64,000 nt of DNA, from positions 100,695-164,694 of the forward strand of contig RGUL01000001.1 of the NCBI GenBank assembly GCA_010027845.1, in the 5' to 3' direction. The stretch's first letter is position 1. The number at the start of each line of letters is the position of its first letter. The position numbers and the translations under genes are program-made. The notes under the pieces are model-generated. The model was given only the letters and a program-made list of their open reading frames with translations. It was not told the origin of the DNA and searched no databases. Shown piece by piece: positions 1 to 64,000 of this stretch. Origin of the DNA: Gammaproteobacteria bacterium (lineage in GTDB: Bacteria; Pseudomonadota; Gammaproteobacteria; Steroidobacterales; Steroidobacteraceae).

Positions 1-880
1 CGCCGCCGTAAAACGGCTCCGAGTGCAGCGTTGCGGCGAGTTCGCGGCGTGCGAGTGCGAGTTGCGCGCCGTCGCTGATCTGCACGACGTCGAGTTCTCC
101 GGCGCGAAAGGCGCGCAGTCGGGTTGCGTCGTCGATCCCCATGCGCCACTCGACGCGCGGCACGATCGGCGCGTTACCGATGCGGCGTGGATTCGCCTCG
201 AGAACCAAAGCGCCGTTCTGTGCCCACGCGATCGGTCGATAGGCACCGTTCACCACGATCGCAGGTGGCTTGGCCCAATCGCGCCCAAGTTTGGCGATGG
301 CATGCAAAGGGGCGACGTAAGCGATGGCCAAAAGTTTAGCGAGATCGGTTTCGGGCCGTACGAGATCGATCACCACCCGGTCGGCTGCTGGGGCAGCGAC
401 ACCGAACGCGACGGTTGCGCCTTTGCCCTCGCGCAATTCGCGCGCACCACGAATGGCGTCGTAGCGATAGGCTAATAATGCGGCGGTTTCCGGTGCGAGC
501 AGCCGACGCAGACTGCCGACGAAGTCCTCGGCGACGAGTGCGCGCCCGTCGGACCAAAAGAGATTCGGCTGTAACTTGAATTCCCAGCGCAACCCGTCCG
601 ACGACACGCGCCACTCGCGCGCGCAACCCGGAACGATCGCACCACGCGCATCGACCGCTGTGAGCCCCACGAATAAGTCGGCGATGATTTCCATATCGGC
701 AGCGGAAATCGGCCGGTGCGGGTCGAGCGTGGTGAGGTTGCCGCCGCGTGAGCGCCGCAGCACGCCCTCCGACGCCTGCGCCTGTGCCGCGACACCACCG
801 AGCACCCCTGCACCAGTGATCGCGCCAGCTACCGCACTCGCTGCTGCAGTCGTCAAAAATCGACGGCGCAAAATTTTCAT
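1..880 (-). CDS. Peptide/oligopeptide ABC transporter substrate-binding protein (SBP_bac_5/OppA-like), truncated by window start
   Basis: Reverse-strand reading from ATG at 880: MKILRRRFLTTAAASAVAGA...EGVLRRSRGGNLTTLDPHRPISAADMEIIADLFVGLTAVDARGAIVPGCAREWRVSSDGLRWEFKLQPNLFWSDG; Tat-like signal plus typical SBP_bac_5 motifs; runs off the window edge. Confidence 0.85.
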   Translation of the reverse strand, partial: MKILRRRFLTTAAASAVAGAITGAGVLGGVAAQAQASEGVLRRSRGGNLTTLDPHRPISAADMEIIADLFVGLTAVDARGAIVPGCAREWRVSSDGLRWEFKLQPNLFWSDGRALVAEDFVGSLRRLLAPETAALLAYRYDAIRGARELREGKGATVAFGVAAPAADRVVIDLVRPETDLAKLLAIAYVAPLHAIAKLGRDWAKPPAIVVNGAYRPIAWAQNGALVLEANPRRIGNAPIVPRVEWRMGIDDATRLRAFRAGELDVVQISDGAQLALARRELAATLHSEPFYGG

Positions 881-895
881 CTACGGCTCATCGCC

Positions 896-2098
896 TCATG
901 CGGTCGGGCGTTCGTGCGCGCGACGCAGCAGCAACGCACCGATCGCGGCGATCGCTGCACCCGCCCAGAACGGCGCACTCGTACCGACGGTGAAATAGAT
1001 GGGACCGACGACTGCCGGCCCCAAGATACGCCCGAGGCTGCTCGAAGAATTAAACAGCCCCATCACCGCACCACGCGAGTTCGCATCCGCCTCGAACGAC
1101 ACGAGACTGCTGATCGACGGCAAGAACAAACCGTTCGCGATACCGTAGACGACAAGTGCGAGCCAAACCATCCCATCGTTTTGTGCGATCGCGAACAACA
1201 CCAGCGCGAACGCCGCACCCGACACCGCCAACAACGCCACCGGCTTCTCGCCAAAACGTTTGGTGAGCGGACCGATGAGTCCGGCTTGCCCGAGTGCCGA
1301 GAACAACGCGAGCACCATGAAGTGCAAACCGATCTCGCGCAGGTCGTAGCCGAATCGATCACGCCCCCAAAATTGGAACACGGCCTGCAACGCGCCCGCG
1401 CCGGTGGCGACCATCAGCGCCGCAGCCGAGAGGCCGATCAACACGGGCTTTTCGCGAAACACTGCGACCGCCGAGCGTCGCGGCGGTGACGGCGCACCCG
1501 ATCCGTCGGTCGCCGGCGCGCGCAGCGGCTTACGCAATTCCGGCGCCAAACTTTCCGGCAACATGAATACGGTGCCGACGAGCGCCACGAACGCGAGAGC
1601 GGCCGAAACCAACGAAGGCCAATGCAAACTCGGCACGCCCGTCAACGTGCCGAGCACACCGCCGAGCGGCGGGCCGATCGCGAAGCCGATACCGAAGGCC
1701 GACGCGACGATACCGAGGCCTTTAGCACGATCTTTGGGGTCGGTGACATCCGTCGCGTACGCAAACGCGGCTGCGAGATTGCCGGACATGATGCCACCCA
1801 ACGCACGTGCGATCAGCAGCGTGGTCAAGGTGTCGGCATAGGCGAGCCAGATGAATGCCAACACCGTGCCCACGAGGCTCACGATCAAAATCGGCTTGCG
1901 TCCGTAGGCATCGCTGCACCGACCCCAAATCGGCGTGGCGATCAATTGGAACAGCGAGAACATTCCCGAGCCGCCGAAGGTCTTCCAAAAATCCGACGCG
2001 CCCATCTGCTCGGCGACGAACGGAAACGGGATGATGGTGACGCCGAAGCCCATCAAGCTGATGAGCACCACCAACCAAAGAATTCCGAGCTTTTTCAT
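896..2098 (-). CDS. MFS transporter (TetA/TCR-like)
   Basis: MKKLGILWLVVLISLMGFGVTIIPFPFVAEQMGASDFWKT...GRCSDAYGRKPILIVSLVGT; multiple TM helices, internal start of ORF 896..2590. Confidence 0.85.
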   Translation of the reverse strand: MKKLGILWLVVLISLMGFGVTIIPFPFVAEQMGASDFWKTFGGSGMFSLFQLIATPIWGRCSDAYGRKPILIVSLVGTVLAFIWLAYADTLTTLLIARALGGIMSGNLAAAFAYATDVTDPKDRAKGLGIVASAFGIGFAIGPPLGGVLGTLTGVPSLHWPSLVSAALAFVALVGTVFMLPESLAPELRKPLRAPATDGSGAPSPPRRSAVAVFREKPVLIGLSAAALMVATGAGALQAVFQFWGRDRFGYDLREIGLHFMVLALFSALGQAGLIGPLTKRFGEKPVALLAVSGAAFALVLFAIAQNDGMVWLALVVYGIANGLFLPSISSLVSFEADANSRGAVMGLFNSSSSLGRILGPAVVGPIYFTVGTSAPFWAGAAIAAIGALLLRRAHERPTA

Positions 2099-2127
2099 GT
2101 CGATCCGAGCGGGTGAACGGGTGACGA

Positions 2128-3618
2128 TTATCGGGTGCCGCTGCGCGCCGCGCCACGGTAGCGCACGCATCCGCGCTGCAATTCGAGCTCTAAATTCACG
2201 CGATCGGGCCATTCGTCCGTGTGATGGCTGCTCATCACCACCGTTCCGCCACCCGCGACGTAGCGATCGATACGCGTCCGCAGCGCCGCACGCGTCGCGA
2301 GGTCGACGCCGCCGAAGGGCTCGTCGAGCAACAACAATCGCGGACGAGTGACGAAGGCGCGCGCGAACAGCACGCGTCGAACTTGGCCGTACGACAGCTC
2401 GCGCAGCGGCCGGCGTAAGCATTGCTCGAGATCGAGCGCGCGAGCCGCAGCCCGTGCGCGTCGGCTCTCGTCGGCACGCGGCGCGCCGTCGAGGCCGATG
2501 GTGCGACGCAAACCGGACACGATCGATTCGAGTACGGTCTCGCCGTGCGGCGGATCGCTTTGTAGATGCGGCGCAACCAACGCACACCATTGCCTAAACG
2601 CGGCCAACGGCACGCCGGGACGAATGCCACGACGCTCTATCGCACCCCCGAGCGCGACCGAGTGATCACCGTAGAGCGTGCGTAGCAGCGTACTTTTGCC
2701 AGCCCCATTCGCGCCGTGCACCACCCAACAATCACCGCGACGGACCTCGAGCGCGACCTCGTGCAGCACGTGGTGGTAGTCGAGATAAACGTCGGCGGCG
2801 CGCAGCGCGACGAGCACGGGGCCGCGATTACGCGCGGTGCGAGTCGCCTTCGCGACCGACGGCAACGTCTCGCGACGCAGCGACGTGATCGGCCCCGCGG
2901 CGCGCACCACTCCGGCATCGAGTTCGAGCAGGTGCGTGGCGACCGGTGGAATTTCCTCGCGCCGATGGGTGGTCAGCACCCAGCTCGGAATCTGCCACGA
3001 CCCACGCGCGAACCATCGTGCCATGCGCGCGCGATTGCGCGCATCGAGACCACCCAGCGTCTCGTCGAGCAGCAGTATTTTCGGTTGCATCGCCACTGCG
3101 CGCGCGACCAACACCAAGCGTCGCTCGCCGTAAGACAACGTCAAAAATCGACGCGCGGCCAAACTCGCGATCCCGAACGATCGCAAGATCTCGCGTGCCG
3201 CGCGCTCGGCGCGCGAACTCGGCGGGCCTTGCGGGATGTCGCTACGCGTGAGACCCGTACCGACGATCTCGAGCGCGGTGAAATTCCAGCCGTAGCGCTC
3301 GTAGCGATCTTGTCGCTCCGGCCCGACGTAGGCGATCTCGGCCAGCGCTTCGATGGGATCGATCGGCTGGCCCGATTTAGAGTATTGAAGACCCTGCGCA
3401 CTCGCGGGATCGGGCCACACCGCACCGGCGCACAATTTCAAAAGTTGCGTCTTACCGGCACCGTTTTCACCGCAGATCACCCAACGCTCACCGGGGCGCA
3501 GCCGCCACTCGATGCCGCGTAGAATCGCGCGCCCCGCGCGGTGTAGATCGACACGCTCTAGTCGGATCTCGAGCCCGCTGCGTCGTCGCCGCTCAGCGAC
3601 CGTTCGTCGCGACCGCAT
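2128..3618 (-). CDS. Tandem ABC ATPase (ModF/PhrA-like, two nucleotide-binding domains)
   Basis: Two Walker A motifs (GENGAGKT, GANGAGKS) and two signature motifs (LSYGERR, LSYGQVRR); start chosen to reduce overlap with upstream hydrolase. Confidence 0.8.
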   Translation of the reverse strand: MRSRRTVAERRRRSGLEIRLERVDLHRAGRAILRGIEWRLRPGERWVICGENGAGKTQLLKLCAGAVWPDPASAQGLQYSKSGQPIDPIEALAEIAYVGPERQDRYERYGWNFTALEIVGTGLTRSDIPQGPPSSRAERAAREILRSFGIASLAARRFLTLSYGERRLVLVARAVAMQPKILLLDETLGGLDARNRARMARWFARGSWQIPSWVLTTHRREEIPPVATHLLELDAGVVRAAGPITSLRRETLPSVAKATRTARNRGPVLVALRAADVYLDYHHVLHEVALEVRRGDCWVVHGANGAGKSTLLRTLYGDHSVALGGAIERRGIRPGVPLAAFRQWCALVAPHLQSDPPHGETVLESIVSGLRRTIGLDGAPRADESRRARAAARALDLEQCLRRPLRELSYGQVRRVLFARAFVTRPRLLLLDEPFGGVDLATRAALRTRIDRYVAGGGTVVMSSHHTDEWPDRVNLELELQRGCVRYRGAARSGTR

Positions 3619-4480
3619 CGACCCAGGCTGCCGGCTCGTCGAACGCCATGTTCGAACTGTGCGAGTCGAGATGGCGGAAGCGAAAATCGCTGCGCAACGC
3701 ACGTACGCGCTCGAACGTGAAGTCGAGCAGATCGTCGGTGTTGCTCAACACCGTAACCGGCGTACGCAACGCGCGCAACGCCGTGGCCATGTCGTAGCGA
3801 AAAACGGCGTGATGACCGAACCACTCGTTATGACCGGCGAGATACAAAGAAATCACCGACCACTGCACACTGTCGGGCGAGCCGGCGATGCGCCCTTTCA
3901 AATATAGCCAGCGATCGCTCAGGTGCTCGCCCTCGGGCCGGTACGTTTGGTCCCAGTGGGGTGCCGCGAGACGCGCAGCGGCTTCCTCCGGCGTATAGAG
4001 CGCGACACCGTGTAACACGAGGCGCGAAATCAACTCGGGCTTGGTTCTGGCGATCTCGACCCCGATCGTCGCGCCAGTGTGATGACCGACGAGCACCACC
4101 CGTCGCAAGTGCAGGTGCTGCATCGCCGCAGTGATCGCACGAGCGTAGTCGGCGATCGTCGGCGGCTCGGTCGGGCGCGCGGAAAGACCATAGCCCGGCG
4201 TGTCGAACGTAATGCTGCGCGCACCGCGACGCGCGAGCTCCGCTTGTGCGCCGTTGTAGTAGATGTGAAACCACGGCACCTGATGCAACAACACGTAGAC
4301 GGGCTGCGAGGCGTCGAGCCGTGGCGGCCTGACGTCTTGAAAGTGAATTTGTCCGAGCGGCGACGGCGCGTAACCACGCTCGACCACGAACTCACCCGGC
4401 ACGACACCGAGCGTCGCGTTCGCTGCGGTCGCGACCGTCGAGGCCAAACAAAACCAAAGGACTGCGAGCGCAGCGATCAC
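3593..4480 (-). CDS. Alpha/beta hydrolase with N-terminal signal peptide
   Basis: MIAALAVLWFCLASTVATAANA leader; VLLHQVPWFHIYYNG, VLVGHHTGATIGVEIA nucleophile-elbow-like region; ATGA overlap with upstream gene. Confidence 0.8.
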   Translation of the reverse strand: MIAALAVLWFCLASTVATAANATLGVVPGEFVVERGYAPSPLGQIHFQDVRPPRLDASQPVYVLLHQVPWFHIYYNGAQAELARRGARSITFDTPGYGLSARPTEPPTIADYARAITAAMQHLHLRRVVLVGHHTGATIGVEIARTKPELISRLVLHGVALYTPEEAAARLAAPHWDQTYRPEGEHLSDRWLYLKGRIAGSPDSVQWSVISLYLAGHNEWFGHHAVFRYDMATALRALRTPVTVLSNTDDLLDFTFERVRALRSDFRFRHLDSHSSNMAFDEPAAWVDAVATNGR

Positions 4481-5985
4481 GTGCGCGCCGCGAGTGGCAA
4501 CCGCTCGCCTAAGATTCGACCGAAACTGAGCGCAGGCGTCACCATCATGCCGCCGACGAACGAGCGCCCCTGCGTTTGCCCCGCTCCCAATAATTCGCCG
4601 GCCGCATAAAGATTCGGGATCGGCATTCCATCCTGTCGAATGACGCGCAACCGATCGTCGACCGCAATGCCGACGGTTGCCGTGGTCGAATGCCCTTGAT
4701 GGCGGATGGCATAAAAAGGTGGTTTGACGATCGGCTTCGGCAAGTACGTGCGCCCGAGTGCGTCTTTGCCGCGCGCCACGCCGCGATTGAAATCGGCGAC
4801 GGTGCGCTGCAAGCCGTCCGGATCGATGCCGCTGTTACGCGCCAAGGTCGCAAGATCGTCGGCTTGCTGGAACCATTTGTGCACGCCGAAAGTTTCGCGC
4901 ATTTGCTCACGCGTCCAACCGCCGACACCCGGCGGTGCAGACGACAAAATCGCCTCGTCGAAGACAATCCAATAACGTAGATCGGGCTGCGCCAACAAAG
5001 AATGCTCGCGCGCGTCGACGCTCGGTTCGTCCTCGCGAATGAATCGCTCGCCACGCGCGTTGACGAACACCTCCCACGGCTGGCGCTCTTGCGGGATGAC
5101 GACGAAGCGTGCCAGAAATCGTCCGGGTATCGCATCGTCGGTGAGGATGGAACCGAAATTGCTGAGGTAGTTTTGGCGGCCGCGCACGTAGCCACCGACT
5201 GCCACGGCAAGCTCGATGCCTGCGCCCTGGGAATATGGATAGCCGGTCGCGGCGTAGGCGCGATAACCACTCAAACGCTCGAACATCTCCGCGTTGGAAC
5301 CATAGCCACCGCAGGTCAACAACACGTGGCGAGCAGAAAATACTTGTTCACGATCGGCCGATTTGACGCGCACGCCCCGCACCGCGCCTGCGGAATCCGT
5401 GAGCAACGCGCTCACCGGCGTCTGCAAGCGCAAGTCGATGCGGCCCGCCGCGCGCTCGCGCTCGAACTCGCGGCGCAACACAGCCAAAATCGAGCGCCCG
5501 CCTTCGGCGCCCCAGTAGTAGCGTTTTCGTGAATAGGGTTCGTGACCCTTACCGAGCACCGGGTGCTCCGGCAAAGGCGCAAAGCCGCGCTCCATCAACC
5601 AATCGAACGTTTTCGCCGCTTCGTCGACCGCGATGCGCGTCAAGATCGGATCGGCGGTGTTGCGGCTGATGCGCATCACGTCGTCGTAGTGCAACTGGGG
5701 CGTATCGACGATGCCGAGACTCGCTTGCAACCGAGTGCCCGCCGCACTCATTTGACCGGTCGACAGATGCAAGGTACCGCCGATGTCGCCCGCGGCATCG
5801 AGCAGCAGCACTCGGGCACCGCGCGCGGAGGCGAAAATCGCTGCGGGCAAACCGGCTGTACCCGCCCCGACGATGATGTAGTCGTAGTCGCTAGGCGCAG
5901 CGGCACGCGCAACGCGCGCCATCACACCGCTCGCCGCCGCGCCGGCGAGTCCGGCTACCCCGGCGACGAAACGACGTCGACTCAT
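4477..5985 (-). CDS. FAD-dependent dehydrogenase (fumarate reductase/3-ketosteroid dehydrogenase-like flavoprotein) with Tat signal
   Basis: MSRRRFVAGVAGLAGAAASG Tat leader; DYIIVGAGTAGLPAAIFASARGARVLLLD; C-terminal NLYAAGELLGAGQTQGRSFVGGMMVTPALSFGRI. Confidence 0.85.
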   Translation of the reverse strand: MSRRRFVAGVAGLAGAAASGVMARVARAAAPSDYDYIIVGAGTAGLPAAIFASARGARVLLLDAAGDIGGTLHLSTGQMSAAGTRLQASLGIVDTPQLHYDDVMRISRNTADPILTRIAVDEAAKTFDWLMERGFAPLPEHPVLGKGHEPYSRKRYYWGAEGGRSILAVLRREFERERAAGRIDLRLQTPVSALLTDSAGAVRGVRVKSADREQVFSARHVLLTCGGYGSNAEMFERLSGYRAYAATGYPYSQGAGIELAVAVGGYVRGRQNYLSNFGSILTDDAIPGRFLARFVVIPQERQPWEVFVNARGERFIREDEPSVDAREHSLLAQPDLRYWIVFDEAILSSAPPGVGGWTREQMRETFGVHKWFQQADDLATLARNSGIDPDGLQRTVADFNRGVARGKDALGRTYLPKPIVKPPFYAIRHQGHSTTATVGIAVDDRLRVIRQDGMPIPNLYAAGELLGAGQTQGRSFVGGMMVTPALSFGRILGERLPLAART

Positions 5986-7175
5986 TTTTGGGCGCCCATC
6001 ACGAACCAACCACCACTACCGTGCGCCGGCGCAGGGATCTCGCCACGCAGAAATTTCGCATAGCGTTCCTCGCCGAAGGAGGCCGCGTCGGGGATCGTCA
6101 GCTTGAAACATTTGTCGCGCTCGAAACCGGCCTCCGCGCACAGCGCGATCGGTTCTTGAGCGCGGAAGCTGGTGTAGAACGGTTCGTTGTTGTTGATGGT
6201 GTCCCAGTTCCAAAAGAAATTGTCGTAATCGCTCACCGATGCTTCGTCCGGCAATTCCATGTGCACCATCACACCGCCCGGCGCGAGCAGTCGATAACAT
6301 TCGCGCAACACGTTGCGCGTCGCCTTGACCGGAATTTCGTGCAGGAAAAAACTGGATACGATCAAATCGAAATGACTATCCGGAAAATCGGTGTGCTCGG
6401 CGTTCTGCTGACTGAAGTGCACCGCGACGCCTTCATGCTCGGCGAGTGCGTGACCGTAGCGCAGCACCGGTGCACCGCAGTCGATGCCATGTGCTTCGGC
6501 ATTCGGGAACGCAGTTTTGTACGGGAATAGATTTTTGCCCGCGGTGGTCGCCATATCGAGCAAGCGACGCGGCGCGAAGCCCGGCCGGGTGGCCTTCAAC
6601 CAATGCGCGATCGACTCGGCGACCACGCCGGCGCGCTTGCGGTACGGGTGTTGGCCGGTGAAGACCTTGCCGCCGAAGCCGACCACCGCACCTTGTGCGA
6701 CGTCGTCGATGGTGTGCTCGGTCGTGACCCAACCGGGTGCGAGGTGTACGTCGAGCGCGGCAAGATAGCGCGGGATCTCGAAGTTCGGATCGAGGCGCAG
6801 CGACCCGCCGCTCGGGTTGCGCACCGCCAAATCTTTGGCAAGCGAGATCATCTGCGGCAAGGCACGTTCGACTGCCGGCTGCACCGACAGATAGCACATT
6901 TCTTGCGCGTGATAACGCAACGTACTGTAGAAGCGGTAGGACGCTTGCGACTCCATCGCCTGTTCGATTTCGCGCCAGTTGCGCGGCACCTCACCGCGCT
7001 CGCGCAGCGCGGGCTCGACACGTCCTTCGTAATCGCGTTTCAACTCGGCACGCAGATCGATGATCGCGTGCTTGCGCAACATGCTGACCATCGACTGACG
7101 CGCGCGTTCGTCATGCGTCGGCTGAAAAAGTTCCTCAATATTTGGAACCGCTACAGTTTCGGCTTGTGCTGCCAT
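5982..7175 (-). CDS. Class I SAM-dependent methyltransferase with long N-terminal domain (MT1)
   Basis: MAAQAETVAVPNIEELFQPTHDERAR...; RRLLDMATTAGKNLFPYKTAFPNAEAHGIDCG; FDLIVSSFFLHEIP; NNNEPFYTSF; ATGA overlap with downstream FAD dehydrogenase. Confidence 0.8.
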   Translation of the reverse strand: MAAQAETVAVPNIEELFQPTHDERARQSMVSMLRKHAIIDLRAELKRDYEGRVEPALRERGEVPRNWREIEQAMESQASYRFYSTLRYHAQEMCYLSVQPAVERALPQMISLAKDLAVRNPSGGSLRLDPNFEIPRYLAALDVHLAPGWVTTEHTIDDVAQGAVVGFGGKVFTGQHPYRKRAGVVAESIAHWLKATRPGFAPRRLLDMATTAGKNLFPYKTAFPNAEAHGIDCGAPVLRYGHALAEHEGVAVHFSQQNAEHTDFPDSHFDLIVSSFFLHEIPVKATRNVLRECYRLLAPGGVMVHMELPDEASVSDYDNFFWNWDTINNNEPFYTSFRAQEPIALCAEAGFERDKCFKLTIPDAASFGEERYAKFLRGEIPAPAHGSGGWFVMGAQK

Positions 7176-7192
7176 CGTCTTCTCCGAAGATT

Positions 7193-8539
7193 TCAGTTTG
7201 CGCCGTCGGCCGCCCACTGCGAAGCGCGTTGCACCGCCGCTCGATAGCGGCTGCGACCTGCAGCGAGTATGCCGATCCCGATCATGCCACCCGAAAAGCA
7301 TACGAGCGCGAGGCTCGGCGCGATGCCGGTCGGGTAGTTGAAAACGTGGTCGGACAACAGCCCGACGGCTCCAGAGCCGACGGCGATGCCGACGAGCCCG
7401 GTGAGCAGAGTGTAAATCGCGACGACCTGGCCGCGTAGTTGATTCGGCGTGACTTCGTTGAGGGCGGTCAACGCTGCCGTGACCGCCCAAGTGGCGAACA
7501 AAGACGTGCCGACGTGCAACACGAGCGCGAGCTCGGGGGTGGGCGCGAAGCATTTCGCGGTGCCGAACAACACCCACGCCACGCACTGCAACATCATCAC
7601 CAGAATCGGCCCGTCGGTACGGCCGCGCTTGGCGAGCGCCGAGAGCACCCAACCGGCGGTGATCGCGCTGATGATGCCGAACGGCACGCCGACCACCGAC
7701 AAAGCGAGCGCGATGCGCGCCGGTTCCCAACCGTGCACGCGTACGAACAGCGTCGGAAACCACGATAGCTGCGCGTTGACGATCATCACGTTCATGATCG
7801 TGCCCAACATCACCGCCAGCAGTGCCACCCGGTTGACGCGCAACTCTTGCCACAGCGGCAGTAGAGAAATCTGTCCGGGCGCGACCCGTGCACCACGTCG
7901 CGCGGGCTCGGCGACCGTGAGCGCGATCAGCGCCGCGAGCAGCAAGCCGGGCGCCCCGACCACGAACAGCACAACCTGCCAATCGGCAAAACCGCCGAGC
8001 AAGGTGGGTGCGAGGGCTTTGACGCTGGAGGCGAGCCCGATCGCGACGCCGCCCAACATGTACGCGATGCCGATACCCACCGAGCCGCCCATCGCGAATA
8101 CGCCGTAGGCGCGCGGTCGCTGTTGAGGAGGAAACAGATCAGCGATCAAGGACGCCGAGCCGGGCGTGGTGGTCGCCTCACCCGCTCCCATCACCACGCG
8201 CGAACCGAACAAGCCCCAAAAACTTTTGGCGAATCCACCCGCGACCGTCGCGAAACTCCACACCGCGAGCCCGGCCCAGATAACTGGCACGCGCCGCACG
8301 CGATCGATCAAAAACCCGAGCGGTAAGGTGAAGACGCTATAAAACACAGCGAACGCGAGACCCTGGATGATGCCGATCTCCGTGTCACTCAAATGCAAGT
8401 CGGCTTTGATCGGCTTGACCAGTAAACCGATCACGATGCGATCGACCACGCCGAGCGCGTAACCGAGCATCAACAATACGACGACGTACCACGCGTATGC
8501 CGGTCGCGGCCAAGCCGCGCGATCGGTGACTTCGTTCAC
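7193..8539 (-). CDS. MFS transporter (spinster-like)
   Basis: GTG start; VNEVTDRAAWPRPAYAWYVVVLLMLGYALGVVDRIVIGLLVKPIKADLHLSDTEIGIIQG; GTGA overlap with upstream gene. Confidence 0.85.
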   Translation of the reverse strand: MNEVTDRAAWPRPAYAWYVVVLLMLGYALGVVDRIVIGLLVKPIKADLHLSDTEIGIIQGLAFAVFYSVFTLPLGFLIDRVRRVPVIWAGLAVWSFATVAGGFAKSFWGLFGSRVVMGAGEATTTPGSASLIADLFPPQQRPRAYGVFAMGGSVGIGIAYMLGGVAIGLASSVKALAPTLLGGFADWQVVLFVVGAPGLLLAALIALTVAEPARRGARVAPGQISLLPLWQELRVNRVALLAVMLGTIMNVMIVNAQLSWFPTLFVRVHGWEPARIALALSVVGVPFGIISAITAGWVLSALAKRGRTDGPILVMMLQCVAWVLFGTAKCFAPTPELALVLHVGTSLFATWAVTAALTALNEVTPNQLRGQVVAIYTLLTGLVGIAVGSGAVGLLSDHVFNYPTGIAPSLALVCFSGGMIGIGILAAGRSRYRAAVQRASQWAADGAN

Positions 8540-10515
8540 CACCGCATCCCCGCACGGTAGCCCTCGCCCGTCGCGACCAACAAGGAGCGCGGCGCCTGGC
8601 AATCACCGATCACCGCAAGTTCGACGCCCGCAGCGCGCAGTGGCGCGACGAGCTCGTCCCGCGGTACGCGCGGTGTCGCATGAGTCAACAAAGAAACCCC
8701 CTCGATCTTGACGCTTCCGACCCCGAACACGTTCACCAAAGTCACCACACCCTCGGCAAGACCGTCGTCAAACACCGGTTCACAAAAATTTTTCACTTCG
8801 ATACCGAGTTTGGCGAGTCGTCTTTGGATACCTTGACGATTGACGAGCGCTTCCTCGGCAGCGACACCTTCGCGCGCCGTGGCGATGACGACGCGCTCGT
8901 AAACTTTGGCGAGCAGCACTGCCGTCGCATAAGTGAACGACGTGTGATCTTGATCGACGATTAGCGCCGTACCCGACTCGCGCACACTGCGACCGACGAA
9001 GCGCGCCGCAACGGTGCGCACGTCAGGGAAAAAATCGAGGTCGTGATAGTCGTCGGGCAGCCATCGCGGCCAAGCCGGCGTCGCACCGCAGGCGAGCACC
9101 ACCGCCTCGGCACCGATCGAACGCAATTCGTCGATGCCCGCGCGCACCCCGAACTCGAAACGCACGCCGTGTGCGGCAGCGCGCAATTGTTGATAGTCGT
9201 AGACGCTGCTCAAGCTCTCGCCGCCCGGCAACGCCGCGTGCAAGCGCAATTTACCGCCGCTCTCGGTACCGCTCGCGAACACCGTGACCTCGTGACCACG
9301 TGCGGCCGCCACCCACGCAGCCTCGAGTCCTGCAGGACCGGCACCCACCACTGCGATCCGCCGCGATGTAGCCACACGCGCTGGTCGCCAATCGGTTTCG
9401 TCATCGGCACCGACGCGTGGATTGTTGTCGCAGGCGAGTGCGTTGCCGCCCACGATCGCACCCCAGCAGGTGTTGCAGGACACGCAATAGCGGATCTCCG
9501 CTTCGCGACCGGCTTGTGCCTTGAGGCCCCACGCCGGGTCGGTGACGAGTGGTCGACCCAACATCACGAGATCGGCGAGCCCCTCGCGCACGAAGCGCTC
9601 GCCTTCGTTCGGGTCGGTGATGAGACCGAGTGCGCCGATCGCGATGCCCGGTGCGTGCTGACCGAGCACCGCGATTTTGTCGACGTACGGCGCACGCGCA
9701 CCGTGCATGTCGGGCAAGTGCCAATCGAGCGTCGGCGAGTGCGACCCCCAACACCACGTCAGATAATCGACTGCACCGGTCGCATGCACGAGACGCGTGA
9801 TCGCCGCCGAGGTCTCGAGATCGATGCCATCGGGCATGCCGTCTTCGCCCGGCAATTTCACGCCGATCAAAAAATCGGCGCCGCAGACCTCACGCAATCG
9901 ACGACACAAATCGGTCAGCAGTCGTGCGCGACCCTCGAGATCGCCACCATATCGATCGGTGCGTTCGTTCGAGCGCACCGCCAAAAATTGATGGAACAAA
10001 TGACCGTGCCCCGCGGAAATCTCGACGCCCGAAAAACCGGCATCGCGCATGATGCGCGCCGCGTGTGCGAAATCTTGCACGAGCTGCGCGACCTCGTCGG
10101 TCTCTAGTGCGTGCGGCACCGTCCAACTCAAATCGTCGGCGAGCGCCGACGCGCCGAATGCGTCGTGCACGCGACCGGGTTGGTGTCTGCCGCGACCGGG
10201 ATCTTGAATTTGCCCGATCAAATGCGAGTCGTGCGCACGCACCGCTTCGGCCCACCGCCGTAAGCCCTCGGCATTGGCCGGGTCGAGCACCATGACTTTT
10301 TGCGGATTGCGTTGTCGCGGCAAAAGATTCAAAGGTTCGGTGACGATCATCGACGCCCCGCCGCGCGCGCGATTGGCGTGGTAGGTGATCATCTTCGCCG
10401 GCACCTCGCCGGCTTTCACGTACCGCGTCGACATCGAGGCGTGCACGAGACGATTGCGCAGCCGAACGCTGCCGAGTTGCAGCGGCGAGAATAAATTGGG
10501 GTACGCGGCGCTCAC
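8536..10515 (-). CDS. NADH:flavin oxidoreductase / 2,4-dienoyl-CoA reductase-like (OYE barrel + Fe-S + FAD/NAD domain)
   Basis: YPNLFSPLQLGSVRLRNRLVHASMSTRY; EISAGHGHLFHQFLAVRSNERTDRYGG; RYCVSCNTCWGAIVGGNALACDNNPR cysteine cluster; RRIAVVGAGPAGLEAAWVAAARGHEVTVF. Confidence 0.9.
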   Translation of the reverse strand: MSAAYPNLFSPLQLGSVRLRNRLVHASMSTRYVKAGEVPAKMITYHANRARGGASMIVTEPLNLLPRQRNPQKVMVLDPANAEGLRRWAEAVRAHDSHLIGQIQDPGRGRHQPGRVHDAFGASALADDLSWTVPHALETDEVAQLVQDFAHAARIMRDAGFSGVEISAGHGHLFHQFLAVRSNERTDRYGGDLEGRARLLTDLCRRLREVCGADFLIGVKLPGEDGMPDGIDLETSAAITRLVHATGAVDYLTWCWGSHSPTLDWHLPDMHGARAPYVDKIAVLGQHAPGIAIGALGLITDPNEGERFVREGLADLVMLGRPLVTDPAWGLKAQAGREAEIRYCVSCNTCWGAIVGGNALACDNNPRVGADDETDWRPARVATSRRIAVVGAGPAGLEAAWVAAARGHEVTVFASGTESGGKLRLHAALPGGESLSSVYDYQQLRAAAHGVRFEFGVRAGIDELRSIGAEAVVLACGATPAWPRWLPDDYHDLDFFPDVRTVAARFVGRSVRESGTALIVDQDHTSFTYATAVLLAKVYERVVIATAREGVAAEEALVNRQGIQRRLAKLGIEVKNFCEPVFDDGLAEGVVTLVNVFGVGSVKIEGVSLLTHATPRVPRDELVAPLRAAGVELAVIGDCQAPRSLLVATGEGYRAGMRW

Positions 10516-10811
10516 CGGTCCGCAGAATGCATGCGAAACACCCGCTTCAAAAACGCATCGCGCCACGCGGCGCGCTCGGCCTCGACCGCGGCGTCCGGGC
10601 GGTACGCTTCGAGCGAGGCACGCGTCACGCTGCCCTGCGTGTCGAGCAGGCGCTCGACGGTGTCGAGCCGCTCGCGCATCACACCGACCTCCGTGGTCAG
10701 CTCCACGATGAAAGTCATCATCTGATCGATCGCGGGGTCGGCGAAGAACGACGGTCGCTTGCCCTTGGTGGTACGCGGCAGGACAACTTTGGATGGATCG
10801 GTTTGGGACAT
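10512..10811 (-). CDS. Small helical/coiled-coil protein, paralog family member 1
   Basis: MSQTDPSKVVLPRTTKGKRPSFFADPAIDQMMTFIVELTTEVGVMRERLDTVERLLDTQGSVTRASLEAYRPDAAVEAERAAWRDAFLKRVF; GTGA overlap with downstream OYE gene. Confidence 0.7.
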   Translation of the reverse strand: MSQTDPSKVVLPRTTKGKRPSFFADPAIDQMMTFIVELTTEVGVMRERLDTVERLLDTQGSVTRASLEAYRPDAAVEAERAAWRDAFLKRVFRMHSADR

Positions 10812-10884
10812 GCAGGCGACTCCGCTCGACGTTCGGCGAATGGTAATGTATCTATGACCATTCGTTGTGCGCAAAGGTCTCGCG

Positions 10885-11880
10885 ATGTATCACCAGTTTA
10901 AGTTTCCGCTCGTGTTCGCCTCGTGGCTGAGTCCGTGGCTCGCCTTCGCATTGTTGGTTGCCGCGCCTGCGACGCAGGCAGCCGAACCCGCGTTGCAACG
11001 CATTCGCATGGCTACGGTGACGACCACCGATCTCGGTGCGTTCGAACGCGATTATTCGCGCTGGCTCGGCTATCAGGTCCGCGAGCGTGGCCGCGTATCG
11101 CAAGCACTCGCCCGCAGCTGGGGCGCACCGGCAATGCAAGGCCGGAACTACGTGCTGCTGTCGTCGAAGGCGGCGCCCGACGTGTTCGTTCGCGCGGTGC
11201 AAACGAAACGCACCCCCGCCGGTTACGCGCCGCTCATGACGCACGGCTGGAACGCGATCGAAATCATCGTCGACGATCCGGACGCGACGTACGCCAAATT
11301 ACGCGAGTCGCCGTTTCGCGTCATCGGCGAGCCGGCGCCGCTCGGCGGCTATCCGAGCATCCGCGCGTTCCAGGTCGTCGGGCCTTCGGGCGAAGTTTTA
11401 TATTTGACCGCCGAGACCGGCGATCGAAGCAAGTCGATCCTGCCGTTGCCGGGCGGCGACGTCGGTCGCATTTTCATTATGGTGTTGGCCGGTCCGGACA
11501 TCGACGCGCTGCTCGATTTCTACAGCACCAAATTCGACATGGCGCGCGGCACGGCGCGCAAGCGCACCGTCGGTGTGATCAAGCGCGCGCAGAGCTTAGG
11601 CGACGACGAGACGCCGCTCGCCACCATGCGCCTCGCACAACACGGTAATTTACTGGAGTTCGACGGCTATTCGGCCAAAGCCACCACCCGCCCCGTCGAG
11701 CGCGGCGAACTACCACCCGGCATCGCCAGCACGAGTTTCGCCGTCAAAAATTTAGACGTTTTGGGCGTCGAGTTCGTCGCGCCGCCGGCCAAACTCGATG
11801 GCCTTGCCTACGGCGATCGACGCGTCGCGAGCGTGCGCGGCCCGGCGGGCGAACTCATCGAATTAATCGAGGAGAACTGA
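10885..11880 (+). CDS. VOC (glyoxalase/extradiol dioxygenase-like) protein with signal peptide
   Basis: MYHQFKFPLVFASWLSPWLAFALLVAAPATQAAEPALQRIRMATVTTTDLGAFERDYSRWLGYQV; repeated VOC-type modules. Confidence 0.7.
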   Translation: MYHQFKFPLVFASWLSPWLAFALLVAAPATQAAEPALQRIRMATVTTTDLGAFERDYSRWLGYQVRERGRVSQALARSWGAPAMQGRNYVLLSSKAAPDVFVRAVQTKRTPAGYAPLMTHGWNAIEIIVDDPDATYAKLRESPFRVIGEPAPLGGYPSIRAFQVVGPSGEVLYLTAETGDRSKSILPLPGGDVGRIFIMVLAGPDIDALLDFYSTKFDMARGTARKRTVGVIKRAQSLGDDETPLATMRLAQHGNLLEFDGYSAKATTRPVERGELPPGIASTSFAVKNLDVLGVEFVAPPAKLDGLAYGDRRVASVRGPAGELIELIEEN

Positions 11881-11890
11881 GCGTCGCGAT

Positions 11891-12997
11891 TCAGCGCGTC
11901 GCACCGAACACAAAGGCGACGCTCTTGCCGTGCTGCACGTATTCCGTGAAGCATTGCGCGGGTGAGAATCCGGCGGCGATCATTTCTTTGAGCATGTCGC
12001 GCTCGGCGAAGCCGGTCCAGAACGGCTCGCCGTTCCAGCGCACCTGCCAGTCGTTCATCACTTGATCGTCCAAGGCGAGACGCGAACTCTGCGTCGCGAC
12101 GTCCGCATGCAGCATGACGCCGCCCGGCTTTAACACCCGATGACACTCGCGCAAAATTTGAGGTAGCCGCGCCGAGTTGGTCTCGTGAAACATGATGTTC
12201 GACAACACGAGATCGAAGCTTCCCGCGTCGAACCCCGTGCGCGCCGCATCGCGCTGATGGAAATGGATCGGCGTGCCACGTCGTTCGGCGATCAAGTGAC
12301 CGAAGCGCAGCAAACCCGCTGCCACGTCGACGCCGTGATATTCGGCTTCGGGAAACTCGAGCGCGATGGCTTGCGAGTGCACACCGACCCCGCAACCGAG
12401 ATCGAGGATGCGTTGCGGCTTGAGATTCGGAAAACGCTGCTGCAGTTGCGAGAGCAAATTGTGCGCGCGGCCGTCCGAAGCAGCTTTCGCCTGCCCCTTG
12501 CCGACCGCGTAAATCATCGAAGCGCCGATGTAGCGCAGGCCGGGAACCAGATCGTCCGGGTCTTGCGAGCCGACGAAGCCGCCCGGCTGCCGATGAATTT
12601 CGGTGTTCGAGATCGGCGTCGGAATCTCGAGCGTCGGGTCGAGTTCTAGCGAACCGCGTTTGCTTCCGGTCGTTCGCAAGGCAGCCAATTCGTTGATCGC
12701 CTGCGGCGCGACCCGTCGGGTCGTCGCCTCGATCGCATCCCACATCATCCCCTGCGATCGATGCGTGAGTACCGCCCAAGAACGAAAGGCCGTGGTGCGT
12801 GCGAGTGCTTTCTCGACTTCGCGCCGCGAGCCGGGATCGCGCCCGAGAGTCGTCTGCAACTGCGGCAACACCTGCCGCTGGTAGGTTTCACGCACTCGCT
12901 GTTGCGCACTGCCGTTGGCCAAATATTTGAGGCCGAGCACGAAGTCTTGGCGCGCTTTCTCGAGGTTCGTCGGGGTGTAGACCTGTTGCTCGCTCAT
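11891..12997 (-). CDS. Class I SAM-dependent methyltransferase with N-terminal domain (MT4)
   Basis: MSEQQVYTPTNLEKARQDFVLGLKYLANG...RILDLGCGVGVHSQAIALEFPEAEYHGVDVA; WNGEPFWTGFAERD. Confidence 0.85.
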   Translation of the reverse strand: MSEQQVYTPTNLEKARQDFVLGLKYLANGSAQQRVRETYQRQVLPQLQTTLGRDPGSRREVEKALARTTAFRSWAVLTHRSQGMMWDAIEATTRRVAPQAINELAALRTTGSKRGSLELDPTLEIPTPISNTEIHRQPGGFVGSQDPDDLVPGLRYIGASMIYAVGKGQAKAASDGRAHNLLSQLQQRFPNLKPQRILDLGCGVGVHSQAIALEFPEAEYHGVDVAAGLLRFGHLIAERRGTPIHFHQRDAARTGFDAGSFDLVLSNIMFHETNSARLPQILRECHRVLKPGGVMLHADVATQSSRLALDDQVMNDWQVRWNGEPFWTGFAERDMLKEMIAAGFSPAQCFTEYVQHGKSVAFVFGATR

Positions 12998-13027
12998 CCT
13001 TAGAACTCCGCAGAAATCACCGAAGGA

Positions 13028-14224
13028 TCACGCGGCCGAGTTTAACGCTCCCGCGCCGTTCCGGAAACGCCATCCACCGGGAACGCCCTCCGGCGACAAC
13101 ACGATTTGCCACAGCTGATTGGCCCGAGCGCGAAAAGCACCCGCGCAACAAAGCAGGTAGTAGCGCCACAAGCGATGGAATCGTTCGTCGTAACGCTGCT
13201 GCAACTCGGGCCAGGCCGCCTCGAACCGCGCATGCCAGGCCATGAGCGTGCGGTCGTAATCCGCGCCGAAGTTGTGCCAGTCCTCGATCACGAAGCGCCC
13301 TTCGCATGCGCGGGCGATGTCGGACATCGACGGCAGCACCGCGTTCGGGAAAATATATTTTTCGATCCACGGGTCGACCCCGGTACCGACTTTGCCGCGA
13401 CCGATCGTGTGCAACAAGAATAATCCGTCGCGCACCAGTGATCGATTCACGAGCTCGAAGTAATCACGATAATTTTTTGGGCCGACATGCTCGAACATGC
13501 CGACAGAAGCGATGCGATCGAACTTTTGAGTGCCGTCGCGATTGAAATCCCGGTAGTCGATGAGCTCAAAGCGCACCGGCAAGCTGCCGGCGAGCTCCGT
13601 ACCGAGCGCGAGTTGTTGCGCCGAAATCGTCAAGCCTAGGCAGTGCACGCCGTAATGCTCGGCCGCATGCCGCATCAAGCTACCGAATCCGCAACCGATG
13701 TCGAGCAAACGCATACCGCGCGCCAACCCGAGCTTGCGACAGATCAGATCGAGCTTGTCACGCTGGGCTTGCTCGAGGTTCGTCGCCGACGCCCAATAAC
13801 CACAACTGTAGGCGAGCATCGGGTCCAGCATTCTTTGATAGAGATCGTTACCGAGATCGTAGTGCGCGCGCCCAACTTGCCAGGCACGGGTCGTCGATTG
13901 CAGATTCAAAAGTCGCGCCCGCAGTACCGACCAAAGAAAACCCGGTTGCGCCACCGACTCGTCGAGTTTGGCCGCCAAGACGCGCGCGACTAGCGCGTCG
14001 AGTTGCGCACAATCCCACCATCCCTCGACGTAACTCTCACCGAGCCCGAGACTGCCGTACTTCAAAATCCGCGCGAGCGTGTCCGGGTGGTGAATCTGGA
14101 TGTCCCAAGGCCGCGGCCCGTCGATCCAGACGTCGGCGCGAGCCAGCAAGCGCGAGGCGACTTCGAATCCGACCGGCGTGGCGGCGCGCGTGCGGCCGCG
14201 TGCAGCGACGAGAGCGTTGTCCAT
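13028..14224 (-). CDS. cfa: Cyclopropane-fatty-acyl-phospholipid synthase family protein
   Basis: LGLGESYVEGWWDCAQLDALVARV; VGRAHYDLGNDLYQRMLDPMLAYSCGYWASATNLEQAQRDKLDLICRKLGLARGMRLLDIGCGFGSL. Confidence 0.9.
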   Translation of the reverse strand: MDNALVAARGRTRAATPVGFEVASRLLARADVWIDGPRPWDIQIHHPDTLARILKYGSLGLGESYVEGWWDCAQLDALVARVLAAKLDESVAQPGFLWSVLRARLLNLQSTTRAWQVGRAHYDLGNDLYQRMLDPMLAYSCGYWASATNLEQAQRDKLDLICRKLGLARGMRLLDIGCGFGSLMRHAAEHYGVHCLGLTISAQQLALGTELAGSLPVRFELIDYRDFNRDGTQKFDRIASVGMFEHVGPKNYRDYFELVNRSLVRDGLFLLHTIGRGKVGTGVDPWIEKYIFPNAVLPSMSDIARACEGRFVIEDWHNFGADYDRTLMAWHARFEAAWPELQQRYDERFHRLWRYYLLCCAGAFRARANQLWQIVLSPEGVPGGWRFRNGAGALNSAA

Positions 14225-14453
14225 ACGCCGACGGTAGACGGCGGAGCGACCGCGGTCGGTGCGGCGGCGAACGAGTGTTCAATGGTCGATCGCTATCGAC
14301 CCCTGACGTCATCAGCCCCTGACGTAGCAATGACTTTCGACACGATGACAGTCCGCAAGCGCGCGCCGACAGTGCGGCCATGTTCGCTCGCGGCGCACTT
14401 AATACGCACCCCGTCCATACAGACGTTGCCTTGACTATACCTAGGTCGATATA

Positions 14454-14852
14454 ATGTACCGGCTCTATGTGCATCGGGATGCAAAGCGGGATTTGGATCA
14501 ACTCTGGGAAACGTCCAAAACTGCGACTGCGGCGGCACGCATCGTTGCTCTGCTCGAGGATCTGCAAGGCAACCAAGACTTACTCGATCGACTCACGCAA
14601 CACGATTTCGGAGTCGGACGCAGCGAACCGTTTCACGTCAGTAAGTGGTTCGAACATTGGAACAAAGGAAAAGATCTCTGGCGCTTGAAGTTATGGGATC
14701 TCGAGGCCGTTGGACTTAAATATCGGGTCGTCTACGCGTACACGCCCGGGATCCGGCAGTACAACATTTTGGCCATCGCACCGAGGAGTTTTGGCTATGC
14801 AGAAGATCATCCGCTCACTCAGCGCATCCTCAGAGCCTTTGATAACCCATGA
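14454..14852 (+). CDS. RelE/HigB-like toxin
   Basis: MYRLYVHRDAKRDLDQLWETSKTAT...LWRLKLWDLEAVGLKYRVVYAYTPGIRQYNILAIAPRSFGYAEDHPLTQRI; overlaps XRE-domain gene. Confidence 0.65.
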   Translation: MYRLYVHRDAKRDLDQLWETSKTATAAARIVALLEDLQGNQDLLDRLTQHDFGVGRSEPFHVSKWFEHWNKGKDLWRLKLWDLEAVGLKYRVVYAYTPGIRQYNILAIAPRSFGYAEDHPLTQRILRAFDNP

Positions 14853-15303
14853 ACGAGTGTTCGGCGATGCTTTGAACGCTGAGCGACGCGCTCGTTGCGC
14901 AACCGAACCGTGCAAAGTTTTTTTCTTCGCGCAATACGCCGAGACCGAAGCACCGACACCGAAAAACCACACGACCATAGACGAGCTGGTGTCGACATGG
15001 GACGCCGATCCGAAACGGCGCGAGGCACTCATCAAGGCTCGCCGTTGGCTGACGACACGCTCATCAGAAGACGGCGCGCACACGATTCGCACCCTGCGCC
15101 TCAAAAAAGGTTGGTCGCAGGCAAGGCTTGCGTCGGAACTCGGCACGAGCCAACCGCATATCGCGCGCATCGAAAAAGGTACCGAAAACGTAACGATCGA
15201 CACCTGCAGACGCTTATCGGCCGCGCTCGAAATCGACATGAATAACGTCGATCAGGCGCTGCGTAACCAAGAACTCAACGCTGCGCGAAAGAGCGCAAGA
15301 TGA
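14797..15303 (+). CDS. XRE-family HTH antitoxin (HigA-like)
   Basis: TIRTLRLKKGWSQARLASELGTSQPHIARIEKGTENVTIDTCRRLSAALEI; internal ATG of ORF 14710..15303. Confidence 0.75.
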   Translation: MQKIIRSLSASSEPLITHERVFGDALNAERRARCATEPCKVFFFAQYAETEAPTPKNHTTIDELVSTWDADPKRREALIKARRWLTTRSSEDGAHTIRTLRLKKGWSQARLASELGTSQPHIARIEKGTENVTIDTCRRLSAALEIDMNNVDQALRNQELNAARKSAR

Positions 15304-15734
15304 AACGCCAAGTCCAGACGATTTTTTGTGACGACGTGCGTAACGAAGTTGGTGGCAAACTGTCCTACATGGGCGTCTACAGCGGCACGCTGCTCGTAAC
15401 CGAGTTTCCGATCGTCCTGCCGAAGTTGTGCGTAGCGCTGACGGCCATTACGTCCGCAGCGGAGCCTTTCAAAAAAATGACATTTCGTTTACTAAAAGAC
15501 ACGGAAACACTGGCGGAGTGCGTGCTGGGCAAAGAAGATTTGGCGCGTGCCAGACGATCGATCGGCAAAAAGCCCCGGAAGCTCTCGGACGAGCGTGCTC
15601 AGTCGATCCAGACGGTGCTGACGTTTGCGGCACTCAAACTCGACGGCCCTTGCCAACTCGCCGTCCGGGTGAACACGGAAACCGAGGAACTGCGTGGCCT
15701 CGGCCTGCGGATCGGGCTCGCGACCAAGCAATAA
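15300..15734 (+). CDS. Conserved hypothetical protein (resembles DUF6941)
   Basis: MKRQVQTIFCDDVRNEVGGKLSYMGVYSGTLLVTEFPIVLPKLCVALTAIT; ATGA overlap with antitoxin gene. Confidence 0.6.
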   Translation: MKRQVQTIFCDDVRNEVGGKLSYMGVYSGTLLVTEFPIVLPKLCVALTAITSAAEPFKKMTFRLLKDTETLAECVLGKEDLARARRSIGKKPRKLSDERAQSIQTVLTFAALKLDGPCQLAVRVNTETEELRGLGLRIGLATKQ

Positions 15735-15739
15735 AGGAG

Positions 15740-15816
15740 TGGCGCGCCCGGAGAGATTCGAACTCCCGACCCTCAGGTTCGAAGCCTGATGCTCTATCCA
15801 GCTGAGCTACGGGCGC
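15740..15816 (-). tRNA. tRNA-Arg (anticodon TCG)
   Basis: Reverse complement GCGCCCGTAGCTCAGCTGGATAGAGCATCAGGCTTCGAACCTGAGGGTCGGGAGTTCGAATCTCTCCGGGCGCGCCA; 7-bp acceptor stem, TTCGAAT T-loop, anticodon loop CTTCGAA, encoded CCA. Confidence 0.95.
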
Positions 15817-15912
15817 GTCCGGGTGCAGTCTAGCATCGAGGTGATATGGCGGCCGACCGCGGGGCGACCTAATATACGCTCTCCAGACAACCGATCTCGT
15901 GGGGTCCTTACG

Positions 15913-16284
15913 ATGAAGACCGTGATTTCCCTGGCGCTCGTCGCCGCTCTCGCTGCCGGCTCGGCCAACGCGGCCTGCACCTACCCGAAGGCGCCGGAGA
16001 AAATTCCCGACGGCGGTACGGCCACGCTCGAGGAAATGATCGCCGCGCAGCGTGGCGTGAAGCAGTTCGATGCCGACATCACGGCCTACCAGAGCTGTCT
16101 CGAGACCGAATTCAACGACGCGATGTCGAAAGAAACGTCGCTGACCGAAGAACAGAAAAAAGAACGTCGCAAGATCGTCGATCAGAAGATGAATGCAGCG
16201 GTGGACGAGGCGCAGGGTCTCGCCGATCGCTTGAACGCGCAGATCCGCGTTTATAAAGAAAAAGCGGCCGCCAAAAAGAACTGA
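15913..16284 (+). CDS. Hypothetical secreted protein
   Basis: MKTVISLALVAALAAGSANAACTYPKAPEKIPDGGTATLEEMIAAQ; Sec signal peptide. Confidence 0.7.
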   Translation: MKTVISLALVAALAAGSANAACTYPKAPEKIPDGGTATLEEMIAAQRGVKQFDADITAYQSCLETEFNDAMSKETSLTEEQKKERRKIVDQKMNAAVDEAQGLADRLNAQIRVYKEKAAAKKN

Positions 16285-16336
16285 GCCCGCCACTGCGCGG
16301 GTTCTGCCCGCACCGTGCCGGGATACACTGCCCGGC

Positions 16337-17536
16337 ATGATCTCTCCTTCCGAAGCCGACGCGCTGATCGGCAGGCATTTGAACTGCCTGCCGATCGAGT
16401 CGTTGCCGCTCATGCAATGCAGCGGCGCAGTGCTGCGCGAAAACGTTTATGCCGAGCGCGATCAACCCCCCTTCGATCGGGTGGCGATGGACGGCGTGGC
16501 GCTCGATTCGCGCGCGGTACGCGACGGGCGCCGGCGGTTTCGCGTGCAGGCGATGCAAGCGGCGGGCGATGCGCCGCTGCGTCTCGAGGCGAGCGACGCG
16601 GCGATCGAAATCATGACCGGCGCGTCGTTGCCGGCGGGTTGCGATGCGGTCGTACCGGTCGAACAACTGCTGCGCGCCGACGATTCGATCGAACTCGACG
16701 AGCGCGTGCGCGTGGCGCCGTGGCAGAACGTGCATCGCCGCGGCTCCGATTGCAGCCAAGGCAGTCTCTTGCTCACGGCGGGCTCACCGCTCGGCGCGCC
16801 GGAGATCGCGGTCGCAGCGGGCGCCGGTATGCCGCGCATCCGGGTGAGCGCACAACCGACCATCAGCGTCATCTCAACCGGCAACGAACTTGTCGAGCCG
16901 GGCGAGCCAGTCGAGCCGCATCAGGTGCGGCGCTCGAATGCGTACGGCATCCTCGCCGCCTTACGTCGCCGCGGCTTTCAAAGAATTGCCGACGATCATC
17001 TCGCCGACGATCTGCCGACGCTGATCGCGCGCCTGCGCGTACAGCTCGACACGCACGACGTGTTGATCCTCTCCGGTGGCGTGTCGATGGGCAAACTCGA
17101 CCTCGTACCACAAGCACTCGCCGCGCTCGGGGTGCGCGAGGTGTTCCACAAAATCAGCCAGCGACCCGGCAAACCGATGTGGTTCGGGATCGGCCCGCAA
17201 GGCACTGCGGTATTCGCGTTGCCTGGTAATCCGGTCTCGACGCAAGTGTGCCTCGCACGTTACGTCGTTCCGGGCTTGCACGCGGCGATGGGCGGCAGCG
17301 AGCCGAACGTCGAAAAAATTGCGATCGCTGCGCCGCTAGAGATCAAACACGGTCTGACTTCGTTGATCCCGGTGCGCATCGAGACCGACGACTGGGGTCG
17401 CCCTTGGGCGCATCCGCGGCTCACTAACGGCTCCGGCGATTTCACCGCACTCGTCGGCACCGACGGCGTGGTGGAATTACCGCCCGGGCCGAACGAGTAT
17501 GCGAAAGGGTTCGTGACCCGGCTGTTTCGTTGGTAA
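16337..17536 (+). CDS. moeA: Molybdopterin molybdotransferase MoeA
   Basis: DRVAMDGVALDSRA; EIMTGASLPAGCDAVVPVEQ; SVISTGNELVEPGEP; LILSGGVSMGKLDLVPQAL; FALPGNPVSTQVCLARYVVP. Confidence 0.93.
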   Translation: MISPSEADALIGRHLNCLPIESLPLMQCSGAVLRENVYAERDQPPFDRVAMDGVALDSRAVRDGRRRFRVQAMQAAGDAPLRLEASDAAIEIMTGASLPAGCDAVVPVEQLLRADDSIELDERVRVAPWQNVHRRGSDCSQGSLLLTAGSPLGAPEIAVAAGAGMPRIRVSAQPTISVISTGNELVEPGEPVEPHQVRRSNAYGILAALRRRGFQRIADDHLADDLPTLIARLRVQLDTHDVLILSGGVSMGKLDLVPQALAALGVREVFHKISQRPGKPMWFGIGPQGTAVFALPGNPVSTQVCLARYVVPGLHAAMGGSEPNVEKIAIAAPLEIKHGLTSLIPVRIETDDWGRPWAHPRLTNGSGDFTALVGTDGVVELPPGPNEYAKGFVTRLFRW

Positions 17537-17589
17537 GTTTCGAACTCATCATCGTGAACGATCTCAATGAAAACCCGCCGGCCGCGACC

Positions 17590-18618
17590 ATGACGACCAC
17601 CGACTTGCGTCGTAACGTCGATGCACTCGGCCGCCCGATGCGCGACCTGCGCATCTCGGTGATGGACCGCTGCAATTTTCGTTGCCCGTATTGCATGCCG
17701 CAGCACACCTTTCACGAGGGCTATCGTTTTTTGAAATCCGCCGAACGCTTGTCGTTCGAAGAAATCGTGCGCTTGACGCGCATCGCCACCACGCTCGGCG
17801 TGCGCAAGCTGCGCATCACGGGCGGCGAACCGCTGTTGCGTCCGAATCTATCCGATCTGATCGGCGATCTCGGCACGTTACCGGGTATCGACGACATCGC
17901 ACTCACGACCAACGGCGTGCTGCTCGCAAAATACGCAACTGAACTCAAAGCTGCCGGACTCACGCGCATCACGGTCAGCCTCGACAGTCTCGACCCGCAG
18001 GTGTTCGCCGCGATGAGCGGTGGTTACGGTGGTGTCGAGCAAGTGCTCGAGGGCATCGACGCTGCGCGCACCGCAGGACTCGCGCCGATCAAAGTCAACG
18101 TAGTCGTGCAACGCGGCCTGAACGATCACACCGTGCCCGAGCTGCTACAGCGCTTTCGGCACACGGGCGTGATCGTGCGCTTCATCGAATACATGGACGT
18201 CGGCAACCGTAATCATTGGCGTCCGGAACTCGTCGTCTCGTCGGCCGAGCTCGCGGCCCGCATCGGTGCGCGCTGGCCACTGCGGCCGCTCGAATCGAAC
18301 TATCGCGGCGAGGTCGCCGAACGCCATGCCTACGCAGACGGCGGCGGCGAGATCGGCTTCATCTCCTCGGTGACGCAGCCGTTCTGCGGCGCCTGCTCAC
18401 GGGCGCGGTTGTCGTCCGACGGCTCGCTCTACACTTGCCTGTTCGCCACCGAAGGCGCCGATCTGCGCGGTCCGATGCGCGCGGGTGCTAGCGATAGCGA
18501 ATTGCTGGAATTACTGCGTAACATTTGGAATGGTCGCCGCGATCGCTACAGCGAGCAGCGCGCCGAGTTGCGCGCCCGCACCGACCGCAAAGTCGAAATG
18601 CATTACATCGGCGGTTGA
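17590..18618 (+). CDS. moaA: GTP 3',8-cyclase MoaA (radical SAM)
   Basis: LRISVMDRCNFRCPYCMPQHTF; RKLRITGGEPLLRPNL; FCGACSRARLSSDGSLYTCLF; C-terminal GG. Confidence 0.95.
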   Translation: MTTTDLRRNVDALGRPMRDLRISVMDRCNFRCPYCMPQHTFHEGYRFLKSAERLSFEEIVRLTRIATTLGVRKLRITGGEPLLRPNLSDLIGDLGTLPGIDDIALTTNGVLLAKYATELKAAGLTRITVSLDSLDPQVFAAMSGGYGGVEQVLEGIDAARTAGLAPIKVNVVVQRGLNDHTVPELLQRFRHTGVIVRFIEYMDVGNRNHWRPELVVSSAELAARIGARWPLRPLESNYRGEVAERHAYADGGGEIGFISSVTQPFCGACSRARLSSDGSLYTCLFATEGADLRGPMRAGASDSELLELLRNIWNGRRDRYSEQRAELRARTDRKVEMHYIGG

Positions 18619-18630
18619 GAATTGACACCG

Positions 18631-19143
18631 ATGACCCGAGCGAACCGCGCCAAAAAAACACCCGGCAAGTTGACGCATTTGGATGCGGCACGCAGACCGA
18701 CCATGGTCGACGTCGGTGACAAAGAAATCACGCGGCGCGAGGCGACCGCCGAAGCACGCATCCGCCTGCCCGCGAACGTCGCTAAAGCGCTTGCCGCAAG
18801 CGGTCATCGCACCAAAAAAGGCCCGGTATTCGATACGGCGACCATCGCGGCCGTGCAAGCGGTCAAACGCACGCACGAGTTGATCCCGTTTTGTCATCCG
18901 CTGCCGATCGAGCACTGTGCACTCGACATCGACGCGGCGCGTTCGGGGCTGATCACCATTCGCTGCACGGTGCGCACGTCGCACACCACGGGCGTCGAAA
19001 TGGAAGCGCTTACCGGCGCAAGCGTCGCGGCCTTGACGATCTACGACATGTGCAAGGCTTTGTCGCACGACATCGTCGTCGAGCGCGTCCGCCTGCTCGC
19101 CAAAAGTGGCGGCCGTCGTAATTACACCAGGCGCAGCCGATGA
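18631..19143 (+). CDS. moaC: Cyclic pyranopterin monophosphate synthase MoaC
   Basis: [90 protein letters not shown]. Confidence 0.93.
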
Positions 19144-19997
19144 CACCGCCCGATGCGATCTACGGGCTCGTGCTCGCGGGCGGCCGCAGCACGCGCATGC
19201 ATCGCGATAAAGCCGCGCTCGCCTATCACGGCCGTAGCCAACTCGCCGAAACGTTCGCGCGCCTCAGTGTCGTGACGCAGCACGCATTCGTGTCGGTGCG
19301 CGCCGACCAAACCGCCGATCCCTTGCGCAGCGCCTTTCCGCAAATCGTCGATCGGACCCTGGTCGATGGCACCGCGGTCGAGGGCCCGCTCGCCGGCATT
19401 CTCGCCGCGCAGGCCATGCACCCCGAAGTCGCGTGGCTAGTGGTTGCTTGCGACCTGCCGTTCCTCGACGAGGCGGTGTTGCGCGAGCTCGTTGCGCAGC
19501 GCGATCCCCGATCGTTCGCGACGGCGTTTCGTTCGGCGCACGATGGCTTGCCCGAGCCCTTGTGCGCCATCTGGGAACCGCGCAGCGCTGCACCACTCGC
19601 CGCCTACGCCGCCGCGCATCGCAACTGTCCGCGCAAGTTCTTGATCGAGTCGGGCGCGACGCTGCTCGATCTGCCGAATGCGCGCGCACTCGACAACGTC
19701 AACTCGGCCGCCGATTATTGGCAGACTATGTCGACGCTCGACCCAAACTCGCTCAACTGCACTGTGCACGTGCAATATTTTGCGCTGCTGCGCGAACAAG
19801 CTGGCACCACGCGCGAAACGCTCACCACGCCCGCGCGTAACCCGCGCGAACTCTACGATGCGCTGCGACTACGCCATCCGTTCACGCTCGACGCCGAACT
19901 GCTACGCGTTGCAGTCAACGGCGAGTTCGGTGATTGGCAACAACCGCTCGCTGAGGGCGACACGGTGGTGTTCATTCCGCCCGTCGCGGGCGGCTGA
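19140..19997 (+). CDS. MobA-MoaD fusion protein
   Basis: N-terminus [32 protein letters not shown] (MobA); C-terminus [23 protein letters not shown]...[29 protein letters not shown] (MoaD, terminal GG). Confidence 0.9.
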
Positions 19998-20008
19998 GCG
20001 CAGTCGCG

Positions 20009-21568
20009 ATGTCACGTTTCTCCTTCAGCCACGTCGCGCTCGAAGTGCCGACGCTGCAAGCCTCGCTCGAAAATCGCAGTTGCGGCGGCTATGCGGCATT
20101 CGAAGGCTGGGTGCGCGATCACAACGAGGGGCAACGCGTCACGCATCTCGAATACGAAGCGTTCGAAGAGTTGGCGGTGCGCGAGGGCGAACGCATCATC
20201 GCCGAGGCCTGCGCGCGCTTCGGTGTGACCAATGCACGCTGCGTGCATCGCGTCGGCGATTTAGCACTCGGTGCGATCGCCGTGTGGGTGGGCGTGAGCG
20301 CTCCACACCGCGATGAAGCATTTCGGGCCTGTCGCTACATCATCGACGAAGTGAAGCACCGCGTCCCGATTTGGAAGAAAGAACATTACGTCGGCGGCGA
20401 TTCGGGCTGGGTGAACTGCGAGCGTTGTGCCACCGCGCCGCTCGCCGCGCATGCGCAACACGATCATGACCACGACCATGATCATCACCACGCGCGCGCG
20501 ACGGTCGCGCGCAGCGATTACTCGCGACAAATCGCGCTGCGTGAAGTGGGCGACGACGGCCAACGTCGACTACGGGCGGCGCGCATCGGCGTTGTCGGTG
20601 CGGGCGGTCTCGGCGTGCCGGCGTTGCAATATCTCGCCGGCGCCGGCGTGGGCCATCTGGTCGTCATCGACGGCGACTCACTCGAGCCGTCCAATCTGCA
20701 TCGGCAAACTTGGTACGCCCTGGCCGATTGCGGCCATCCGAAAGCGGAACTCGCCGCCGCCCGCATCCGTGCCCTGAACCCCGAAGTCGCCGTCACCGCG
20801 CACCACACGAAACTCGATACCCGGAACGCACTCGAACTTTTGCGCGACTGTGATGTGGTGCTCGATTGCACCGACAATTTCACCACCAAGTTCGCACTCA
20901 ACGACGTTGCGCACGCGCTCGCCAAACCCGTGGTGTTCGCGAGCGTGCATCAATACGAAGGTCAGCTGCAGGTGGTCGACCCGACTCGTAACGGCGCGTG
21001 TCTGCGCTGCATCTGGCCGCAGGCCACGCGTGACGGCGTGGTCGGTAACTGCGCCGAAGCCGGTGTGCTCGGCCCGGTGCCAGGCTTGCTCGGCACGCTA
21101 CAAGCGCTCGAGACGCTCAAAATTCTGCTCAACTTGCCGGGCCGGCTCGGCGACGAACTTTTGGTGGTGGACGCGCTCGGCGTCGAGGTCACGCGCGTGC
21201 GCGCCCGGCGCGCCGCCGAATGTACCCCCGGTGCCTGCGTGCGCAGCGCGACGGCGAACGACGCTGCGACCGCGCCGACCGCCGCAATCGACTGTAGTTT
21301 CCAACGACTCGAACCCGCGGTCGCTGCCGGCTATGTGGTGATCGACATTCGTGATGCCGACGAGGTCGCGCGCCAACCGTTGCCGCATCCGGCGGTGCGT
21401 CACGTACCGATGAACGAACTTTTGAGTGGTCGCAACCTGCCGAACGATGCGCGCTATCTACTCGTCTGCGCGCGTGGCGTACGCAGTCGTGGCGCCGCCG
21501 AAACGCTGCGCGATCGTGGTATCGCCGAAGTTTATTCGCTGCGTGGCGGGGCTCAGGCCCTGGTCTGA
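20009..21568 (+). CDS. MoaE-MoeB(ThiF)-rhodanese fusion protein with His/Asp-rich linker
   Basis: Moa[38 protein letters not shown]; linker [15 protein letters not shown]; Moe[41 protein letters not shown]; rhodanese: [31 protein letters not shown]...[21 protein letters not shown]. Confidence 0.92.
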
Positions 21569-22839
21569 CCCGCGCCGCGCACCACGTACTTGTAACTCGT
21601 CAGTTGTTCGACACCGACCGGGCCGCGCGCGTGGAAGCGATCGGTCGAGATGCCGATCTCCGCACCCATCCCGAACTCGCCACCGTCGGCGAATTGCGTC
21701 GACGCGTTGTGCAGCACGATGGCGCTGTCGACCTCGGTCAAAAACTTTTGCGCAATCGCCGCATCTTGCGTCACGATCGCTTCCGTATGCGCCGAGCCGT
21801 AGCGCGCGATGTGTGCGATCGCCGCATCGACGCCATCGACCACCTTGACCGCGATGATCGCGTCCAAATATTCGGTGTACCAATCTTCTTCGCTCGCCTG
21901 CCGCACGTGCGCATCGACCCGCTGCACCTCGGCATCGCCACGCACTTCGCAACCCCGCTCGAGCAGCGCTCGGACGAGCGGCGCGAGATGCGTCGCCGCC
22001 GCCGCGCGATCGACGAGCAGAGTTTCGGCAGCACCGCAAATGCCGGTGCGGCGTAACTTCGCGTCCAGCACGATGCGCGTTGCCATATCGAGATCGGCAG
22101 CCCGATCGACGTACACGTGGCAGTTACCCTCGAGGTGACCGATCACCGGCACCCGCGCCTCGTCTTGCACGCGCTGAACCAAATTTTTGCCGCCGCGCGG
22201 CACCAGCACGTCGAGGTACTCACCCATGCGCGCGAGCATGTGACCGACGGCCGCGCGATCGGTGGTCGGCACCAACTGGATCGCCGCCTCCGGCAAGCCC
22301 GCCGCGCGCAAGCCTTGCAAAAGACAAGCATGGATCGCGCTGCTCGAATGCAGACTCTCGGACCCGCCGCGCAGGATCACCGGATTACCCGACTTCAAGC
22401 ACAACGCACCGGCATCGGCCGTCACGTTGGGCCGACTTTCGTAGATGATGCCAACGACGCCCAGCGGCACACGCACCCGCGCGATCGTCAAACCGTTCGG
22501 CCGCTGCCACTCGGCGATCACCGTACCGATCGGATCGGGCAACGCCGCGATCTCTTCGAGACCGCGCGCCATCGCCTCGATGCGCGCCGGATCGAGCTTG
22601 AGACGATCGAGCATCGCGGCCGATAAATTTTTGGCACGCCCGAGTTCGAGATCGCGTGCGTTTGCCTCGAGCAACTGCGGGATCGAGACACGCAGCGCCG
22701 CGGCCGCGGTGTGTAGCGCAAAATCTTTGGATGCGCGCGTCGCCCGCGCGAGCGGTTGCCGTGCCGCCACGGCCGCCGCACCGATTGCGTTCATGATGTC
22801 GGCAACGTCGCCGCCCGTCTGCGCTGTCTGTGCCGTCAT
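21553..22839 (-). CDS. proA: Glutamate-5-semialdehyde dehydrogenase (gamma-glutamyl phosphate reductase)
   Basis: [72 protein letters not shown]. Confidence 0.95.
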
Positions 22840-23978
22840 TGCATCACCAAATCGTCGCGATGGATGAGTTCGTCGCGACCACGGATGCCGATCAACGATT
22901 CGATTTCGGCGCTCTGGCGACCGATGATGCGCGCGGCATCGACGTCACCATAGGCAACGATCCCACGCGCGACTTCGCGACCCGCCGCATCGACCACGCT
23001 CACCGTGTCGCCACGTTCGAACCGGCCGGCGACGCGGCGCACGCCTGCCGGCAGCAAACTTTTACCGCCGCGCAGCGCGCGTAACGCACCATCGTCGATC
23101 ACCAGCGAGCCCGCCGGTCGCAAAGTGCCGGCGATCCATTGCTTACGCGCCGCCACCGGCGATGCGGCGGGACGGAACCACGTGCAACGCGCACCCTGCT
23201 CGATGCGACGCACGGGATGCCGCGGCGCCCCCGGCGCGATACAAAAGTGGCAACCGGCGGCGACGGCGATGCGCGCCGCGATGATCTTGGTCGTCATACC
23301 CCCACGACCGACGTCCGAGCTCGACCCACCGGCCATCGCCTCGATTTCCGACGTGATTTCGCGCACCACGGGGATGAACTGCGCACTCGGATCTCTGTTC
23401 GGGTCGGCGGTGTACAGCCCGTCGATGTCGGACAGCAGCAACACGCAATCCGCACTCACCATCTGCGCCACGCGCGCGGCCAGTCGATCGTTGTCGCCGT
23501 AACGAATCTCGGCGGTCGCTACCGTGTCGTTTTCGTTGATGACCGGTATGGCGCCGTGCGCGAGCAACGTGTTCAGGGTCGCACGCGCGTTCAAATATCG
23601 ACGCCGGTCTTCGCTGTCGTCGAGCGTGAGGAGCACTTGCGCGACCGGGATGTCGTGCGCTTCCAGCAGTTCTTTATACGCGTGCGCGAGTCGGATTTGC
23701 CCGACGGCTGCCGCCGCCTGACTTTCTTCGAGCCGCAACGCACCTTTGGGTAGGCCGAGATGTCGACGGCCGAGCGCGATCGCGCCCGAAGAAACCAGCA
23801 CCACCTCGCGGCCCTGCCGACGCAGTCGAACGACGTCCTCGACGAGTGTCTCGAGCCAAGCGCGATTCAGGCGTCCACTCGCCGCGTCGACGAGCAACGC
23901 AGAGCCAACCTTCACCACCACGCGATGCGCGCGGGCGAGCGGGTTCGAAGCGGCATTGTTGGCGGACTTGGTGGGCAT
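22836..23978 (-). CDS. proB: Glutamate 5-kinase
   Basis: [74 protein letters not shown]-terminal PUA region. Confidence 0.95.
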
Positions 23979-24087
23979 GGGGGACGCAGCGCGAGCAGCC
24001 GTCACTATATCATCGCGGTTTGCGCACGCTCGCCGCAGGCCGGTAAAATCGCGCCGCTTTTCAGTTTCCCTTCGAGGGGTGTCGATT

Positions 24088-24417
24088 GTGAGTAGAGACA
24101 AGGAACCAGTCCCGGGACAGTGGTACGAGAACGTCGAGGAGGAAGAAACCTTCCGCGTGCTCTCGCTCGACGAGGACCATGAGTTGGTCGAGATCGAATA
24201 CCTCGACGGCGAGATCGAAGAAATCGACATCGACGAGTGGCACGAGATGGACCTCGAACTCACCGAAGAGCCAGAGGGCTGGTCAGAAGACGAGGACGAC
24301 GACGAGGAAGAAGACGAAGAGGAAGAAGACCTCGACGACGACGAAGATGACGAGGACGACGACTGGGACGAGGACGAGGACGAAGACGACGACTGGGACG
24401 ACGACGACGATCGTTGA
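24088..24417 (+). CDS. Small conserved protein with extremely acidic Asp/Glu C-terminal tail
   Basis: [81 protein letters not shown]...DDDDDR; GTG start at 24088. Confidence 0.75.
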
Positions 24418-24523
24418 GTCGCGGGGCGCCCGTCCCGACCGCGTTGTGGGCTACCCCCAGCCTACGATGCGACCCTCCGCGGCCCCGTGGTAGTTTTCCT
24501 CCGCAATCTTCAGGAGGTCGCGG

Positions 24524-27471
24524 ATGAAATTCTCGGTTCTGCTTTGGGGTATCCCGCAGGCGATGCGCCTGATGGCGACACTCTATCCGGAATACGCGGC
24601 CCGTCTGCGCGAGCGCAACCTTGTCGCGCAGTTCCGCCTGCAAGACGAACCCAAAGGCCGCTGGATCGAATTGCGCGACGGCAAAATCCGCTCCCGCGCG
24701 GGCTTGCATCCGAAGCCCGATCTCACCGTGCGCTTCAAAAATCGCGAAATCGCCGAGAGCTTCCTGACGCCGCCGTTCGACATGCTCGAGCGCATCGACG
24801 CAGCCAAAAATTTCAAGATCGGCATCGACGGCCCGGACGAGCTCGCGGTGTGGTTCATGGCGACGGTCGCGCGGCTCGAGACCATCACCTGGACGTCCGG
24901 CACCGACATGGGCGACGGGGTCACGCGCTACACCAACGGAACTAACTCCGGCCCGATCTTCGTCTACGTCAAAGACGGCAAGATCATCCGCACGACACCC
25001 ATCGACTTCACCGACGACGATGCACCGTCTTGGTCGATCGAGGCGCGCGGCAAAACTTTCAAGCCCTCGCGCCGCACCACCGTCGCATCGCACGGCATGT
25101 GCCAAAAGTCGATGGTGTACTCGAAGAACCGCATTCTCCAGCCGATGAAACGCGTCGACTTCGACCCCGATGGCGAGCGCAACATCCAAAATCGCGGGAA
25201 GTCCAAATTCGTGCCCATCAGTTGGGACGAAGCCACCGACATCGTCAGCAAAGAAATCAAGCGCGCCAAAGCCGTCGGCCCGGGTGCAATCGCGGTCGCC
25301 AACGGCTCGCACCACCAATGGGGCAACCTCGGGCACTACTTGAGCGCCTTCAATCGTTTTTGGAACCTGATCGGCGTCACCAAACTCGTGCACAACCCGG
25401 ACAGCTGGGAAGGCTGGTACTGGGGCGCAATGCACCACTGGGGCAACAGCCTGCGACTCGGCTGCCCGGAGTTTTACGGCACCGTCGAAGACTGTCTCAA
25501 AGAAGCCGAATTGATGGTGTTCTGGTCCAGCGACCCCGACGCGACCTACGGCTTCGACGGCACCGAGCGCCGCGAGTGGGCGAAGCAACTCGGCATCGAG
25601 ATGGTGCACATCGACCCGTACCTCAACCACACCGCCGCACACCTCGGCGGTAAGTGGATTTCGCCGAAGCCCGGCACCGACCCAGCGCTCGCCCAAGCGA
25701 TCTGCCACGTCTGGATCACCGAAAATCTCTACGACAAAAAATTCGTCACCGAGCGTGCGACCGGCTTCGAGGAATGGAAGGCCTACATCCTCGGTGAGAG
25801 CGACGGCGTCGCGAAAACACCAGAGTGGCAGGAGACAGAAACCGGCGTCCCGGCACGCGACGTGCGTGCGCTCGCGCGCAAGTGGGGCACTAAAAAAACC
25901 TATCTCGGTGCCGGTGGCTGGGGTGTGGGTTTAGGCGGCGCGAACCGCGGCCCGATGGGCGTGCAGTGGGCGCGCATGATGACGATCTTGGGCGCGATGC
26001 AAGGCTTCGGTCGCCCCGGTTCGAACTTCGGCAACCTGCAATTCGGCGCGCCGCTCGACTTCAACTTCTACTTCCCCGGCTACGCCGAAGGCAGCATGTC
26101 GGGTGATTTGCAATTCAGCGCGAACTCGGCGAACAACTATCAGCGCATGCCGCACATCGTCACCATGAGCTCGGTGCGGCAATCGATTCCGCGCATCTGG
26201 TTCCCCGAAGCGATCATGCAAGGCAAAGCGATGGGCTACCTCACCGACGTATCGTCGGTGACCGGTCAGTTTTTCCCCTTCGGCTACCCATCGCCCGGTC
26301 ACGTGCGCGTCGAGATGCTCTACAAATACGGCAGCGCCTCGTCGACTCGAACCGCTGGGTGCGCATGTACCAGCACGAAAATTTGAAGTTCGTCGTCAAC
26401 CAATCGGTGTGGTGGGAAGGCGAAACGCCGTACGCCGACGTCATCCTGCCGGCTTGCACGGTGTTCGAACGTTGGGACATCAGCGAGTGGTACAACGTCG
26501 GTGCGGGCTACGTGCACCACATGTACTCAATGAACAACCACCGCGTCATCTCGATGCAACACAAAGCGATCGAGCCGCTCGGCGAATCGAAATCCGACTA
26601 CGACATCTTCCTCGCCATCGCGACGAAACTCGATCTCGGCGCCGTGTATTCGGAAGGCGGCAACACCGAACTCGACTGGTGTAAGCGCGTGTTCGATTCG
26701 TCGGATCTCTCCAAACGCATCACCTGGCGTGAATTTTTGAAGAAGGGCTATTACGTCGTGCCCGCCGACCCCGAACCGGCGCGGGCGCCGGCCGCGAACC
26801 GCTGGTTCTACGAAGGCCGCAAGAAAGACACGCCCGAGCCGTATCCGCTGCCTTCCGATTACGTGAACGGCTACGGCAACGGCCTACAAACCCCCTCCGG
26901 CAAATTCGAATTCATCGCGCAAACTTTGAAGCGCATCGACGATCCCGATCGCCCGCCGCTGAATAAGTACATGCCGCTCTACGAGAACAAGCAGGCCGAG
27001 CCGGAGCTCGCGAATTTCCCGCTGCAATTGCTCTCGCCGCACTCGCGCTATCCGTTCCACGTCATGGGCGACGACGAAGGCAGCAGCTTGCTCGACATCC
27101 GCGAGCACCGCATTTACAAAGATGGCCATTACTACCTCGTCGCACGCATCAGCCGCGAGGATGCCGCCGCGCGCGGCATCCACGACGACGATCTGATCCG
27201 ACTCTGGAACCATCGCGGCTCCGTGGTTTGCGCGGCCCAAGTGACCGACCGCTTGCGGCCGGGCGTGATCAGCGCCCCAACCGCGTCGGCGCAATATCGC
27301 CCGATGGGTGAGCCCGGCAAGTCGACCGATCTCGGCGGTTGCGTGAACTTACTCAACCCCAGCAAGCCGATCACCAAAAAATCGCACGGTATCCGTCCGA
27401 ACACCACGCTCATCCAAGTCGAGAAGTGGACCGGCGTCGACACGTGGAAGCCGTTGGCGGAGAGCGCGTGA
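24524..27471 (+). CDS. Molybdopterin oxidoreductase large subunit (pyrogallol-phloroglucinol transhydroxylase/DMSO reductase-like) with N-terminal SCP2-like domain; apparent frameshift near 26340
   Basis: ORF 24524..26386 (MKFSVLLWGIPQAMRLMATLYPEYAARLRERN...HGMCQKSMVYSKNRILQPMKRVDFDPDGERN...FVPISWDEATDIVSKEIKRA) continues in another frame in 26359..27471 (VDSNRWVRMYQHENLKFVVNQSVWWEGETPYADVILPACTVFERWDISEW). Confidence 0.8.
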
Positions 27472-28316
27472 TGACCAAAAAATGGAATCTCGTCGTCGAC
27501 GTCGAGCGCTGCGACAACTGTCGCGCCTGTTTCCTCGCGGTCAAAGACGAGTACATCGGCAACGATTTTCCCGGTTATTCGGCACCGCAACCGGCGCAGG
27601 GCCATAACTGGTTGGAGATCCGACGCCGTGAGCGCGGCAGCTACCCCATCATCGATGCCAACTTCATGCCGGTGACCTGCAACCACTGCGACGACGCCCC
27701 GTGTATGAAAGTCGCGCGCGACGGCGCGGTGCGCAAACGCGCCGATGGCATCGTGTTGATCGATCCGGTGAAGTCCAAAGGTCAAAAACAAATCGTCGAC
27801 GCCTGCCCGTACGGCGCGATCAGCTGGAACGCCGAACGCGAGATTCCGCAAGCATGGACCTTTGACGCGCATCTACTCGACCGCGGTTGGGAGAAGACGC
27901 GCGCCGAACAGGCCTGCCCGACCAACGTATTCCGCACCCTCAAAGTCGACGATGCCGAGATGCAGCGCCTCGTGCAGGCGGAGGGCCTGCAAGTCGATCG
28001 ACCCGAACTCGGTACGAAGCCGCGGGTGTACTACAAAAATTTGCACCGGATGTCGCACTGCTTCGTCGGCGGCACCGTGGTGCACCGGGTGGGCGGCGTC
28101 GAGGAATGCGCCGCCGGCGCGACGGTCGTGCTACACAAGGACGGCCGGGAAGTCGCCCGTACCACCACCGACACCTTCGGCGAATTCAAGATCGACCACC
28201 TGCCCGCGGGCAGCGGTCGGTACGACCTTGAGATCAGCGCGGCGGCCGGACGGACGAGAACCGGCTTCGAAATCGCCGATTCCAGCCCCTATCTAGGCCT
28301 CTTGACCCTCGCTTGA
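27471..28316 (+). CDS. Transhydroxylase-like iron-sulfur small subunit with C-terminal carboxypeptidase-regulatory-like domain
   Basis: MTKKWNLVVDVERCDNCRACFLAVKDEYIGNDFPGYS; CNHCDDAPCMKVARDGAVRKRADGIVLIDPVK; DACPYGAISWN; C-terminal GATVVLHKDGREVARTTTDTFGEFKIDHLPAG; ATG a few nt either side of the large-subunit stop. Confidence 0.85.
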   Translation: MTKKWNLVVDVERCDNCRACFLAVKDEYIGNDFPGYSAPQPAQGHNWLEIRRRERGSYPIIDANFMPVTCNHCDDAPCMKVARDGAVRKRADGIVLIDPVKSKGQKQIVDACPYGAISWNAEREIPQAWTFDAHLLDRGWEKTRAEQACPTNVFRTLKVDDAEMQRLVQAEGLQVDRPELGTKPRVYYKNLHRMSHCFVGGTVVHRVGGVEECAAGATVVLHKDGREVARTTTDTFGEFKIDHLPAGSGRYDLEISAAAGRTRTGFEIADSSPYLGLLTLA

Positions 28317-28463
28317 GGGCTCACAAGCCCTTGAATTTCGTGGGATCACCGCCACCTATGGCGGTGTGGCCCCGGGCCGGCTAAATTTGCGTCGCCGATT
28401 GAACCGACGCAAGAAAGTCGGGTCCAATCGACCAACCCCTTACATGGAGTTTCGCTCACCGTC

Positions 28464-29351
28464 ATGAAACGCATCCTGCTGTTCCTCGTCACCAACCTCG
28501 CCGTCATGCTGGTGCTCTCGCTCGTGATGCGCCTGCTCGGCATCGACGAGTACATCGCAGCCCAAGGCGGCAGCGCTTGGGGTCTGCTCGTGTTCGCGGC
28601 GGTGTTCGGCTTCGGCGGCGCGATCATCTCGCTCTTGATGTCGAAATGGAGCGCGAAGCGCATGATGGGCGTCGAGGTCATCACCTCGCCCGCCAATGCC
28701 ACGGAGCAGTGGCTCGTCGACACCGTCCGATCGCAAGCGCAGCGCGCTGGCATCGGCATGCCGGAAGTTGGCATCTTCGACTCGCCGGAGCCAAACGCCT
28801 TCGCCACCGGCGCCAACCGCAATGCTGCGCTGGTCGCGGTCAGCACCGGACTTTTGAACCGCATGACGCGCGAGCAAGTCGAGGCCGTGCTCGGCCACGA
28901 GATCGGCCACGTCGCCAACGGCGATATGGTCACGCTCACCCTGATCCAGGGTGTCGTGAACACCTTCGTGATCTTCCTCGCGCGCATCATCGGCAACTTC
29001 GTCGACAAAGCGATCTTCAAAAACGAGAAGGAAGGCGGCATCGGCTATTTCGTCACCGTGATGGTGGCGGAAATCTGCCTCGGCATTCTCGCCAGCGTCA
29101 TCGTCGCCTGGTTCTCGCGGCAGCGTGAATTCCGCGCGGATGCCGCCGGTGCGATCCTCGCGAGCCCGCGCCACATGATCGGCGCACTCGAAGCGTTGAA
29201 GCGCGCACACGAGCCGGAAGGTCTGCCGCAGCAAATGTCGGCGTTCGGCATCAACGCCGGCACGCCCTCGGGCCTGCGACGCCTGTTCATGAGCCACCCA
29301 CCGCTCGATGAGCGTATCGAGATGCTGCGCCGCACGCACGGCATCGACTGA
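28464..29351 (+). CDS. htpX: Protease HtpX
   Basis: [65 protein letters not shown]. Confidence 0.95.
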
Positions 29352-29368
29352 CGGCACCGCTCTAGGGC

Positions 29369-30325
29369 ATGTTTCGCGCGTTCGGCACCGCTCTCGTCCG
29401 CTGGTTCGATACGGGCCCGTTGACCGTCGAGGTCGACGGGCACGAGCGAGCGGCGTTGCCCGATCGCATCGAGTGGGCGCGCATCCTGCCGTTCATTTTG
29501 ATGCACGCGACCTGCTTGTGCGTGATCTGGGTCGGCTGGAGCCCGGTAGCGGTGGCGGTCGCGATCGGCGCGTACCTCGTGCGCATGTTCGCGATCACCG
29601 GCTTCTACCACCGCTACTTCTCGCATCGCTCGTTCAAAACTTCGCGCGTCGGTCAATTCGTCTTCGGCGTGATCGGCGCGACGGCCGTGCAGCGCGGACC
29701 GGTGTGGTGGGCCGCGCATCACCGCCACCACCACGCCTACTCCGATAAACCGGAAGACGTGCACTCGCCCGCGCAGCACGGATTTTTGAAGTCGCACATG
29801 GGCTGGTTCTTGACCTCGAACGGCTTTCGACCGGATCTGCGACGCGTGCGTGATCTGTTGCAATTTCCAGAACTGCAATGGCTAGACCGCTTCGACATCT
29901 TGGTGCCGGTGGCATTCGCAGTCGGCATGTTCGGCCTCGGCGTACTGCTCGAGGACGTCGCCCCGGAACTCGGCACGACCGGCTGGCAGATGTTGATTTG
30001 GGGCTTCTTCATCTCGACCGTCGCCTGCTACCACGGTACGTACACCATCAACTCGCTGTCGCACGTGTTCGGGCGTCAGCGTTACCGCACCGGAGACACG
30101 AGTCGCAACAATTGGTTGCTCGCGATCATCACGCTCGGCGAGGGGTGGCACAATAACCACCATCACTACCCGAGTGCGACGCGACAAGGTTTCTACTGGT
30201 GGGAAGTCGACATCACCTTTTACGTGCTGAAGCTGCTCAGCTGGCTCGGCATCATCTGGGATCTGAAGCCCGTGCCCACCTCCGTGCGCGACCACTCGTC
30301 GCGCCGCATCGTCCCACTGCGCTGA
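29369..30325 (+). CDS. Acyl-CoA/fatty acid desaturase (delta-9 type)
   Basis: FYHRYFSHRSFKTSR; WWAAHHRHHHAYSDKPEDVHSP; GEGWHNNHHHYPSATRQGFYWWEVD histidine boxes. Confidence 0.92.
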   Translation: MFRAFGTALVRWFDTGPLTVEVDGHERAALPDRIEWARILPFILMHATCLCVIWVGWSPVAVAVAIGAYLVRMFAITGFYHRYFSHRSFKTSRVGQFVFGVIGATAVQRGPVWWAAHHRHHHAYSDKPEDVHSPAQHGFLKSHMGWFLTSNGFRPDLRRVRDLLQFPELQWLDRFDILVPVAFAVGMFGLGVLLEDVAPELGTTGWQMLIWGFFISTVACYHGTYTINSLSHVFGRQRYRTGDTSRNNWLLAIITLGEGWHNNHHHYPSATRQGFYWWEVDITFYVLKLLSWLGIIWDLKPVPTSVRDHSSRRIVPLR

Positions 30326-30341
30326 TCACGCGAGCGCGCCG

Positions 30342-31643
30342 ATGAGCCGGGTCGCCATCATCGGCACCGGCATCGCCGGCATGACGGTCGCGCACCATCT
30401 GCATCGCGACCACGACCTGACGCTTTTCGAAGCCGCCAACTATGTCGGCGGTCACACGGCGACGGTCGACGTCGAGCACGGCGGCAAACGTTACGCCGTC
30501 GACACCGGCTTCATCGTCTTCAACGACTGGACCTATCCGAATTTCATCGCACTGCTCGACGAACTCGGCGTCGCCTGGCAGTGGTCCGACATGAGCTTTT
30601 CTTTGCGTTGCGAACGCAGCGGCCTCGAATACAACGGCACCAGCGTCAACGCACTGTTCGCGCAACGACGAAATATTTTTCGCCCGTCTTTCCTGCGCAT
30701 GATCCGCGACATCCTGCGCTTCAACGAGCGTTGCCGCGCCCTGCTCGCGGATGAACGGGGTTCTTTGACCCTCGGTGAATATTTAGGACGCGAAGGATAT
30801 TCACAAGCCTTCGTCGAACGCTACATCGTGCCGATGGGACGGGCGATCTGGTCGGCGACCGATCGCGCGATGCTCGAATTCCCGGCGCGTTTCTTCGTCG
30901 ATTTCTTCGATCGTCACGGATTTTTGAACGTCGACGATCGACCGGTGTGGCGCACCGTACGCGGTGGTTCGCGCGAATATGCGCGCAAACTGGTGGCGCC
31001 GTTCCACGATCGTATCGCGCTCTCGACACCGATCCGCCGCGTGCGGCGCGATGCGACGGGCGTGACCGTGACGACCGCACGAGGCGACGAAGCGCGTTTC
31101 GATCACGTGTTCTTCGCCTGTCATTCGGACCAGGCGCTTGCGATGCTTGATGATGCGAGCACGGCCGAACGCGAGGTGCTCGGTGCGTTTCCTTACCAAA
31201 CCAACGACGCGACGCTGCACACCGATGCGCGGCTGCTGCCGCGACGGCCACTCGCACGGGCGGCCTGGAACTATCACCTGACGGATCGTCCGCAAGAACG
31301 CGTGCCCGTCACGTACGACATGAACACACTGCAGTCGATCGATGCGCCCGTGCGATTTTTGTTGACCCTCAATCGCGAGGCTGACATCGACCCCACGACG
31401 ATCATCGATCGCTATCGCTACGACCACCCGGTGTACACGCCCGCCGCGGTTGCTGCCCAAGCCGAACGCCGACGCGTGAGTGGTGTGAATCGCAGTTACT
31501 ACTGCGGCGCCTACTGGCGCTACGGCTTTCACGAAGATGGCGTCGTGAGCGGTCTTTGGGCCTTGCAGGATTTTGCGCAGGCGACGCAGGGTGTGCCGCC
31601 GCCCGCCCCGATCCTCGCACCGACGCGTCGTTCGCGGGGCTGA
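30342..31643 (+). CDS. NAD(P)/FAD-dependent oxidoreductase (amine oxidase-like, COG2907 type)
   Basis: MSRVAIIGTGIAGMTVAHHLHRDHDLTLFEAANYVGGHTATVDVEHGGKRYAVDTGFIVFND. Confidence 0.9.
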   Translation: MSRVAIIGTGIAGMTVAHHLHRDHDLTLFEAANYVGGHTATVDVEHGGKRYAVDTGFIVFNDWTYPNFIALLDELGVAWQWSDMSFSLRCERSGLEYNGTSVNALFAQRRNIFRPSFLRMIRDILRFNERCRALLADERGSLTLGEYLGREGYSQAFVERYIVPMGRAIWSATDRAMLEFPARFFVDFFDRHGFLNVDDRPVWRTVRGGSREYARKLVAPFHDRIALSTPIRRVRRDATGVTVTTARGDEARFDHVFFACHSDQALAMLDDASTAEREVLGAFPYQTNDATLHTDARLLPRRPLARAAWNYHLTDRPQERVPVTYDMNTLQSIDAPVRFLLTLNREADIDPTTIIDRYRYDHPVYTPAAVAAQAERRRVSGVNRSYYCGAYWRYGFHEDGVVSGLWALQDFAQATQGVPPPAPILAPTRRSRG

Positions 31644-31650
31644 TCGCGAG

Positions 31651-32427
31651 ATGTTGGCCGATCGCAATAGTTGCCTCTACGTCGGCCAGATTCGACATCG
31701 GCGGCATGCCCCGCGCCGCAACGACTTTCGCTACCGCATCTACCTCAATTGCATCGACCTCGACGAACTCGACCGCATCTTCGCGCGGCGCTGGTTTTGG
31801 TCGGTGAATCGGCCGAATCTGGCATCGTTTCGCCGTAGCGATTTTCTCGGCGACCCCACGGTGCCGCTCGATCGCGCAGTGCGTGACCGCATCGAGGTGG
31901 AAACGGGTATACGACCGAGCGGACCGATCCGGCTCGTCGCACACCTGCGGCATTTCGGATACAACTTCAACCCGGTGAGTTTCTACTACGTGTACGATGC
32001 CTCCGGCAAAAATCTGGAATTCGTCGTGGCCGAGATCACTAACACCCCCTGGGACGAACGTCATGCGTACGTTCTGCCCGTCGCGAGCGCCGAGCGCGTC
32101 GGTGCGCACGTCCTGCGCTGGCAATTCGACAAACGCTTTCACGTCTCGCCGTTTTTGCCGATGGACATGCGCTATGACTGGCGCTTCTCGATACCGGGCG
32201 ATCGACTCGACGTCCACATGGAAAATCGTCGTGGCGATACGCTCGTCTTCGATGCGACGCTCACGCTGCACCGCGAGCCCTTGAGCGGCACGACGCTCGC
32301 GCGCGCACTATTAGCGTTCCCCTTGATCACGCTCAAAGTGAGCTACGCGATCTACTGGCAAGCGCTGCGTCTGCTGCTCAAGCGCACACCGTTCTTCACC
32401 CACCCCGATAAGTTGCCTGCCCCATGA
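31651..32427 (+). CDS. DUF1365 domain-containing protein
   Basis: CLYVGQIRHRRHAPRRNDFRYRIYLNCIDLDELD; HLRHFGYNFNPVSFYYVYDASGKNLEFVVAEITNTPWDERHAYVLP. Confidence 0.88.
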   Translation: MLADRNSCLYVGQIRHRRHAPRRNDFRYRIYLNCIDLDELDRIFARRWFWSVNRPNLASFRRSDFLGDPTVPLDRAVRDRIEVETGIRPSGPIRLVAHLRHFGYNFNPVSFYYVYDASGKNLEFVVAEITNTPWDERHAYVLPVASAERVGAHVLRWQFDKRFHVSPFLPMDMRYDWRFSIPGDRLDVHMENRRGDTLVFDATLTLHREPLSGTTLARALLAFPLITLKVSYAIYWQALRLLLKRTPFFTHPDKLPAP

Positions 32428-33704
32428 ACGAAGACGTGCGCAAACCTTCCATCGTTCCGGTCGAGGTCGGCTCGCGCCGCGCGTCGTGGCTCGCACGACT
32501 CGGACGCAAACTGTTGTTGTCGCAATTCGCACGATTACGCGACGGCGAACTCACGCTCATCGAACCCGACGGGCGTCGCCACATCTTTGGTCGACGCACG
32601 CCGCGCCTCGATCTCGCCGTACGGCTCGAAGTGCTCGATGCGCAGTTGTATGCCGACGCCGCTTTCGGCGGCACGGTCGGCGCCGGCGAGGCCTATATCC
32701 GCGGTCTTTGGCGCTGCGACGATCTGACCGGCATCGTGCGCATGTTCGTCGCCAACCGCGACATGATGAACGCCGTCGACGGCCGTTGGACGTTCGTCAC
32801 GCAACCCTTCCTGCAGGCCTTCCATTTTTTGAATCAAAACAGCAAGCGGGGCAGTTCGCGCAACATCGCTGCACATTACGATCTCGGCAACGCGCTCTAT
32901 CAATTAATGCTCGATCCGAGCATGGCCTATTCGTGCGCGATCTTCGCAGACGACACGACCACCCTCGAACAGGCGCAAATTGCAAAATTCGACGCGGTCT
33001 GTCGCAAGCTCGATTTGCGCGCGGGCGATCGAGTGGTCGAGATCGGCACCGGCTGGGGCGGGCTCGCGATGCACGCCGCGAGTCGCTATGGCTGTCACGT
33101 CACCACCACCACGATCTCGCGCGAACAACACGACTATGCTCGTGAAAAAATCGCGCGCGCCGGATTATCGGACCGCATCACGTTGCTGCTCGAAGATTAC
33201 CGCGACTTGCGCGGCACCTTCGACAAAGCGATGTCGATCGAAATGATAGAGGCGGTGGGCGCGAATTACCTCGACACCTACCTCGCCAAATGTTCCACGC
33301 TGCTCGCCCCCCACGGCGCGATGCTGCTACAAGCGATCACGCTTCAAGATCAATTTTACGAGCGCGCCAGCAAGTCGGTCGATTACATCCAGCGCTTCGT
33401 GTTTCCGGGAAGTTTCATTCCGAGCGTCGCGCTCATCAGCGACGCCTTGCGTCGCGTCACCGATCTCAAAGTGTTCGCGCTCGAGGACATCGGCCCGCAC
33501 TACACCCGCACCCTGCGCGAGTGGCGACAAAGATTCTTCGGCAATCTCGATGCGGTGCGCTCGCTCGGTTACCCCGAGAGTTTCGTGCGCCTGTGGGAAT
33601 ATTACCTCTGCTACTGCGAGGGCGGCTTCGCGGAGCGACAACTCGGCGACGTGCAACTGCTGCTCACGAAACCCGACTGTCGACTGCGCCCGCTCGCCAT
33701 ATGA
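32424..33704 (+). CDS. cfa: Cyclopropane-fatty-acyl-phospholipid synthase family protein
   Basis: GAGEAYIRGLWRCDDLTGIVRMF; NIAAHYDLGNALYQLMLDPSMAYSCAIFADDTTTLEQAQIAKFDAVCRKLDLRAGDRVVEIGTGWGGLAMHAA. Confidence 0.9.
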   Translation: MNEDVRKPSIVPVEVGSRRASWLARLGRKLLLSQFARLRDGELTLIEPDGRRHIFGRRTPRLDLAVRLEVLDAQLYADAAFGGTVGAGEAYIRGLWRCDDLTGIVRMFVANRDMMNAVDGRWTFVTQPFLQAFHFLNQNSKRGSSRNIAAHYDLGNALYQLMLDPSMAYSCAIFADDTTTLEQAQIAKFDAVCRKLDLRAGDRVVEIGTGWGGLAMHAASRYGCHVTTTTISREQHDYAREKIARAGLSDRITLLLEDYRDLRGTFDKAMSIEMIEAVGANYLDTYLAKCSTLLAPHGAMLLQAITLQDQFYERASKSVDYIQRFVFPGSFIPSVALISDALRRVTDLKVFALEDIGPHYTRTLREWRQRFFGNLDAVRSLGYPESFVRLWEYYLCYCEGGFAERQLGDVQLLLTKPDCRLRPLAI

Positions 33705-35119
33705 TGCCGGCGGGGCCGGCCTCGCCGCTCGCGCAACTCATCGCGCGCTTCGGCACCGACCTCATCGTCACCGAGCGGAGCGCGCTCGAGGCGGTGTCGA
33801 TCGATCAACACCGCCGTCATCGAGGTGTGCCGCTCGCGCTTGCGCTGCCGCGCACCGTCGCCGATGTCACAAGCTTGCTCGCGTTTTGCAACGCGGCACG
33901 CATCGGCGTGGTGCCCCAAGGCGGCAACACCGGCTATTGCGCAGCGGCCACACCCGACGCGTCGGGCTCGCAGCTGGTGTTGTCGCTGCGTCGCCTCAAC
34001 AAAATCCGCGACGTCGACGTCACGAACGGCTCTTTGATCGTTGAGTCCGGCTGCTTGCTTGCCGACGTCCAAAAGTCCGCGGCGGCAGCGGGGCGATTTT
34101 TCCCGTTGAGTCTCGGCTCCGAGGGCAGCTGCACGATCGGCGGCAACCTCTCGACCAACGCCGGCGGCTTGAACGTGTTGCGCTACGGCATGATGCGCGA
34201 GCTCACGCTCGGCCTCGAAGTGGTGCTCGCCGACGGCCGCGTGCTCTCGACGCTGCAAGCGCTACGCAAAGACAACACCGGCTACGACCTCAAACAATTG
34301 TTCGTCGGCGCCGAGGGAACGCTCGGCATCATCACCGCCGCCGCACTGAAGTTGTTCCCCGCGCCGCGCGCCGCGGGCACGGCGTTCGTCGCCGTACCCT
34401 CGCCCGCCGCAGCGGTCGCGCTGCTTGCGCGTTTGCGAGACGGGCTCGGTGAGCTCATCAACTCGTTCGAACTGTTGCCGAACGTCGCACTGCGATTGCT
34501 GGGTCGCCATCTACCCGCATTGCGGCAGCCGTTAACGACTGATTCACCGTGGTTCGTGCTCTGCGAAGCGTCGAGTGCCGATGCTAACGATCCGCTCACC
34601 GACAAACTCGGTCGATTGCTCGAGGCTGCCATAGACGCCGGCGAGGTCACCGATGCTGCACTCGCGCAGAACGAACGCGAGCGACGCGAATTTTGGGAAT
34701 TACGCGAGAACGTGCCCGAAGCACAGCGTCGCGCCGGCCCGAGCGTCAAACACGACGTGTCGCTGCCGATCGGACGCATCGCCGATTTCATCACCGAAGC
34801 TGGCACTTGGATCACCGCGCACGTCGAAGGTTCGGTGCTCGTTTGCTACGGACATTTGGGCGATGGCAACCTGCACTTCAACATCAGCGGTGCGAACGAG
34901 TCCGTCACGATCGACGCGCATGCCGACGTCATGAAGCGCGCCGTACACGACATGGTCGCCGCGCGCGGCGGCAGTTTTAGCGCCGAGCACGGCATCGGTC
35001 AGACGAAAGTCGGCGAACTCGCGCGTTACGCCTCGCCGCTTGAACTCGAATTGATGCGCAACGTCAAAAAAATGTTCGACCCCAACGGCATCATGAACCC
35101 CGGCAAGGTACTCGCATGA
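33701..35119 (+). CDS. FAD-binding oxidoreductase (D-2-hydroxyacid dehydrogenase/GlcD family)
   Basis: GVVPQGGNTGYCAAATPDASGSQLVLSLRRLNKIRDVD; HGIGQTKVGELARYASPLELELMRNVKKMFDPNGIMNPGKVL. Confidence 0.9.
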   Translation: MMPAGPASPLAQLIARFGTDLIVTERSALEAVSIDQHRRHRGVPLALALPRTVADVTSLLAFCNAARIGVVPQGGNTGYCAAATPDASGSQLVLSLRRLNKIRDVDVTNGSLIVESGCLLADVQKSAAAAGRFFPLSLGSEGSCTIGGNLSTNAGGLNVLRYGMMRELTLGLEVVLADGRVLSTLQALRKDNTGYDLKQLFVGAEGTLGIITAAALKLFPAPRAAGTAFVAVPSPAAAVALLARLRDGLGELINSFELLPNVALRLLGRHLPALRQPLTTDSPWFVLCEASSADANDPLTDKLGRLLEAAIDAGEVTDAALAQNERERREFWELRENVPEAQRRAGPSVKHDVSLPIGRIADFITEAGTWITAHVEGSVLVCYGHLGDGNLHFNISGANESVTIDAHADVMKRAVHDMVAARGGSFSAEHGIGQTKVGELARYASPLELELMRNVKKMFDPNGIMNPGKVLA

Positions 35120-35129
35120 CGGTTCGCGG

Positions 35130-35558
35130 ATGAGCACGCAAGCGTTGCTCGCAACTCATCGACCGCAATTGCTACACGCGATGCTGCGAGTGTGCGACCT
35201 GTCGCGCGCGCTGAATTTTTATTGCGGCGTGCTCGGCCTGCGCGAACTGCGCCGTATCGTGTTCGAAGCCGAGGGGCGCACGCTGGTGTTCCTCGGAATG
35301 CCGGACGATGTCGGCGGCGGTCCCGGCGGCATGCAGATCGAACTTTGGCAGGAGAGCGACGGCGTGGCGATCGCGCATCCGCCGCGCGCGGGGCATGTCG
35401 GCATCGGCGTCCGCGATATCGCCGGCTGCGTCGCCACCTTGGCCGCCGCCGGCGTCGAAATTCTCAAACATCCGGCGCCGGTGCGACCCGGTGGCCGAGT
35501 GATCGCGATGATTCGCGACCCGGACGGACACGAAATCGAGTTGCTCGCGAGCGATTGA
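35130..35558 (+). CDS. VOC family protein / lactoylglutathione lyase-like
   Basis: LLHAMLRVCDLSRALNFYCGVLGLRELRRIVFEAEGRTLVFLGMPD; GHVGIGVRDIAGCVATLAAAGVEI; RDPDGHEIELL. Confidence 0.85.
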   Translation: MSTQALLATHRPQLLHAMLRVCDLSRALNFYCGVLGLRELRRIVFEAEGRTLVFLGMPDDVGGGPGGMQIELWQESDGVAIAHPPRAGHVGIGVRDIAGCVATLAAAGVEILKHPAPVRPGGRVIAMIRDPDGHEIELLASD

Positions 35559-35602
35559 CGGCGCGGTTATCATCTTCCGTCACTATCGCGACGGACGACC
35601 CG

Positions 35603-36907
35603 ATGAACGACGAATCTTGGCCGCGCCCCGCGGTCGCCTGGTACACCGTGATCGTGCTGATGGTCGCGTACATCCTCTCCTTCATCGATCGAGTGGTGAT
35701 CGGGTTGCTCGTCGGCCCGATCCGCGCCGACCTCGGCATCAGCGAAACACAAATGAGCCTGCTCTACGGTTTCGTTTTCGCACTGTTCTACACCGGCCTC
35801 GGCGTACCGATCGCCTGGGCGATCGATCGTTACAATCGTCGCGACATCGTCGCGGTCGGCATCGCAGCCTGGAGCGCGATGACCGCGCTTTGCGGCGTGG
35901 CGCGCGGGTTCACCGAATTGGCGCTTGCACGCATCGGCGTCGCAGTCGGAGAGTCTGTGCTGTCTCCGGCGATGTACTCCATGGCCGGCGATAATTTTCC
36001 GGAGAAAAAACTCGGTCGTGCGTTGTCGGTATTTTTGATCGGTCTGCCGCTCGGTGTCGGGCTCGCGCTGGTGATCGGCGGCCTCGTGATCAAATTCGTC
36101 GCGACCGCCCCGCAGTACGATCTGCCGCTGCTCGGCACGGTGCGCGCCTGGCAGCTGACGTTTTTGGTGGTCGGCCTGCCGGGATTGTTGCTCGCGCTGT
36201 GGGTGCTGACGATTCCCGAGCCCGCGCGCCGTCAAAAACCGGGCGCTGCCACGCACGCCTCGATCGCCGAGACCTTCGCTTATTTGCGCGCTCGTTGGCG
36301 TGCCTACGTTTCTTTGATCATCGGCTTCGCCGTGCTCGGGATGGTGATGAACGTGTTCCAAATCTACGGCGTGCAATACTTCATCCGCAAACTCGGTTTG
36401 ACCATTCCGCAAGCGGGCTTGCGCATCGGAGCCGCGATCGCCATCTGCGGCACGATCGGCGTGTTGGTCGGCGGTTGGCTGACTGACCGCTGGCGTGCGG
36501 CCGGCGCAGTCGATGCCGCCATGCGTGTCGGGCGCACGGCCGCGATCGCGTTGATCCCTTTCGCCACCGGCTGCACCTTATTCGGCGACCTCGATCTGTC
36601 GACGCTGTTCTTGATGCCGATCGGTTTCTTCACCGCATTCGCGTTCGGCGCAGGTGCTGCGGGAGTGGTCGTGCTCACACCGCCCGCGATGCGCGCGCAA
36701 GCCTCCGCGATCTACATGTTGTGCTTGAATCTCGTCGGCATCGGACTCGCGCCGTGGCTGACGGCGGCCATCACGCAGTACGGCTTCCAAGACGATCTCG
36801 CCGTCGGCAAGAGTTGCGCAATTGTCGCCGGTGGTGCGGCGGTGCTCGCCGCGCTGCTCTTCACCTGGGGTCTGCCGCATATGCGCAAGGAACTCACGCC
36901 TGCATGA
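35603..36907 (+). CDS. MFS transporter (spinster-like), paralog of 7193..8539
   Basis: MNDESWPRPAVAWYTVIVLMVAYILSFIDRVVIGLLVGPIRADLGISETQMSLLYGFVFALFYT. Confidence 0.88.
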   Translation: MNDESWPRPAVAWYTVIVLMVAYILSFIDRVVIGLLVGPIRADLGISETQMSLLYGFVFALFYTGLGVPIAWAIDRYNRRDIVAVGIAAWSAMTALCGVARGFTELALARIGVAVGESVLSPAMYSMAGDNFPEKKLGRALSVFLIGLPLGVGLALVIGGLVIKFVATAPQYDLPLLGTVRAWQLTFLVVGLPGLLLALWVLTIPEPARRQKPGAATHASIAETFAYLRARWRAYVSLIIGFAVLGMVMNVFQIYGVQYFIRKLGLTIPQAGLRIGAAIAICGTIGVLVGGWLTDRWRAAGAVDAAMRVGRTAAIALIPFATGCTLFGDLDLSTLFLMPIGFFTAFAFGAGAAGVVVLTPPAMRAQASAIYMLCLNLVGIGLAPWLTAAITQYGFQDDLAVGKSCAIVAGGAAVLAALLFTWGLPHMRKELTPA

Positions 36908-38598
36908 GCATAAACCCGCAACTTCGCATCCTCGCACTCGCGCTCGTCTGCTTCGGGCTCGCGGTCACGGCGCCCCACGCGCAGGCGCGTCAATGGCTAC
37001 CGAAAGTCGATGCCCGCGCCGTTCGGCTCGCGCCGATACGGCCGACCGATCTGCCGTCCGATGCGGAACTACAAAAGTCGGGCGCCATCATCGGCGAGAT
37101 CAAAATTCGCGCTAATCCGATCTTCGACACGAGCCGCCCCGAGGAAGACGCCGAACTCTTCCGACTCGCGAACAAACTGCACATCCGCACCAAGCAAGAC
37201 ACCATCGCGACCCAGTTGTTGTTCGCGCCGGGCGATCGCTACGACCCGCGGCTACTCGAAGAAACCGCGCGTTTGCTGCGCGATACACGATATCTGCAAG
37301 AAGCCTACGTCACCCCGGTGGCGTTTCGCGACGGACGCGTCGACGTCGAAGTCGTCACCTACGACGTGTGGACTTTGAACCCCGGCGTATCGTTCGGTCG
37401 CAAAGGGGGACGCAACACCTCCGGCTTCGAGATCGAGGAACTCAATCTTTTGGGCACGGGCTCGCGGTTGTCGGCGACTCGCCGCAGCGACATCGATCGC
37501 ACCTCGACGACCTTCATCTACGACGATCGACAACTGGCCGGAACGTGGTGGGCGTTCGGCGTTCGATATTCGGACAACAGCGACGGTCGCACCGAGGGAC
37601 TCAATCTCGACCACGATTTCTTTGCCCTCGATGCGCGCTGGGCCGCTGGACTGCAGTGGCTCGACGACGATCGCGTCGATCCGCGCTACGACCTCGGCGT
37701 GCAAAACGGTGAATACCGACACCGTAGCCGTTTCACGAATATCTACGGCGGGTGGAGCTCCGGTCTCGAGAACGGCTCGGTGCTGCGTTGGCGGGCGGGA
37801 TACACCTACGACGATCGTCGTTTCGAGCGTGTGCTCGGCAGCCCGTACCGTACCGTCGTTCCGCCGAATCGCAAGCTCGCCTACCCTTGGGTGTCGGCCG
37901 AATGGTTGCAAGACGACTTTCGCGTGCTGCGCAATCGCGATCAAATCGAACGCACCGAAGATTTTCGATACGGCTGGCGCGTGACGGGTCTGCTCGGTCG
38001 CGCGAGTCGCGGTCTCGGCGCCGATCGCGATGCTTGGATCTTCACCGCCGGCGCATCGCGCGGCGTCGACCTCGACGCGCTCGGAAGCTTGCTGTTCGAC
38101 TCGACGCTACAAGGTCGCTACGAACGTGGCGACTTCGCCAACACCGTGCTCACCGTCGCCGGTCGCTACTACCTTCGTCAGTCCGAACGACGCTTGCTAT
38201 ACGCCTCTTTGAACGCCGATATCGGCCATGCGCTCGATGCCGATCGACAGATGACCTTGGGCGGCGATACGGGTTTGCGCGGCTACCCGCTGCGCTACCA
38301 AGGCGGTCAAGGACGGTGGTTGTTCACGCTCGAACAGCGCGCCTTCACGAATTGGTATCCGTTTCGACTCGTGAACGTCGGCGCGGCGGCGTTCGTGGAC
38401 GTCGGTCGCAGTTTCGGCAAGAACCCCTTCGGCACGCCCTCGCGCGGCATCCTCACCGATGTCGGCGTCGGTCTGCGTCTCGGCAATAATCGCTCGGCGC
38501 TCGGCAACGTATTGCACATCGATCTCGCCATGCCGCTACAACGCGAGCGCTCGATCAAGGCGTTGCAATTCGTGATCGAAACCAAACGAAGTTTTTGA
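36904..38598 (+). CDS. POTRA/Omp85-type outer membrane protein (BamA/TamA superfamily-like)
   Basis: Signal peptide; IIGEIKIRANPIFDTSRPEEDAELFRLANKLHIRTKQDTIATQLLFAPGDRYDPRLLEETARLLRDTRYLQEA; C-terminal GGDTGLRGYPLRYQGGQGRWLFTLEQR...FVDVG. Confidence 0.82.
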   Translation: MSINPQLRILALALVCFGLAVTAPHAQARQWLPKVDARAVRLAPIRPTDLPSDAELQKSGAIIGEIKIRANPIFDTSRPEEDAELFRLANKLHIRTKQDTIATQLLFAPGDRYDPRLLEETARLLRDTRYLQEAYVTPVAFRDGRVDVEVVTYDVWTLNPGVSFGRKGGRNTSGFEIEELNLLGTGSRLSATRRSDIDRTSTTFIYDDRQLAGTWWAFGVRYSDNSDGRTEGLNLDHDFFALDARWAAGLQWLDDDRVDPRYDLGVQNGEYRHRSRFTNIYGGWSSGLENGSVLRWRAGYTYDDRRFERVLGSPYRTVVPPNRKLAYPWVSAEWLQDDFRVLRNRDQIERTEDFRYGWRVTGLLGRASRGLGADRDAWIFTAGASRGVDLDALGSLLFDSTLQGRYERGDFANTVLTVAGRYYLRQSERRLLYASLNADIGHALDADRQMTLGGDTGLRGYPLRYQGGQGRWLFTLEQRAFTNWYPFRLVNVGAAAFVDVGRSFGKNPFGTPSRGILTDVGVGLRLGNNRSALGNVLHIDLAMPLQRERSIKALQFVIETKRSF

Positions 38599-38626
38599 AC
38601 GAACGACAACGGAGCGTGTGACGACC

Positions 38627-39652
38627 ATGAAAAATCCCGCCTGCGTCGGTGGCTTGCTGGAAGTGTGTGTCGGTGTGCCCGATCTCGTCACGGCCATCGC
38701 CGATTTCCAAGCCTATGGTTGTCGTGTCGGCACGATCGGCGAACTCGATGCGCGTGCGGCTCGCGCACTCTACGGCGTCGATTCGGCACTGCGGTCGGTA
38801 CGCCTCGCGCATCTCGATACCGATCACGGACACGTGCGCTTGATGCAATGGGAGCGCCCAGTGAACGAAGGACTGGGCATCGGCAACAACCTGCGCTGCA
38901 TCGGTTCTCGTTGGGGCGTGCGCGTCACCTCGAGTTGCTACAACATCGTCAACCACGCCGAGCGTGCGCGCCAAGCGGGCGCCCCGCTGCACATGATCGA
39001 ACCGCAGCTCGCGGTCATCGGCGAAGTGAGCGGCACGCGCGCCGCACACGCGTTTCGCGACCCGGTAGTCGGCGTGCGCGAAATGGTGCTGCTACAACCG
39101 CATTACCGCCAAGTGTTCTTCGAGCGCTTCAACTACGAGAGCCCGAATTACGGCCGCATCGATCGTCATGCGCTACTACGCACCAGTCAGCACACGCATT
39201 TCGGCTTGATGATCGCCGACGACGATCCGCACGTGCTCGATTTTTACGACGAGGTGCTCGGCTTGCAACGGTGGATGGACGAGCGCACACCGTACGAAAA
39301 CGCCACCGGCTCGCGCTCGATTTTCGGTCTGGAACCGGGCGAAGGCTTTCATATGGTCGACTTCGACGATCCGCGTTCGGGTCGCTCGCTCGCCGATCGG
39401 CGCTCGGGAAAATTGAAGTGCGTGCGCTTCGCGAAATCGGCGCGCATCGAAGACCTTCTCCATCGCTCGCGCGCGGGCAGTCTCGGTTACGGCACCTACT
39501 GCTGGCGCGTCACCGACATCGAAGCCATGCGGGCGCGAGTCGCCAGTGCCGGGGCAAAGAACGTCTCGGATGTGCTCGAAGACGAGTTCGCGCGACGCGC
39601 CTTCACCTTCGACGCACCGGACGGCTATCAGTGGATGCTGATCGCGGCCTGA
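38627..39652 (+). CDS. VOC family (extradiol dioxygenase-like) protein
   Basis: GLLEVCVGVPDLVTAIADFQAYG...HTHFGLMIADDDPHVLDFYDEVLGLQRWMDE; ends AFTFDAPDGYQWMLIAA. Confidence 0.75.
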   Translation: MKNPACVGGLLEVCVGVPDLVTAIADFQAYGCRVGTIGELDARAARALYGVDSALRSVRLAHLDTDHGHVRLMQWERPVNEGLGIGNNLRCIGSRWGVRVTSSCYNIVNHAERARQAGAPLHMIEPQLAVIGEVSGTRAAHAFRDPVVGVREMVLLQPHYRQVFFERFNYESPNYGRIDRHALLRTSQHTHFGLMIADDDPHVLDFYDEVLGLQRWMDERTPYENATGSRSIFGLEPGEGFHMVDFDDPRSGRSLADRRSGKLKCVRFAKSARIEDLLHRSRAGSLGYGTYCWRVTDIEAMRARVASAGAKNVSDVLEDEFARRAFTFDAPDGYQWMLIAA

Positions 39653-39657
39653 TCTCG

Positions 39658-40044
39658 TCAGCGCTTCGCGCTTTCCTTCTCGATATATTTGATCAACGCC
39701 GCGCGATCTTCGGCGGCGGGCACACCGGCAAACGCCATCGCATTACCCGGCACCACGGCGCTCGGCTTTTCGATCCAACGCTCGAGCGTCGCTTTGTCGA
39801 ACACGATGTTCGCCTTGGCGAGCGCGGGCGAGTAAGCGAAGTCATCGACGCTCGCCGATTTACGGCCGATGATGCCGTAAAGATTCGGACCGACTTTGGC
39901 TGCGGCATCGGGTTGTAAGTCGTGACAAGCACGGCACTGTATGAACAACAACTTGCCGCGCTTCAGATCGGCGGCATCGTCCGCGCGGGCGAGCGAGGCT
40001 ACGACTGCGAGCCCCAAGGCCGCCACCCGAAAAAACTTCGACAT
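39658..40044 (-). CDS. Class I cytochrome c, exported
   Basis: MSKFFRVAALGLAVVASLARADDAADLKRGKLLFIQCRACHDLQPDAAAKVGPNLYGIIGRKSASVDDFAYSPAL...MAFAGV. Confidence 0.92.
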   Translation of the reverse strand: MSKFFRVAALGLAVVASLARADDAADLKRGKLLFIQCRACHDLQPDAAAKVGPNLYGIIGRKSASVDDFAYSPALAKANIVFDKATLERWIEKPSAVVPGNAMAFAGVPAAEDRAALIKYIEKESAKR

Positions 40045-40073
40045 AAGCACCCCCTTCGAAACGTCGATCAAAA

Positions 40074-40934
40074 TCAAGACTGCACCATGCGCATCAACCC
40101 TTCTTGCGCGGTGCTCGCGACCAACACGCCATCACGGCGGTAGATGCTGCCGCGCGCGAAACCGCGCGCGCCCGCCGCACTCGGACTGTCCATCGAATAC
40201 AGCAACCAATCGTCGACCCGTGGCGAGCGATGGAACCACATCGCGTGATCGATACTCGCCATGACGAGATTAGTCGCCGGAAAAGTCATCCCGTGCGGAC
40301 GAGCCGCCGTGCTCAACAATCCGAAATCAGAAACGTACGCCAACAAACAACGGTGCAACACCTCATCGTCGGGCAAGCGATCGACGGTGCGAAACCACAC
40401 GTTCTGCAGCGGCGGCCCGACGTGCGGCCGCAAAAAATCGGTCTTCTCGACCGGGCGAAACTCGAACGGTCGCTCGCGCAACATGAAACGCCGCATTTTT
40501 TCCGGAAGGCGAGCCGCGATTTCGTCGGTTGGTCGACTGAAATCCGGCAAAGCGTCCGGTGTCGGCACCGCGGGCATGTCGACTTGATGCTCGAGACCCG
40601 TCTCGGGCGCTTGGAAGGAGGCCGAGAACGTGAATATTTGTTCGCCGTTTTGAATCGCGATCACGCGTCGCGAGGAAAACGAGTGGCCGTCGCGACTGCG
40701 ATCGACTTGATAGACGATCGGTTGGTTGAAATCGCCGCGCCGCAAAAAATAGGCGTGCAAAGAATGCACGGTGCGATCGGTGACGGTCGCATACGCAGCC
40801 ATCAACGCTTGCCCGAGCACCTGACCGCCGAACACCTGCGGACTGCCGATGTCGCGACTCGCGCCACGAAACAAATTGACCTCGAGCCGCTCGAGCTCGA
40901 ACTGACGCATCAAGACGGCCAGCCGCGGGTCCAT
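40074..40934 (-). CDS. tesB: Acyl-CoA thioesterase II
   Basis: LFRGASRDIGSPQVFGGQVLGQALMAAYATVTDRTVHSLHAYFLRRGDFNQPIVYQVDRSRDGHSFSSRRVIAIQNGEQIFTFSASFQ. Confidence 0.93.
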   Translation of the reverse strand: MDPRLAVLMRQFELERLEVNLFRGASRDIGSPQVFGGQVLGQALMAAYATVTDRTVHSLHAYFLRRGDFNQPIVYQVDRSRDGHSFSSRRVIAIQNGEQIFTFSASFQAPETGLEHQVDMPAVPTPDALPDFSRPTDEIAARLPEKMRRFMLRERPFEFRPVEKTDFLRPHVGPPLQNVWFRTVDRLPDDEVLHRCLLAYVSDFGLLSTAARPHGMTFPATNLVMASIDHAMWFHRSPRVDDWLLYSMDSPSAAGARGFARGSIYRRDGVLVASTAQEGLMRMVQS

Positions 40935-40939
40935 CGTTC

Positions 40940-41968
40940 TCAGCCGACTCCGAGTCGTTTCTGCATCACTGGGCTCGTGGTCGTGTACTGCAAAAATTGT
41001 TTCTTCTCGGGATACAGCCAGGCCTGCACACCGAAGGCCGCGAGCGCAGCCTCGTGAAACCCCGACAAGATCAATTTCTTTTTGCCGGGGTAGGTGTTGA
41101 TGTCGCCGATCGCGAAAATTCCCGGCACGCTAGTCTGGAATTTCTCGGTGTCGACCTTGAGCGCCTTGCGCTCAAGCTCCATGCCCCACTCGGCGACGGG
41201 ACCGAGCTTCGGATGCAGGCCGAAGAATGCGAACACGTGGTCGGCCGGCAGATCGTGCAGGCTGCCGTCGGCCGCTTTGACGCGCACCCCTGCGAACGCC
41301 TCGCCTTGCGTCAGCACCGCCTCGGCGAGCCCCTCGATGAAGCGCAATTTGCCGGCGGCCTCGAGTTCGCGCATGCGCGCCACGGAAGCCGGTGCCGCGC
41401 GAAACTCGCTGCGGCGGTGCACGAGTGTCACCGACGGCGCGGTGGTCGCGAATTCGAGTGCCCAATCGAGCGCGGAATCGCCACCACCGAAAATCACCAA
41501 GCGCTGCTCGCGATAGGCGTCGGCACCTTTGACGCGATAGTGGATGTTGCGGCCTTCGAACACTTCGCCACCCGGCACGCCGAGACGACGTGGCTGAAAC
41601 GAACCGACGCCCGCGGCGATCACGATCGCCCCGGCATCGAACCGCGTGCCGGCCGAGGTGACGACGTCGAAGCGTCGATCGACCCGCGGCGTCACTTCGA
41701 GCACTTCCTGCCCGAGATGAAATTGCGGCTCGAAGGGTTTGATTTGCTGCATCAGGCGATCGACGAGCTCTTGCGCGCCACAAACCGGTAACGCCGGAAT
41801 GTCGTAGATCGGCTTGTCGGGATAGAGTTCGGTGCACTGCCCGCCCGGGTTACCGAGCGAGTCGAGCAAGTGGGCCTTGATGCCCAACAACCCGAGTTCG
41901 AAGACTTGGAACAACCCGCAGGGCCCCGCCCCGACGATCACGACTTCGGTCTGAATGGCGGTCGACAC
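40940..41968 (-). CDS. NAD(P)/FAD-dependent oxidoreductase (thioredoxin-reductase-like ferredoxin-NADP reductase)
   Basis: [104 protein letters not shown] start inferred. Confidence 0.88.
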
Positions 41969-42035
41969 TGAAAGGGCTCCTCGACAAGGCGGAAAGCGGG
42001 TAAATTCTAGCAGAGGAACTCGTGGAGGCCGCGGA

Positions 42036-42494
42036 ATGATCAAGCTCAACGTCAATGGCAAGGCGCTCGAAGTCGACGTCGAGGAAGACACCCCGCTGCT
42101 TTGGGTCTTGCGCGACACGATCGGCCTCACCGGCACCAAGTACGGTTGCGGCATGGCGCTGTGCGGCGCGTGCACCGTGCACGTCGATGGTGATCCGATC
42201 CGCGCGTGCGTGACCCCGGTCAGCAGCATCGTCGGCCGCAAGGTCACCACGATCGAAGGCCTCTCGAACGATCGCAGCCACCCCGTGCAAAAAGCGTGGA
42301 TGGAGATCGACGTGCCGCAATGCGGCTACTGCCAATCGGGGCAGATCATGTCGGCGGCCGCGTTGCTCGCAAAGAATCCGAAACCGTCGGATGCCGACAT
42401 CGACGCGGCGATGTCCGGAAATCTTTGTCGCTGCGGCACCTACCAACGCATCCGCGCCGCCATCCATCGCGCTGCGGAAATCGCCAAGGGCTGA
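42036..42494 (+). CDS. (2Fe-2S)-binding small subunit of xanthine oxidase-family/isoquinoline 1-oxidoreductase-like enzyme
   Basis: [86 protein letters not shown]. Confidence 0.93.
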
Positions 42495-42506
42495 TCGCCC
42501 GCGGCG

Positions 42507-43787
42507 ATGCCGACCAACGAAGAGCTTGCGCGGCGTCGCGCGGCCGCCGTGCCGCGCGGCGTGTCGAACGTGCTGCAAATCTACGCAGAGCGCGCCCGCA
42601 ACGCCGAAATTTGGGATGTCGAAGGTCGGCGATACATCGACTTCGCCGGGGGCATCGCAGCGCTCAACACCGGTCACCTACACCCGCACCTGCAAACCGC
42701 ACTCGCGAACCAACTCCAGCAGTTCACGCACACCTGCTTTCAAGTCACACCCTACGAAAGCTACGTCGCACTCGCCGAGCGCTTGAACGCACTCGCGCCC
42801 GGCGCAGGACCACACAAAACTTTGTTCGTCTCGACCGGCGCCGAAGCGGTCGAAAACGCGATCAAGATCGCGCGCAGTCACACCGGTCGCAACGCCGTGA
42901 TCGCTTTCGGCGGCAGCGCTCACGGCCGCACGCTAGGCGCGATGACCCTCACCGGCAAGGTGCAACCATATAAAGCCGGCTTCGGCACGCTGCTGCCCGA
43001 GGTGTTCCACGCGCCATTCCCCATGGCTTATCACGGCATCGACGCCTCATCTGCACTCGCAGCACTCGAACACATCTTCAAATTTGCGATCGAACCGCAA
43101 CGCGTCGCCGCGTTGATCGTCGAGCCGGTACAAGGTGAAGGAGGTTTTTACGTCGCACCGGCCGAATTTTTGCAAGCACTGCGCGAACTCTGCGATCGGC
43201 ATGGCATCGTGCTCATATTCGACGAAATTCAAAGCGGCTTCGCGCGCACCGGAAAAATGTTCGCCTGCGAACACGCGGCGGTTGCACCCGACCTGCTCAC
43301 CATCGCCAAAAGTTTGGCGGGCGGCGTGCCGCTCGCCGGCGTGATCGGTCGCGCGCACATCATGGATGCGCCTCAGGTGGGTGGCTTGGGCGGCACCTAC
43401 GCCGGCTCACCGCTAGGCTGCGCGGCGGCTCTGGCGGTGCTCGAAGTGATCGAACGCGAAAATCTTTGTGAGCGGGCGCTACGCCTCGGCGAAGTAATCA
43501 CGGCGCGCTTGCGCGACTGGCAATCACGCTGGCCCTGCATCGGCGAAGTGCGGGGCTTGGGTGCAATGGTCGCGATGGAGTTGGTTCGCGAGCGGCGCGC
43601 CGACCAGCCCGACGCCGAACTCGCGCGCGCACTCGTACAAGCGGCGGCGCGACGCGGTCTGGTGCTGCTGTCCTGCGGTATCTATTCGAACGTGATTCGA
43701 TTTTTGATGCCGCTTACGATCAGCGACGCAGAACTCGCCGAGGGTCTCGCGATCCTCGAAGCGGCGCTCGAGGACGTGACGCGCTGA
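42507..43787 (+). CDS. gabT: 4-aminobutyrate aminotransferase family protein
   Basis: RRYIDFAGGIAALNTGHLHPH; FVSTGAEAVENAIKIARSHTGRNAVIAFGGSAHGRTLGAMTLTGK; LIFDEIQSGFARTGKMFACEH; GGTYAGSPLGCAAALAVL. Confidence 0.93.
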   Translation: MPTNEELARRRAAAVPRGVSNVLQIYAERARNAEIWDVEGRRYIDFAGGIAALNTGHLHPHLQTALANQLQQFTHTCFQVTPYESYVALAERLNALAPGAGPHKTLFVSTGAEAVENAIKIARSHTGRNAVIAFGGSAHGRTLGAMTLTGKVQPYKAGFGTLLPEVFHAPFPMAYHGIDASSALAALEHIFKFAIEPQRVAALIVEPVQGEGGFYVAPAEFLQALRELCDRHGIVLIFDEIQSGFARTGKMFACEHAAVAPDLLTIAKSLAGGVPLAGVIGRAHIMDAPQVGGLGGTYAGSPLGCAAALAVLEVIERENLCERALRLGEVITARLRDWQSRWPCIGEVRGLGAMVAMELVRERRADQPDAELARALVQAAARRGLVLLSCGIYSNVIRFLMPLTISDAELAEGLAILEAALEDVTR

Positions 43788-43807
43788 GCCGCGCCACGGG
43801 CGACCCC

Positions 43808-44107
43808 TCAGGCGCGACCGACGTTGCTGTCGTTCGGACTGTGGAAGTACTCGCTCTCGCTCGACAGCTCGCGAATCAACTTTTGAAGTTCCGCCATACG
43901 GCCCTCGGCAGTGCTGACGGGCATGCAATCTTTGCAACGCGGATCGCTGCACGGCTGGCGCGAATAGAGCCAATATTGGATCGCGCCGGCGAGCAGACCG
44001 TCGGCGACGTCCCAGAGGTCGGCCTCGCGGTCCGACTCGGCGATCTGGTTCCCGAGGTCGACCGCCTTGGTGAACGCGGCATCGAAACTATCGGCGGAGT
44101 CGGTCAT
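43808..44107 (-). CDS. Small hypothetical protein with C-x4-C-x2-C motif
   Basis: MTDSADSFDAAFTKAVDLGNQIAESDREADLWDVADGLLAGAIQYWLYSRQPCSDPRCKDCMPV. Confidence 0.65.
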   Translation of the reverse strand: MTDSADSFDAAFTKAVDLGNQIAESDREADLWDVADGLLAGAIQYWLYSRQPCSDPRCKDCMPVSTAEGRMAELQKLIRELSSESEYFHSPNDSNVGRA

Positions 44108-44281
44108 GGCAAGCTTCCCGGCGGCGTGATAGCGCATTTTAGCCGATGGGCGCCCCCGTCGTCGGATCGCCGGGCAACAAGGTTGCGCACAGAATTACCA
44201 GTTTGTAACGGCAATCGTTTGCAACTTCGTGCACTGTGTCACGTACCAGTCCGTACATCCGTCATCGGAGGTCGCGATCTC

Positions 44282-44695
44282 ATGCCCGAGTCATCCGGTA
44301 GCAAACTCAAGCACATCGACATACCCGGCTTGCTGAGTCCGGCCACGGACCGCAAATCCGGCGTCGCACTCGCGCCGCGATTCGTGGACGACCATTTCCA
44401 CGAGAAATTTCCGGCCAGCGCCATCGCCTCGCATTGCGGCTTGAGCCGCTTCCAGTTCAGCCGCAGCTTCCACGCCGCCTTCGGCATCACCTTCCGCGAA
44501 TATCTGCTGCGCTACCGCGTCCGCGCAGCTTGTGAGCGTTTGCTGCACGCCGATCTGCCGGTGACCGAGATCGCTTACGCCGTCGGCTTTCACGACGGCT
44601 CCTATTTCGCGCGCATGTTCCGTCGCTACACCGGTGTGCTGCCCTCGCAGTATGCTCGCGCGCATGCCGCCAGCCAGGGATCCCGCCAGCGCTGA
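44282..44695 (+). CDS. AraC-type helix-turn-helix protein consisting mainly of the DNA-binding domain
   Basis: DHFHEKFPASAIASHCGLSRFQFSRSFHAAFGITFREYLLRYRVRAACERLLHADLPVTEIAYAVGFHDGSYFARMFRRYTGVLPSQYA. Confidence 0.85.
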   Translation: MPESSGSKLKHIDIPGLLSPATDRKSGVALAPRFVDDHFHEKFPASAIASHCGLSRFQFSRSFHAAFGITFREYLLRYRVRAACERLLHADLPVTEIAYAVGFHDGSYFARMFRRYTGVLPSQYARAHAASQGSRQR

Positions 44696-45743
44696 TTCAC
44701 GCCCCGTCGCCACCCGCAGAGTCTGGCGCATCGCTCGCGCGGGCTCGCTGTCGCGACTGCGACTGATCGAAGAGCCCCTACCGCCACCCGCAGAGGGCGA
44801 AGTTCAGGTCGCCGTGCAAGCCGTTGGCCTCAACTTCGCCGACGTCTTCGCCTGCTTGGGCCTTTATTCGGCCACGCCCCGCGGCGCCTTCGTGCCCGGC
44901 CTCGAAAGCGCTGGAGTGGTGACCGCCGTCGGGCCGGGCGAGACCCGCTGGCGCCCGGGCGATGCGGTGATGGTGCTCACCCGCTTCGGTGGCTACGCAA
45001 CCGCCCTCAACGCCTCGCGCGACACCTTGTGGCCGATGCCGAGCGGCTGGGATTACGCCGCGGCGGCGGCCTATCCCGTGCAAGCCCTGACCGCGTGGTA
45101 CGGCCTCGTCGCGTTGGGCGGAGCGCGGCGTGATGCGATCGTGCTCGTGCAATCGGCGGCCGGCGGCGTCGGCCTGCAAGCCCTCGCTGCGTTGCGCTCG
45201 CTCGGGGCACGCCCGGTCGCCATCGTCGGCCGCGAAGAGAAGCGCCGATTTTTGATCGAACGGCACGGTCTGCCACCCGCGGCCGTGCTGCTGCGCGATC
45301 GGCACTACGCGGCGAGTCTCGATGCGGCACTCGCCCACTACGGCGCGCCCGGTTTCGATCTCGTGTTCGATGCGGTCTACGGCGCGGCGTTCACGCCCGC
45401 TTTCGAACGCCTCGCACCCGAGGGGCGCTACGTGCTCTACGGCGCAGCGGAATTCATGGACACTGGCGCGCGCCCGAATCCGCTGCGACTCGCGTGGCGT
45501 TATCTGCGCCGCCCGCGACCCGATCCGCTCGCGATGATCTCGGTGAATCGCGGCCTTTTGGCGTTCAACCTCATTTGGCTGTGGGGCGAAGTACAACGCC
45601 TGCCCGCAGCGATGCGTTCGACCTTGGAGCTGATTCCAGAACCACCACACGTCGGCGCCGCGTTCGCCTTCGACGACGCACCGCAAGCGATGCGCGTCCT
45701 GCAAGCGGGCGGCACGACCGGCAAAGTCATCTTGCGCTGCTGA
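44664..45743 (+). CDS. Zinc-type alcohol dehydrogenase / quinone oxidoreductase-like (MDR family)
   Basis: VQVAVQAVGLNFADVFACLGLYSATPRGAFVPGLESAGVVTAVGPGETRWRPGDAV; VLVQSAAGGVGLQALAALRSLGARPVAIVG. Confidence 0.88.
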   Translation: MPPARDPASADSRPVATRRVWRIARAGSLSRLRLIEEPLPPPAEGEVQVAVQAVGLNFADVFACLGLYSATPRGAFVPGLESAGVVTAVGPGETRWRPGDAVMVLTRFGGYATALNASRDTLWPMPSGWDYAAAAAYPVQALTAWYGLVALGGARRDAIVLVQSAAGGVGLQALAALRSLGARPVAIVGREEKRRFLIERHGLPPAAVLLRDRHYAASLDAALAHYGAPGFDLVFDAVYGAAFTPAFERLAPEGRYVLYGAAEFMDTGARPNPLRLAWRYLRRPRPDPLAMISVNRGLLAFNLIWLWGEVQRLPAAMRSTLELIPEPPHVGAAFAFDDAPQAMRVLQAGGTTGKVILRC

Positions 45744-45758
45744 CGGGTACAATTCGGC

Positions 45759-47558
45759 ATGGCCGAACCCAATGCTGCCGACCGTCCGAAGTCGAAGTCC
45801 CCACGCCCCCTCATCTACCTCTGGCCCTTCCTCAGGCCCTACCGCGGCATCCTCGCCGCTGCGATCGTCGCCTTGCTGCTCGCCTCGGGCGCGATGCTCG
45901 GCTTGCCGATCGCACTCAAAGGTTTGATCGACAAGGGCATGGCCGCCGGCAGCGCCGAAGTCATCAATGGTTACTTCATCGCTTTCTTAGGCGTCGCCGC
46001 ACTCTTCGGCGGCTTCGCTGCAGTGCGTTTTTATCTCGTCACCTGGCTCGGCGAGCGCGTGGTCGCCGACGTGCGCACGGCCGTCTATCGCAACGTCGTG
46101 CGCATGGACCCGCAATTCTTCGAAGTCACTCGCACCGGCGAAGTTTTGTCGCGCCTGACCACCGACACCACGCTCGTACAATCGATCTCGGGTTCCGGAC
46201 TTTCGATCGCGCTACGCTCGAGCATCAACCTCATCGGTTCTTTGGTGTTACTCGCGATCACCAATCTGAAGTTGCTGTCGTTGATCGTGGTCGCGATGCC
46301 GGTGGTGATCGTCCCCGTGCTGTCGCTCGGCCGCAAGCTGCGAAAATTATCGCGCTCGTCACAAGACAAAGTCGCCGATACGAGCGGTCTTGCCGGTGAA
46401 ACTTTGAACGCGATCCAAACCGTACAGGCGTTCACGCTCGAAGATTTGAACACCAAACGCTATGCGGCCGCCGTGCAAGACTCCTTCGACGTCGCCGTGG
46501 TCCGCACGCGCGTGCGCGCGTGGCTCACCGCGCTCTCGACGATGTTGGTGTTCGGCGCGCTCACGCTCGTGCTGTGGTTCGGCGCACACCAAGTGCTCGC
46601 CGGGCAGATGACCGGCGGCGAACTCGGTCAGTTCCTGTTACTCGCGGTCTACGCCGGCATCGCTGCGGCCTCGCTCAGCGAGATGTGGAGCGAAGTGCAA
46701 CGCGCCGCCGGCGCGATGGAGCGCCTCGTCGAACTACAACGCGCGACGCCGGCGATCGTCGCACCCGCCTCCCCCGTACCGCTACCGAACGCCGGCGCCG
46801 GCAAGGTCGCCGGACACGTGCGCTTCGAAGCCGTGCGCTTCAACTATCCCTCGCGTCCCGACACACCGGCCCTCGATGCGTTCACGCTCGACATCGAACC
46901 CGGCGAAACCGTCGCCTTCGTCGGCCCCTCCGGGGCGGGCAAAAGCACGACCTTCCAATTGCTGCTGCGTTTTTACGATCCGCAACAGGGCCGCGTGTTG
47001 CTCGACGGTGTCGATCTCGCGCACGCCGATCCGCAAGCGGTGCGACGCCGCATCGGCCTCGTACCGCAGGACACCGTGCTCTTCGGCACGAGCGCGCGCG
47101 AGAACATTCGTTACGGGCGCCCCGATGCGAGCGACGCCGAAGTGGAAGCTGCTGCCCGCGCGGCGTTCGCCGACGAATTCATCCGCAAGTTACCCGACGG
47201 CTACGACACGTTCTTGGGCGAGCGCGGCACGCGCTTGTCGGGCGGTCAACGGCAACGAATCGCGATCGCCCGGGCGATCCTCAAAAATCCGCCGTTGTTG
47301 TTGCTCGACGAAGCGACCAGCGCACTCGATGCCGAGAGCGAACGCGTCGTACAAGGCGCACTCGAAACGCTCATGACCGATCGCACGACGATCATCATCG
47401 CGCACCGTTTGGCGACCGTACTCAAAGCCGATCGCATCGTCGTGATGGATCACGGTCGCATCGTCGCCATCGGCAGTCACGAAGAATTGGTGGCGAATAA
47501 TCCGCTTTACGCACGGCTCGCTGCGCTGCAATTCACGGACGGCCCGGGAACCGGCTGA
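45759..47558 (+). CDS. ABC transporter, fused permease/ATP-binding (MsbA/lipid exporter-like)
   Basis: Six-TM region followed by ETVAFVGPSGAGKSTTFQLLLRFYDPQQGRVLLDGVDL; RLSGGQRQRIAIARAILKNPPLLLLDEATSALDAESE. Confidence 0.93.
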   Translation: MAEPNAADRPKSKSPRPLIYLWPFLRPYRGILAAAIVALLLASGAMLGLPIALKGLIDKGMAAGSAEVINGYFIAFLGVAALFGGFAAVRFYLVTWLGERVVADVRTAVYRNVVRMDPQFFEVTRTGEVLSRLTTDTTLVQSISGSGLSIALRSSINLIGSLVLLAITNLKLLSLIVVAMPVVIVPVLSLGRKLRKLSRSSQDKVADTSGLAGETLNAIQTVQAFTLEDLNTKRYAAAVQDSFDVAVVRTRVRAWLTALSTMLVFGALTLVLWFGAHQVLAGQMTGGELGQFLLLAVYAGIAAASLSEMWSEVQRAAGAMERLVELQRATPAIVAPASPVPLPNAGAGKVAGHVRFEAVRFNYPSRPDTPALDAFTLDIEPGETVAFVGPSGAGKSTTFQLLLRFYDPQQGRVLLDGVDLAHADPQAVRRRIGLVPQDTVLFGTSARENIRYGRPDASDAEVEAAARAAFADEFIRKLPDGYDTFLGERGTRLSGGQRQRIAIARAILKNPPLLLLDEATSALDAESERVVQGALETLMTDRTTIIIAHRLATVLKADRIVVMDHGRIVAIGSHEELVANNPLYARLAALQFTDGPGTG

Positions 47559-47560
47559 CG

Positions 47561-48235
47561 ATGTCGCCACGCGCCATCCTGTTCGATTTCGACGGCACTC
47601 TGATCGATTCCGCTGCGAGCGTGCTCGCGTCGCTCGATCACGCATTAAAACGTTCGAACGTGACGCCGGTCGTGACGCTAGACCGCGCGCTCATCGGCCC
47701 ACCGCTCCGCAAGACGCTAGCGACGCTCACCGGCAGCGACGATGCGGCGCTGCTCGATATTTTGGCGCAAGCGTTTCGCGACGATTACGACACGCGCGGC
47801 TACACACGCACGGAAGTTTATGCCGGCGTGCCCGAGATGCTGCAGGGCCTGCAGACACAGGGCATCGCGCTACACATCGTCACCAACAAAAGACTCGCCG
47901 CCACGCGCCGCATACTCGATCATCTCGGTTGGACCGCATGGTTCGCCGGCATTTACGCCCTCGATGCACTCGAGCCCGCCGCACCGAACAAACCGCACTT
48001 GGTCGCCGAAGTGCTGCGCCGCGAACGTTTGCCTGCAGCGACCACTTGGATGGTCGGCGATTCGGCCGAAGACCGACGCTCGGCAGAGACCAACGCGCTG
48101 CGTTTTTTTGCCGCGACTTGGGGTTATGGCGCAGCGGCCGACGATGCCGAAGACGACCGCTCGCTCACCGCGCCGCTAGAACTTTTGCAGGCAGCGCGGC
48201 GCGCACCGACGGCGACTCACGCGCCGAGCGACTAG
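47561..48235 (+). CDS. HAD-family hydrolase (phosphoglycolate phosphatase-like)
   Basis: AILFDFDGTLIDSAASVLASLDHAL; HIVTNKRLAATRRILDHLG; TTWMVGDSAEDRRSAETNAL. Confidence 0.9.
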   Translation: MSPRAILFDFDGTLIDSAASVLASLDHALKRSNVTPVVTLDRALIGPPLRKTLATLTGSDDAALLDILAQAFRDDYDTRGYTRTEVYAGVPEMLQGLQTQGIALHIVTNKRLAATRRILDHLGWTAWFAGIYALDALEPAAPNKPHLVAEVLRRERLPAATTWMVGDSAEDRRSAETNALRFFAATWGYGAAADDAEDDRSLTAPLELLQAARRAPTATHAPSD

Positions 48236-48993
48236 ACGCGCATACCGCCGTCGACGTCGATGCAACGTCCGGTGAAAAAATCGTTCTCGACGATGAACAA
48301 CGCCGCGAGCGCGATTTCCGACACGTCACCGAGTCTGCGCAGGGGAATCTGCGCCGTGAGCTTTTCCAGAATTTCCGGACGCATCGCCGCGAGAATGTCG
48401 GTGCGGGTATAGCCGGGGGCGATCGAACCGGTGCGGATGCCGTATCGTGCCAATTCTTTGGCCCAGGTTTCGGCCATAGCAGCGATGCCGGCTTTGGCCG
48501 CGACGTAATTACTCTGCCCCGCATTGCCGTAACGCGAAATGCTCGAGATGTTGATGATGACGCCGCCCTGCCCGCGCCGCACCATGCGTTCGGCGGCTTC
48601 GCGACCACAAAGAAATACACCGGTGAGATTGATGTCGATCACCGCCTGCCATTGATCGAGCGTCATCTTGCCGACCACGGCGCCATCTTTAACTTTGATC
48701 AACAAGCCATCTTTGACGATACCGGCGTTATTCACCAACACATCGATGCCACCGAAGTCAGCGACGACCGCATCCATCGCCGCGATCACCGTCGCCTCTT
48801 GGGTCACGTTCGCGAGATAGCCGCGCGCCTGCACCCCCGCGGCGCGGCATTCCGCGCTCGCCGCGTCGAGGTCGGCTTGATTGAGATCGAACAGCGCAAT
48901 GTTGGCACCGCGGGCCGCGAATTCCTTGGCCATCTCGCGCCCGATACCCCTGCCGCCACCGGTGATGATCACCGTCTTGCCCGCGATCTGCAT
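48232..48993 (-). CDS. fabG: SDR-family oxidoreductase (3-oxoacyl-ACP reductase-like)
   Basis: KTVIITGGGRGIGREMAKEFAARGANIALFD; LVNNAGIVKDG; NISSISRYGNAGQSNYVAAKAGIAAMAETWAKEL; CIDVDGGMRV. Confidence 0.92.
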   Translation of the reverse strand: MQIAGKTVIITGGGRGIGREMAKEFAARGANIALFDLNQADLDAASAECRAAGVQARGYLANVTQEATVIAAMDAVVADFGGIDVLVNNAGIVKDGLLIKVKDGAVVGKMTLDQWQAVIDINLTGVFLCGREAAERMVRRGQGGVIINISSISRYGNAGQSNYVAAKAGIAAMAETWAKELARYGIRTGSIAPGYTRTDILAAMRPEILEKLTAQIPLRRLGDVSEIALAALFIVENDFFTGRCIDVDGGMRV

Positions 48994-49054
48994 GATTCCG
49001 TCGCTCCCTGGTGCTCGAATGTGCGAATCTTCGCAGAATTATAACGGAGGCGGC

Positions 49055-49579
49055 ATGCTCACCCTGCGCTCGGCACGACCGGACGACGTCGACACCATCC
49101 TGCAGCTCGTGCGCGCGCTCGCCGATTACGAGCGTCTCGCCCACGAAGTCGATGCCGACACCGCAGGCTTCACCGCTGCCTTGTTCGGCCAGCAACCGCG
49201 AGTCTTTTGCACGCTCGCCGAATGGCAGGCGGCGAACGAGCCGCAGCGCGCCGTCGGGCTCGCGCTTTGGTTCTACAATTTTTCGACCTTCCGCGGCCGA
49301 CACGGCATCCACCTCGAAGATTTGTTCGTGCTACCCGAGTATCGCGGCCGTGGCATCGGCCGCGCGCTGCTACTCGATCTCGCCGCACGTTGCGAGCGCG
49401 AACATCTCGCTCGCCTCGAATGGCAGGTACTCGATTGGAATACGCCGGCGCTGGAGTTTTATGCCGGACTTGGTGCGACCGCCAAATCCGAATGGGTCCT
49501 GCATCGCGTCACCGGTGACGCGCTCACGCACCTCGCCGCTCGAGTGACTCACGAGTCGCCAACGCCGCCTCGACCGTAA
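49055..49579 (+). CDS. GNAT N-acetyltransferase
   Basis: LTLRSARPDDVDTILQLVRALADYERL; FRGRHGIHLEDLFVLPEYRGRGIGRALLLDLAARC; LEFYAGLGA. Confidence 0.9.
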   Translation: MLTLRSARPDDVDTILQLVRALADYERLAHEVDADTAGFTAALFGQQPRVFCTLAEWQAANEPQRAVGLALWFYNFSTFRGRHGIHLEDLFVLPEYRGRGIGRALLLDLAARCEREHLARLEWQVLDWNTPALEFYAGLGATAKSEWVLHRVTGDALTHLAARVTHESPTPPRP

Positions 49580-50261
49580 ATTCGTCACGCGCCAACGCCG
49601 CTTCGACCTCCGCGCGCGTTAGACAAAGAAATTCTTCGACCTCACCGTCACGACCGACGGGCTGAAAAGAGTTCGGCAATGAAATATCCGCAGCGATCAC
49701 CAGCTCGTCGTGGATGCCGAAGCGCGTCTCGCGCACCGAGCGGATCACCATGCCCGGAAAGTCGACGTGTCGCGACAAGGCCGTCGGCACGCCGGCCTCT
49801 TCCCAAAGTTCACGAATCGCCGAGCGACGTGGTGATTCGCCCGCCACCACGCCACCGGCCGCGAGGTTGTCGAGTTTGCCGGGGTCAGCGTGTTTGAGTG
49901 CGCTGCGACGCGCGATCCACAACGTCCCGTCCTCGCGCCAACCGGTGACGTGCACCGCACGCTTTTGGATGCCGAGCGTGCGGAACGCACCGCGCTCGAA
50001 GCGCGCGAGCTCCACACCGTGTTCGTCGAGCACCGCGCAAGATTCGTTGCGCCAATCGGCGATCACGCCGGCGAGTCGTAACTGCAGGGCGACGGCTTGC
50101 AGCGCACGACTGCGACGTTGTCGCGAGTAGCCAGCATCGCGCAACCGCAGACCGGGGTCGACACGCTCGATACCCGGGCATGCTGCGACGATGTCGATCA
50201 AATCACGTCTGACGCGACCGCGGATCGCGCCACCGACCCAAAGCGGTACGTAATCGATCAT
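49524..50261 (-). CDS. NUDIX hydrolase with DUF4743-like N-terminus
   Basis: KLDNLAAGGVVAGESPRRSAIRELWEEAG Nudix box; N-terminal WVGGAIRGRVRRDLIDIV. Confidence 0.85.
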   Translation of the reverse strand: MIDYVPLWVGGAIRGRVRRDLIDIVAACPGIERVDPGLRLRDAGYSRQRRSRALQAVALQLRLAGVIADWRNESCAVLDEHGVELARFERGAFRTLGIQKRAVHVTGWREDGTLWIARRSALKHADPGKLDNLAAGGVVAGESPRRSAIRELWEEAGVPTALSRHVDFPGMVIRSVRETRFGIHDELVIAADISLPNSFQPVGRDGEVEEFLCLTRAEVEAALARDEFTVEAALATRESLERRGA

Positions 50262-51052
50262 TCCCGCAAAAATTCAGTGACCGTCACCGCGAATTCTTTG
50301 GCGAGTTCGACACACGCGAGGTGTCCGGCGTCGAGCACGGCAAGATCGGCGCCGACGATCGACGCCCGAATTTCCTCGGCGCGCTCGGGCGGGGTCGAAA
50401 CGTCGCGGGCGCCGGCGATCAACAACGTCGGCGCTTGCACGGCGGCGAGCGACGATCGCAAGTCCATATCGCGAATCGCGGCGCAGGCCTCGAGATAGCC
50501 GCGCGGGTCGGTGCCGCGCACGAGCTCGACGATGCGCTCGACGAGCTCCGGTTGTCGCACGACGAACTCAGGCGTGAACCAACGTGCGGCGACACCCGCG
50601 ACGATACCCTGCATGCCATCGGCGCGAACTTTAGCGATGCGCTCGTCCCAACTTTCGGGTGGCCCCATGTATGCGGCCGTATTCGCCGGCACCAAACGGA
50701 ACACGCGTTGCGGCGCGTGCGCCGCCACGTGCAGCGCGATCATGCCGCCGATCGACACCCCGCACCAATGTGCGCGCGGCACGCCCTGCGCATCGAGCAC
50801 GGCACACACGTCGCCGGCGAGATCGGCAATCGTGCGCACGCGCGGCGCTTGCGACGGCACACTCGAACCACCGTGGCCGGGCATGTCGCAACGAATCACC
50901 CGAAAGAACCGTTCGAAGTATTCGAGCTCGGCGTCGAATACGGCGCTGCTTGCGCCTAACGGATGCAACAACACGAGTGCCGGGGCGTGATTACGCCCCG
51001 ACACCGTGTAATTAATGTTCGAGCCCGAGTGCTCGATCGAACCGCGCAACAC
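50258..51052 (-). CDS. pcaD: Alpha/beta hydrolase (3-oxoadipate enol-lactonase-like)
   Basis: ALVLLHPLGASSAVFDAELEYFERFFRVIRCDMPGHGGSSVPS; AHWCGVSIGGMIALHVAAHAP; TLLIAGARDVSTPPERAEEI. Confidence 0.82.
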   Translation of the reverse strand: MLRGSIEHSGSNINYTVSGRNHAPALVLLHPLGASSAVFDAELEYFERFFRVIRCDMPGHGGSSVPSQAPRVRTIADLAGDVCAVLDAQGVPRAHWCGVSIGGMIALHVAAHAPQRVFRLVPANTAAYMGPPESWDERIAKVRADGMQGIVAGVAARWFTPEFVVRQPELVERIVELVRGTDPRGYLEACAAIRDMDLRSSLAAVQAPTLLIAGARDVSTPPERAEEIRASIVGADLAVLDAGHLACVELAKEFAVTVTEFLRE

Positions 51053-51058
51053 GCGCGG

Positions 51059-51448
51059 TCAGTCCGCCTTGTATTTGTCGTGACAGGCCTTGCAGGTTTG
51101 CGTCGCCGCACCGAACGCCGGCTTCAACGCATCAAGGCTGGTCGCGGTCTTAGTCGCCGCCGCCAACGCTGCGGTCTTGTCGCGCAGATCGCCGAGCAAC
51201 TTTTGAAACTCGGGCTGGTTCTTCCAAATTTCCGACTTGGCCTTGGTATTGCCGACGTCGGAGCCCGCCGGAAATACGTCGGGTACCACCGTCGACATGA
51301 ACGCGGCGCGCTCGGCAGCGACCTTAAACGCCGCCGCGTCGTACGGCGCTTTGCCGGACGCCATGGCACCCATCATGCCGATTTGAGCGCCGAGCACGGT
51401 GTACGCGCCTTGACGATATTTGATCTGCTGAGCGCCGCAATATCGCCA
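51059..51448 (-). pseudogene. Cytochrome c' lacking its N-terminus/signal peptide (5' truncated)
   Basis: In-frame ...[56 protein letters not shown]...AFGAATQTCKACHDKYKAD; open frame limited by TGA at 51449-51451; no signal peptide. Confidence 0.7.
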
Positions 51449-53253
51449 TCATCGCGCACGTCGATCATGGCAAGACCACCTTGGTCGACTGCTTGTTGAA
51501 ACAATCGGGAACCTTCGCCGCCCACGAGCGCGTAGGCGAACGCATCATGGACTCGAACGCACTCGAACGTGAGCGCGGCATCACCATTTTGGCCAAGAAT
51601 TGCGCAATCGAATTCGGCGAGACGCGCATCAACATCGTCGACACACCGGGCCACGCCGATTTCGGTGGTGAAGTCGAGCGCGTGCTGTCGATGGTCGATG
51701 GCGTGTTGCTGCTGGTCGATGCGGTCGAGGGCCCGATGCCGCAGACGCGTTTCGTGACGCGCAAAGCGTTGGCGATGGGTCACAAAGCGATCGTCGTGAT
51801 CAATAAAGTCGATCGACCGGGATCGCGACCCGATTGGGTGATCGACCGCACGTTCGAACTGTTCGACAAACTCGGCGCCACCGACGCGCAGCTCGACTTC
51901 CCGATCGTCTATGCCTCGGCCTTGCAAGGCTGGGCGACGACCGATCTCGCGCAGCCCGCCACCGACATGCAGGCGCTGTTCCGCGCAATCTTAGAATTCG
52001 TGCCGCCGCCGCCGACCGAGATCGACGCGCCGCTGCAATTGCAGATTTCGCAACTCGACTACAACTCCTACGTCGGCCGCATCGGCATCGGCCGCATTCG
52101 TCGCGGCACCCTGCGCACCGGACGCACGGTCGCCCTGCGCCACGGCGATGCAGAGCGTGGTGTCGGCAAGATCGGCCAAGTACTCAGCTTCCGCGGTCTG
52201 GAACGCGTGCCCGTCGAAGAAGCCTCCGCCGGTGACATCGTCGCCGTGACGGGTATCGACGAAGTGAACATCGGCTTGACGATTTGCGACCCCGAGCGTG
52301 CCGAGGGCTTACCGCCGATCGAAGTCGACGAACCGACCTTGTCGATGACGTTCCAAGTGAACACCTCGCCGTTCGCCGGCAAAGAAGGCAAGTTCGTCAC
52401 CAGCCGCCAAATTCGTGATCGCTTGGCGCGCGAACTGCAAAGCAACGTCGCGCTGCGCGTCGAAGACACGGCCGATGCCGACGTGTTCCGCGTTTCGGGT
52501 CGTGGCGAATTGCACTTGACCATTTTGGTCGAAAACATGCGGCGCGAAGGCTACGAACTCGCCGTCGGCAAACCGCAAGTGCTGAAGCGCGAAATCGACG
52601 GTGTGATCCAAGAGCCGTTCGAAGCACTCACCATCGACATCGACGAGGCTTATCAAGGCGGCGTCATGTCCGAGCTCGGTACACGCCGTGGTGAATTGCT
52701 CGACATGGTGGTCGAAGGCGACCCGAGCGGTCGTGGCCAAGGCCGAGTACGCCTCGAATATCGAATTCCCGCGCGCGGTTTGATCGGCTTCCAAGGTGAA
52801 TTTTTGACCATGACCCGCGGCACGGGCCTCATGAGTCACATCTTCGACGGCTATGACGTCGTCAAAGGTGAAATCCCCGGCCGCCACAACGGCGTGCTGA
52901 TCAGCAACGAACAAGGTGAAGCAGTCGCCTACTCGCTCTTCACGCTACAAGAGCGCGGCCGTCTGTTCGTCGAGCACGGCACCAAAGTTTACGAAGGCAT
53001 GGTCATCGGCATACACAGCCGCGACAATGACCTCGTCGTGAATCCGATCCGCGAGAAGAAACTCAGCAACGTGCGAGCGGCCGGCAAGGACGATGCGCTG
53101 TTACTCACGCCGCCGATTCCGCTCACGCTCGAATACGCGGTCGAGTTCATCGACGACGACGAACTCGTCGAAGTGACGCCGCAATCGATCCGACTGCGTA
53201 AACGCTTCTTGAAAGAGCACGAACGCCGTCGCGCCTCGCGCGAAGCGGAGTGA
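51424..53253 (+). CDS. typA: GTP-binding protein TypA/BipA, apparently missing its start codon
   Basis: [31 protein letters not shown]...[23 protein letters not shown]; stop TGA at 51421 immediately upstream in frame, no ATG/GTG/TTG before the Walker A motif. Confidence 0.9.
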
Positions 53254-53257
53254 GCCC

Positions 53258-54031
53258 TCAGGCCCTCGGTGGCCCAGGAAAAAACGCGTTGGTGCGCCGC
53301 ACGTATTCAGCGTATTCCGGTCGACGCTGACCGATATCGCGCTCGAGCAGCCGCACGCCCGACACCCGCAGCAATAAAAAGCTCATGAACGCCGGGCCGA
53401 CGAAACTCCACCATGCACCCGCCGATAGCGCGATCGCATAAAAGCCCCACCAAACGGCGAAGTCGCCGAAATAGTTCGGATGGCGCGTGTAACGCCAAAA
53501 ACCGCGGTCCATCACCTTGCCCGCGTTCGCCGGGTCGCGCTTGAAGCGCGCGAGCTGCCAATCGCCGCCCGCTTCGAAAGTGAATCCGATCAACCATAGG
53601 GCCGCACCGAGATAATCGAGCGGACCGAGCGGCACGTCGGCGAGCGTCGCACCGAGCAAGGGCAAAGAGATCACCCACGCGAGCAAGGCCTGGAACAAAA
53701 ATACGAGATATAAACTTTTGAAGGCGAAACCCGGATCGTTGCGACGACGGATCGCTTGATAGCGGCGGTCTTCTTCGTGCCCCCAGTTACGCGCCGTGAT
53801 GTAGATGCAGAGTCGTAGCGCCCACGCGCCCACCATCGCGAGCAGCAACAGTCCGCGCTCGCCCTGCACAGGCGACAATCGCCAATAGACGACCAGCGCG
53901 ATCAAGAACAACAGCGACCAGAGGCTATCGACGACGTCGACGTTGCGCCGCACCAGCGAGACGAGCCAGCCCAGGGCTGCGACCGCCGCGAGCACCGGCA
54001 GCGCCGAGAGATAGATGGCAAGGTCGAACAT
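53258..54031 (-). CDS. DUF1295 family membrane protein (steroid 5-alpha-reductase-like)
   Basis: RRNVDVVDSLWSLLFLIALVVYW; LCIYITARNWGHEEDRRYQAIR; VMDRGFWRYTRHPNYFGDFAVWWGFY. Confidence 0.92.
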   Translation of the reverse strand: MFDLAIYLSALPVLAAVAALGWLVSLVRRNVDVVDSLWSLLFLIALVVYWRLSPVQGERGLLLLAMVGAWALRLCIYITARNWGHEEDRRYQAIRRRNDPGFAFKSLYLVFLFQALLAWVISLPLLGATLADVPLGPLDYLGAALWLIGFTFEAGGDWQLARFKRDPANAGKVMDRGFWRYTRHPNYFGDFAVWWGFYAIALSAGAWWSFVGPAFMSFLLLRVSGVRLLERDIGQRRPEYAEYVRRTNAFFPGPPRA

Positions 54032-54117
54032 CGCGACTCCCGAGGTTGGTGGATTGGCATTGTGGCCGCTGCTCGCGCTCGCCTCAAGCAGAACGCCGGT
54101 CCGCCGATACAGAACCC

Positions 54118-54981
54118 ATGATCGCCATGGCTGGATCGGTCGTCGTGCTCGTCTGCGTGGTCGGCGGCTTCTTGATGGCCGGCGGCAATCTGCTCTTGTT
54201 GTGGCATCCGTCGGAAATTATCGTCATCGTGGGCGCGGCTTTCGGCGCCTTCATCACCAGCAACCCCCTCAAGGTCGTCAAAGCCGCGTTCATCAACGCG
54301 CTCGCGCTCTTCAAAAAACCGCATTACGACCGCAATAGCTACGTCGATCTCCTGAATCTCGTCTTCGATCTACTGGTGCGCGCGCGCAAAGAAGGCATGC
54401 TCGCCATCGAAGCCGACGTCGAGAATCCGAGCGCGAGCCCGATCTTCGGCAAATACCCTGCGGTAGTCGCCGACCAGCACATGATGGAGTTCATCACCGA
54501 CTGCCTGCGTCTGATGGTCGGCGGCAACCTCGATCCGAACGAACTCGAGAGTTTGTTGGAGTACGAACTCGACACCCACCACAAAGAGGCCGCCGAGCCC
54601 GCGCATGCCGTGCAAAAAGTCGCCGACGCCCTGCCCGGCTTCGGCATCGTGGCCGCAGTCCTCGGCATCGTGAATACCATGTCGACCATCGAGGGCGCGA
54701 GCAGTGCGGCCATCGGTCACAAAGTCGGCGCGGCGTTAGTCGGTACGTTTTTGGGAATTTTGATCGCCTACGGGTTCGTCGGGCCGATCGCCGCGGCGAT
54801 GGAAGCACGCGCACACGAGGAAGGCAAAGCCTTCGAGGTGGTGAAGATGGCCTTGGTCGCGAGCGTGCGCGGCTACTCGCCACAAGTCGCCGTCGAGTTC
54901 GCTCGCAAACTGCTCTTCAGCGACGTACGACCGAGTTTCACGGCGCTCGAAGAACATTTGAAGAACAAGCCCAAGGCGTGA
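54118..54981 (+). CDS. motA: Flagellar motor stator protein MotA
   Basis: GGNLLLLWHPSEIIVIVGAAFGAFITSNPLKVV; VADALPGFGIVAAVLGIVNTMSTIEGASSAAIGHKVGAALVGTFLGILIAYGFVGPIA. Confidence 0.92.
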   Translation: MIAMAGSVVVLVCVVGGFLMAGGNLLLLWHPSEIIVIVGAAFGAFITSNPLKVVKAAFINALALFKKPHYDRNSYVDLLNLVFDLLVRARKEGMLAIEADVENPSASPIFGKYPAVVADQHMMEFITDCLRLMVGGNLDPNELESLLEYELDTHHKEAAEPAHAVQKVADALPGFGIVAAVLGIVNTMSTIEGASSAAIGHKVGAALVGTFLGILIAYGFVGPIAAAMEARAHEEGKAFEVVKMALVASVRGYSPQVAVEFARKLLFSDVRPSFTALEEHLKNKPKA

Positions 54982-54991
54982 GCGAATACCG

Positions 54992-55861
54992 ATGACGCCG
55001 CCTGCGAAAAAAGATACCAAGCCGCGACCGATCATCATCAAGCGCAAGAAGATCGTCGCCGGTGGACACCACGGTGGCGCGTGGAAAGTCGCCTACGCCG
55101 ATTTCGTCACGGCGATGATGGCGTTTTTTTTGGTGATGTGGTTACTGGCGGCGGTCAATCCGGATCAGCGCGCAGCGATCTTCGAATATTTTCGCAACCC
55201 CAGCCTCGAGAACGGCACCGCACCGAAAGCCGCGCCGGGCCAGAGCGGACCTGGTGGGGCGAGTGCGAACCCGATCGATCTGCGCGGCGGTCTCGACGCC
55301 CGCCGCAGCGCCGAACCCGTCGATGCCGCCGAACGTCGACAACTCGAATCGCTGCTCGAAGAATTACGACAAGCCGTCGATCGCAGCCAAGCGCTCAAGC
55401 CCTTCAAAGATCAGCTGCTGCTCGACATCACACCGGACGGTCTACGACTGCAAATCGTCGATAGTCAAAACCGACCGATGTTCGATCTTGGCAGCAGCCG
55501 TCTCAAAGATTACACGAGCGCGATTCTGCGCGAGGTTGGCCGGTATCTGAACACCGTGCCGAATCGCGTCAGCATCAGCGGCCACACCGACACCACCCCC
55601 TACTCGGGCAACGCCGGTGCCGATTACGGCAACTGGGAATTGTCGGCCGATCGCGCCAACGCTGCGCGGCGTGCCTTGCTCGCCGGCGGTCTCGCCGAAG
55701 ACAAAGTGACCCGCGTCGTCGGTTTGTCGTCGAGCGTATTGTTCGACAAAGCGAACGCACGCAACGCCGTGAACCGACGCATCGCCATCATCGTGCTGAC
55801 CAAACGCGCCGAACGCGCCGCGCTTATGGACGGTCGCCCGGAGCCTGCAGCGCCGCCATGA
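54992..55861 (+). CDS. motB: Flagellar motor protein MotB
   Basis: GGHHGGAWKVAYADFVTAMMAFFLVMWLLAAV; OmpA-like NRVSISGHTDTTPYSGNAGADYGNWELSADRANAARRALLAGGL. Confidence 0.93.
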   Translation: MTPPAKKDTKPRPIIIKRKKIVAGGHHGGAWKVAYADFVTAMMAFFLVMWLLAAVNPDQRAAIFEYFRNPSLENGTAPKAAPGQSGPGGASANPIDLRGGLDARRSAEPVDAAERRQLESLLEELRQAVDRSQALKPFKDQLLLDITPDGLRLQIVDSQNRPMFDLGSSRLKDYTSAILREVGRYLNTVPNRVSISGHTDTTPYSGNAGADYGNWELSADRANAARRALLAGGLAEDKVTRVVGLSSSVLFDKANARNAVNRRIAIIVLTKRAERAALMDGRPEPAAPP

Positions 55862-56087
55862 CCTCGGCGATGAAACGCGCCCGCTCGGCGTCGATCGCGG
55901 CCTTCTCGGCACCCTGCGGTTGGTGACGGTCGACTTTTTCGCGTAATTGGCCATCCGCTGCCAGCACCGCTTCGAGCACCATCAAGCGATCTTTGACCAC
56001 CCACAATTCGCGCGCCAGCATCAGCGCGAGCTGTGCCGCGCGATCGTTGCGAATAGCCGTGTCGTTGGGCGTGAGATCGAGACTCAT
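55824..56087 (-). CDS. Small helical/coiled-coil protein, paralog family member 3
   Basis: MSLDLTPNDTAIRNDRAAQLALMLARELWVVKDRLMVLEAVLAADGQLREKVDRHQPQGAEKAAIDAERARFIAEVMAAL; ATGA overlap with MT3. Confidence 0.68.
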   Translation of the reverse strand: MSLDLTPNDTAIRNDRAAQLALMLARELWVVKDRLMVLEAVLAADGQLREKVDRHQPQGAEKAAIDAERARFIAEVMAALQAPGDRP

Positions 56088-57127
56088 GCCGGCTTCCTGC
56101 CATAGACGAACCATGGATAGATGCCACCGCGAAAACCTTCCGAACGCACGTCGACGAAACCCGCCTCGCGCGCAGCCGCCGCAAGATCGAGACTCGCGGC
56201 CTCACGCCAAAAGGGCTCGCCGCCGTTCACTGCAGTGTATTCCGCCCAACGCACGCCCTTTTTGTCGAGCGCGGCGTAGCGCGTGACGTCGGTGAACAGC
56301 ACGTCGCCGTTCGGGCGCAACAAGCGGAACGCCTCGCGCAACTGCGCCTTAGTCGCCTCGGCCGGAATCTCGTGCAACACGATGTACGAGGTGACGAGAT
56401 CAAAGCCCTCCGACTCGAAGCCCGTTTTCTCACCGGAGCCGACGAACAACCGCCACCGCAGTTCGTTCTCATTGGCGATGCGTTGCGCGTGCTCGAGCAT
56501 GCGCGGCGACGGATCGCAGCCCCAAAGTTCCGCCTCGGGAAACGTGCGGGCGATCTGCAGCGTGTAGTTACCACTGCTCGTACCGATCTCGAAAATTTTC
56601 CGATAGTCGCGCCGCGGCAGCACCGACAGAATCTCGCGCCGCTGCGCGTAGATGTCGCCAGGATAGTTACGCGCCACGTAGTGCCGATGGATGAGTTCGC
56701 CGTGCACGAAGCCTTGATAGGGGTGACCGTCCCAACCGCCGGTCGTGCGATGAATCCAAGCACGGTCGAAATAGTCGGGTCGCGCTTCACCCGGCAGCGG
56801 CTCGATGGTGGTGGGGCCTTGCTCGAGCGCCTTCAAGCGCGGCAGCAACTCCGCTTCGATTTCGGCGAACGCTGCAGCGGCGACGCGCCCGTGATTCACG
56901 CCGCTGTATTCGCCGAGCATCGCTAAGGCCGCGGCCGCGGGCGAGTCGGCGAGCGCCGCGTCGACCTGCAGCAACCGCTCGTCGAGATCGTCGGCGAGCG
57001 TCGACTCATCGAGACCGCGCGCCAGCATATCCGCATCGACCTGCTTGCGTAACGGGCCGGTCGCGACCGCTAGATCGGAGAGGAAATGCATCGAGGCGCG
57101 ACCGCGTTGCTTCAAATCGAATTCCAT
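56084..57127 (-). CDS. Class I SAM-dependent methyltransferase with N-terminal domain (MT3)
   Basis: MEFDLKQRGRASMHFLSDLAVATGPLRKQVDADMLARG...KIFEIGTSSGNYTLQIARTFPEAELWGCDPSPRMLEHAQ; FDLVTSYIVLHEIPAEAT; NGGEPFWREAA. Confidence 0.82.
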   Translation of the reverse strand: MEFDLKQRGRASMHFLSDLAVATGPLRKQVDADMLARGLDESTLADDLDERLLQVDAALADSPAAAALAMLGEYSGVNHGRVAAAAFAEIEAELLPRLKALEQGPTTIEPLPGEARPDYFDRAWIHRTTGGWDGHPYQGFVHGELIHRHYVARNYPGDIYAQRREILSVLPRRDYRKIFEIGTSSGNYTLQIARTFPEAELWGCDPSPRMLEHAQRIANENELRWRLFVGSGEKTGFESEGFDLVTSYIVLHEIPAEATKAQLREAFRLLRPNGDVLFTDVTRYAALDKKGVRWAEYTAVNGGEPFWREAASLDLAAAAREAGFVDVRSEGFRGGIYPWFVYGRKPA

Positions 57128-57170
57128 GGTGGACCCCCGAAACGTGTTGAGCCAGATCGATTGTAACGAA

Positions 57171-58403
57171 TCATTCGTAGCGCAGCGCCGCAATGGGATC
57201 GAGGCGCGAGGCTTTGAGTGCCGGATACAGACCGAACACCACCCCGACACCCGCACTCACGCCGAGTGCCATCAGGATGATGTCGGTGCGCGCGAGCATC
57301 GACCAGCCGAACGCAGCCGCAACGAGATTCGCAATGCCGAGTCCGAGCAGCACGCCGATCGCACCGCCGATCGCCGCCAGCGTCAAAGATTCGATCAAAA
57401 ATTGGCGCATGATGTCGCTCGGTTGCGCGCCGACTGCCATGCGTATACCGATCTCGCGCGTGCGCTCCGTGACCGACACCAGCATGATGTTCATCACACC
57501 GATGCCACCGACGACCAGCGATACCAACGCGATCGCCGCCAAAAGATTGGTGAGCGTGCTCATTGCGCTCGTGAAGATGCCGGTCATCTCGGCCATGGTC
57601 GTCGTACTGAAATCGTCTTCGGCGTCGGCCGCGAGTCGATGACGCTCGCGCAACAAACTCGCGATCTGCGCGCGGGCTGGTTCGATCGCCTCGCTCGTCA
57701 TCGCACTCACGTACACGGGGCCACGGACGTATTGCCCGAGCCCGCCTTGGATGCGTGCTTGAAAGGCCGTCACCGGCACGAAGATCGCATCGTCCTGATC
57801 GTCGCCCATACCGCCTTGGCCTTTTTTGGCGAGCACGCCGATGACGCTATACGGTGCGTTTCGAATGCGGATCACCTGCCCGAGCGGATCTACGCCGACG
57901 CCGAATAGTTTGTCGGCCACGGTGCGTCCGATGACGACGTTCTTGGTGGCACCGGCGACATCCGAGGCCGACAGGCCGGCGCCCACCGCCAAATCCCAAT
58001 TACGAATGACGAAATAGTCGGGCGTCGTGCCGTAGACGGTCGTGGTCCAAGTTTGAGTCTCGGAAATCGCCTGCGTCATCGTACGGGTCAACGGAGCGAC
58101 CGCGCGCACGGCCGGTAATTCGGTCTGCATCGCGCGCACGTCGTCCCAAGTGATCGTCGGCTGAGAGCCCATGCCGCCACGCATACCACCGGAATTACTC
58201 GAGCCCGAGAACACCAAAATCACGTTGGTACCCGCGCCTTCGATTTGCGTGCGGATACGCCCCTTCGCCCCTTCGCCGATGCTGACCATCGCCACCACCG
58301 CGGCGACCCCGATGATGATGCCGAGCGCCGTCAAGATCGAACGCAACGTGTTGCGCCGTAGCGCGCGCAGCGCCATGCGTAACGTTTCGGTGGTCGGAAT
58401 CAT
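57171..58403 (-). CDS. ABC transporter permease (MacB-type)
   Basis: [81 protein letters not shown]. Confidence 0.93.
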
Positions 58404-59098
58404 GCTGCCTTGCCCCCAGCTCGTCGCTCATCGCGAACGATCGCACCATCTTTGAGGGCGAGTTCGCGCGCGGCGAACGCCGCGATGTCGTGCTCGTGCG
58501 TGACGAACACCACCGTGATGCCCGTGTCCCGCAATTCTTTGAGAAAGTTCATGATCTCGATGCTGGTCACCGAGTCGAGATTACCGGTCGGCTCGTCGGC
58601 TAAAATCAGCGGCGGGCGCGTCACGAGCGCACGCGCGATCGCCACACGCTGTTGTTGACCACCCGAGAGCTGCGAGGGCTGATGCCGCGCACGGTGCGCG
58701 AGGCCCACCCGCTCGAGTGCCTCGAGCGCCCGCCGGCGCCGCTCTGCCGGCGCGACGCCGGCGTAGATCAAGGGCAATTCGACGTTCTCGGCCGCCGAGG
58801 TGCGCGCGAGCAAATTGAAACTTTGGAAAATGAAGCCGATGAATTGATTGCGGATCGCCGCGAGCTCGATACGCGACAGCTGCGACACGTCGCGCCCGTC
58901 GATGCGGTAGGTGCCCGAACTCGGCGAATCAAGACAACCCAAAATATTCATCAAGGTCGACTTACCCGAGCCGGAAGAACCGGTCACCGCGACGAACTCG
59001 CCGCGCTCGATATTGAGATCGACACCGCGCAAGGCGGCGAATTCCGTATCGCCGGATTGATAGACCTTACCGATTCCCTGTAATTCGAGGAGCGCCAT
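58400..59098 (-). CDS. ABC transporter ATP-binding protein (MacB/LolD-type)
   Basis: [93 protein letters not shown]. Confidence 0.94.
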
Positions 59099-59115
59099 GG
59101 GCCGTGCGCGTCGCG

Positions 59116-60312
59116 TTACATCATGCGCGGCGGACCGCCGCGACCACTGCCACGGGTCGCCGAGCCGGCGGTCTCGGCGCCCATGATCACCGGCTCGCCA
59201 ACCTTCAAATCGCCACCCACGATTTCCGTGTAGCGCGTATCGGCGAGACCGATGCGCACGCTACGACGTTCCGGCTTACCTTTGACGAGCACGTAAACGC
59301 TGCGCGTGCCCGGTTCGTCCACCGCAGCGGGCGCGGCCGCGGCACCGAAATCGGGTCGGAAGCGCAGCGCCGCATTCGGCACTCGCAACACGTCGGCGCG
59401 GCGGTCGGCGATCACCGATACCGTCGCAGTCATGCCGGGTTTGAGTTTCAATTCGGGATTCGCGACTTCGATCACCGCGTCATAAGTGACGACGTTTTGC
59501 ACGACTTGCGCGGCATTGCGAATCATGTTGATGCGACCACGAAAACGCTCGGACGGATAGGCATCGACGGTGAACGTCGCTTCCATGCCGACTTTCAAAC
59601 GGCCGATGTCCGATTCCGCGACGCTCGTGTGAACCTGCATCGCGCGCAAATCTTGCGCGATGGTGAAGATGATGGGCGCTTGCATGGTCGCCGCTACGGT
59701 TTGTCCGACGTTCACCGCACGCGAGATCACGATGCCGTCGGTCGGCGCGATGATGTCGGTGTAGCGCAGATTCGTTTCCGCTTGGCGCAGCGCCGCAGCG
59801 GCCTGCGCGAGCTGACCTTCGGCTTGCACGGCTGCGGCCTCGGCGGCACGCGCGTTCGCGCGCGTCGTGTCGCGATCGTTCTCGGCGACGATGCGTTGTT
59901 CGAAAAGTTGTTCCGAGCGACGCGCGAGGCGCTTGGCTTCTTCGGCCTGTACCTGCAGACGCTGCAAGTTACCGCGCGCGGCGATCACGTTCGCGCGCGC
60001 TTGCGCAGCGGCGGCTTCGTAGATCGCAGGATCGATCTTTGCAACGTGATCGCCTTTTTTGACGATCGAATTGAAATCGACGTACAGCGCTTGGATGCGT
60101 CCGGACACTTGGCTGCCGACGTCGACGGTGACGAGCGCCGACAACGTGCCGGAGGCGCTCACGCGCGCGACTACCTCTCCGCGCCCCGTCGCTTCGGTGG
60201 AGAATTTCGGCGTCGCATCGCCCGCGGACGTCCAACGCCAGACGAGCAAGACGACGAGCAGTGCACCGATCGCCCAAACGATCTTATTACGCAGCAACGA
60301 AGGCAATTGCAT
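59116..60312 (-). CDS. Periplasmic adaptor subunit (MacA-type efflux)
   Basis: MQLPSLLRNKIVWAIGALLVVLLVWRW; ASGTLSALVTVDVGSQVSGRIQALYVDFNSIVKKGDHVAKIDPAIYEAAAAQARANV; YTDIIAPTDGIVISRAVNVGQTVAA. Confidence 0.93.
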   Translation of the reverse strand: MQLPSLLRNKIVWAIGALLVVLLVWRWTSAGDATPKFSTEATGRGEVVARVSASGTLSALVTVDVGSQVSGRIQALYVDFNSIVKKGDHVAKIDPAIYEAAAAQARANVIAARGNLQRLQVQAEEAKRLARRSEQLFEQRIVAENDRDTTRANARAAEAAAVQAEGQLAQAAAALRQAETNLRYTDIIAPTDGIVISRAVNVGQTVAATMQAPIIFTIAQDLRAMQVHTSVAESDIGRLKVGMEATFTVDAYPSERFRGRINMIRNAAQVVQNVVTYDAVIEVANPELKLKPGMTATVSVIADRRADVLRVPNAALRFRPDFGAAAAPAAVDEPGTRSVYVLVKGKPERRSVRIGLADTRYTEIVGGDLKVGEPVIMGAETAGSATRGSGRGGPPRMM

Positions 60313-60392
60313 GAGCGGGAATTCCACGTGTTTTGCGAACGCCAAGTGTAGACTGCCGCCGGCACCTATGGTTCGTTCGCAAGGGGGTTTTC

Positions 60393-61811
60393 GTGGCCGA
60401 AATCATCATGCGGGCGCGCGATCCGCGCACCGGTAGCGAAGACTATGCGTTCGCGGTCGACGGTCCGGCCGAGGTCGCTGCGGCCGCCGCCGCCGTGCGC
60501 GCCGCACAACCGCGCTGGTTAGCGTTAGGCGTCGAGGGCCGCCTCGCCGCACTGCGCGCGCTCGGCGATGCGTTCACCGCCCACGGCGCAGCGCTGCAAC
60601 GCGCGCTAGCGCGCGATACCGGTCGGGAGCGCATCGCGCACATCGAAGTCGGCTCGGTGCACGGCATGATCGCCAGTGCGCTACACCACGCACCGCAAGT
60701 GCTCGCCGAAACGCCCTGGCAGGCCGCCATGGCGCCCGGCGTGTTCGGTCGCCAACGACTCGTGCCGTATCCGCTCGTCGGTGTAATCGCGCCCTGGAAT
60801 TTTCCGATCGTGCTGTCGATGATCGACACCATTCCCGCGCTAGCGGCCGGCTGCGGCGTGATCTTGAAGCCGAGCGAAGTCACCCCGCGCTACATCGAGC
60901 CGCTGCTCGAAATCTTTGGTCGGGTGCCGGAATTGGCGGCGGTGTTTCGCGTCGTCCGCGGCCCCGGCACCACCGGCGCCGCGCTCGTCGACCAAGTCGA
61001 TGCCGTCGTCTGCACCGGCAGTGTGCGCACCGGCCGACTGGTCGCCGAACAAGCCGCGCGCCGTTTCATTCCCGCTTTTTTGGAGCTCGGTGGCAAAGAT
61101 GCGGTAATCATCACGCACGACGCGAACGTCGAACGCGCCGCAACCGCCGTGCTGCGTGGCTCAGTGCTCGCGACGGGCCAAGCCTGCCAGTCTCTCGAAC
61201 GCGTGTACGTCGATCGTCGCGTGCAGCCGAAACTTGTCGCGCTGCTGCGTGCGGCACTACCCGACGTCAAGCTCACCGTCGACGATCCGCACGGGCATAT
61301 CGGCCCCTTCATCATGGCGCGGCAAGCAGAGATCGTGCGCGAGCACATCGCCGACGCCGTCGCGCGCGGCGCAACGGTCGAGCACGGTGGGCGCATCGTC
61401 GAACGCGGTGGTTTTTGGTGTGAGCCCACGTTACTCACCGGCGTCGATCACACGATGCGCGTGATGCGCGAGGAAACTTTTGGCCCGGTGATGCCGATCA
61501 TGGCTTTCGATACGCTCGACGAAGCGATCGCACTCGCCAACGATTCCGATTACGGACTGTCGGCGAACGTTTTCGCCGGCGACGAGGACACCGCACTCGC
61601 GATCGCTCGTCGATTCGATGCGGGGTTCGTCAGCATCGACGACGTCTCGATGTCCAGTTACGTCTCCGATTTCGAGTGGGAAGGATTTCGCTACTCTGGT
61701 CTCGGTCGCTCACGCATGGGCGCTGCCGGCATCGCTCGCTATTGCCAAATGCAAGCGATCGCCGTGAATCGCGGCCCGACGGCAGCGATCGCGGCACTGA
61801 CCGATCGCTAA
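60393..61811 (+). CDS. Aldehyde dehydrogenase family protein
   Basis: LVGVIAPWNFPIVLSMIDTIPALAAGCGVILKPSEVTP; FLELGGKDAVIITHDANVERAATAVLRGSVLATGQACQSLERVYVD; EETFGPVMPIMAFDTLDEAIALANDSDYGLSA. Confidence 0.93.
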   Translation: MAEIIMRARDPRTGSEDYAFAVDGPAEVAAAAAAVRAAQPRWLALGVEGRLAALRALGDAFTAHGAALQRALARDTGRERIAHIEVGSVHGMIASALHHAPQVLAETPWQAAMAPGVFGRQRLVPYPLVGVIAPWNFPIVLSMIDTIPALAAGCGVILKPSEVTPRYIEPLLEIFGRVPELAAVFRVVRGPGTTGAALVDQVDAVVCTGSVRTGRLVAEQAARRFIPAFLELGGKDAVIITHDANVERAATAVLRGSVLATGQACQSLERVYVDRRVQPKLVALLRAALPDVKLTVDDPHGHIGPFIMARQAEIVREHIADAVARGATVEHGGRIVERGGFWCEPTLLTGVDHTMRVMREETFGPVMPIMAFDTLDEAIALANDSDYGLSANVFAGDEDTALAIARRFDAGFVSIDDVSMSSYVSDFEWEGFRYSGLGRSRMGAAGIARYCQMQAIAVNRGPTAAIAALTDR

Positions 61812-61813
61812 CC

Positions 61814-62086
61814 TCAGCGCGCAGCGGGTTCGATGTCGCGCGCCAACGCCTCGATGAGCGCACGATCGGCAGCGGCGCGGGCGGCAGCCTCAGCGGGCGA
61901 CGGCAAATATGCATCGACGGTGCTCGCGTCGAGTAAGCCGTGCTTCGCGAGCAACGCTTCGTGCGTCGCCAAGCGTTCGCGCAAGGTACCGACTTCCATC
62001 GCAAGCCGCATCGCCACCGCCACGAGTTGCGACACGTCGGCAGCACGCAAGGGCTGATCGGGGCCCGAGGTTTTGCTGATCGTCAT
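61814..62086 (-). CDS. Small helical/coiled-coil protein, paralog family member 2
   Basis: MTISKTSGPDQPLRAADVSQLVAVAMRLAMEVGTLRERLATHEALLAKHGLLDASTVDAYLPSPAEAAARAAADRALIEALARD; ATGA overlap with MT2. Confidence 0.7.
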   Translation of the reverse strand: MTISKTSGPDQPLRAADVSQLVAVAMRLAMEVGTLRERLATHEALLAKHGLLDASTVDAYLPSPAEAAARAAADRALIEALARDIEPAAR

Positions 62087-63201
62087 GGCGCGCGTCCACC
62101 GAAGAAAAAGTAGTGACCCGCGCCGAGTGGTTCGTAATCGGCGACGATTCGCTCCGGCGCGAATCCCGCGCGCGCGAGTGCCGCTGCGACATCCGTGTCG
62201 GCGAACCCGGTCCAGAACGGCTCGCCGTTATTACGCACCTGCCAATCGTTAGTAACTTGTTTGTTCATGGGCATCCGCGCCGGCTGATAAGGCACGTCGG
62301 CGTTCAAAAATACGCCACCCGGCGCGAGCAGCCGGCGCGCCTCGGAAAAAATCGCCGGCGTGATGTCGTGCCAAGTCTCGTGGAACAAAATGTGCGAGAC
62401 GATCAGGTCGAAATGTCCGTCGGGGTAGCCGGTGCGCCGCGCATCGGCTTGCCGGAAATGCAGTGCCATGCCGCGCTCCTCCGCCCACGCGTGCGCGAAC
62501 GAGACGAACGGCGCGGATAAATCCACGCCGTGAACCTCGGCATCCGGAAACGCTTCTTTGAGTGCAATCGTCTCGGTTCCCGGACCACATCCGAGATCGA
62601 GAATGCGGCGCGGCGCGAGATCCGGATATCGCTTGCGCACCACCTGCGCGATGTAGCGGCCGATACCGGGCTCGCCGACCGGCGCGTTGGCCGACAATCC
62701 TTTGGCGGCGCGGTACAACTCGATCGTGCCGAAATAAATCAGAGCGGCATGCAAATCTTTGGGGTGGCGACTGGCGAAATAGCCACCCGGCTGCCGATGG
62801 ATCTCGACCCGATCAATCGGCGTCGGCGGCTGCAGAGCCGGATCAAGTCGCAGCGAACCCCGCGGCTGTGCACCGAGCGCGGTCGCGCGCGCCTCAAACG
62901 CCGGTCCGATCCGCTCGCAGGTTTCGCCGACCGTCTCCCACATCAAACCTTGCGAGGCGTACACCAACGAACCCCAGAGTTGATAGAGCGGGTCCGACTC
63001 GAACAGCGGCCGCGCATCGTCACGATTCTGCGGCGCCCGCCCGTGTGCGGCGACGAACTTCGGTAGTAATTCCGCTTCGTATCGCGCGGCGAGCTTCTGC
63101 TCGAGCGCGCCGTTGGCGAAACTCTTGAGCACGCCAACGAAGCGCTGACGCGCATGTTCGTCGTGGTCGGGTCGATACAGTTGGCCGAGTGTCGCACTCA
63201 T
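62083..63201 (-). CDS. Class I SAM-dependent methyltransferase with N-terminal domain (MT2)
   Basis: MSATLGQLYRPDHDEHARQRFVGVLKSFANGALEQKLAARYEAELLPKF...RILDLGCGPGTETIALKEAFPDAEVHGVDLS; NNGEPFWTGFADTDV. Confidence 0.85.
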   Translation of the reverse strand: MSATLGQLYRPDHDEHARQRFVGVLKSFANGALEQKLAARYEAELLPKFVAAHGRAPQNRDDARPLFESDPLYQLWGSLVYASQGLMWETVGETCERIGPAFEARATALGAQPRGSLRLDPALQPPTPIDRVEIHRQPGGYFASRHPKDLHAALIYFGTIELYRAAKGLSANAPVGEPGIGRYIAQVVRKRYPDLAPRRILDLGCGPGTETIALKEAFPDAEVHGVDLSAPFVSFAHAWAEERGMALHFRQADARRTGYPDGHFDLIVSHILFHETWHDITPAIFSEARRLLAPGGVFLNADVPYQPARMPMNKQVTNDWQVRNNGEPFWTGFADTDVAAALARAGFAPERIVADYEPLGAGHYFFFGGRAP

Positions 63202-63303
63202 GGTGTTCTCCGCTACGGGCCGCGCCGTTGCAGCCCGTGCGCATGATAGCCGCTTCGCCTGCAGCCGGTTAACATGCGCATCTGCAAGCAGGAGCCTCGT
63301 TCG

Positions 63304-64000
63304 ATGGGTCGTATTTTCGAAGTCCGCAAAGCGACGATGTTCGCCCGCTGGAACCGCATGGCGAAGCAATTCGCGCGCATCGCCAAAGACATCAACATGG
63401 CGGTGAAATCCGGCGGCCCGGATCCGCAGTCGAATCCGACCCTGCGTCGCGTGTTGCAGAACGCACGCGCCGTAAACATGCCCAAGGACAAAGTCGAAGC
63501 GGCGATCAAGCGGGCCTCGGGTCGCGATGCGACCAACTACGAAACCGTGATTTACGAAGCGTACGCCCCGCACGGGGTCGCACTGCTGGTCGAAACCGCC
63601 ACCGACAACCCGACCCGCACCGTCGCCACGGTGCGCAACATCATCTCCAAAAATGGCGGCAACCTCGGCACCAGCGGCAGCGTCTCGTTCATGTTCCGTA
63701 AAATGGGCGTGTTCCGACTCGACCCGACCGGCATCGATCAAGACGACCTCGAACTTTATTTGATCGACCACGGCCTCGACGAAATGGGCGAGAGCACCGG
63801 CGAAAAAGGCGAAGCACAACTCGTGGTGCGCTGCGCGTTCGAAGATTTCGGCAAAGTCCAAGAAGCGCTGGAAGCACGCAAAATCGTGCCGCTGTCGGCC
63901 GAGCACGAATACATCCCGACCGCGCCCGTCGAACTCGCCGAGGCGCAATCGACCGAAGTGCTCGCCCTCATCGACAAACTCGAACAAGACGACGACGTTC
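63304..64000 (+). CDS. yebC: YebC/PmpR family regulatory protein, truncated by window end
   Basis: ATG at 63304: [73 protein letters not shown]; no stop before 64000. Confidence 0.92.

Follow-up and report, generated by a model that had tools for sequence, protein, structure and literature searches.

The closest described systems to the enzyme treated here are the pyrogallol hydroxytransferase of Pelobacter acidigallici, with large and small subunits AhtL and AhtS (PDB 4v4c), and the resorcinol hydroxylase of Azoarcus (Aromatoleum) anaerobius, with subunits RhL and RhS, and the family to which they belong has very few biochemically known members. Six residues of AhtL, His144, Asp174, Ser175, Trp176, Tyr404 and Tyr560, are those that we take to be the pocket and molybdenum-ligand residues of the 2004 crystal structure, and AhtS has 12 cysteines as ligands for three 4Fe-4S clusters. 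The SCP2 fold, which usually binds a ligand, is known from other proteins: PF14864 is the SCP2-like C-terminal domain of alkylsulfatases, and in the alkylsulfatase SdsA1 this domain is thought to bind the tail of the substrate and to present it. RhL has been listed as a serine-ligated, cytoplasmic enzyme that hydroxylates resorcinol (PMC10100899).

The window analyzed here, a stretch of 64,000 nucleotides from a Gammaproteobacteria bacterium of the Steroidobacteraceae (contig RGUL01000001.1), contains a gene pair of this type. The large-subunit ORF starts with an ATG at 24524 that is preceded by an AGGAGG-like site, and the residues quoted in the preliminary description of this DNA are present in its translation. 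The features of the locus, numbered from the first letter of the window, are as follows:

16337..21568, plus strand: putative molybdenum cofactor genes, moeA-, moaA-, moaC-, mobA+moaD- and moaE+moeB-like ORFs (named by reading the ORF sequences)
24524..24895, plus strand: predicted N-terminal SCP2-fold domain, residues 1-124 (AlphaFold2, Foldseek, profile-profile comparison with controls, Pfam over the relatives)
24950..25114, plus strand: AhtL-like first domain (PF21423), residues 143-197 (Pfam E=7.3e-28, 96.4 bits, cut-off 27)
25130..26131, plus strand: molybdopterin oxidoreductase core, first part (PF00384), residues 203-536 (Pfam E=4.6e-18; PDB 4v4c_A E=1e-152)
25310..25408, plus strand: active-site stretch (alignment to 4v4c and of 60 relatives)
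26342..26343, plus strand: frame-shifting 13-bp deletion (blastn against intact relatives aligned across the site, same-genus copies included)
26343..27471, plus strand: C-terminal third of the large subunit in a shifted frame, with the end of PF00384 and PF01568, molydopterin dinucleotide binding (ORFs, Pfam)
27471..28316, plus strand: small subunit of RhS/AhtS type (PDB 4v4c_B E=9.8e-71; Pfam Fer4_11 and CarboxypepD_reg; cysteine count)

Judged by its sequence, the large-subunit gene is that of a molybdenum enzyme of the resorcinol-hydroxylase type, with a catalytic subunit of the DMSO-reductase family. The nearest PDB entry of the catalytic part, aligned from residue 133 on, is AhtL (4v4c_A, E=1e-152), with 49% identity over 885 columns and a Foldseek TM-score of 0.92 on the target, and L003, an intact full-length relative, matched 4v4c with E=1.8e-275. 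The likeness to the pyrogallol transhydroxylase large subunit given in the preliminary description thus stands, but AhtL is not the closest homolog, since RhL is nearer with about 60% identity. This identity together with the fused N-terminal domain places the enzyme in the RhL branch, and homology to A. anaerobium RhL extended over the full length, N-terminal domain included, when it was assessed on L003 in place of the frameshifted window copy. In the active-site stretch, His263, His271, Asp293, Ser294 and Trp295 of the window protein are the equivalents of His144, Tyr152, Asp174, Ser175 (the molybdenum ligand) and Trp176 of AhtL, and the six AhtL residues named above are kept in 60 of 60 aligned relatives, so that the serine ligand and the conserved pocket residues of an RhL-type enzyme are in place; RhL likewise has the residues of the serine-ligated molybdenum site and the equivalents of Tyr404 and Tyr560. 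A Tat-type leader is not apparent, as the N-terminus is taken up by the SCP2 domain, and this is consistent with the cytoplasmic listing of RhL (PMC10100899).

The reading frame of the large subunit is split because 13 bp are deleted between 26342 and 26343. The ORF 24524-26386 covers only the N-terminal two thirds of the enzyme, which runs on in another frame to 27471; intact relatives of the same clade have about 985 residues, and those of the same genus are intact at this site. The window copy may be inactive in this strain, or it may be mis-assembled (the assembly has 182 contigs).

A search of PDB sequences, either by phmmer with the N-terminal domain alone or with a profile of 65 relatives, returned no SCP2 protein, and fold and profile-profile comparisons were used because the domain sequence is too divergent for such a search. 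The AlphaFold2 model of the domain, computed from 65 sequences (window and relatives), had a mean pLDDT of 80.8 and a pTM of 0.72, with the order two helices, four strands, two helices, a strand and a C-terminal helix; the full-length model of a 90%-identical relative had the same domain elements, with block pLDDT values mostly of 86-95 and of 77-82 in two blocks. When the domain model was compared with the PDB by Foldseek, ranks 1-33 were all SCP2-type proteins (probability 0.95-1.00), among them the C-terminal domains of SdsA1, PisA1 and YjcS, AF1534, UbiJ-SCP2, SCP2-like-2 and rabbit SCP2, at moderate TM-scores of 0.4-0.7. Alignment of the domain profile by hhalign with an SCP2 profile, built in the present analysis as an independent set from other genomes, gave a probability of 89.7% (E=1.8e-6), and the reversed, column-shuffled and unrelated control profiles gave 0.06-0.6%. 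With hmmsearch, run with the domain profile against the ORFs of loci matching SCP2 or the alkylsulfatase C-terminal domain, SCP2-type ORFs came first, at E values of 0.06 or worse. In Pfam, the 127 N-terminal residues of the window scored 15.4 bits against PF02036 (E=0.025), below the cut-off of 21.3, and the window sequence did not reach the curated cut-off of either SCP2-fold family, PF02036 or PF14864; when 65 relatives were scanned singly, 21 matched PF02036 and nine PF14864 (best E=0.0014), and any other family was matched by at most two of the 65. The predicted structure and the profile-profile comparison confirmed residues 1-124 as a divergent SCP2-fold domain, as structure comparison and profile homology both place it in this fold family, and the earlier reading of the first ~125 residues as SCP2-like, which turned on the presence of this fold in a structure prediction, has held. 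The fold and the order of elements are those of the PF14864 domains of SdsA1 and PisA1 and of the PF02036 proteins UbiJ and SCP2, with about 10-22% identity; in the alkylsulfatases the domain is likewise joined to a catalytic domain but lies at the C-terminus, whereas here it is N-terminal and on a molybdenum enzyme. As for other SCP2 proteins, the single Pfam-level one of the genome adjoins a UbiE-like gene and was taken as UbiJ. UbiT is an SCP2 protein of the anaerobic ubiquinone route, where it occurs with UbiUV, and this route was considered as an analogy only.

The preliminary description had proposed a search for the same fusion elsewhere, and the fusion proved to be general in the part of the family that was read. 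Relatives were taken from contigs of one genome per species, and among the best 80 of 264 the domain was present on all 79 with an N-terminus in hand, with the match starting at residue 1-6; the sole exception is on a truncated contig. More distant members that lack the domain, besides the crystallized AhtL, may exist. On a plasmid of Aromatoleum anaerobium LuFRes1, RhL carries the SCP2-fold domain, which Pfam did not call at E 0.001, and the neighbors of the RhL/RhS pair are an E1/E2/E3-like dehydrogenase cluster and also a sigma-54-type regulator. From the strain and the cluster, we take this pair to be the characterized resorcinol hydroxylase, presumably that of Darley et al. (2007). Among the plasmid matches listed, all those at 53% identity or more are fused, and the others are S/N-oxide-reductase-like at 28% or less. 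One of the plasmid matches, from Leisingera (H9; query 5-972, 24.5%), was considered as a second fusion and rejected as a TorA/BisC-type protein that lacks SCP2 and has PF18364 as its N-terminal domain. In the genus of the window the gene was found in 14 of 24 genomes, and in 60 related genomes no stand-alone copy of the domain was seen, the matches being the fused gene or its fragments at contig ends. The domain diverges faster than the catalytic part, with 79% against 93% identity to L003 and 39% against 66% to RhL. The SCP2-fold domain is an overlooked trait of the RhL branch and no proof of a lipid substrate, because it is also found on RhL, which acts on small, water-soluble resorcinol. 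Current Pfam and NCBIfam models leave it uncalled at their cut-offs, and a literature search returned no paper joining SCP2 with molybdenum hydroxylases and nothing relevant on the degradation of alkylresorcinols or sorgoleone.

The start codon of the small-subunit gene overlaps the stop codon of the large subunit at 27471, and its product, which has a C-terminal prealbumin/CarboxypepD_reg-like domain, can be aligned with AhtS to the end, this domain included. In an alignment of 53 relatives, eight of the 12 cluster cysteines of AhtS are invariant. The other four are C23, C126, C129 and C145 in AhtS numbering, and the window's clade has lost all of them in each of its 24 aligned members. Of the 29 relatives outside the clade, 27 lack C126 and C129, nine keep C23 and 19 keep C145. 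By ferredoxin spacing these four cysteines would be the ligands of one cluster, so the small subunits of this branch would have lost the ligands of one of three 4Fe-4S clusters, and two clusters are predicted in contrast to the three of AhtS. RhS has the same eight cysteines of two clusters but keeps one more, C145, than the window type.

A tree built from the catalytic part separates the 25 window-type sequences from the others by a branch with full support, and they form a clade of mostly uncultured Gammaproteobacteria with two Acidobacteriota. The position of AhtL Tyr152 is His in 25 of 25 clade members and Tyr in 35 of 35 others, RhL included. Where AhtL has Trp354, RhL has Phe and the clade members have Val or Leu. 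Since the pocket thus differs from those of both AhtL and RhL, the substrate of this large, uncharacterized clade need not be resorcinol. The E1/E2/E3-like pathway genes of the RhL locus have no counterpart beside the window gene, and no conserved catabolic neighbor that would fix a pathway was found in the loci of the clade, whose neighbors are patchy: a different VOC gene, an NmrA-like gene, a TorD/NarJ-type chaperone and moeA. The molybdenum cofactor cluster of the window lies about 3 kb upstream of the enzyme gene in the same direction, and four further loci of the clade likewise have a moeA-like gene close to that of the enzyme. The other group differs in that a cassette recurs in rhizobia and Burkholderiaceae (L055, L078, L103 and L105), in which the SCP2-fused RhL and RhS stand with an extradiol-type VOC dioxygenase, an FAA hydrolase, an acyl-CoA ligase and a FadL/TodX or OmpW pore. 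In counts of genes that matched selected representatives and lay no more than about 8 kb away, with many of the positive loci closely related to each other, the ligase was found in 14, the hydrolase in 16, the dioxygenase type in 18 and the pore in 12 of 46 loci of this group, and none of the four in the 35 loci of the window's clade. The cassette may encode a pathway for a phenol that bears an aliphatic chain, and this pathway would pair an oxygen-independent hydroxylase with an oxygen-dependent ring cleavage.

Together, these data point, with a probability of about 0.75, to a molybdenum hydroxylase of the RhL/RhS branch that is cytoplasmic, has two subunits and carries an SCP2-fold domain at the N-terminus of the large one. 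Fold, family, conserved catalytic residues, the fusion across the sampled branch and the loss of one cluster's ligands were observed; the reaction, the path of the electrons and the role of the domain are proposed from them. Most likely, the serine-ligated Mo-bisMGD center would add a water-derived hydroxyl to the ring of a phenol, and two electrons would leave through the small subunit, via its two 4Fe-4S clusters, for an acceptor. The domain would have been fused before the branch diversified and then retained. Its likeliest role would concern either the aromatic substrate, which it could hold or screen, or the enzyme itself, which it could dock or stabilize; this offers a hypothesis on how oxygen-independent molybdenum hydroxylases choose or reach phenolic substrates. 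A serious possibility, if short of an even chance, is that the domain binds no ligand and is a structural or assembly module, e.g., for cofactor insertion, oligomerization or contact with a chaperone or the electron acceptor; its retention across a broad set of loci with quite different neighbors, its faster evolution and the activity of AhtL without it all fit such a module, but SCP2 folds are usually ligand-binding. It is highly improbable that an ordinary alpha/beta extension resembles SCP2 here by chance, as the sub-threshold Pfam score of the window and the moderate TM-scores are outweighed by the exclusive SCP2 ranks at the top of Foldseek, the hhalign probability of 90% with flat controls, and the matches of 21 and nine of the 65 relatives to two SCP2-fold families.

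A tentative alternative is that the domain is a true carrier of a hydrophobic ligand, which would bind the tail of an amphiphilic phenol (e.g., a 5-alkylresorcinol or a prenylated phenol) and present the ring to the molybdenum site. The SCP2-like domains of alkylsulfatases and UbiJ among the top structural matches agree with this, as do the relatives in rhizobia, in Paraburkholderia and on plasmids that have the pore, the dioxygenase, the hydrolase and a ligase of the PRK07529 subfamily nearby, with pore and ligase in the above fractions of the loci outside the clade; against it stand the same domain on the RhL of a resorcinol degrader, the absence of all four cassette genes from the clade's loci, and the charged Arg46 and Lys95 among the invariant residues of the domain. 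The proposal in the preliminary description that the enzyme may act on a hydrophobic or lipid-like substrate is weakened accordingly, because RhL, with its small hydrophilic substrate, carries the domain and the neighborhood of the clade is bare; only part of the other branch, in rhizobia and Burkholderiaceae, has neighbors that point to a hydrophobic substrate. A wider and unlikely extension would have the whole SCP2-fused branch consist of oxygen-independent hydroxylases of amphiphilic phenols with the SCP2 domain as a built-in carrier, resorcinol being a small substrate to which one lineage adapted, and the window's clade, with His for Tyr152 of AhtL, having a further, undescribed specificity in mostly uncultured Gammaproteobacteria.

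Two further observations were made around the gene pair. The ORF directly upstream of the enzyme gene (23746-24417) encodes a protein whose C-terminal tail consists almost only of Asp and Glu. Downstream, at 29369-33704, desaturase-like, FAD amine oxidase-like, DUF1365-like and cyclopropane fatty acid synthase-like genes, named by reading, stand in a row and form a possible lipid-modification cluster.
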